Origin: a bacterium
GTDB lineage: Bacteria > SZUA-79 > Acidulodesulfobacterales > Acidulodesulfobacteraceae
Reading direction: 5' to 3'
Assembly: GCA_021784835.1 (NCBI GenBank)
Contig: JAJYHI010000032.1
Span: 1-33,673, forward strand
DNA length: 33,673 nucleotides
Part shown: piece by piece, positions 1 to 33,673 of the stretch
Layout: every line of letters begins with the position of its first letter
Position numbering within the stretch: the stretch's first letter is position 1
Notes under the pieces: model-generated
Told to the model about the DNA's origin: nothing
The model's input: the letters and a program-made list of their open reading frames with translations, nothing else
The model's database searches: none
Position numbers and translations under genes: made by a program

Positions 1-486
1 TTATTTGTTAATCTCTTCATCTGCTTTAATTACCGAGTCCGCCATATCTTTTCTGTACTGTTTTAATTTTTCCGACAGGGCGTTATCCGATAAGGCAAGA
101 ATCGATACTGCTAAAAGGGCGGCGTTGACGCAGCCGCTTTTGCCTATGGCGGTGGTCGCTACGGGTATACCGCCCGGCATTTGGACTATGGACATCAGGC
201 TGTCTAATCCGTTGAGGGCGGAGGCGTTAAGCGGAACGCCTATTACCGGCAGGATAGTCATTGCGGCGACGACGCCGGGGAGGTGTGCGCTCATTCCTGC
301 CGCGGCTATTATGACCTTTGCGCCCTTTTTTTCGGCAGATTCGACTAATTCCACCGTTCTTTTTAAAGTTCTGTGCGCCGACGATACATGCAGTTCGTAA
401 GAAATTCCGAATTTTTTAAGCGTCTGCGCGGCGTTTTCTACATCGCCTAAATCGTTTTTAGAACCGGTCAATATCAAAACATCCAT
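1..486 (-). CDS. purE: PurE, 5-(carboxyamino)imidazole ribonucleotide mutase
   Basis: PurE class I converts N5-CAIR to CAIR in de novo purine synthesis in the cytoplasm. The 161-residue length is normal for the family. The N-terminal phosphate/active-site loop reads TGSKNDL (family usually GSxSD), followed by the catalytic-histidine segment SAHRT and the glycine-rich AAAGMSAHLPGVVA and PVIGVPL segments. The start ATG at 486 has a strong GGGGGA ribosome site just upstream, and the stop codon is the first triplet of the window. It is the last visible gene of a minus-strand group that also contains purD and purH. No purK is visible, so the carboxylating partner must lie elsewhere or be absent. 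Confidence 0.96.
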   Translation of the reverse strand: MDVLILTGSKNDLGDVENAAQTLKKFGISYELHVSSAHRTLKRTVELVESAEKKGAKVIIAAAGMSAHLPGVVAAMTILPVIGVPLNASALNGLDSLMSIVQMPGGIPVATTAIGKSGCVNAALLAVSILALSDNALSEKLKQYRKDMADSVIKADEEINK

Positions 487-521
487 AAAGTCAATCCCCC
501 TTTTATTTTTGTTTTTAATTA

Positions 522-1409
522 TTAATCGTATAAATTAAATATAGACAATTTTTTTAAAGTTTCGTCGGGGACGTCTTTTTTTGCCGTTACTACGGCTTGG
601 CGCAACGACGAATTGCAGGAGCATAAGCCGCTTTTCGTAAAGTCTATTTTAGAGGCGGATTCTTTAATAATTTTCTTAGCTTTTTCAGCGTTTTCGAGGA
701 GAATTTTAATAATCATATCGGCGGTAACGTTCTCTTCTTCTTCGTGCCAGCAGTCGTAATCCGTAGCCATAGCTATCGTCGCGTAACATAATTCGGCTTC
801 TTTGGCGAACTTGGCTTCAGTGGCGTTAGTCATGCCTATGACGTCAAAACCGTTATTTTTATAAAAATAAGACTCCGCTTTCGTGGAAAATTGAGGTCCT
901 TCAATGCATATATATGTGCCTCCTTCATGGCAGGCGACGTTAAGATTCTTACAGGATTCTATTAATATTTTGCGCAGATAAGGGCAGACGGGTTCCGCCA
1001 TCGAAACATGCGCTACTATGCCCCCGCCGAAAAAAGTACTTTTTCTATTTTTGGTAAAATCGAAAAATTGATCTACTATAACCATATCTCCCGGTTTTAT
1101 CTCTTTTTTAAGGCTGCCTACGGCGCTGACCGAAATAACTTTTTTTACTCCGGAAACTTTTAACGCATATATATTAGCGGCGTAATTTATTTCTGACGGC
1201 AAAATTCTATGTCCTTTTCCGTGTCTCGGCAAAAAAACTAATTTTTTACCTTTTATTTCACCGAATACCAGCTTGTCCGACGGGCTTCCGAAAGGAGTAT
1301 CTACCGATTCTTCCCTTACGTTAGTCAGCCCTTCCATTTGATATAATCCGCTTCCGCCTATTATTCCAAGAATATCCGTTTTGTTTTCCGAATTTTCTAC
1401 GTTTTTCAT
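522..1409 (-). CDS. mtnP: S-methyl-5'-thioadenosine / purine nucleoside phosphorylase
   Basis: It phosphorolyses methylthioadenosine (or a purine nucleoside) to the free base and a ribose-1-phosphate derivative, recycling purine and the methionine-salvage sugar. Visible signatures are the phosphate-binding IIGGSGLY near residue 17, LPRHGKGHR, the base/ribose-binding [14 protein letters not shown], and [31 protein letters not shown] near residue 200. The TDYDCW aspartate pattern favours MTAP-type adenine specificity over inosine/guanosine. The family usually has a proline in MTNxPE; here it is MTNATE. The length of 295 is typical. An AAGAGGT ribosome site supports the ATG at 1409. It lies 35 bp upstream of purE, consistent with coupling salvage to de novo synthesis. 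Confidence 0.92.
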
Positions 1410-1463
1410 ATTTTTACCTCTTTCATTTTGTTATTTGGTTTGTTTATTTTCATCAAAAAAAAA

Positions 1464-2129
1464 TCAATTATTTTTAATAGAACACATAAGCCTTTTTTTG
1501 ATATTGTTTTCTCCTTCTCTGACGACTTCTATATTTTTACCGTTTTTAAGTAATCTTATTATAGTAGAAGAACCGCCTGTAAGCTCTCCGGCATTTATCG
1601 CTATAACATTTGCGCAATCTTTTTCGGGTATACCGGATAAAAACATTTTATTCAGTTCGTTAAAATCCGAAAAACTTTCTTTACCGGATGAATTTGCGCT
1701 CGTAGAAATTAGAGGAAAATCAATCATATCAAAAATTTTTTCTGCAAACGGATGAGGAGAAATTCTTGCGGCGCAAGAGTCTAAACCGCCGGTAAATAAG
1801 TAATTATTTAAAAGTATCTTTTTTTTTAATTTAAAGATAATCGTGAGAGGTCCAGGCCAAAATTTAGATATTAAATCTTCTTCAGGCCTCTTTAATTCCG
1901 CAATATCTACAAGCATTTTTAAATCTTTAACCAATATCGGAAGCGGTTTTTTAAAATCTCTGCCTTTAAAAGCGTATATTTTTTTTACCGCGTTGTCGTT
2001 CAAAGCGTTTCCGCCTATTGCGTAAGATGTTTCCGTCGGATATATTATTATGCCGGAATTCCGAAGATGCTCTTTGATTAAAACATATTCTTCATCAGTC
2101 AATGCGTTGAATTCATAAATTTTTACCAT
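1464..2129 (-). CDS. tsaC: Threonylcarbamoyl-AMP synthase (Sua5/YciO/YrdC family)
   Basis: It makes L-threonylcarbamoyladenylate from threonine, bicarbonate and ATP, the first step of t6A37 tRNA modification. The single YrdC domain fills the 221 residues: IIIYPTETSYAIGG near residue 28, KIYAFKGRDFKKPLPIL, FWPGPLTIIF, the ISTSANSSGKES loop and a C-terminal GSSTIIRL. There is no C-terminal Sua5 extension. Full Sua5 proteins are much longer, so this is the short TsaC/YciO-like type. YciO paralogues look similar and cannot be excluded from sequence alone. It sits in the minus-strand purine group between mtnP and a DMT-family membrane protein, with gaps of about 55 bp. Confidence 0.9.
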   Translation of the reverse strand: MVKIYEFNALTDEEYVLIKEHLRNSGIIIYPTETSYAIGGNALNDNAVKKIYAFKGRDFKKPLPILVKDLKMLVDIAELKRPEEDLISKFWPGPLTIIFKLKKKILLNNYLFTGGLDSCAARISPHPFAEKIFDMIDFPLISTSANSSGKESFSDFNELNKMFLSGIPEKDCANVIAINAGELTGGSSTIIRLLKNGKNIEVVREGENNIKKRLMCSIKNN

Positions 2130-2187
2130 ACTTTATTCTTTATAATATATGCTTTATTTAAAAATTTATATCTCTATTTGTTTCTAA

Positions 2188-2676
2188 TTATTTTTCTTCG
2201 TTTTTATGGTTTTCGACGTCTTCATGGGACGAAACTATGACGTAAACGCCGCAAAGAGTGATAAAAATCCCGACCCATCTCATTAAAGGAACCGGCTCGT
2301 CAAGCGTAACGGCGGCAAGTATCACAGTCAACAAGATGCCGATACTGACAAAAGGATATGCGACCGAAAGGTCGATTTTAGAAAGCGTTTTTATCCAAAA
2401 AAACATAGATATCAAATACAGGATTATTCCCGCTATAACAAACTTATTCATAAAAATAACAGTCAGTATTTTTACGGTTTTTATTATTAAAACATATTTT
2501 TTGTATTTTAACGGTTGCGCGGATAATGACGAAACCGGGCTTTTACCGCTTAAACTTCCGGCAGCGTTTTTAATATTTATCATTCCGTATTTCATAGATA
2601 ACTGCGCAAAAACGCCGGTTAAAATACTTATTAAAATATTAAGTAGTACCTGAGGTTTGAATTTAATTAAATGCAT
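2188..2676 (-). CDS. Small DMT-superfamily (EamA/SMR-like) inner-membrane protein
   Basis: A 162-residue protein with four predicted membrane helices at roughly 10-30, 72-92, 98-120 and 132-152. The tail has the pattern LDEPVPLMRWVGIFITLCGVYVI, typical of the EamA/SMR fold, where a conserved glutamate-proline pair precedes the last helix. Family members export small cations or drugs, or flip lipid-linked sugars (ArnE/ArnF-like). The substrate cannot be read from sequence. A polar insertion of about 40 residues between helix 1 and helix 2, rich in serine and lysine, is longer than in classical SMR pumps. It lies 31 bp downstream of purD in the same orientation and is probably co-transcribed; a link to purines is not evident. 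Confidence 0.75.
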   Translation of the reverse strand: MHLIKFKPQVLLNILISILTGVFAQLSMKYGMINIKNAAGSLSGKSPVSSLSAQPLKYKKYVLIIKTVKILTVIFMNKFVIAGIILYLISMFFWIKTLSKIDLSVAYPFVSIGILLTVILAAVTLDEPVPLMRWVGIFITLCGVYVIVSSHEDVENHKNEEK

Positions 2677-2707
2677 AAATTATATCGCTTAGTTGTTGCT
2701 TAAAAAA

Positions 2708-3991
2708 TTAATTTAAAGCTTTACCTATATCTTTCCTGTAATATTTATCTTTAAAATCTATCTTTTCAGCAATATCGTAAACAGCTTTTATTATATCTTT
2801 TCCTTTCCCTTTTGCGCAGATGTTTAAAACTCTGCCGCCGTCGGTTGAGTATTTTCCGCCGTTTTTTTTTGTTCCTGCATGAAAAATATAGTATTCTATG
2901 CCGTTTTTATCGGTAAGTCCATTATTATTAAAATTTTTATCAAAAATTATTTCGTAACCCGTTTTATAATCTTTAGGGTAACCGCCGGAAGCAATAACGA
3001 GACATAAGGACTCGTTACCGTCGAAAACAAGGTTATAATCTTTTAAATTTTCGTTTATTACGCTTAAAAACAGTTCTATTATATCGGATTCAAGCCTTAT
3101 GAGTATGGCCTGAGTCTCAGGATCTCCGAATCTTACGTTAAATTCGAGGACGTAGATATCTTCGCCCTTTATAATTAGTCCTGCGTACAGTATTCCTTTA
3201 TATTTTATTCCTTCTTTTTTTAATCCTTCCAGCGTAGGTTCTATGACGTTTTTGTTTATTTTGTTAATTAAGTCTTCGGAAACATACGGGTTCGGCGTAA
3301 CGGCGCCCATACCGCCGGTATTTTCTCCTGTATCTCCGTCTCCGATTTTTTTGTAATCCATGCTGGTAATTAACGGCTTATATGATATTCCGTCAGTAAC
3401 TATCATATAAGAAAGTTCAAACCCGTCTAAATAATCTTCTATAACGACCGTCTCTCCGCTTTTGCCGAATATTTTGTCGACAAATATGGATTTCAGTATT
3501 TTATCGGATTCCCCGGCATTTTTTGAAATGAAAACGCCTTTTCCTGCCGCAAGCCCGCTTGCTTTTATAACTAAAGGATGCGGCTTATTTTTGACGTAAT
3601 TTTCGGCTTCGCTTAAATCGTCGAAAGATTTGTATCCTGCCGTTTTTATATTATATTTTTTAAGAAAATCTTTAGAAAATTTTTTAGACGACTCTAAAAG
3701 CGCGGCTTTTTTGTCGGGTCCGAATATTTTAAGCCCTGCAGAAGTAAATTCATCGGCTATACCCATAGACAAAGGTATTTCTGGACCTACTACGGTTAAG
3801 TCTATTGTATTTTTTAAAGCAAAATCAAGAAGCCCTTTTATATCGTCCTGTTTAATAGGAACGTTAACCGCAACGGTTTCGGTCCCGCCGTTTCCGGGTG
3901 CGCAGTAAATTTCTGTTTCTATTTTTGATTTTTTAACGGCATAGGCTATGGCATTTTCCCTGCCGCCGGAACCGATTATTAATATTTTCAT
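2708..3991 (-). CDS. purD: Phosphoribosylamine-glycine ligase (GAR synthetase)
   Basis: PurD joins phosphoribosylamine and glycine with ATP, the second step of purine synthesis. The ATP-grasp enzyme is complete: N-terminal MKILIIGSGGREN, AAGKGVF in the ATP-grasp B region, GENTGGMGAVTPNPY and the metal-binding VLEFNVRFGDPETQ. The normally conserved GGREHA reads GGRENA. The frame stays open upstream, giving possible starts at a TTG at 4012 and an ATG at 4006. I chose the ATG at 3991 because the protein then begins exactly where homologues do, with a GGAA 9 bp upstream. The resulting 427 residues match the family. It lies between purH and the DMT gene, and the spacing suggests one transcript. 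Confidence 0.94.
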   Translation of the reverse strand: MKILIIGSGGRENAIAYAVKKSKIETEIYCAPGNGGTETVAVNVPIKQDDIKGLLDFALKNTIDLTVVGPEIPLSMGIADEFTSAGLKIFGPDKKAALLESSKKFSKDFLKKYNIKTAGYKSFDDLSEAENYVKNKPHPLVIKASGLAAGKGVFISKNAGESDKILKSIFVDKIFGKSGETVVIEDYLDGFELSYMIVTDGISYKPLITSMDYKKIGDGDTGENTGGMGAVTPNPYVSEDLINKINKNVIEPTLEGLKKEGIKYKGILYAGLIIKGEDIYVLEFNVRFGDPETQAILIRLESDIIELFLSVINENLKDYNLVFDGNESLCLVIASGGYPKDYKTGYEIIFDKNFNNNGLTDKNGIEYYIFHAGTKKNGGKYSTDGGRVLNICAKGKGKDIIKAVYDIAEKIDFKDKYYRKDIGKALN

Positions 3992-4029
3992 TTTATTATT
4001 TTCCATTTTCAAAAAGAGAGCAGATTTAT

Positions 4030-5622
<1,593 letters not shown>

Positions 5623-5672
5623 AATAATTTAATACCTTTTTTTAAATTAATTTGATTTTAAAATATTATATA

Positions 5673-5729
5673 TAGTAGAATATATGAAAAAATTTATTAT
5701 ATTCTACTAATTTTAATTATTTATTTCAA
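5673..5729. promoter_or_regulatory. Inverted repeat with face-to-face promoter candidates, purH / small lipoprotein
   Basis: Two perfect 12-bp arms, TAGTAGAATATA (5673-5684) and TATATTCTACTA (5698-5709), are separated by 13 bp. Each arm contains TAGAAT readable as a -10. For purH (minus), TTGAAA at 5729-5724 lies 17 bp from TAGAAT at 5706-5701. For the lipoprotein (plus), TTGATT at 5652-5657 lies 18 bp from TAGAAT at 5676-5681. The two promoters would overlap and point into each other. The repeat could instead be a repressor operator. The arms and spacings are seen directly; promoter activity is inferred. Confidence 0.5.
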
Positions 5730-5770
5730 TATAAATAATAATTTTATTGAGAGCGGGAGGAAGATATTTA

Positions 5771-5932
5771 ATGAAAAAAATAAAAATTGCGCTTCTTGCA
5801 TTTATACTTTTAGTCGCGATAAATTTTTTAAGCGGATGCGCGCTTTTGGTGGTAGGCGGACTTGCCGGGACCACCGGATATTTAGCGGCAAAGCAGGGGT
5901 ACGGCGTACAGTCTCCCGTTACAAAAAAGTAA
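5771..5932 (+). CDS. Very small lipoprotein (53 residues)
   Basis: A lysine-rich N terminus (MKKIKI) is followed by a hydrophobic stretch and a lipobox LSGC, with the lipidated cysteine at residue 23. The mature part is only about 30 residues: a glycine-rich hydrophobic segment, LVVGGLAGTTGYLAAKQGYG, then a short polar tail. The glycine spacing resembles glycine-zipper lipoproteins. The start is ATG 5771, because GGGAGGAAG sits 8 bp upstream; an in-frame TTG at 5747 would place that ribosome site inside the gene. The function is unknown. It stands alone between purH (divergent) and the PfkB kinase. Confidence 0.7.
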   Translation: MKKIKIALLAFILLVAINFLSGCALLVVGGLAGTTGYLAAKQGYGVQSPVTKK

Positions 5933-6041
5933 CAAAAGCAAATTTAACGGGGCGGTTTTTTACTGCAATTATTGCCTTAATCAAATTAAGTACGCCGCCG
6001 CCCGTTATTAATATTATTAATTAATTTAATGGAGTAATTTT

Positions 6042-6953
6042 ATGGCAATTACAGTTATAGGTTCTATAGCAATAGACGAAATTGAAACTCCTTTCGAAAA
6101 AACAGGAGATATTCTAGGGGGTTCGGCGACATATTTTTCTATGGCGGCATCGTTTTTAACCGACGTAAAAATTATAGGAACGGTCGGCAAAGATTTCGAC
6201 AAAAAACATTTAAACGTTTTTAAAGACAGATCTATAAATATTAAAAATATCAAGACAGAGGACGGCAAAACTTTCAGGTGGAAGGGCAGATACGGCTACG
6301 ATATGTCCGACCCCGAAACTATAATGACTGAACTCGGCGTATTTTCTTCATTTAAACCGGTTGTTCCTCATGATTCTAAAGACGATATGATATTTCTTGC
6401 AAATATAGATCCGGAAATACAGTTTGATGCGCTTAAACAGATGAGTTCTCCTAAACTTTCGGCTCTAGATACTATGAATTTTTGGATAGACGGTAAAAAA
6501 GAAAAACTTATAAATGTTCTTAAATTAACCGATATATTTATAATCAACGAATCCGAGGCAAGGCTTTTAACGGGTAAATCTTCAATTTTCGACTGCGCCG
6601 AAACTATTTTTAAATACGGCGCAAAGATATTGATTTTAAAAAGAGGAGCATACGGCGCCACGATGTTTTTTGAAAATAAATTTTTTATGGTTCCGGCGTA
6701 TCCTTTGGAAAACGTCGTAGATCCCACGGGAGCAGGCGATTCTTTTGCGGGCGGTTTTCTCGGCTATATGGATAATACCGGAGATATGTCGTTTGAAAAT
6801 CTTAAAAAAGCGCTCGTGTTCGGAAATATTATGGCTTCGTTTGCCGTAGAAGGTTTTTCCGTAAGCAGATTTTTGACTATACGGATGGACGAAATTAAAG
6901 AAAGATTTAAAAAATTCAGGGAAATGACTTATTTTGAGGAGCTTAACGTATAA
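6042..6953 (+). CDS. PfkB/ribokinase-family carbohydrate or nucleoside kinase
   Basis: A 303-residue ribokinase-fold kinase that transfers phosphate from ATP to a sugar or nucleoside hydroxyl. N-terminal VIGSIAIDEIETP and LGGSATYFSMAASFL form the substrate side. DTMNFWIDGK lies mid-protein, and VVDPTGAGDSFAGGF near residue 225 gives the anion hole and the catalytic aspartate (D233). GGAGT-type ribosome sequence (TGGAGT) precedes the ATG. The family has many substrates. Its position opposite a purine operon containing a methylthioadenosine/nucleoside phosphorylase makes adenosine, another nucleoside, or ribose/methylthioribose reasonable guesses, but nothing in the sequence decides it. Confidence 0.88.
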   Translation: MAITVIGSIAIDEIETPFEKTGDILGGSATYFSMAASFLTDVKIIGTVGKDFDKKHLNVFKDRSINIKNIKTEDGKTFRWKGRYGYDMSDPETIMTELGVFSSFKPVVPHDSKDDMIFLANIDPEIQFDALKQMSSPKLSALDTMNFWIDGKKEKLINVLKLTDIFIINESEARLLTGKSSIFDCAETIFKYGAKILILKRGAYGATMFFENKFFMVPAYPLENVVDPTGAGDSFAGGFLGYMDNTGDMSFENLKKALVFGNIMASFAVEGFSVSRFLTIRMDEIKERFKKFREMTYFEELNV

Positions 6954-7021
6954 ATCCTCTTGCATTTATAGTTTTATTTAATTAACCCTTTAATAATATT
7001 CTATTATTTATCTTATTTATT

Positions 7022-7819
7022 ATGGAATACATTGGTAAAAAAAGCTTTTTAAAGTTTGCAGTCTTATTATTAATTGCTGCGGTAATTTTTCCTTTGCTGT
7101 CCGGTTGCGGCATGTCGGCGGTTTCCAAAAAAAACAAACTTAAATCGAATCTTTATTATAGGCTCGGCGTAGGTTTTTATCATAACGGCAATTATATAAA
7201 AGCAATGCAGGAATTTATAAGGGCTAAAATGTTTTATTCGTATTCCGCTAAAAATTATAACGCCATAGGTATAATATATATGAAAACCGCCCGCGAGAAC
7301 AGAGCCGTAAAAAACTTTAAAAAAGCCGTAAAAATAAATCCTCAATTTTCGGATGCATATTATAATTTAGGTTTAATATACATAAAAAAGAAAAATTACA
7401 GGCAGGCAAAAATATATCTGAAAAAAGCATTAAAAAATCCTTTTTATAACAAACCTTACGAAAGTTATACGCAGCTTGCAAAAATTTATATAGCCGAAAA
7501 CAAAATTAAAAAAGCGAAAAAAATATTGACCGTGTCCATGCTTCTCGACAAAAATTATTTTTTAACTTATTATTATCTTGGAAAATGTATGCTTTTAGAA
7601 AACAATCTGCCGGCAGGGCTGTATTATTTTAAAAAAACATTAGATGCAAATATGTTTTTTATGCCTGCCAAATATTACGAAGGCTTGATATATTTTAAAC
7701 AAAAAAGATATAATAAAGCAAAATATATATTTTATTCGGTGTATGGTGCTGATAAAGCGGATAAATACGGCGTAGAATCTTTAAAATATATTAAGAAAAT
7801 CCTTATCTTGTTAAAATAA
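7022..7819 (+). CDS. TPR-repeat lipoprotein (PilF/PilW-like)
   Basis: A signal peptide with lipobox LLSGC (cysteine 29) is followed by a chain of tetratricopeptide-like repeats from about residue 43 to the end. The repeats are most regular at LYYRLGVGFYHNGNYIKAMQEF, NYNAIGIIYMKTA and AYYNLGLIYIKKKNYRQAKIYLKKAL. The 265-residue length and lipoprotein-plus-TPR architecture match PilF/PilW, the pilotin-like lipoproteins for outer-membrane secretin assembly, but TPR proteins are easily confused. In gammaproteobacteria pilF is followed by rodZ, and here the next gene is also rodZ-like, 15 bp away, which supports the PilF reading. No other type IV pilus genes are in view. Confidence 0.8.
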   Translation: MEYIGKKSFLKFAVLLLIAAVIFPLLSGCGMSAVSKKNKLKSNLYYRLGVGFYHNGNYIKAMQEFIRAKMFYSYSAKNYNAIGIIYMKTARENRAVKNFKKAVKINPQFSDAYYNLGLIYIKKKNYRQAKIYLKKALKNPFYNKPYESYTQLAKIYIAENKIKKAKKILTVSMLLDKNYFLTYYYLGKCMLLENNLPAGLYYFKKTLDANMFFMPAKYYEGLIYFKQKRYNKAKYIFYSVYGADKADKYGVESLKYIKKILILLK

Positions 7820-7834
7820 AGCGGGTGCATATTT

Positions 7835-8587
7835 ATGGAAAATGAAGATTCCTATTATGAAACTGTCGGAGAATATCTAAGTACGAGCAGGAAGTCTTCA
7901 AGGCTTGGAATAGCGGAAGTTTCAAATATAACCAAAATAAATGCGTCTTATATAGAAGCAATAGAAAACGACGATTTTTCTTTGTTTTCTTCACCTCAGC
8001 TATTAAAAGGATATATAAAACTTCTTGCAAAAACCGTAAATGCCGATGAAAAAAAGGCCGTTTCTTTATTTGAATCGGAATTAAAAAGCAATTTTACCGG
8101 CAAAGCGGTCGAAGATATAGTCGGAGAAAAATTTAAAGAAGAAATAAAGAGATCACAGAGTTTCCGTAGAAAATTTTTATTCATATTATTCGGCGGAATT
8201 TTAATTATTATTTTGTCTTATGTTTCGTTAAAATTATACGGTTACATAAAAACATTAAGAGCCTCAGAGACGCATAAAGTCTCTATGCCGCTTAATTCTC
8301 CGGCCGCCGTGAATCCTGTTAAAAAAAAACTTAAGAAATACGGCATACTGCTCAAAGGAAAAATAGTAAAAAAAACGTGGGTAGCGGTCAAAATAGACGA
8401 AAGGCATACAAAAACGTCCATGCTTTATCCAGAAGAGTCTAAGACTTGGAAAGCAGATAAGAGATTAAGGATTAAAATAGGAAACGCAGGCGGTATTATA
8501 TTGAATTATAACGGCAAAGATATCGGAAAGCCCGGCAAAGAAGGGCAGGTCGTAACTTTGTTTTTCCCGCCTAAAAAGAAAAAGTAG
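7835..8587 (+). CDS. rodZ: RodZ-like cytoskeletal/HTH membrane protein
   Basis: RodZ links MreB filaments to the membrane and cell-wall elongation machinery. Visible are an N-terminal Xre-type helix-turn-helix (about residues 10-75, with IAEVSNITKINASYIEAIENDDF and LLKGYIKLLAK), a basic juxtamembrane stretch (RSQSFRRK), one transmembrane helix at about 113-135, and a C-terminal periplasmic DUF4115-type beta domain from about 165 (WVAVKIDERHTK ... GIILNYNGKDIGKPGKEGQ). At 250 residues it is slightly shorter than E. coli RodZ, with a short linker. It lies 15 bp behind the TPR lipoprotein, likely in one operon, and converges on the COG4280-like gene. Confidence 0.87.
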   Translation: MENEDSYYETVGEYLSTSRKSSRLGIAEVSNITKINASYIEAIENDDFSLFSSPQLLKGYIKLLAKTVNADEKKAVSLFESELKSNFTGKAVEDIVGEKFKEEIKRSQSFRRKFLFILFGGILIIILSYVSLKLYGYIKTLRASETHKVSMPLNSPAAVNPVKKKLKKYGILLKGKIVKKTWVAVKIDERHTKTSMLYPEESKTWKADKRLRIKIGNAGGIILNYNGKDIGKPGKEGQVVTLFFPPKKKK

Positions 8588-8602
8588 CAGAAGACCGAAA
8601 TA

Positions 8603-9346
8603 TTATATCTTTTTCCTGCTTTTAGAGGCATAACCTATTTTATCGAATATAAAAGAAAGCATCAGTAATATTATTCCGATTGCCGATATAATAAGCGCAA
8701 GATAGTCATCCTCTATATTTATATTAAATCCCTGTAAACCCCAGTAAATTCCAAAACTCAATAGCAGAACGGATGCCAATCCTTTCATCCAGTGAGACGG
8801 TATTTTCTTAAAATATTTTCTTAAATAAACCGAAAGCAGTATAACTATGATTGAACTTAAGGCAAGAGCCGATATTACCGAAAGCCACTGTTTGTCCGTA
8901 ACGGCAAAAGGGACTGCCACAACCGCTACTTCGAATGCTTCTATTATTACGGCATTTAGCGCCACGATGAAGGATTTGAAAGAGCATTTTTGATGTTTTA
9001 CCATAGCGCTTTCAGCTTTTTTAAAAAGCGGTTTTTCTCCTATTTTTTTTGAAAAAGGAGTTAAATAGAATACAAAACTTATCAGTTTATAAGAAAAATA
9101 TAAACCGACCGCTAAAAGTATCCCGCCTATTATTAATTTGACTGTAGTTATAGGTACCGTTTTAATTATAGTTACTCCGCCTAAGAAAAGAATAAACAGC
9201 GTTCCGACGAATCCTATCAGGGCGCCGGCTAACGCGCTGGAAAGCCCTATGTCTTCACCCACTATAAAAACTATAGCCGACACTTCGCTAAGTTCCACTA
9301 TTGCAACGGAAAATACGGCTATAAATATTAATATACTGAAATTCAT
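8603..9346 (-). CDS. COG4280-like multi-pass membrane protein
   Basis: A 247-residue protein with about six or seven membrane helices. Two glutamate-containing motifs lie in equivalent places of the two halves: VELSEVSAIVFIV near residue 17 and AVIIEAFEVAVVAVPFAV near residue 133. The internally repeated acidic motif in hydrophobic helices resembles COG4280 membrane proteins and, more distantly, LysE/GDT1-type cation or solute transporters. The central loop (KKIGEKPLFKKAESAMVKHQKC) is basic. Function and substrate are unknown. It is transcribed away from the tusA-like gene and shares a symmetric intergenic region with it, so the two may be co-regulated. Confidence 0.7.
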   Translation of the reverse strand: MNFSILIFIAVFSVAIVELSEVSAIVFIVGEDIGLSSALAGALIGFVGTLFILFLGGVTIIKTVPITTVKLIIGGILLAVGLYFSYKLISFVFYLTPFSKKIGEKPLFKKAESAMVKHQKCSFKSFIVALNAVIIEAFEVAVVAVPFAVTDKQWLSVISALALSSIIVILLSVYLRKYFKKIPSHWMKGLASVLLLSFGIYWGLQGFNINIEDDYLALIISAIGIILLMLSFIFDKIGYASKSRKKI

Positions 9347-9439
9347 AATATGTAAATTATACCAGAGTTTTAAAAAAAATTGATATAAAAATCTTTATTG
9401 ACTTTTTTATCGTTAAGTAATAAGCTAAAAGAATCTAAG

Positions 9440-9505
9440 AATTATACATTTGCATTTGTTTATTCAAGAGATGTATAATTTTAATATTATTATTTATTAA
9501 GGAGG
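9440..9505 (+). promoter_or_regulatory. Symmetric divergent promoter region and strong ribosome site of tusA-like gene
   Basis: A perfect inverted repeat AATTATACAT (9440-9449) / ATGTATAATT (9471-9480) flanks a 21-bp spacer. The right arm holds TATAAT at 9474-9479, with TTGCAT at 9450-9455 (18-bp spacing), pointing to the tusA-like gene. The left arm holds TATAAT on the minus strand (9446-9441), pointing to the COG4280-like gene. AAGGAGG at 9499-9505 lies 7 bp before the ATG. The repeat could be an operator, or a bidirectional promoter whose symmetry follows from the two -10 boxes. Confidence 0.5.
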
Positions 9506-9512
9506 TTACATT

Positions 9513-9746
9513 ATGGCAGTATCGTCAAACAAAACACTTGATGCAAGCGGGTTATCATGCCCTCTTCCCATCGTCAAAACAAAAAAAGAAATCGACACCA
9601 TGTCTTCAGGACAGGTCCTTGAGGTAATATCGACCGATCCCGGTTCAAAAAACGACATGGCGGCTTGGTGCAACAGGACAGGAAATAAGCTGTTGGAATC
9701 TTCGGAAGAAGGCGGAAAATTTAAATTTTACGTCCAGAAATCTTAA
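9513..9746 (+). CDS. TusA/SirA-family sulfur carrier protein
   Basis: A 77-residue single-domain protein with the family signature LDASGLSCPLPIVKTKKEI. Cysteine 16 in CPLP is the sulfur-carrying residue. The second half (VLEVISTDPGSKNDMAAWCNRTGNKLLES) fits the TusA two-layer fold. TusA proteins pass persulfide sulfur for tRNA thiolation, molybdenum cofactor work or, in sulfur metabolisers, to DsrE/Dsr-type partners. No dsr, tusBCD or rhodanese gene is visible here, so the partner is unknown. The near-perfect AAGGAGG site suggests high expression. It is monocistronic: a terminator-like hairpin follows at 9861-9886. Confidence 0.9.
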   Translation: MAVSSNKTLDASGLSCPLPIVKTKKEIDTMSSGQVLEVISTDPGSKNDMAAWCNRTGNKLLESSEEGGKFKFYVQKS

Positions 9747-9860
9747 GTATGCGTTTTAAGCCCCAAAAAGCGGCCTTTTAATAAAGCATTGCTTCAATTT
9801 AAAAGCGTAATTGGGAGTCCGAGCATATAAATCAAAGTTTAATTTATGGTTTATACCTAT

Positions 9861-9886
9861 AGGCGGTTTTGCAATTCCGCTTTTTT
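9861..9886 (+). terminator. Rho-independent-type terminator downstream of the tusA-like gene
   Basis: The stem AGGCGG (9861-9866) / CCGCTT (9877-9882), with one G-U pair and a 10-nt loop, runs into six T residues (9881-9886). It lies 115 bp after the tusA-like stop codon, leaving an unusually long 3' untranslated region, and about 110 bp before tatC. Confidence 0.5.
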
Positions 9887-9890
9887 AAAT

Positions 9891-9919
9891 ACGGTACCGG
9901 AATTCAATTCCGGTACTGT
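9891..9919. repeat. Near-perfect palindrome upstream of tatC
   Basis: The arms GTACCGGAATT (9894-9904) and AATTCCGGTAC (9906-9916) are exact reverse complements around a single C. Pairing extends outward by three more positions with one G-T mismatch, to 9891-9919. There is no T-tract behind it, so it does not look like a terminator. An operator or a mobile short palindrome is more likely. It lies 79 bp before the tatC start. Confidence 0.6.
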
Positions 9920-9997
9920 CACAATATTGATTATCCTGTTATTTCTCTTATTTTAAAACTTGCTTTTTTTGCTAAACGTTATAGTTATAGAAGATAG

Positions 9998-10870
9998 ATG
10001 CCGAATAAAAACAATAAAAATAAAGAACCTTCCAAACTTAACGAAGCAGGAAGAATGTCATTCGTCGAACATTTTTCCGAACTAAGAAAGAGGATTATTT
10101 ATGTATTTATAGCGATAATAATCTGCATGGGTTTTTCATGGCATTTATCTTATAAGGCTATAAATATTATAGAAACTCCTTTGGAAAAGCCGACATATAT
10201 AACATATTTTGCCGGATATGCAAAAAAAATTATAAAGAAAAAAATACCTTTCGTTTATTATTCGTTCGGATTAAATAAGACTCCTAAAAAATTTCAAAAA
10301 CATATTCTGCACTATTCAAAACCGCTTGAGCCGTTTTTTATGCAGGTTAAGGTTTCTCTTATTCTGGGGCTTATGATTGCATTTCCTTTTATTCTGTTTG
10401 AGTTCTGGCAGTTTATAAAGCCGGGGCTTTTAAAAAAAGAAAGAATGTATCTTTTACCTTTTTTATTTTTCGGTACGCTTTTTTTTATTTCCGGCGTAAT
10501 TTTTATGGTTTTTTATATATGGCCCGCAGTTATTAATTTTTCGTTAAGTTACCAGAGTCCGAATCTTTCGCCCTTAATAAACCTGACCCATTATATTAAT
10601 TTTGCTCTGAGGCTTGGTCTTATATTCGGTTTAATATTTGAACTGCCGCTTATTTCCGCTCTGTTTTCCCTTGCAGGCATATTGAAGCCTAATTTTTTAA
10701 AAAAATACCGCAAATATGCGCTTCTTATAAGTCTTATAATAGCGGCATTTCATGCCGATATAGTAACTATGTTTTTTATAGCCGTGCCTCTTTACTCTAT
10801 GTACGAAATCAGCATTCTTATATCTTCTTTTATATGGAGATTTAAAAAGCGGGACGGTTTAACCGCCTAA
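9998..10870 (+). CDS. tatC: Sec-independent protein translocase TatC
   Basis: TatC is the six-helix receptor that recognises twin-arginine signal peptides. The cytoplasmic N terminus contains MSFVEHFSELRKR (residues 20-32), where the family glutamate-leucine-arginine motif binds the signal. The segment PLEPFFMQVKVSLILGLMIAFPFILFEFWQFIKPGLLKKER is diagnostic, and FGLIFELPLI follows. The end has VPLYSMYEISIL. The normally conserved PxD before the last helices reads HAD, and the first periplasmic loop is long and lysine-rich. At 290 residues it is slightly long for the family. No tatA or tatB is adjacent. It converges with recJ across only 20 bp. Confidence 0.95.
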   Translation: MPNKNNKNKEPSKLNEAGRMSFVEHFSELRKRIIYVFIAIIICMGFSWHLSYKAINIIETPLEKPTYITYFAGYAKKIIKKKIPFVYYSFGLNKTPKKFQKHILHYSKPLEPFFMQVKVSLILGLMIAFPFILFEFWQFIKPGLLKKERMYLLPFLFFGTLFFISGVIFMVFYIWPAVINFSLSYQSPNLSPLINLTHYINFALRLGLIFGLIFELPLISALFSLAGILKPNFLKKYRKYALLISLIIAAFHADIVTMFFIAVPLYSMYEISILISSFIWRFKKRDGLTA

Positions 10871-10890
10871 AATCTAACGCCTGTATATTG

Positions 10891-12816
10891 TTAGATAAAA
10901 TCGAGTATTTTTATATAGCCGTTAAATAGTTCAAATATTATGCCGTCCACCTTTATCGCATTCTCCGTACAGTTTATGCAGTTGTTTAAAATATCCCTTA
11001 TAGATTTTTGCCTGTTGAATACCATAGCCTTATGTTTCGCCGCATCTTTTTCCTTATCGAGAGAATTTCCAGAAATATTAAGCGTAAAATAGCAGTTTAA
11101 ATAACCCTTGTTTTTTGAATTTTTATTTTTGAATTCACGTCTGTTAATATCTAATAAATTAATATCTCTCAATAAAAATTTAGGCTGTTCGTTTAACGGT
11201 CCGCAGGGGGAAATTATTTTTATTATTTCCGGCAGTTCCCTGCCGGAAAGCAGTTCTATATTAATTTCTTCGTCATAGCAGTAAGACGATGCGGTTTTTT
11301 CCGCTTTGAGATCGCCGTTTGCCGTCTTATTATATTCGGAAGCGTTATTTACTACGGCGTCTATAAAATTTTCGATATCGGAGCCTTTTTTCAAAGTCAG
11401 TCCGCAAGCCATTTTATGTCCGCCGAATTTTATAAAAAAAGATTCGTATTGTTTTAAAAAAGCGTATATATCTATATCTCCGCATGACCTGGCGGAACCT
11501 ATATATACTTTTTCTTTGTAACCTGTGAGCAGTAAAACCGGTTTTTTGAAATAATCGGAAATCTTGGATGAAACAATACCTATTACTCCGGGGTGCCACG
11601 ATTCGCCTTTTAGCATAATTATGGGAAGCGATTTTTCCGATACTTTGGATTTTTCTTCTATTAAATTCATAGCTTCCGTAAAGCAAGCGTCTTCAAGCTG
11701 CTGCCTTTTTCTGTTAAAAGATTCAAGTTCCTGTGCAAGATTAAAAGCGGTTTTTTGGTCGTTTTGCGTTAAAAGTTCTACTGCTACGGCAGGGTCGCCT
11801 ACTCTGCCTGCCGCATTAATTTTCGGCGCGATTTTCCATGCTATGTCGGATTCGTTTACGTTATCAAAATGCAGACCGCATATACGTCTCAATTCTTTTA
11901 TACCGGACCTGGGATTTTCATTTAATATCTGCAGTCCGTAACGGGTAAGAATTCTATTATCGCCATACATAGGAACTATATCCGCTACTATGCCGAGGCA
12001 GACTATATCTAGATAATCTTTGAGGTTGGGATAACTGTCTAATAATTCTTCTTTTACTAAAATTTTTCTTATCGCGATTCCAAGGTTAAAGGCTATGCCG
12101 ACGCCCGGTAAAAATTTAAAAGGAAACTTATCTCCTTTTCGTTTTGGGTTTAATACGGCGAATGCAGGCGGAAGGATTTCTTCTTCTCCGTTTAAAGGCA
12201 CTTCATGGTGGTCGCATATTATTACGTCGATATTCTTGGAATTTGCATACGCAACCTCTTTAACGCCCGTTATTCCAAGGTCGACCGCTATAATCAGCGA
12301 CAGCGGTTTGCCGCCCTTATCGTTTATCTCGGAATATATTTCGTCTATCGGGTCTATACCGAGACCGTAGCCGTCTTTAATTCTGTCCGGAAGTTTATAA
12401 AAAACAGAACGATTATCGGTATCCGCATTTTTTTTTAATATTTTTTTTAATTCCCTTAGAAAAGAAACCAGAAAAGAAGTAGCCGTTATTCCGTCCACGT
12501 CGTAATCGCCGTATATGCAAATCGATTCGTCTTCCAAAAGCGCTTTTATAATGCGCTTAACGGCTTTATCCATATCGGATATAAGAAAAGGGTCGTTAAG
12601 ATATTTCAAAGAAGGGTTAAGATAGTTATCTATAAAGCAGGATAAACTGATTTTTAAGATATCGCCGGAATCCACGTTTTCAAGGTTTTCTACTTTATAA
12701 AACGGATCGGAATTTAACTGGGAAATTATTCTTTTAGATATAAGCGAGGATGCGGTACTGCTCAGGTATAAAGGCAAATGTTCTTTTAAATATTTATATA
12801 CATATTCTTTTTCCAT
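10891..12816 (-). CDS. recJ: Single-stranded-DNA-specific exonuclease RecJ
   Basis: RecJ is a 5'-to-3' exonuclease of the DHH superfamily, acting in recombination and mismatch or base-excision repair. Motif I is YGDYDVDG (about residues 102-109), motif II is IIAVDLGIT (usually DCG or DNG), and motif III is the DHH at 202-204. AAGRVGDP follows, and the DHHA1 domain shows GESWHPGVIGIVSSKI and KFGGHKMACGLTL. A C-terminal OB-fold region follows. The 641 residues exceed the E. coli protein by about 60, partly from acidic/lysine-rich loops. It lies 32 bp behind secF in the same direction, so it is probably the last gene of the queA-tgt-yajC-secDF transcript. Confidence 0.95.
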   Translation of the reverse strand: MEKEYVYKYLKEHLPLYLSSTASSLISKRIISQLNSDPFYKVENLENVDSGDILKISLSCFIDNYLNPSLKYLNDPFLISDMDKAVKRIIKALLEDESICIYGDYDVDGITATSFLVSFLRELKKILKKNADTDNRSVFYKLPDRIKDGYGLGIDPIDEIYSEINDKGGKPLSLIIAVDLGITGVKEVAYANSKNIDVIICDHHEVPLNGEEEILPPAFAVLNPKRKGDKFPFKFLPGVGIAFNLGIAIRKILVKEELLDSYPNLKDYLDIVCLGIVADIVPMYGDNRILTRYGLQILNENPRSGIKELRRICGLHFDNVNESDIAWKIAPKINAAGRVGDPAVAVELLTQNDQKTAFNLAQELESFNRKRQQLEDACFTEAMNLIEEKSKVSEKSLPIIMLKGESWHPGVIGIVSSKISDYFKKPVLLLTGYKEKVYIGSARSCGDIDIYAFLKQYESFFIKFGGHKMACGLTLKKGSDIENFIDAVVNNASEYNKTANGDLKAEKTASSYCYDEEINIELLSGRELPEIIKIISPCGPLNEQPKFLLRDINLLDINRREFKNKNSKNKGYLNCYFTLNISGNSLDKEKDAAKHKAMVFNRQKSIRDILNNCINCTENAIKVDGIIFELFNGYIKILDFI

Positions 12817-12848
12817 ATTTTAATTTAATGATTTATATACAGCCGCTT

Positions 12849-13760
12849 TTACTTATAATGTTTCTCGTTTAAAATAACCATAATCGGGCTTGCTATAAAT
12901 ATCGACGAATAAGTTCCTATTAAAACCCCAAGAAGCAGAGTAAAGGCAAAATCGTGAAGAACTATGCCTCCGAGGAAAAAAAGGGACAATACGACCAATA
13001 CCACGGTAAGAGAAGTGACCACCGTTCTGGTCAAGACCTCGTTTATACTTATATTAACCAGACTTTTTAAATCTATATGTTTTGCCTTTTCGGTTTCTAT
13101 TTTTAGATTTTCCCTTATTCTGTCGAAGACGACCACCTTGTCCGTAAGCGAGTATCCGGCAACCGTAAGCACCGCAGTTATGACGAGCAGAGTTATCTCT
13201 TTCTGGAAGATAAAAATAACTCCCAGCAAAGCAAGTACATCGTGTCCAAGACCTATAGCCGCCGCTAAACCGAATCTGAATTCAAAACGCCAAGTTATAT
13301 ATAATATTATGGCAATTATAGCTATAACAATAGCTATAACAGCGTCTTTAGCAAGTTTTTTACCGACGGAAGGACCTATCATTTCGCTGCTGACCACTTT
13401 TGGAGGATTTTCTTTGAAAGATTTTTTCATCACTTTTTTAATTTTTGCGGTATATGCGTTCAAATCTTTTGCCATAGCTTTAGTCTGTATTATAATATCG
13501 TTCTTCCCTTTGATTTTAACGATTTTAACGTCTTTAAAACCGGCGGGTATCAAGACTTTTCTTACGGACGAAATAGATATTTTATGTTTAAATGCGAGCT
13601 GCATCGATAAACCGCCAGTGAAATCTATTCCTATCTTTGCAGTGCCGGCTATCATAGTTATTATTTCAATAATGCCGAATATTACCAGAATGGACGAAAG
13701 AACAAAAGAATATTTTCTTTTGCCTATAAAATTATAATGCGTATTTTTTATAAATTCCAA
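12849..13760 (-). CDS. secF: Protein translocase subunit SecF
   Basis: SecF with SecD uses the proton gradient to pull exported proteins from the SecYEG channel. The first membrane helix is at about 18-38, followed by the signature IGIDFTGGLSMQLAF. A periplasmic P4-type domain (about 50-130) comes next, then the five-helix RND module with GPSVGKKLAKDAVIAIV, GHDVLALLGVIF, GYSLTDKVVVFDRIREN and the C-terminal GTYSSIFIASPI. The length of 303 is normal. It is separated from secD by 32 bp and co-oriented. Confidence 0.97.
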   Translation of the reverse strand: MEFIKNTHYNFIGKRKYSFVLSSILVIFGIIEIITMIAGTAKIGIDFTGGLSMQLAFKHKISISSVRKVLIPAGFKDVKIVKIKGKNDIIIQTKAMAKDLNAYTAKIKKVMKKSFKENPPKVVSSEMIGPSVGKKLAKDAVIAIVIAIIAIILYITWRFEFRFGLAAAIGLGHDVLALLGVIFIFQKEITLLVITAVLTVAGYSLTDKVVVFDRIRENLKIETEKAKHIDLKSLVNISINEVLTRTVVTSLTVVLVVLSLFFLGGIVLHDFAFTLLLGVLIGTYSSIFIASPIMVILNEKHYK

Positions 13761-13792
13761 TTTTTACTCCTTTCCGTTTTTATTTATAATCG

Positions 13793-15373
13793 TTAAATAC
13801 TTAATTTCTTAAGTTCTTTTTTGTTAGAAATTATATCGAATATAACCTTCGTACCTACTAATGAAGTGAAAAGATTTATGAGTATGCCCAGAGAAAGCGT
13901 TACCGCAAAACCTTTTACCGGACCGGAACCGAAATAGAAAAGAACTGCGGCAGTAATAAGAGCGGTGACGTGAGAATCCAATATGGTAAAAAAAGCTTTG
14001 TTGTATCCGTTTTCTATAGCTATTACTACGGGTTTACCTTCCCTTAATTCTTCCCTTATTCTTTCGAATATAAGAACATTTGAATCGACCGACATACCGA
14101 TGGTAAGTATAATACCTGCTATACCCGGCAGGGTAAGCGTCGCCCCGAAAAGCGAAAGGGCAGCCATAAGAAAAAGAACGTTTTCCAATAATGCGAAATC
14201 GGCAATTAGGCCGGAAAATTTATAATAAAACACCATAAACAGAATAACAAGTACGGTGCCGACTATAGCCGCAAGTATTCCGTCGTGAATAGAGTCCGCT
14301 CCGAGAGTAGGTCCGACGGTATTATTTTGTATTATTTTTACCGGAGCGGGAAGTGCACCGGAACGTAAAGCTATTGCAAGATTATCCGCCTGCGCTATAG
14401 TAAAATGTCCCGAAATAGAAGCGTTGCCTCCAAGTATAGGTTCTTCTATTACCGGTGCGGAAATAACGTTACGGTCTAATATAATCGCAAGCCTTTTTCC
14501 CGTATATTTTGTAGTAATTTTGGCGAAAAGCTGCGTTCCCGCAGAATTTAAAGAAACTCCCACTTCAGGCTGGTTATACTGATTCATCTGGACGTTTGCG
14601 CTTGAAATAGCGGAACCGTCCATCAGTACCGTTTTCTTTAAAAGATAAGGTATTTTTGTAGTTTTGTGGCTGTACTTATTATATTTTATATGATATAAGA
14701 TTTCGTCGCCTTTGGGTATTTTACCGTTCAATGCTTTTACTATATTGTGTTTGTCGTCGACTAATTTAAAAGTAAGCCTTGCCGTTTTTCCTATTAATTT
14801 AATAGCCTGTTTGACGTTTTTAACTCCGGGCAGTTCCACGACTATTAAATTTTTTCCCTGCCTTGCTATTTTAGGAGCGACGAGTCCGAACTGGTCGATC
14901 CTGTTTCTCATTACTTCCACGGCTCCGCTAACCGCTTCTTTTTTATACAAAGAAAGCGCCGACGGTTTAAAACTGATTATATCGTTAGATAAATTTAACG
15001 AAACATGGTGATTTTTAATATATCTTTTAAGAGCGGATAAGCCGGATTTATTCTTAAGAATACTGCCGCTTAATACTATATAATTATTTTTGAAAGTTAA
15101 ATCGGATGTTTTTCCAATCTTTTTTGCTTCGACGAAAGATTTTATGTCGGCATAATCTTTGTATAATTTTTCTTTCACGGCTTTTCCGGTTTCTACTTTT
15201 TCTACTAGATAAACGCCTCCCTGGAGATCCAGTCCAAGATGCATTTCGGCGTTGCCTATTACCGCTTTCCACCATCCCGGCGTATTTTGATAGACGGACG
15301 GTATTATAGAAAAAACGGATATTAGAATTAATACCGATATTAAAATAACTCTGGTTTTAACGGGTTTCATCAA
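13793..15373 (-). CDS. secD: Protein translocase subunit SecD
   Basis: SecD is the larger partner of SecF. After a first helix (about 8-27) comes the hallmark LGLDLQGGVYLV (residues 46-57), then the large periplasmic P1 domain with EVMRNRIDQFGLVAPKIARQG and VELPGV. The RND transmembrane module follows with NNTVGPTLGADSI, GMSVDSNVLIFERIREELREGK and ILDSHVTALITAAVLFYFGSGPVKGFAVTL. At 526 residues it is a typical compact bacterial SecD. It is co-transcribed with secF (32-bp gap) and probably with yajC (129-bp gap). Confidence 0.97.
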   Translation of the reverse strand: MMKPVKTRVILISVLILISVFSIIPSVYQNTPGWWKAVIGNAEMHLGLDLQGGVYLVEKVETGKAVKEKLYKDYADIKSFVEAKKIGKTSDLTFKNNYIVLSGSILKNKSGLSALKRYIKNHHVSLNLSNDIISFKPSALSLYKKEAVSGAVEVMRNRIDQFGLVAPKIARQGKNLIVVELPGVKNVKQAIKLIGKTARLTFKLVDDKHNIVKALNGKIPKGDEILYHIKYNKYSHKTTKIPYLLKKTVLMDGSAISSANVQMNQYNQPEVGVSLNSAGTQLFAKITTKYTGKRLAIILDRNVISAPVIEEPILGGNASISGHFTIAQADNLAIALRSGALPAPVKIIQNNTVGPTLGADSIHDGILAAIVGTVLVILFMVFYYKFSGLIADFALLENVLFLMAALSLFGATLTLPGIAGIILTIGMSVDSNVLIFERIREELREGKPVVIAIENGYNKAFFTILDSHVTALITAAVLFYFGSGPVKGFAVTLSLGILINLFTSLVGTKVIFDIISNKKELKKLSI

Positions 15374-15502
15374 GCCTCACCATAAAAATAATCGTTAATA
15401 TTTAATATTATTAAAAAATTTAATGAATAATAAATCGAATATATAATATATATAAAGGGTAAATTAATGTTAGAAAGTTTTTGAATTATATATTTTTATA
15501 TA

Positions 15503-15868
15503 TTACTGTTTATTTACGGTTTTGGTAGCAATCGCGCTCTTTGTAATTTTTATTTTAACGTCTTTAGCGATTTCTATAGTAAAAAGCTGGTCGGCTATTC
15601 CTGTAATAACTCCTAATATGCCTCCCGTAGTTAATACTTCGTCGCCAACTTTAAGAGAATCTATCATCTTTTTATGCTCTTTAGTACGTTTTTGCTGGGG
15701 AAGTATTACTAACAAGTAAAAAATAGCGACTATGGCAATAAGCGGCGCAAAACTTTCCAGCGTCGATTCCCATCCGCCGCCCGTTTTTGCCGGCGCGCTT
15801 CCTGCGGCATAAGCAGATTTAACTTTTAAAACATTTAATAAATCGGATAAAACGGATACAATTTTCAT
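15503..15868 (-). CDS. yajC: Preprotein translocase accessory subunit YajC
   Basis: A small subunit of the SecDF-YajC complex. One transmembrane helix (about 41-56, PLIAIVAIFYLLVILPQQK) is followed by the conserved cytoplasmic pattern RTKEHKKMIDSLKVGDEVLTTGGILGVIT. The N terminus is longer than usual: about 35 residues, including a hydrophobic stretch and SAYAAGSAPAK, which looks like a signal-peptide-like extension with a possible AYA cleavage site. It sits between tgt and secD as in many proteobacteria. Confidence 0.94.
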   Translation of the reverse strand: MKIVSVLSDLLNVLKVKSAYAAGSAPAKTGGGWESTLESFAPLIAIVAIFYLLVILPQQKRTKEHKKMIDSLKVGDEVLTTGGILGVITGIADQLFTIEIAKDVKIKITKSAIATKTVNKQ

Positions 15869-15940
15869 TCTAACTCCTTTGACTTTATTTTTTTAAATTT
15901 ATTTCGCAATTTTATATATTATATTTATATTAAAAGAAAG

Positions 15941-17050
15941 TCAAAACAAAGATGAATATTTTTTTAAAATATCGTAAAAATAGCCGTTTTTAACGGCATT
16001 TCTAATTTTGGCGATTAAATCTTGATAATAATGCAGATTATGAATGGTTAAAAGCCTCTGCGCAAAAATTTCTTTACTCATGAAAGCGTGTCTTACGTAA
16101 GCCGCACTGAAGTTTTTACAACAAAAACAGCCGCATTCCGGGTCTATGGGCGAAGTATCCGATTTATATGCTGAATTTTTTATATTTACGGTTCCTTTGG
16201 ATGTAAAAATGAAACCGTTTCTGGCGTTTCTCGTCGGCAGTACGCAGTCGAACATGTCGATACCCAGAGATACGGCTTTAACTATATCGGAAGGAGTACC
16301 GACCCCCATAAGGTAGCGGGGTTTGTTTTCCGGAAGATTAGATGCCGAAATTTCAAGCATTCTAAGCATAGTTTCTTTAGATTCGCCTACCGCCAAACCT
16401 CCTACCGCATAACCGTCGGCGTTTAAGTCCGACATTGCGCGCGCTGATTTTTCCCTTAAATCTTCAAAGAAATTACCCTGCGTTATAAGAAAAAGCAGAT
16501 TATCCCGCCGGTAATTTTTTTTAGCTTCTATAGATTTTCCTGCCCATTCCAGCGTAATTTCTAAATCCTTTTCCGCCTTTTCTTTTTTTACGCCGGGTCC
16601 CGAAAAAACGTCAAGCTGCATCATTATATCGGAATCAAGAACGCTCTGTATTTCTATTACCCTTTCCGGCGTAAAAAAGTGCGTTTCGCCGTCTATATGC
16701 GACATGAATTCAACGCCGTCATCTTTTATTTTAGCAAATTTTGCAAGGCTGAAAATTTGGAATCCTCCGGAATCCGTCAATATAGAACCTTTATACTTAG
16801 TAAAATTTCTTAAAGAACCGAATTTTTCTATTACGTCCGTCCCCGGTCTTAAAAATAGATGATACGTATTGGAAAGCATAATTTTAAAGCCTTCGTCATA
16901 TAACTCGAAAGGAGAAAGAGACTTAACCGTTCCTATAGTTCCTACCGGCATAAAAACCGGCGTTTCTATGGTTCCGTTTTTAGTTTCCAGCAATCCGGTT
17001 CTTGCCTCGGTTGTCGTATCTTTTGCGGTTATTTTAAAAGTCATATGCAA
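15941..17050 (-). CDS. tgt: tRNA-guanine transglycosylase
   Basis: Tgt exchanges guanine-34 for preQ1 in GUN-anticodon tRNAs during queuosine synthesis. The catalytic and substrate segments are visible: TPVFMPVGTIGTVKSL, ILTDSGGFQIFSLAKF with its nucleophile/acid region, AVGGLAVGE and the RNA-contacting DCVLPTRNARNGFIFTSKG. The zinc site is CGCFCCKNFSAAYVRH, and the lower C-terminal part is intact. The 369 residues match the family. It follows queA at a 135-bp distance, and a 7-bp-arm palindrome (TAACGAT-T-ATCGTTA, 17055-17069) lies just upstream. Confidence 0.97.
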   Translation of the reverse strand: MHMTFKITAKDTTTEARTGLLETKNGTIETPVFMPVGTIGTVKSLSPFELYDEGFKIMLSNTYHLFLRPGTDVIEKFGSLRNFTKYKGSILTDSGGFQIFSLAKFAKIKDDGVEFMSHIDGETHFFTPERVIEIQSVLDSDIMMQLDVFSGPGVKKEKAEKDLEITLEWAGKSIEAKKNYRRDNLLFLITQGNFFEDLREKSARAMSDLNADGYAVGGLAVGESKETMLRMLEISASNLPENKPRYLMGVGTPSDIVKAVSLGIDMFDCVLPTRNARNGFIFTSKGTVNIKNSAYKSDTSPIDPECGCFCCKNFSAAYVRHAFMSKEIFAQRLLTIHNLHYYQDLIAKIRNAVKNGYFYDILKKYSSLF

Positions 17051-17185
17051 TTATTAACGATTATCGTTATATTTTATAAATATTATAGATATTATTTATT
17101 TTTTTAATACGTCATTGTCGTCGTGTTAAGCAATCCTTCAATTTCTTTTGTAATTTTTTGATGTAATGTATATGTATATTAAGTG

Positions 17186-18250
17186 TTATATATTATAAAG
17201 GTACATAGCGTCTCCGTAACTGAACAGTGAATAGTCGTTTTTTAAAGCTTCTTCGTAAACGGCTTTTGTTTTGTCAATGCCTATAAGAGCGCATATCATA
17301 ATATAAAGCGACGACTTAGGCTGATGAAAGTTAGTTATCAGATTTTTAGTCGCTTTAAATTTATAACCTGGATATATATACAAAGATGTTTCTTCGTTCT
17401 TACGGGGAGTTATCAAGCAAGTGCCGTTTTTATTTTCGACTGCGGCCGATTCCAGCGACCTTACCGCCGAAGTTCCCGTAATTATTACTTTGTTTCCTGA
17501 TTTTATCGCACCGTTAACTATATCGGCAGTTTCTTTTGTTACGGTATAAGTTTCCTTGTGTATTTCGTGCTTCCTTATATCTTCAGTCCGTACGGGCAAA
17601 AAAGTGCCGAGGCCTATATTCAGCGAAACGTCCGTAAAAATACCGCCTTTTTCTTTTATGGAATTTATAATTTTTTCCGTAAAATGAAGTCCCGCGGTAG
17701 GCGCTGCGACCGATAAACCGGCGGAATCGTCTGCGTAAACGGTTTGGTAGTATATATCGTCTTTTTCGTCCGCCGCCCGCTTGATATAAGGCGGCAGAGG
17801 AATTGCGGCGCATTTTTCGAAAATATAATCGTAATCGCTTTTAGTTTCTACCGATATTTCGTAAAGCCCGCCGCCGAAATTTTTTTCCGCCGTAATATAA
17901 ATTTTTTCGGCTACTTCTATTTTTTCGTTTTCTTTTATAGTTTTGTGCGCTTTTACGAGAGATTTAAGTTTTAAAGGAAAAGAAATATCGGCGGGGAATT
18001 CCGTAATAAATATTTCAACTTTGCCGCCCGAAATCCGTTTTCCGAAAATCCTGGCTTTTTTTACGCCGGAATTATTGACGACTACGGCATCGCCTTTTTC
18101 GATATAATCGGTTATTTCGTAAAATTTTTTATGCGTTATTTTAAAATTTTTTACGTCGACGGCCATAAGGTTGGCTTCGTCTCTGTTTGTTTTCGGATAT
18201 TTTGCTATTTTTTCCGCGTCAAATTTGTAATCGAACAGATCTATTTTCAT
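17186..18250 (-). CDS. queA: S-adenosylmethionine:tRNA ribosyltransferase-isomerase
   Basis: QueA adds the epoxycyclopentanediol precursor from SAM to preQ1-tRNA, after Tgt. Recognisable are the N-terminal FDAEKIAKYPKTNRDEANLM, DAVVVNNSGVKKARIFG, the AAPTAGLHFTEKII core, NIGLGTFLPVR, GTSAVRSLESA and ITNFHQPKSSLYIMICALIG near the end. At 354 residues it is complete. It is the first gene of the long minus-strand run ending with recJ. A minus-strand TATAAT at 18266-18261 sits so close to the ATG (18250) that the mRNA leader could be only a few nucleotides long; this is suggestive only. Confidence 0.97.
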   Translation of the reverse strand: MKIDLFDYKFDAEKIAKYPKTNRDEANLMAVDVKNFKITHKKFYEITDYIEKGDAVVVNNSGVKKARIFGKRISGGKVEIFITEFPADISFPLKLKSLVKAHKTIKENEKIEVAEKIYITAEKNFGGGLYEISVETKSDYDYIFEKCAAIPLPPYIKRAADEKDDIYYQTVYADDSAGLSVAAPTAGLHFTEKIINSIKEKGGIFTDVSLNIGLGTFLPVRTEDIRKHEIHKETYTVTKETADIVNGAIKSGNKVIITGTSAVRSLESAAVENKNGTCLITPRKNEETSLYIYPGYKFKATKNLITNFHQPKSSLYIMICALIGIDKTKAVYEEALKNDYSLFSYGDAMYLYNI

Positions 18251-18565
18251 ATAAACCCATATTATACAATAACTTTTGTGAAAAGTGGAAAGAAAAAGGC
18301 GCCATATTTTATTTTAGGAAATATCATTGTTTCTTTTCGTATGCATAAAATAAAATCTAATCCGAAAACTTTTTCTTAAGCATTTTTTTATCAATTATAA
18401 CATATTCGGGAGGTTTTTCTGTTATTATATTACAGTAAAGGATTAAAGTTATATTATGGAAATACCGAGGCAAAAAAGTATATAATAATATATACGGTTT
18501 CTCTAAATGTAATTAATTAGAGTTTATTTTTTTAAATTTATTTTTTAAATTTTTTAATTTACGCT
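18251..18565. other. Divergent intergenic region queA/holB, no gene seen
   Basis: A 315-bp AT-rich gap. It holds a possible queA -10 (minus TATAAT 18266-18261), a possible holB promoter (TTACAG 18430-18435, 16 bp, TATTAT 18452-18457), and a small hairpin with arms GTATATA / TATATAC at 18478-18495. Short reading frames have no ribosome site or recognisable similarity. I see no RNA gene. Confidence 0.5.
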
Positions 18566-19708
18566 ATGGCTTTAAACTATAATTTGTCCGAAATAATAGG
18601 GCATAAAAAACAGACGGATTTTTTAAGCGTACTTTACGGTTCGCAAAGGATGCCGTCGGGACTTTTGTTTTACGGACAAAAGAATATAGGAAAAAATATT
18701 ACGGCGCTGTCCTTTGCCGCTTCGGTTTTATGCGGCGATTACGCAGAAAATTTTCAAGCAGCCGCCGCTTCTTCTTCCTTGAATTTTTGCGGTAAATGTC
18801 CGTCCTGTTTCTCTTTTTTAAACGGCATGAATCAAAATATTTTTATGGTCGAGTCGTCCGGAAATTCTATAAAGATAGAAACAATTCATCAAATTACGTC
18901 TTTTTTGGCTCTTAAACCTCAGTATCCGACCCACAGATTCATAATCATCGACGACGCTTCGGCTATGAACCCTTCGGCGTCTAACGCCCTCCTTAAGATA
19001 CTTGAAGAACCGCAGGAAAAAACCGTTTTTATTCTTATAACGTCAAATATAGGCACGCTTGCGCCTACGATTGTATCGCGATGTATTTTGCTAGGTTTCG
19101 CTCCTATCGCCGATGAAATTTTATCCGGCGCTGTTAAATTAAAATATCCCGATATAAACGATAATAAGCTTAAGATTTTTTTAAAACTTGCCAGAGGAAG
19201 CTATTCAGGTTTTATAAAGCTGATAGAAGGCGGATATTTAGAAAAAAGAGATTTTTTGATTAACGGCATATTTGAAAAACTTTTTTCCGAATTTAAAAAA
19301 AGAGGAGATATTTACGGTATATCTGCAGAATTTGCTTCAAAATTTATGTTTCAGGAAAAGGTTTCCAAAAGCAAAAACGCGAAGAAAAAAAACGGTAGTA
19401 TAGATACCGAAGTTAAAGTTAAAGATGCGTCTGCGGACGAAGATGAAGAAAAAACATATATTTTCGAGCTGATTTTATTTATATTTAGAGATATTTATAT
19501 TTATAGTTTGTTAAAAGATGAAGAAATATTGTATAATGAAGACATTGCAGGAGAAATAAAAAAATTTGCTTTTGAAAGCGGAGCTTCTCCTGAGGATATA
19601 AGGCATATGATAGAAACTACGGTTTTACATATAGAAAAAATAAACAGTTATAATTTAAATAAATCGATATCTATAGACTCGTATTTCTCAAACCTTATAT
19701 CCGCTTGA
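18566..19708 (+). CDS. holB: DNA polymerase III delta' subunit
   Basis: This is the clamp-loader delta' subunit. N-terminal IIGHKKQTDFL and a P-loop-like GQKNIGKN (residues 37-44) are seen. The P-loop lacks the usual serine or threonine, as expected for a subunit that does not hydrolyse ATP. A zinc cluster C56, C75, C78, C81 (CGKCPSC) follows. RFIIIDDASAMNPSASNALLKILEEP is the Walker B-like region, and TIVSRC is sensor 1. The C-terminal part includes a lysine- then acid-rich insertion (about 270-295) of low complexity. The order holB-ricT-metG-tatD is widely conserved and supports the call. Confidence 0.93.
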   Translation: MALNYNLSEIIGHKKQTDFLSVLYGSQRMPSGLLFYGQKNIGKNITALSFAASVLCGDYAENFQAAAASSSLNFCGKCPSCFSFLNGMNQNIFMVESSGNSIKIETIHQITSFLALKPQYPTHRFIIIDDASAMNPSASNALLKILEEPQEKTVFILITSNIGTLAPTIVSRCILLGFAPIADEILSGAVKLKYPDINDNKLKIFLKLARGSYSGFIKLIEGGYLEKRDFLINGIFEKLFSEFKKRGDIYGISAEFASKFMFQEKVSKSKNAKKKNGSIDTEVKVKDASADEDEEKTYIFELILFIFRDIYIYSLLKDEEILYNEDIAGEIKKFAFESGASPEDIRHMIETTVLHIEKINSYNLNKSISIDSYFSNLISA

Positions 19709-19732
19709 ATTAAAAAACTAAACCAATAAAAT

Positions 19733-20464
19733 ATGAGAACCGTAGAAGTAAAAATATTTAATACAGGCGATACTATAGAGTGTATTTCCAGAATTTCAAA
19801 TCTTATACCCGAAGATAAGGTGGTAATAGATTTGGATGGAAATATTCGCATAGGAACCGTAGCAGGAGAAACTAAAGTATTTACGGAAGATGCCGCCGCC
19901 TTAACGCAGAAACCGTCTTCTTTCATAATAAGAAAACTTTTTCCTTTCGAAACGGGCGATAAATTTATATACTACAAAACGGAAAAAGAAGGCTACTGTT
20001 TTTGCAAGAAGAATGCGGAACAGCTCGGTTTGGAGATGAAACTGCTGAAAGTCAAATATGCCGTCGCCGACAATAAATTGATATTTTATTACAGCGCCGA
20101 GGAAAGAGTAGATTTTAGGGAATTAGTTAAGATTCTGGCTTCCAAATTTCACATAAGAATAGAAATGCGGCAGATTAATATCCGCGATGAATGTAAAATA
20201 TTAGGCGGAATAGGCATTTGCGGAAGAATTTGCTGCTGCACTTCCGTAATAGGCGAAATGAACCCGGTTACTTCTAAAATTACTAAACTGCAGTGCCAAA
20301 ATACAAGTAAATTCGTGGGTTATTGCGGCAGACTCCTATGCTGTCTCGCTTTTGACCCGCCTACGGAAGGCGAATGCAGCGGAGGTGAAAAACAGTCTTT
20401 AGAAAAACAGGCTGAAAGCGTCTCCGTTTCCGGCAGTTCCGATAATCCCCCGGATTCTCAATAA
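19733..20464 (+). CDS. ricT: PSP1-domain protein, RicT/YaaT-like
   Basis: The family member RicT (YaaT) forms a complex with RicA and RicF that supports RNase Y-dependent RNA processing in Bacillus; in proteobacteria its role is unclear. The PSP1 domain occupies about residues 50-215. It is marked by EQLGLEMKLLKVKYAVADNKLIFYYSAEERVDFRELVK and a remarkable cysteine set, CKILGGIGICGRICCCT and CGRLLCC, which in RicT ligates an iron-sulfur cluster. The 243-residue protein ends in a serine/glutamate-rich tail. It begins 24 bp behind holB and is followed by metG at about 90 bp. Confidence 0.9.
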   Translation: MRTVEVKIFNTGDTIECISRISNLIPEDKVVIDLDGNIRIGTVAGETKVFTEDAAALTQKPSSFIIRKLFPFETGDKFIYYKTEKEGYCFCKKNAEQLGLEMKLLKVKYAVADNKLIFYYSAEERVDFRELVKILASKFHIRIEMRQINIRDECKILGGIGICGRICCCTSVIGEMNPVTSKITKLQCQNTSKFVGYCGRLLCCLAFDPPTEGECSGGEKQSLEKQAESVSVSGSSDNPPDSQ

Positions 20465-20556
20465 GTTAATATACATAATATACAAACGATATAAAAATAT
20501 AAATAAACATTAATAATATAAAGATAAAGGCGGCTTTAATTATTTAATATAACGAT

Positions 20557-22143
20557 ATGAATAACGATTATTTTTACGTTACCACTCCTATTTATTACGT
20601 AAACGATAAACCGCATGTAGGACACGCATATTCTACTATAATAGCCGATACTATCGCCAGGTTTAAAAGATTATGCGGATATAAAACGTTTTTTTTAACG
20701 GGAACGGACGAACATGGTTTAAAAATAGAAAAAGAAGCCGATTCAAGGGGAATAGCGCCTAAACAGCTTGCCGATTCCGTTCATATAAAATTTAAAGAAC
20801 TTTTTAATGCTATAGGAATATCTTACGACAGATTTATCAGAACGACGGATGAAGACCATATAAGAACGGTAAAGATTGCGTTTAAAAAAATGGCGGCAAA
20901 CGGAGACATATATCTTTCCGAATATGAAGGATGGTACTGCACTCCTTGCGAGACTTTCCTTACGGAAAAGTCGCTTTTAGACGGCGAAAAATGTCCACAG
21001 TGCGGAAGGCCTACTTCAAAAGTAAAAGAAAAAACCTATTATTTAAAATTAAAAAAATATGAAAAGCAGCTCCTTGATTATATAGAAAATAACCCTGATT
21101 TTATAAAGCCGGATTTTAGAAGAAACGAAGTTTTATCTTTCGTCAAGGAAGGTTTGGAAGATTTAAGCATTTCGAGAACGTCTTTTAAATGGGGGATTCC
21201 GGTTCCCGGAGACGAAAAGCACGTTATATACGTCTGGTTCGACGCTCTTTTAAACTATCTTACGGGAATAGGATACGAAGACTATCTTAACGGTAAAAAT
21301 CCTGATTTCGAGTATTTTTTTAAAACTGCTAATCATATCGTCGGCAAAGATATATTAAGGTTTCATGCAGTTTACTGGCCTATTATGCTTTTCTCTCTCG
21401 GACTAGAACCGCCGAAGTCGGTTACCGCCCACGGCTGGTGGCTGACCGAAGGCAGAAAAATGTCTAAATCTACAGGAAACGCGGTTGACCCGATATCTTT
21501 AATAGAAACATACGGCTCCGATTCGCTCCGCTTTTATCTTTTGAGCGAAATTACGCTCGGCTTGGACGGAGATTTTAATGCCGATAATTTTATACTTAGG
21601 TACAATTCCGCTCTTGCGAACGACCTTGGAAACTTAGTTTCTAGAACCGCCGCAATGCTCAATAAATATAACGGAGGGAATGTTCCCGGAAGAAATTCGG
21701 CGTCAGAAGACGACGGCGTATTAAATACTGCCGCAGATATATTAAAAAATTTAGACGAAAGATACGACGAATACGATTTTGCTAAAATATTGGAAGACGT
21801 ATTTAAATTTATAAATATATTAAATAAATATATCAATGATTCTGCGCCTTGGAAATTAAACGCCGGCGACCCTGAACAAAAAAGAAAATTACTGAATATA
21901 CTAAGAACGGCTTCCGTTTCCATTTATTATATTTCTTATCTGATATATCCTTTTATGCCGGAAACTTCGCGAAAAATTAATGCTATATTCAATATCGCGC
22001 CTTTCGACGCTCCGGGGTTTTCGGCTGGAGCCGAAAGTATTGCGAATGTTTGTGCCGGCTTGTTTAAAGACGGATTGCGGATAGCCGAAAAAGCCGAAAT
22101 TATGTTCCCAAAAATAAATACCGATAAAAATATTAAAAAATAA
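20557..22143 (+). CDS. metG: Methionyl-tRNA synthetase
   Basis: It charges tRNA-Met. Class I signatures are HVGH (residues 20-23) and KMSKS (301-305). The connective-peptide zinc knuckle is C128/C131 and C146/C149 (CTPC ... CPQC). The anticodon-binding helical domain follows (NDLGNLVSRTAAML, NDSAPWKLN). At 528 residues it lacks the C-terminal EMAP-II/Trbp111-type dimerisation domain found in longer MetG. It sits in the conserved order holB-ricT-metG-tatD. Confidence 0.97.
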   Translation: MNNDYFYVTTPIYYVNDKPHVGHAYSTIIADTIARFKRLCGYKTFFLTGTDEHGLKIEKEADSRGIAPKQLADSVHIKFKELFNAIGISYDRFIRTTDEDHIRTVKIAFKKMAANGDIYLSEYEGWYCTPCETFLTEKSLLDGEKCPQCGRPTSKVKEKTYYLKLKKYEKQLLDYIENNPDFIKPDFRRNEVLSFVKEGLEDLSISRTSFKWGIPVPGDEKHVIYVWFDALLNYLTGIGYEDYLNGKNPDFEYFFKTANHIVGKDILRFHAVYWPIMLFSLGLEPPKSVTAHGWWLTEGRKMSKSTGNAVDPISLIETYGSDSLRFYLLSEITLGLDGDFNADNFILRYNSALANDLGNLVSRTAAMLNKYNGGNVPGRNSASEDDGVLNTAADILKNLDERYDEYDFAKILEDVFKFINILNKYINDSAPWKLNAGDPEQKRKLLNILRTASVSIYYISYLIYPFMPETSRKINAIFNIAPFDAPGFSAGAESIANVCAGLFKDGLRIAEKAEIMFPKINTDKNIKK

Positions 22144-22167
22144 TCGTTTGCCTTTTATTACAATTCT

Positions 22168-23625
22168 ATGATAGATTCGCACTGCCACCTTGAAATGCAT
22201 GAATTTGACGGCGACCTTGACGGCGTTTTGTCGAGAATGTCCGAAAACGACGTAACGCATGCGGTTTCTATCGGTTCTTTAGCTCAGCACGAAAGAATCG
22301 ATAAGACTATAGAAATAATTAATTCTTACGGCAATATATTTACTACTCTCGGCGTCCATCCAAAAAGCCCTTATCTGGATATTGCCGATATAGCGGAAAA
22401 GTTTGAAAAATATTATTCCGAAAATAAAAATAAAATCATAGCCGTAGGAGAAATAGGATTAGATTATTTCCTGCCGGAAACCCCTAAAGAAAAGATAGAA
22501 GAAATTAAAATAAAACAGAAAGAACTTTTTAGATTTCAGCTTAAAATTGCCTCGTCCAAAGGCTTGCCCGTTATAATTCATATAAGAGACGCATATGAGG
22601 ATGCAATAGAGATTTTAAAAGAATATGCAAAAAGTCCCGACGGTTTTTTCGGCGGGGTTATACACTGTTTTTCCTCTTCCGATAAGACGTTAGCCGATGA
22701 ATTAATAAAAATGGGTTTTTTTATTTCATTTTCCGGAAATATAACATACAAAAAAAATGAAGGACTTAGGGAATTATCTAAAATAATACCTTCCGAAAAA
22801 ATCCTTATAGAAACCGACAGTCCGTTTCTTGCGCCTCAAACTTTCAGAGGGAAAAGAAACGAACCATCTTACGTGCGGTTGGTTTTGGAAACCGTAGCGT
22901 CTCAAAAACGCGCGGAACTAAAAGCAATGAACGATTTAACCGTCCAGAACACGGTAAATCTTTTTTCTCTTGAAGGCATAGAAGGATTTTACCCTGCAGT
23001 TGCATATAAAATAAGAAACTCCGTTTACGTAAATCTTACGAATAAATGCACCAACAGATGTACTTTCTGCCCTAAATATCAGGGCGGCAAAAGCAATTTC
23101 TGCGTTCAGGGGTACAATCTTAAACTTAAAAAAGAACCTTCCGCGAGCGAAGTTTTATCCTCTATTTTTCGTTATTACGATTTTAAGGAAGTAGTATTTT
23201 GCGGACTCGGAGAACCTACCTTGCGCATAGAAACCTTAAAGGAAGCTGCTTCCGCAATTAAAAAAGGTACCTATAGAACGGATTCGGCGGATATAAAAAT
23301 AAGGCTCGATACCGACGGGCTTGCCAATGCCGTTTACGGACGCAACATAGCCGCAGAACTTGAAAATATTATAGATTCCGTAAGCATAAGCTTAAATGCG
23401 CAAAGTTCCGAAATATACGATGCTATATGCGACCCCAAACTTGCTTCAAAAGGAATAAAGCCTTATAATGCCGTTATAGATTTTGTAAAAGAATCGAAAA
23501 AATATATTAAAAACGTGACCGTTACGGCAATAGACCTTCCGGGCGTCGATATAGCGTTTATTGAAAATTTTGCAAAAAATCTTGGAGTAAATTTTAAACT
23601 CAGGCATTATAATAACGTAGGTTAA
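22168..23625 (+). CDS. TatD-family metal hydrolase fused to a radical-SAM domain
   Basis: Residues 1 to about 265 form a complete TatD-type hydrolase: metal ligands H5 and H7 (DSHCH), E95 (VGEIGLD), H138 (IIHIR), H166 (IHCF) and D217 (ETDSPFLAP). From about residue 278 a second domain starts, YVNLTNKCTNRCTFCPKYQGG, with a CxxxCxxC motif at C294, C298, C301 that binds a 4Fe-4S cluster and SAM. CGLGEPTLR (about 345-353) is the SAM-contacting GGE-like loop. TatD enzymes are 3'-5' nucleases or deoxyribonucleases. A radical-SAM protein associated with TatD is a known family, usually a separate gene. The radical reaction is unknown. There is no frameshift; the frame reads straight through the junction. 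Confidence 0.93.
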   Translation: MIDSHCHLEMHEFDGDLDGVLSRMSENDVTHAVSIGSLAQHERIDKTIEIINSYGNIFTTLGVHPKSPYLDIADIAEKFEKYYSENKNKIIAVGEIGLDYFLPETPKEKIEEIKIKQKELFRFQLKIASSKGLPVIIHIRDAYEDAIEILKEYAKSPDGFFGGVIHCFSSSDKTLADELIKMGFFISFSGNITYKKNEGLRELSKIIPSEKILIETDSPFLAPQTFRGKRNEPSYVRLVLETVASQKRAELKAMNDLTVQNTVNLFSLEGIEGFYPAVAYKIRNSVYVNLTNKCTNRCTFCPKYQGGKSNFCVQGYNLKLKKEPSASEVLSSIFRYYDFKEVVFCGLGEPTLRIETLKEAASAIKKGTYRTDSADIKIRLDTDGLANAVYGRNIAAELENIIDSVSISLNAQSSEIYDAICDPKLASKGIKPYNAVIDFVKESKKYIKNVTVTAIDLPGVDIAFIENFAKNLGVNFKLRHYNNVG

Positions 23626-23641
23626 TAAGGAAAAAAATAAA

Positions 23642-24616
23642 ATGGAAAAAATTTTAGTGTCGGAAATAACGGAAAATCAGAAAGTAGATTCGCTTTTTCT
23701 TGTAAAAAGCAAATCTCAGGCTATGGGTAAAACGGGGAAACCATACGTTTATTTAAAACTGTCCGATAAAGCCGGCGAAATTAAGGGATATATTTGGGAT
23801 AACGTCGATAAACTCGCGCCCATTTTTGAAGCTGGCGATATAATAAAGGTAAAATCAAAAAGTTCGCTGTTTCAAAACGAACTTCAGCTAAGCATTACGG
23901 AAATAGAAAAAATAGATTTGAAAAATATTGCCGCAGAAGATGCCGCTCTTTTTTTTAAGTCCTCGAAGAACGATATAGAATCTATGTATAACGATCTAAA
24001 AACAGTGTTAAAGGAAAATTTAACCGATGAATATATTATACGGCTCGTCGAGAAATTTTTGGAAGACGAACATTACGTAAAACTTTTAAAAACGCTTCCG
24101 GCGGCAAAATCTATACATCATGCATATATAGGCGGGCTTCTTGAACATACGTTAAGCATGCTTAAAATAGGGGCTTTCCTTGCCGAGCATTATAAAAAAT
24201 ACGTTATAAAGGACGTTCTTCTGGCTGCCATATTTCTTCACGACGCGGGTAAAATAGAAGAACTTAAAATCAAAAACAACGTAACGGAATATTCGGATGA
24301 AGGGAGGCTTTTGGGACATATAGTATTAGGTTCGTCTGCGGTAGATAGAAAAATATCCGAAATAAACGGATTTCCGGAAAATTTAAAACTGATTTTAATC
24401 CACGGCATAATATCCCATCACGGAGAGATGGAATACGGTTCGCCTAAAAGACCTAAAACTGCGGAAGCTTTTCTTCTCCATTACATAGACAACATGGACT
24501 CTAAGGTTAATCAGATAGCAGATTTTATAGAAAACGGGGATAACGCTTTATGGAGCCAGTATTCAAAGCCGCTTGACAGATATCTGTTAAATTCCATGCT
24601 GTTTTTAAAGAGCTGA
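23642..24616 (+). CDS. YhaM-type 3'-5' exoribonuclease (OB-fold + HD domain)
   Basis: An N-terminal OB-fold nucleic-acid-binding domain (about 10-95, KPYVYLKLSDKAGEIKGYIWD) is joined to an HD phosphohydrolase domain (about 155-300). The HD ligands are visible in IHHAYIGGLLEHTLSM (around H160) and FLHDAGKIEE (H200, D201), plus a later HGIISHHGEMEYGSP. This architecture and the 324-residue length match YhaM, an RNA- and DNA-degrading 3'-5' exonuclease. It lies 16 bp behind the TatD/radical-SAM gene, so two metal-dependent nucleases are adjacent. Confidence 0.9.
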   Translation: MEKILVSEITENQKVDSLFLVKSKSQAMGKTGKPYVYLKLSDKAGEIKGYIWDNVDKLAPIFEAGDIIKVKSKSSLFQNELQLSITEIEKIDLKNIAAEDAALFFKSSKNDIESMYNDLKTVLKENLTDEYIIRLVEKFLEDEHYVKLLKTLPAAKSIHHAYIGGLLEHTLSMLKIGAFLAEHYKKYVIKDVLLAAIFLHDAGKIEELKIKNNVTEYSDEGRLLGHIVLGSSAVDRKISEINGFPENLKLILIHGIISHHGEMEYGSPKRPKTAEAFLLHYIDNMDSKVNQIADFIENGDNALWSQYSKPLDRYLLNSMLFLKS

Positions 24617-24661
24617 TAAATAAAAATATTAGATAAATAATAAATAATTTTTTTATAAATG

Positions 24662-24670
24662 TGGTATAAT
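24662..24670 (+). promoter_or_regulatory. Extended -10 promoter candidate for ssrA
   Basis: TGGTATAAT is an extended -10 element with no clear -35 upstream. Transcription from about 24677 would give a 5' leader of roughly 75 nt, to be removed by RNase P. Later TATAAT-like sequences (24741-24751) are too close to the mature 5' end to serve. Confidence 0.45.
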
Positions 24671-24751
24671 ATTTACACGAATTTATATATTTTTATAGAC
24701 AGTTAAGATAAAAATATTAAAAATTGTTTAATGTAATTTCTATAATATAAT

Positions 24752-25104
24752 GGGGGCGCAACGGTTTCGACGGTGATATTGGGGCTTTAAGCTGCATGCC
24801 GAGGATGCTTTGTAGGCTCGTTAATCATTCAAAGCAAAACATAATCGCAGATAACTACGATTACGCATTAGCCGCTTAATCGGCTAACGTCTTTGAAATT
24901 TCTACCTGCAAAATTCAAAGGCGACAACTGCAGGGTATAAGTTTGGCGTTTCCTTTTCGTCAAACCCGAATCTTTAAAAGGACGGCGAAGAAAGGTTTTG
25001 TTTATTCTTTGCTTTCGTAAGCCGTATTTAAAGAATAAACTAAGCATGTAGAAGCTTTAGTTTTAAATCTTCGGACGCGGGTTCGACTCCCGCCGCCTCC
25101 ACCA
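24752..25104 (+). ncRNA. ssrA: Transfer-messenger RNA (tmRNA)
   Basis: tmRNA rescues stalled ribosomes with SmpB. The 5' end GGGGGCGCAACGGTTTCGAC and 3' end GGTTCGACTCCCGCCGCCTC plus ACCA form the tRNA-like domain. The acceptor stem pairs GGGGGCG with CGCCTCC (one G-U), and CCA is encoded. The tag open reading frame starts at GCA 24847 and ends with TAA 24877-24879, giving ADNYDYALAA, the same length and LAA ending as the E. coli tag. The sequence ATAATC before the resume codon fits the family. smpB follows 65 bp downstream. Confidence 0.95.
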
Positions 25105-25168
25105 TTATTTTTTTAACAAACGTAAACGCATTGCCGGATTTATGTCCGGCAATACCGCAAATTGATAT

Positions 25169-25651
25169 ATGTCAAATCCGCTTGCCGGACAGAAAATAAA
25201 AATTGTCGCAGATAACAGAAAAGCTTCTTTTCTTTATGAAATTATCGAAAAGTATGAAGCAGGAATATCCCTTTACGGTCCCGAAATAAAATCTATAAAA
25301 GCCGGTAAAGCTAATCTTTCCGACGGTTACGTAGTCATAAAAGACGGAGAAGCGCTTTTGTTGAACGTGCATATAAGCCCTTACGAAAAGGCCAACAGGG
25401 AAAACAAAGATCCCTTAAGAACAAGGGTTTTGCTTTTACATAAACACGAAATTTTAAAACTGTTAGGTAAAATAAAAGAAAAAAACTTAACGGTAGTTCC
25501 TCTAAAAATGTATTTAAAAGCAGGCATGGCAAAAGTAGAAATAGCATTGGTAAAAGGAAAAAAGAATTACGACAAAAGAGCTTCCATTAAGGAAAAAGAA
25601 AATAAAAGAGAGGTAGAAAGGGCGATTAAGGGCAGATCGTTAAATCGTTAA
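25169..25651 (+). CDS. smpB: SsrA-binding protein SmpB
   Basis: SmpB binds the tRNA-like part of tmRNA and mimics the missing anticodon arm in the ribosomal A site. The family landmarks are all present: IVADNRKASFLYEIIEKYEAGI, LYGPEIKSIKAGKANL, DGYVVIKDGEALLLNVHISPYE, and the C-terminal ALVKGKKNYDKRASIKEKE (usually GKKxxDKR). The C-terminal basic tail ends in GRSLNR. The 160-residue length is normal. The ATG at 25169 has no obvious Shine-Dalgarno sequence. It is the direct neighbour of ssrA. Confidence 0.97.
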   Translation: MSNPLAGQKIKIVADNRKASFLYEIIEKYEAGISLYGPEIKSIKAGKANLSDGYVVIKDGEALLLNVHISPYEKANRENKDPLRTRVLLLHKHEILKLLGKIKEKNLTVVPLKMYLKAGMAKVEIALVKGKKNYDKRASIKEKENKREVERAIKGRSLNR

Positions 25652-25731
25652 AATAGAATTTATTTTTTTTAATTATTATATTATAATACACGTTAAAACA
25701 TAAATTTAATAAAATAAGGAGTGTATACTAA

Positions 25732-26265
25732 ATGACCAGTTGCGGAAAACGCAGTTTTATATTCCCGTTTTTAATAATAGCATTTGTTTTTGCTTCTATT
25801 TTTTTCTTCGGCATTAAACATGCGGAAGCCAGAGCTAAAAAAGCTTATAATTTTAATTTAAAAGTTCTTAATCCGACTTTATCGGGATACGATAATTTTT
25901 CGCTAAAAAATTTCAGGGGTCACGTAGTAATCGTTAATTTTTGGGCAACGTGGTGTCCGCCTTGCAGAGCTGAAATACCGATGATTAAAAAATTTTACGA
26001 GTCGGAAAAAAGTAACGGCGTCATGGTTGTCGGCATTAACGTAAACAATAATCTCGGAGGAGTCAGGTCTTTTATTAAAAGCATAGACATTCCTTATCCA
26101 GTAGTTTATGCAACGCCGGAAGTTATAAATAATTACGGAGGAATTAATGCAATACCGCAGACGTTTTTTATATCTAAAAGCGGACGCTTAATGTTTCAAT
26201 GGAAAGGCGAAATAACAAAAGGGGCGCTTTACGGAATTACCCAAAAGTTATTGAATTTAAACTAA
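25732..26265 (+). CDS. TlpA-like periplasmic thioredoxin-fold protein
   Basis: An N-terminal signal sequence or anchor (about residues 8-32, with AEA at its end) is followed by an AhpC/TSA-thioredoxin domain. The redox motif is WATWCPPC (C75, C78), and the cis-proline segment is NAIPQTFFI. FRGHVVIVNFWATWC and VVGINVNNNLGGVRSFIK match TlpA/ResA-type proteins, which reduce periplasmic disulfides, for example in cytochrome c maturation. The target is unknown. The length is 177. AAGGAG at 25716-25721 sits 10 bp before the ATG, and a TATAAT at 25682-25687 may be its promoter. Confidence 0.9.
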   Translation: MTSCGKRSFIFPFLIIAFVFASIFFFGIKHAEARAKKAYNFNLKVLNPTLSGYDNFSLKNFRGHVVIVNFWATWCPPCRAEIPMIKKFYESEKSNGVMVVGINVNNNLGGVRSFIKSIDIPYPVVYATPEVINNYGGINAIPQTFFISKSGRLMFQWKGEITKGALYGITQKLLNLN

Positions 26266-26390
26266 AAATAAATAAAAATTTTTTATTATTGTTTTTTAGT
26301 CGCATTTAGTGTATAAAATTAATTATAAAAAACCGATAGGCGTTTAATATCCGAATAATAAATTACTTTAATATAAAATAGGAAGACGTT

Positions 26391-26957
26391 ATGGCTATAG
26401 ACGACATGATGAGAGAGCTGAAAGACCTTGCAAAGGTTGTGGACGAGGCTACTAAAAAAATAGGCGATTTAAAGGTGCCGGTCAAAGAAAGCTCAGATAA
26501 TATACCGCTTGCGCAGGAAGGCATTTCCGATATCATCAAAGAAACTGAAAAAGCGGCGAATAACATAATGAATTTGCTGGACGAGATAAACGAAAATTCA
26601 AACGATATAAATAAACGGCTCGTCGATCTTATAAATTTGAATCCGACCAAGAAGATAAGGGAAAGTCTCATTAACCTTAAAGAGCTTAATAATAAAAATA
26701 TAGATAAAATATTAGGCGTTCTTTCGCTCCTTTCTTTTCAGGATTTAACAGGACAGAAACTTTATAAAATACAGAATACGCTCAATGAAACTAAGGCAAA
26801 ACTTATAAAAGTACTGGTCGATTCCGAAGTGGAAGCTAAAGAAATACCGAATGAAAAAAAGGCTGAAATATACGGAAAATTAAAAGATATGGTGTCCGAT
26901 AATCAAAAAATGGCTCAAAACGACGTAAATTCAATTTTAGGGGAACTAGGATTTTAA
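26391..26957 (+). CDS. cheZ: CheZ-like chemotaxis phosphatase
   Basis: CheZ dephosphorylates CheY-P. The protein is almost entirely helical. The catalytic motif LSFQDLTGQKLYK carries the equivalents of E. coli D143 and Q147 (D118 and Q122 here). The C terminus, QNDVNSILGELGF, matches the CheY-binding tail that ends LxxLGF. The helical hairpin is shorter than in E. coli (188 against 214 residues). No other che gene is near; it is followed by a terminator, tRNA-Glu and two Roadblock/LC7 proteins. The ATG at 26391 has a GGAAG about 5 bp upstream. Confidence 0.88.
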   Translation: MAIDDMMRELKDLAKVVDEATKKIGDLKVPVKESSDNIPLAQEGISDIIKETEKAANNIMNLLDEINENSNDINKRLVDLINLNPTKKIRESLINLKELNNKNIDKILGVLSLLSFQDLTGQKLYKIQNTLNETKAKLIKVLVDSEVEAKEIPNEKKAEIYGKLKDMVSDNQKMAQNDVNSILGELGF

Positions 26958-26984
26958 ATCTATAGATTTCCTATAGATTTTTTT
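26956..26984 (+). terminator. Rho-independent-type terminator after cheZ
   Basis: The 10-bp perfect stem AAATCTATAG / CTATAGATTT (26956-26965 and 26971-26980) has a 5-nt loop ATTTC and runs into seven T residues (26978-26984). The stem is AT-rich and overlaps the cheZ stop codon. Confidence 0.7.
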
Positions 26985-26985
26985 C

Positions 26986-27014
26986 TTGCTTTTCTTATAT
27001 AAATATGGCATAAT
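26986..27014 (+). promoter_or_regulatory. Promoter candidate for tRNA-Glu
   Basis: TTGCTT (26986-26991), a 17-bp spacer and CATAAT (27009-27014), with TG one base upstream of the -10 (extended -10), are placed so that transcription would start about 20 bp before the tRNA. It lies directly behind the cheZ terminator. Confidence 0.5.
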
Positions 27015-27039
27015 ATTCTTTCTGCATTTAAAAAACATT

Positions 27040-27116
27040 GTCCCCATCGTCTAGCCGGCCCAGGACATCGCCCTTTCACGGCGGCAACACGGGTTCGAAT
27101 CCCGTTGGGGACGCCA
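27040..27116 (+). tRNA. tRNA-Glu (anticodon TTC)
   Basis: A complete cloverleaf. The acceptor stem pairs GTCCCC with GGGGAC, the anticodon stem is CGCC/GGCG around the loop CTTTCAC (anticodon 27075-27077), and the T arm is CGGGTTCGAATCCCG. The discriminator is G and CCA is encoded. Confidence 0.97.
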
Positions 27117-27296
27117 CTTTCCAGTATTTCTTTTTTAACGGTAAATTTATAATATTTATTTTATTCTTTTATACCCGCCTTTACATAAAGGCATTTAAGA
27201 AGAATTTATTTTTCATTGCATATTGTTGTTTTTTTTGATAGTATAAAATATGATTGCGTATTTAATGAAGTAATAATATTTTTAATATAATACCAA

Positions 27297-27989
27297 ATGG
27301 TACTAGAAGATATAAAATATCAGCTTGATCAATTTTATAGTTTCGAAAATATAAAATTATCGTTTGAAATTTTAGATAAGCAGGGCGTTATATATTTTTC
27401 CGGCGGAAAAATATTGCACGCCTTTTTAGGAACAAAACAGGACATAGACGTATTTAAAGAATTAAACGGCTTAGATGCGCCGATAAATATACAGGTTAGC
27501 ATTGGAGAATCTTCTCCTGAAATTACCCTTGATAAATATTTAGACGAAATTATACAAATAATTAACGAAGACGGCAAGGGATCGGATAGCAATCAAAAAC
27601 CTAATAACGCAAAAAGTTCCGATACTGAAATTGTAAAAAACGATACTGAATCAAGTCCTGCTTTAGTAGTTAAAATTGCAGAAACTTTATCCGTAATAAA
27701 CGGCGTAGAATCTATTCTTGCGGTTAAAGAGGACGGCGAAGTATTATATTCTAAAGGCATCGACGATACAGATTTCGAATCCGCCGACGCTTTATTTCTT
27801 TTTAATCAATCAAAAGAATTAGGCGATATATTAAATTTTAATAAATTAAAAAGCGCGATATGCGAAGCCAATAATTATAAAAAAATAATTATTAATAATA
27901 AAAATGTTTTATACAGCCTTAAAGTTTCGTCTGAAGTCCCTGCGTTAAAAACGCAGATGGAAGCTATAAAATTACTTAAGGAAAATTAA
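27297..27989 (+). CDS. Roadblock/LC7-type protein with N-terminal DUF4388 (PATAN)-like domain
   Basis: A 230-residue cytoplasmic protein in two parts. Residues 1 to about 90 (GVIYFSGGKILHAFLGTKQ ... EITLDKYLDEIIQ) resemble DUF4388/PATAN domains, which occur in deltaproteobacterial signalling proteins. After an acidic, serine/asparagine-rich linker (about 93-120), residues 121-230 have the Roadblock/LC7 pattern (VINGVESILAVKEDGEVLYSKGI). Roadblock proteins such as MglB control small GTPases in polarity and motility. No MglA-like GTPase is visible here. The domain calls are from pattern only. It lies directly upstream of a second Roadblock-like gene. Confidence 0.68.
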   Translation: MVLEDIKYQLDQFYSFENIKLSFEILDKQGVIYFSGGKILHAFLGTKQDIDVFKELNGLDAPINIQVSIGESSPEITLDKYLDEIIQIINEDGKGSDSNQKPNNAKSSDTEIVKNDTESSPALVVKIAETLSVINGVESILAVKEDGEVLYSKGIDDTDFESADALFLFNQSKELGDILNFNKLKSAICEANNYKKIIINNKNVLYSLKVSSEVPALKTQMEAIKLLKEN

Positions 27990-28028
27990 AATATAATTAC
28001 ATATACAGTTATTTAGCAATATAAATTT

Positions 28029-28751
28029 ATGAACGCAACCGACGATAAAAGCATTATATATAAAATTCTCAAAATTGCCGGTGTAGATGCTTGCGCAATA
28101 TCGTCTTTAGACGGCGAAGTTTTACAATTCGAGGCTAACGATCCCGAAATACAGTCCGAACAAATAAGCAGGGTATCAAGAGAAATAAGCAAATTATTTG
28201 CATCATATTCTATTTCGTCGATAGAAATTTCTTCTCTTTACTTGAATTTTGACGACAGAAATATAATAGTCAACGGATTTGGAAGCGGGTTTATTTTTAT
28301 CCTTAGCAGGAGAAATTCTAACGTTAATCTTCTTAAGATGGAGACTGCTTATCTTGAAAGCGAGTTCATTAAAATAGTAAACCAATCGATAACCGCCGAT
28401 AACTCAAAAAAAGCAAGCGATATTATAAGCGATGAAAGCGGTGCCGGCTCTTTTGCTCAAAACGAGGCTGTATTTAATTCCATTTTAAATGATAACGGAA
28501 TGGCAGGAGACGGAATAAATTCCGGAGAAATAATTCAAAAAGATAAAATGGAAGCGCTGAAAGATCTTTTTTCGGAAAATTTAGGCCCGATATCTTCTAT
28601 TATTTTCGACGAAAAGCTTAAGGATTTAAACGAAAACGCAAATAATTTTCATGCAGACAATATTGAAAATTTAATAAAAAATTTAGCACAAGAAATAGAA
28701 AACAAGAAAGAAAGGCTTAATTTTATTACTGCCGCTAACAAAATATTATAA
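28029..28751 (+). CDS. Roadblock/LC7-like protein with a C-terminal helical domain
   Basis: Residues 10 to about 115 resemble a Roadblock/LC7 domain: ILKIAGVDACAISSLDGEVLQFE, then IILSRR-like core strands (NGFGSGFIFILSRRNSN). After a serine/asparagine/aspartate-rich linker (about 125-165), the last 70 residues (ALKDLFSENLGPISSIIFDEK ... NLAQEIENKKERLNF) match a C-terminal helical module. That module is found at the ends of deltaproteobacterial kinases and LC7 proteins, with the pattern LGPIAxxxxxxA...LAxxIPxxxxRxxF. No catalytic residues are evident, so an adaptor role is likely. It is separated from the preceding LC7 gene by 39 bp and followed by tRNA-Thr 31 bp on. Confidence 0.65.
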   Translation: MNATDDKSIIYKILKIAGVDACAISSLDGEVLQFEANDPEIQSEQISRVSREISKLFASYSISSIEISSLYLNFDDRNIIVNGFGSGFIFILSRRNSNVNLLKMETAYLESEFIKIVNQSITADNSKKASDIISDESGAGSFAQNEAVFNSILNDNGMAGDGINSGEIIQKDKMEALKDLFSENLGPISSIIFDEKLKDLNENANNFHADNIENLIKNLAQEIENKKERLNFITAANKIL

Positions 28752-28782
28752 ATTCGTAAAACAATATCTAAATCTTCAAAAT

Positions 28783-28857
28783 GCCGGCGTGGCTCAGGGG
28801 TAGAGCAGCTGATTCGTAATCAGCGGGTCGTAGGTTCGATTCCTATCGCCGGCTCCA
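28783..28857 (+). tRNA. tRNA-Thr (anticodon CGT)
   Basis: A complete cloverleaf. The acceptor stem pairs GCCGGCG with CGCCGGC, and the D arm contains GGCTCAGGGGTAGAGC. The anticodon stem GCTGA/TCAGC encloses the loop TTCGTAA (anticodon 28815-28817), and the T arm is TAGGTTCGATTCCTA. The discriminator is T and CCA is encoded. Confidence 0.97.
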
Positions 28858-28948
28858 TTCAAAACCGCAGTAAATAAGCACTTTTCAGGCAATTTCATTT
28901 CATAAAATTTTTTCTCCGCAGATTATGCGGAAGTATTGTTTATATTAT

Positions 28949-30508
28949 TTATATTTTTTTTAAAATAAGACTCAATACGGCTATAATGATTCCGATAAAA
29001 GAACCGGTTATAGCACCGTTTATTCTTATATATTGCAAGTCGTTGCCGATTTTATCTTCGATTTGGCCGACTAATTTATCTTCGTCAAGATTTTCTAAAT
29101 TTTTTCTTATAAGTTTTCCTATAGCCGAATGATTGATTTTCATAACATATATAATGTTGTTTTTTAAAAAAACATCAATTTTATCGGTGTTTTTTGATAT
29201 TTCATTCTCTATGAAAATAAAAAGATAATTAAATTTTTCTTTAAACAATTTTTTATTAACTATATATTCTTTGTTGTTTTTAAGTATTGAACCGACAAAA
29301 TTTATTATTGTATCGCGCATAATGCTTTTTAACCGGTCTTTAAAACGGACTATAATATTTAAACCCTCCGAATTAATAAAATTTGAAAGTTTGTTTTTAA
29401 TCGTTTTTTTCAGTTCGTCGTTATTTAAATAATTTATTATGTAATCTTTTATTTTATCGGCATTTTCGTCGATAATATTTTCTACGGCATTTAAAATTTG
29501 AATCCTTGAAGTTTTGTCTATATCGTTTAATGCGCTTAAAATATAATCTTTTATATTTAATCTGACCTCGTTATTTTCGTTGTTTTTTATATCTTTAATA
29601 AAATCTATAATTTTTGTTATAATTTCGTTAGAAAGCCTATCTATGTCCAAAATATTCGTCTTTTCCGCTACAAACATCAGTACGTTCTTTAAGGCGGAAC
29701 TGCTTTTGTATTTTTCGATTATATCGGCTACCTGTTGTTTTAAATACGGCCTGTTTTCTTCTATGTTTCGTATTGCGAAGCCGCTTAAATCAGATATAAT
29801 GTAGGCGAAATTTTCATCTATTATTTTATTTCCCGCAAATTTTATAGATTTTATAATTTCATCCGAATACGCGTCCGTGATTTTTTTTGACAGGACGTCC
29901 GCATTATACGTTTTAATATAATCGTTTATATAATTAATTAAATTATCGTAAATATAATTCGAATCTTCGGACTCCAAAAATACGGCAAATTTGCTTATTA
30001 TATTTTTGGATATATTGTCGTCGGACAATGTTTTGTCCAATGCTTTATCGATATTTTTATGTAAAAAATTTTTAAATTTATCCGTTTTGGCATAATTAAC
30101 TGATTTTAAAATTAATTTTCTTAAAGACAGCATTAATTTATTTTTGTTTTTATCTTTTTTTATAATGTTTAGCAGGATATCGGAAAAATTTATGTCGTTT
30201 ATTTCTTTTGCAAGATAATTTTTGCCGAGCCATATATCGTTGACGGTATTGCTTATCGAATTAATAATTTTTTCTTTGTTGTTTTTAATGGTATTTGTGT
30301 GCGGAATATGAAGTCCGAGCGGATATTTAAATAAAGCCGTTACGGCAAACCAGTCGGCGATACCGCCTATAAGCGCCGCCGCCGAAGCCCTTTGCAGTAT
30401 AAATATCCAGATATTATCGACGTGTATAAGGTAAGATGCTAAAAAAATTAAAAAAGCAAATAAAAGAAAGAGATTTGCGATAATTTTATTTTTGGCTTTT
30501 AAATCCAT
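28949..30508 (-). CDS. DUF445 (YjiN-like) membrane protein
   Basis: A 519-residue protein with membrane helices at the N terminus (about 10-28 and 33-50) and at the extreme C terminus (about 501-517), enclosing a long, charged, helical middle rich in lysine, asparagine and aspartate. The diagnostic DUF445 segment is LIGGIADWFAVTALFKYPLGLHIPHT (about 46-71). The C-terminal GSFIGIIIAVLSLIL is also typical. The family function is unknown; some members affect cell-envelope properties. It stands alone, convergent with tRNA-Thr and divergent from the LexA-like gene. Confidence 0.88.
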   Translation of the reverse strand: MDLKAKNKIIANLFLLFAFLIFLASYLIHVDNIWIFILQRASAAALIGGIADWFAVTALFKYPLGLHIPHTNTIKNNKEKIINSISNTVNDIWLGKNYLAKEINDINFSDILLNIIKKDKNKNKLMLSLRKLILKSVNYAKTDKFKNFLHKNIDKALDKTLSDDNISKNIISKFAVFLESEDSNYIYDNLINYINDYIKTYNADVLSKKITDAYSDEIIKSIKFAGNKIIDENFAYIISDLSGFAIRNIEENRPYLKQQVADIIEKYKSSSALKNVLMFVAEKTNILDIDRLSNEIITKIIDFIKDIKNNENNEVRLNIKDYILSALNDIDKTSRIQILNAVENIIDENADKIKDYIINYLNNDELKKTIKNKLSNFINSEGLNIIVRFKDRLKSIMRDTIINFVGSILKNNKEYIVNKKLFKEKFNYLFIFIENEISKNTDKIDVFLKNNIIYVMKINHSAIGKLIRKNLENLDEDKLVGQIEDKIGNDLQYIRINGAITGSFIGIIIAVLSLILKKI

Positions 30509-30565
30509 ATTTTTAATTTTATCATTATTTTATAGCATTGACATAATTTTTGTTTAATTTTTTGC

Positions 30566-30616
30566 TTGACAGTGAACGATTGTTTACTATATTATAATAT
30601 ATATCGCGATATATAT
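30566..30616 (+). promoter_or_regulatory. Promoter with LexA-type operator for the SOS-like cassette
   Basis: TTGACA (30566-30571) is followed after 16 bp by TATATT (30588-30593). The spacer is exactly GTGAACGATTGTTTAC (30572-30587), an inverted repeat with 5 of 6 arm matches and the core GAAC-N4-GTTT, close to the Gram-positive-type LexA box. At the expected start point lies a 20-bp perfect palindrome ATATATATCGCGATATATAT (30597-30616). A LexA-like gene follows. The motif positions are seen; repression is inferred. Confidence 0.6.
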
Positions 30617-30631
30617 ATGCCGTAAATATAG

Positions 30632-30691
30632 AATAATTCAAAATTTCAATAATTCAAAATTTAAATTTCATCATTAATTTCATCATTAATT
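30632..30691. repeat. Short tandem repeats in the leader of the LexA-like gene
   Basis: AATAATTCAAAATTTC at 30632-30647 recurs as its first 14 bases at 30648-30661. AATTTCATCATT then occurs at 30663-30674 and 30675-30686, with a partial third copy (AATTT) to 30691. These are probably slippage-derived repeats in an untranslated leader of about 130 nt. Confidence 0.6.
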
Positions 30692-30727
30692 TAATTTTTT
30701 CATATTGTTCTGCTATAAATTATAAAT

Positions 30728-31378
30728 ATGGATATAAAACTTAAGGGCAGACTTGATTCTATAAAAGGTTTCTATATAAAAAGCGGAAGGATGCCGACTT
30801 ATTCCGAAATGACGGATTTATTCGGGGTGAAATCAAAAAATGCGGTTTTTAAAATAGTCGGCAAGCTTATAGAAAAAGGTTTTTTAAAAAAAGATTCAAA
30901 AGGGTATTTACTGCCTGTTTCCGGTATTTATGCGGATACGGCGGCTATGCTGATGACTAATGCATCCGCTATTTTTGCGGCGGCAGCAGGCGCAGGCGGC
31001 GGTCTTATTAAGCTTCTTGGAAGCGTTGAAGCCGGTTTTCCCAGTCCTGCGGAAGAAGAGCTTTTAGACAGCATTTCTATCGATAAGCTTTTGATAAAAA
31101 ATCCAAATTCTTCTTTTATGCTTGAAGTTTCAGGAGATTCTATGATTAACGTCGGCATAATGCCGAAAGATTTTGTAGTAGTAGATAAATCGCTGACGCC
31201 CAAAGAAGGCGATATAGTGATAGCGCGCGTAGACGGCGACTGGACGATAAAATATCTCAGAAAAGATAACGGCAAATATATACTTGAAGCTGCAAACCCT
31301 AAATATGGAATTATAACGCCTAAACAGGAATTAACGGTTGCGGGAGTCGTAGTAGGCACTATAAGAAAATATAAATAG
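30728..31378 (+). CDS. LexA/UmuD-like autocleaving repressor
   Basis: Residues 1 to about 63 form a LexA-type winged helix (MPTYSEMTDLFGVKSKNAVFKIVGKLIEKGFL). From about 98 a peptidase S24 domain follows. The self-cleavage site EAGFPSP has its Ala-Gly bond at 102/103, the catalytic serine is in SGDSM (S138), and the catalytic lysine is in WTIKYLRK (K175). The C-terminal half is closer to UmuD (AGFPSPAEE..., GDIVIARVDGDWTIK), while the N-terminal DNA-binding domain is that of LexA. The linker holds an unusual alanine/glycine run (AIFAAAAGAGGG, about 81-92). It is probably both SOS repressor and polymerase partner for the next gene, 34 bp downstream. Confidence 0.88.
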   Translation: MDIKLKGRLDSIKGFYIKSGRMPTYSEMTDLFGVKSKNAVFKIVGKLIEKGFLKKDSKGYLLPVSGIYADTAAMLMTNASAIFAAAAGAGGGLIKLLGSVEAGFPSPAEEELLDSISIDKLLIKNPNSSFMLEVSGDSMINVGIMPKDFVVVDKSLTPKEGDIVIARVDGDWTIKYLRKDNGKYILEAANPKYGIITPKQELTVAGVVVGTIRKYK

Positions 31379-31412
31379 CGGTTAAATTATAATCGTATAA
31401 CAAAGTAATTTT

Positions 31413-32648
31413 ATGACCAATTTTTGCGTACATTCATGGCCGAAGGCTATCGCCCACATAGATGCCGACGCTTTTTTCGTAGCATGCGAGCGTGCGTTAA
31501 ATCCGTCTTTAAACGGAAAATGCGTCGCGGTAGGAAAAGAGCGGGGCATTATAACGGCTTTAAGCTATGAAGCTAAAGCAAAAGGAGTAAAGCGCGGCAT
31601 GAGGTCTTTCGAAGCTAAAAAAATATGTCCCGGGCTTATAGTTATAGAATCCGATTACGAAGCATACTCCCTTTTTTCTTTACGTATGTTTAATATAATA
31701 AAAAACTTTTCGCCGCAGGTAGAAGAGTATTCGATAGACGAGGCGTTCGTCGATTTAAGCGGATTACGAAGGGTGTTTTCCTGTTCCTACGAAGAAATTG
31801 CTAAAAAAATGCAGATTGCGGTAGAAAAAGAGTTGTCTATAACCGTTTCGATAGGCGTAAGCATAACGAAAACGCTTGCTAAAATAGCTTCTAAACTTAA
31901 AAAGCCTAAAGGGCTTGCCGTAATAGAAGGCAGGGATATACAAAATATTTTATGCAATATCAAGATTGAAGACGTCTGGGGCATAGGAAATAATACGGCG
32001 TATCTTTTGAAAAAATTCGGCATAAATTCCGCTTTAGATTTTGCTCTCAAAGACGAAAATTTTATAGGTAGGTATTTATCTAAACCTTATAAAGAAACAT
32101 GGCTTGAACTTAGAGGAAATGCAGTTTTAGGAATTAACGCATCCGCTAAATCGACTTATAAAACTATAAGCAAGGCTAAGAGTTTTTATCCGCCCTCAAG
32201 CGACGAGATGTTTCTTTTTTCGGAACTTACTAAAAATTTAGAAAATGCCTGCGCTAAAGCCAGAAGATTTAACTTAGCCGCCGCAAAAATTTCTATTTTT
32301 TTAAAAACGCAGGATTTTAAAACAACCGGCGTTCAGATAAAACTTACTACGCCTTCCGCCTTCCCGCCTCTTCTTATGAATGCTTTAAAAGAAGGTTTTA
32401 AGTATATATATGAAAAAATATATCTATACAGGCAGACGGAAATAGTTTTGTACCTTACGGAAAACGTCCAGTATTCGCTTTTTGACGATATTGTTAAAAT
32501 TGATAAAATAAAACGCATATACGATTCTATAGACGGTATAAATAAAAAATTAGGAAGAAATTCCGTTCATCTTGCTTCAAGCATTCCTTCTTTAAACGCA
32601 GGACATAAAATTAGATTTTCTATGCCGCTTATGGATATAAAAGTATAA
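31413..32648 (+). CDS. Y-family translesion DNA polymerase (UmuC/DinB-like)
   Basis: An error-prone polymerase that copies damaged templates. Catalytic acidic residues are visible in HIDADAFF (D17) and YSIDEAF (D109, E110). SYEAKAKGVKRGMRSFEAKKICP is the finger/active-site region. SIGVSITKTLAKIASKLKKPKG and the helix-hairpin-helix VWGIGNNTAYLLKKFGI follow, then the little-finger domain. A beta-clamp-binding motif QYSLF (about 353-357) is followed by a 54-residue tail. The 411 residues and neighbouring UmuD-like repressor favour a UmuC-type role over stand-alone DinB. It starts 34 bp behind the repressor, so both would be induced together. Confidence 0.93.
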   Translation: MTNFCVHSWPKAIAHIDADAFFVACERALNPSLNGKCVAVGKERGIITALSYEAKAKGVKRGMRSFEAKKICPGLIVIESDYEAYSLFSLRMFNIIKNFSPQVEEYSIDEAFVDLSGLRRVFSCSYEEIAKKMQIAVEKELSITVSIGVSITKTLAKIASKLKKPKGLAVIEGRDIQNILCNIKIEDVWGIGNNTAYLLKKFGINSALDFALKDENFIGRYLSKPYKETWLELRGNAVLGINASAKSTYKTISKAKSFYPPSSDEMFLFSELTKNLENACAKARRFNLAAAKISIFLKTQDFKTTGVQIKLTTPSAFPPLLMNALKEGFKYIYEKIYLYRQTEIVLYLTENVQYSLFDDIVKIDKIKRIYDSIDGINKKLGRNSVHLASSIPSLNAGHKIRFSMPLMDIKV

Positions 32649-32688
32649 ATTTTAACAAATTAATTTCAAAAGCTCAGAGGTTAAATAT

Positions 32689-32898
32689 ATGTATGGGTTA
32701 GGCAGATTCCTTATATTAACCGGAATAGTATTGATAATTTTAGGTTTATTATTTATTGTTTTTCATAAACTGCCTATAGGCAAGTTTCCGGGAGATATAA
32801 TAATTAAAAAAGGCAATTTTACTTTTTATTTTCCATTGGGATTAAGTATAATTGCAAGCATAATATTGACTATTATTATGTATTTAATAAGAAAATGA
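32689..32898 (+). CDS. DUF2905 small membrane protein
   Basis: A 69-residue protein with two membrane helices (about 4-25 and 48-66) joined by a short loop. It has the family pattern LGRFLILTGIVLIILGLL and KLPIGKFPGDIIIKKGNFTFYFPLG, which defines DUF2905. The function is unknown. It is the last recognisable chromosomal gene before the tRNA-Lys fragment, ending 18 bp from it. Confidence 0.92.
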   Translation: MYGLGRFLILTGIVLIILGLLFIVFHKLPIGKFPGDIIIKKGNFTFYFPLGLSIIASIILTIIMYLIRK

Positions 32899-32916
32899 TT
32901 ACAGTCTTTATTTTAC

Positions 32917-32961
32917 TGGTGGGCTGTCCCGGGATCGAACCGGGGACCTACTGATTAAGAG
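32917..32961 (-). pseudogene. 3' half of tRNA-Lys (CTT), probable attachment-site scar
   Basis: Read on the minus strand, this is anticodon loop CTCTTAA (CTT), half-stem TCAG, variable region TAGGTC, T arm CCCGGTTCGATCCCGGG, acceptor strand ACAGCCC, A and CCA. Upstream of the loop, the expected anticodon 5' stem (CTGA) is absent and the sequence is unrelated; no D arm or 5' acceptor strand is found anywhere to the window end. A clean break at the anticodon loop is the usual crossover point of tyrosine integrases in tRNA genes. The functional tRNA-Lys should lie at the far end of the element to the right. Confidence 0.75.
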
Positions 32962-33087
32962 AGAATCTCAATAACTTTTAACAAACCGACTTTCCGCCTG
33001 AAGTTATAGTATTTATAAGCTTTTCCGCAATTCCGACAATTCCGTTTAAATACCTAAATTTTGCTATATTTTACTATGCAGCGTTGC

Positions 33088-33120
33088 AAAACCGTTGCAT
33101 AAATTAAAACCGTTGCATAA
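33088..33120. repeat. 15-bp direct repeats near the attachment scar
   Basis: AAAACCGTTGCATAA occurs at 33088-33102 and again at 33106-33120, an 18-bp period, and the core CGTTGCA occurs once more at 33082-33088. The second copy overlaps the last codons of the HEPN gene. They may be integrase arm-binding sites or a duplication of the gene end. Confidence 0.6.
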
Positions 33121-33538
33121 CGTTAGGTGATATCATATTTATTTTTTTGATAACAAATGGCCTAACCTGCTCGGTTATGGATATAGCCTCTTTTTCATCC
33201 TCGATAGAAGCCTCATTTGAAGCCGGATATCTTGATTTTACAGCGTAATCGGTTAGTCTATCAGCCTCAATTTTATAAAGACTGATAAAATCATTATCTA
33301 TTCCTTTGCATATTTCAATTAATTTTGCTATATCGTGTGTGTGATGTTTGCGGTGACTATCATCGATTTCTATATTATTTGCAACTAAATAAGCCTTAAG
33401 GTATTTTTCGACAGCCTGCTGCATATTGTAACATACTATATTCTTAAAATTTTCAGAATTATTCCGAAATAAAGTTAAACCTGCGTTAAAATTCTCGTCT
33501 CCTAATTTGATCCATTCTTTTACAGTTTTTTCATTCAT
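33104..33538 (-). CDS. HEPN-domain protein (toxin of a HEPN/MNT pair)
   Basis: A 144-residue all-helical protein of the HEPN family (COG2250-like). AVEKYLKAYLV (about 42-52) in helix 2, HTHDIAKLIEI (66-76) and ADRLTDYAVKSRYP (92-105) are the family landmarks. The arginine-tyrosine-proline end is characteristic of HEPN proteins paired with MNT nucleotidyltransferases. An R-x4-H pattern is present at R63-H68, but inside the HTHD segment rather than at the usual RNase position, so RNase activity is uncertain. Its ATG overlaps the stop of the upstream MNT gene (ATGA), indicating translational coupling. In type VII systems the MNT partner inactivates the HEPN toxin by adenylylation. Confidence 0.85.
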   Translation of the reverse strand: MNEKTVKEWIKLGDENFNAGLTLFRNNSENFKNIVCYNMQQAVEKYLKAYLVANNIEIDDSHRKHHTHDIAKLIEICKGIDNDFISLYKIEADRLTDYAVKSRYPASNEASIEDEKEAISITEQVRPFVIKKINMISPNVMQRF

Positions 33539-33673
33539 ACGGCAACCCCATATTTAAGCGCATAATAAGTAATATTGCCGACATTATTATCTTTCTTAAT
33601 CTCACCCGATGAACTAATTATTATGTCATTATCAATTTTTAATTTCGCCATTTTCCTTCTAATCTTTAAAAGC
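33535..33673 (-). CDS. MNT-domain nucleotidyltransferase, C-terminal part (antitoxin partner), truncated by window edge
   Basis: An open frame enters from the right edge and stops at TGA 33537-33535, overlapping the HEPN start by 4 bp. The 45 visible residues end VGNITYYALKYGVAV, matching the usual C terminus of minimal nucleotidyltransferases paired with HEPN (pattern GxIxYxALKxGxxLY). The preceding KLKIDNDIIIS fits the last beta strand. The catalytic GSxxxGxxxxxSD region must lie outside the window. An internal ATG (33651) could suggest a 38-residue gene instead, but the match to MNT ends argues against that. Confidence 0.62.
   Translation of the reverse strand, partial: LLKIRRKMAKLKIDNDIIISSSGEIKKDNNVGNITYYALKYGVAV

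Follow-up and report, generated by a model that had tools for sequence, protein, structure and literature searches.

A displaced 3' half of tRNA-Lys(CTT) as the probable edge of an integrative element with a HEPN/MNT gene pair

The sequence at 32917–32961 of the window, that is, of the whole stretch of 33,673 nucleotides analysed here, is very probably an attR scar: the host's half of a tRNA-Lys(CTT) gene, displaced when a tyrosine integrase recombined an integrative element into that gene. The strands would have been exchanged at the 7-bp anticodon loop CTCTTAA or inside it. With the 3' half that it brought along, the element would then have made the tRNA whole again at its far (right) end, and the half that the host had before would have been moved to the left, up to the DUF2905 gene. 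At the right end we would expect an intact tRNA-Lys(CTT), a phosphoribosyltransferase flank, and an integrase of the clade called class I below. The element would be conjugative or mobilizable, and the HEPN/MNT module would serve it as cargo for maintenance or defence. Only its first 0.7 kb falls within the window, which has no integrase, no intact tRNA-Lys, and no second att site, so one end of the element is fixed to the base and the other is predicted. The coordinates of the features are collected in Table 1.

Table 1. Features around the junction in the window, and related elements followed to their far end
Feature	Position in window, or length	Strand	Basis and remarks
Intact tRNA-Thr(CGT), second attachment site	28783..28857	+	no element before DUF445 here; occupied in G001
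lexA-like gene, host	30728..31378	+	PF00717
dinB (Y-family polymerase), host	31413..32648	+	PF00817, PF11799
DUF2905, final host gene ahead of the junction	32689..32898	+	PF11146
Displaced tRNA-Lys(CTT) 3' half, nt 32–76 including CCA; probable attR core, host-side half	32917..32961	-	identity to intact genes, uniqueness, G001 divergence at inner end
Element end, presumed integrase-binding P arm	32962..33103	.	like sequence beside orphan halves of five tRNA species
Three direct repeats CGTTGCAAAA / CGTTGCATAA / CGTTGCATAA, candidate arm-type sites	33082..33120	.	putative role; third repeat inside HEPN gene end
HEPN-domain protein, 144 aa, complete gene, presumed toxin of the HEPN/MNT pair	33104..33538	-	Pfam PF05168, E 1.9e-17
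MNT nucleotidyltransferase, C-terminal part, presumed antitoxin, cut by window end	33535..33673	-	full gene L041:676-1008, PF01909/PF18765
Like-ended element of G011:C57, tRNA-Arg	~6.7 kb		far end: class I integrase beside intact tRNA
Like-ended element of G006:C126, tRNA-Ala	~29.8 kb		far end: class I integrase beside intact tRNA
Like-ended element of G024:C51, tRNA-Lys	~30.8 kb		far end: class I integrase beside further displaced half

The first-pass annotation of this DNA had described a tRNA-Lys(CTT) 3' half on the minus strand, running from the anticodon loop to CCA and lacking its 5' half, and both statements proved exact. Of 19 family genomes, 10 have an intact gene whose 3' half agrees with the fragment at 45 of 45 positions, and in the remaining nine the differences were located in the T-arm or beside it. 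The 45-mer, read on the minus strand from 32961 to 32917, had a single match in the window when up to three mismatches were allowed, and none in 100 shuffles. It begins at nt 32 of the tRNA, the first base of the anticodon loop, with nt 31 already unlike the cognate tRNA, and its CCA end lies 18 bp from the stop codon of DUF2905. ARAGORN and Rfam called only a tmRNA, a tRNA-Glu, and a tRNA-Thr in the window, with no tRNA-Lys among the calls and the 5' half absent, and the fragment is thus an orphan half. Among plasmid records, the tRNA half alone was matched, in four Variovorax plasmid records (45 bp, 89%).

The same boundary was found in other halves of the group. We picked 29 distinct orphan halves by an exact 30-nt tail, a set that is informative only up to about nt 46, and none of the 29 departed from its cognate tRNA anywhere between nt 32 and nt 44, with identity reduced to 18/29 at nt 31, 19/29 at nt 30, 22/29 at nt 29, and 13/29 at nt 28. 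Full identity from nt 32 in the 29 halves places the exchange, as far as the alignments can tell, at or within the anticodon loop, a class of crossover already known (PMC8371274, PMC4383910). In some elements, the common stretch may begin a few bases before nt 32; in the window, it begins at nt 32.

The nearest genome available for comparison, G001 (52% of sampled 31-mers common with the window), showed 97.9% identity to window positions 30001–32961, and the alignment stopped exactly at 32961, the inner end of the half. Beyond this junction, G001 carries a different element with a tyrosine integrase of 370 aa, in addition to ParA, ParB, and a helix-turn-helix regulator, these last genes having been read by eye without a family search. 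As G001 matches up to 32961 and has other DNA beyond it, we take the fragment as the displaced attR of a tRNA-integrating element located on the right, in agreement with the earlier proposal that it marks the edge of an integrated element. The displaced half of G001 differs from that of the window in four T-stem bases (two pairs) despite the 98% identity of the flank, and its T-stem is that of the intact tRNA of G001 itself.

In addition, two contigs binned with genome G024, L041 and L042, both start at the base matching window position 32860, as if at an assembly branch; because G024 belongs to another genus, they may be misbinned, and perhaps derive from strains of the window's species or its kin. 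L041 was 99% identical to window 32860–33673 (814 bp) and continues for 6 kb more. Ten of its proteins were scanned, with matches to HEPN, MNT, a calcineurin-like phosphoesterase, ORF6N, HTH_3, HTH_17, and a DnaB-like helicase, and three proteins without family; no integrase was found along its 7 kb, including the 6 kb beyond the window, and no relaxase or type IV secretion match was detected in it. L042 has 244 bp in common with the window, made up of 57 bp of flank, the half, and about 140 bp of element end, beyond which it encodes a Rep3-type protein, a Toprim/DUF3991 protein, and a protein whose TrbL match fell short of the curated cut-off. Behind one and the same half and flank there are thus three or more distinct DNA stretches, with only 57 bp of the flank represented in L041 and L042. 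A comparison with relatives lacking the insertion, also proposed earlier, succeeded in part: the DNA behind the half differs in G001 and L042, but no empty tRNA-Lys site directly beside DUF2905 was found in the loci examined.

The position of the element on the right side of the half, as the first-pass annotation had it, agrees with the surroundings of the intact tRNA-Lys(CTT) in the family. A phosphoribosyltransferase gene was present on its 5' side in 15 of the 19 genomes mapped, mostly at less than 1 kb and at up to 3.8 kb (G023), and was not seen at the tRNA-Lys(CTT) of G022, G030, G006 (contig end), and G017. In G015, 3 kb separate the 3' side of this tRNA from dinB–DUF2905. With the phosphoribosyltransferase 5' of the tRNA and dinB–DUF2905 on its 3' side, the missing intact copy of the window should lie to the right. 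Two loci count against an integrated element at this site: in G015, only restriction-modification genes, a methyltransferase and a TdeIII-type restriction enzyme, stand between DUF2905 and the intact tRNA-Lys (L056:11544-14275), with no orphan half detected, and in G006 no orphan half was detected within 1.3 kb after DUF2905. Of 20 genomes with an intact tRNA-Lys(CTT), eight (G020, G022, G006, G009, G023, G007, G016, and G024) have an integrase from one of the two clades next to it, and some of the remaining 12 have a contig end near this tRNA.

A change from housekeeping genes on the left to a HEPN/MNT pair on the right had also been described. The left side was confirmed by the lexA-like, dinB, and DUF2905 genes, the last of which adjoins dinB in G001, G006, G015, and G021 too; on the right side, the HEPN gene is complete, but the MNT gene is for the most part cut off by the window end. 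The HEPN domain protein (PF05168 in the window) adjoins an MNT-type nucleotidyltransferase (PF01909 in the neighbouring gene of L041), and the pair is presumed to be a toxin–antitoxin system. The element may carry an accessory system of interest, as had been proposed; the near-identical L041 offers the genes listed above.

The DNA directly behind the half was found in other places as well. Window 32962–33110 is an end with CGTTGCA repeats, of which the window has three, and the orphan halves of five tRNAs, Lys(CTT), Thr(CGT), Arg(TCT), Ala(GGC), and Lys(TTT), have sequence like it at their side, at 78–97% identity, with one Lys(TTT) copy degenerate, one Arg copy broken by about 20 bp, and a match of only 46 bp in G024:C51. 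In G006:C126, located at tRNA-Ala, the sequence next to the core agrees with the window at 38 of 39 bases. Three like-ended elements were followed through, and a class I tyrosine integrase was present at the far end in all three. In the G006:C126 element, of which 20 proteins were scanned, the matches above cut-off included TraG/TraD-like, TrbI, TraG P-loop (VirB4-like), and ParA-like proteins, as well as two DNA methyltransferases and an MvaI/BcnI restriction enzyme; CagX and Replic_Relax matches were below cut-off, and no relaxase family was matched among the 20 proteins. From these genes, we read it as a putative integrative conjugative element. Restriction-modification genes stand close to its orphan end, in the place of the HEPN/MNT pair of the window, and by analogy the element of the window may be of the same kind.

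A second attachment site, which took the place of the empty Lys site in the comparison, is present in the window at the intact tRNA-Thr(CGT), which is followed by TTCAAAACCGCAG and, 92 bp on, by DUF445. In G001, a flank equal to the one behind this tRNA sits behind an orphan Thr half, and the intact tRNA-Thr appears about 27 kb away on the same contig, with element DNA and a class I integrase behind it. The two loci form a natural empty/occupied pair, in which the displaced half is therefore the host's original and the new half that of the element; by the same logic, the Lys half of the window is likewise the host's original. The 3' flank of the window's tRNA-Thr (TTCAAAACCGCAGTAAATAAGCACTT, within 30 bp) resembles sequence located right behind other tRNAs or halves in relatives, and looks like an old class II element end. 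In G013 (L043:11660-13898), a 2.1-kb segment extends from an orphan Thr half to an intact tRNA-Thr, with HEPN/MNT and ORF6N-like sequence and an element end like that of the window (83%); no class I or class II integrase match was detected in this segment.

This last segment bears on whether the right side could be a decayed or non-autonomous remnant, a toxin–antitoxin-bearing cassette held between two tRNA halves after loss of the integrase. Together with a 2.1-kb segment of G015 that contains an integrase remnant and MNT-HEPN, it gives some substance to that idea, which we nevertheless consider unlikely, since L041, 99% identical to the window over 814 bp, extends for 6 kb with helix-turn-helix and DnaB-like genes, although the integrase is absent there too, and the Lys fragment of the window is unmutated. 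The element could also be a prophage instead of being conjugative or mobilizable: prophages often carry tyrosine integrases that act at tRNAs, and L041 has ORF6N and helix-turn-helix genes. However, no match to 32917–33673 was found in 50,697 phage records, viral contigs gave no exact match to a junction pattern or to an element-end pattern, and the complete like-ended element of G006:C126 has the TraG/TraD-like, TrbI, and VirB4-like genes described above, which makes a prophage quite improbable.

Two further explanations dispense with an element at this point. In an assembly chimera, a host contig would have been joined to an unrelated one at repeated tRNA sequence, and it is true that tRNA halves are repeats and that the contigs of several relatives end within about 100 bp of one. 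Such a join is very unlikely in view of G001, in which the same flank and a half with another T-stem allele run into other DNA, and of L041 and L042, in which the order flank end, half, and element end recurs. A simple tRNA pseudogene, with the 5' half deleted and no element inserted, would be compatible with the single end seen in the window, but it is hardly credible when tRNA identity starts at nt 32 and is complete from there in 29 of 29 orphan halves, the DNA beyond the half differs between near-identical genomes, and a like element end adjoins the halves of other tRNAs. We thus keep the reading of 32917–32961 as the displaced attR of an element integrated by a tyrosine integrase.

The analysis of the integrases started from 118 non-overlapping hits in the loci examined, from which 82 distinct proteins were kept after dropping 22 that were short or low-scoring, nine repeats, and five with a stop in the aligned stretch, these five adjoining a tRNA or half too. 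Three of the 82 came from loci chosen by tRNA or flank matches (L019, L033, and L064), and the others from part of the listed integrase coordinates. For 78 of them, a tRNA gene or half was no more than 450 bp away, with 19 isoacceptors represented over both clades. In class I, 25 of 27 had a tRNA or half at no more than 85 bp from the C-terminal end (seven isoacceptors), and in class II, 53 of 55 had it at no more than 341 bp from the N-terminal end (18 isoacceptors). Class I was present in 21 of the 30 phylum genomes examined (E 1e-40). On quick trees, we counted 10 target changes for class I (200 shuffles: mean 16.2, least 13) and 32 for class II (shuffles: mean 41.0, least 37). With fewer changes than in the shuffles, yet as many as 10 and 32, the targets appear partly inherited and often switched, and integrases 88% identical to each other are found at Lys(CTT) in G001 and at Val(GAC) in G017. 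Frequent target switching is already in print (PMC4383910).

In contrast to the 5' part of the tRNA-Lys(CTT), with two variable positions in nt 1–43 among 19 family genomes (position 7 and one in the D-loop), the 5' strand of its T-stem showed four versions in these genomes: CCCGG in 10, GCCGG in five, GTCGG in three, and CTGGG in one. The tRNA-Glu was identical in the seven loci seen, and tRNA-Thr(CGT), a target too, had one T-stem in 12 of 13 loci seen, some of these overlapping. Contig G024:C51 carries three successive displaced Lys halves (69249, 78669, and 109473; L073, L171), with the T-stems CCCGG, GCCGG, and GTCGG, and three displaced Lys halves are also present on the single contig G020:C3. 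These data suggest that elements replace host T-stems, and in S. meliloti, integrated elements have been reported to replace tRNA genes of the host with their own (PMC11476347). A broader reading, in which the two clades switch freely among tRNAs, each integration replaces the 3' half and its T-stem allele, and stacked halves form an ordered record of alleles, is tentative, close to an even call and if anything slightly doubtful; the little T-stem change of tRNA-Thr, despite its being a target, lowers its probability. Ordinary compensatory evolution is a possible origin of the T-stem differences. No account of stacked T-stem alleles stood among the papers listed by literature searches on this point. 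Islander (PMC4383910) lists 4 tandems of at least 3 among 3919 islands, a loose comparison because the halves of G020:C3 and G024:C51 do not each have their own integrase.

The element of the window belongs to a known kind, the tRNA-targeted genomic islands, and is ordinary in kind but rich in setting. Islander-type islands (PMC4383910) likewise have a 3' tDNA fragment at one end, a regenerated tDNA at the other, and a tyrosine integrase, and include an anticodon-centred crossover class, tandem arrays, and frequent target switching; here, in contrast, two integrase clades are found at tRNAs of 19 isoacceptors within one bacterial family. The pT26-2-type archaeal integrases (PMC8371274) also combine close integrases with many tRNA targets (14 in one group), but they belong to archaeal plasmids and are partly suicidal, whereas the present ones are bacterial, with the integrase gene wholly on one side of the core in the mapped loci. 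With integrative conjugative elements, the likeness lies in the integrase and type IV secretion genes of the complete like-ended relative, and the difference in the visible element of the window, without relaxase or secretion gene, and in that relative, without a relaxase among its 20 scanned proteins. Finally, the Tycheposons and additive flexible islands at tRNA-Lys(ctt) (PMC10872708) are similarly bounded by tRNA, with a tyrosine recombinase and a tRNA-Lys(ctt) end repeated in varying number, but differ in hosts and cargo, a comparison made by description.

The insertion mechanism is well known, and the host bacterial group is little studied and has many such elements. What is notable here is the target switching together with the stacked halves carrying different T-stem alleles. 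In this lineage, related integrative elements, some of them with HEPN/MNT or restriction-modification genes, dock at many tRNA genes, and this provides many natural pairs for the study of how integrases move from one tRNA target to another and of whether the tRNA sequences of the host are rewritten by mobile elements.

Other short segments bounded by Lys sequences were also observed. Lys halves lie 1068 and 1067 bp apart at L031:14426-15538 and L037:11180-12291, respectively, in G020 and G009, which represent two genera; their interpretation as one homologous cassette was rejected, as only the tRNA parts and a few adjacent bases align. In G030, from another family, the segment L036:5831-8675, with no class I or class II integrase match, extends 2.7 kb from tRNA-Lys to an orphan half and contains one large NERD/UvrD-like helicase gene.
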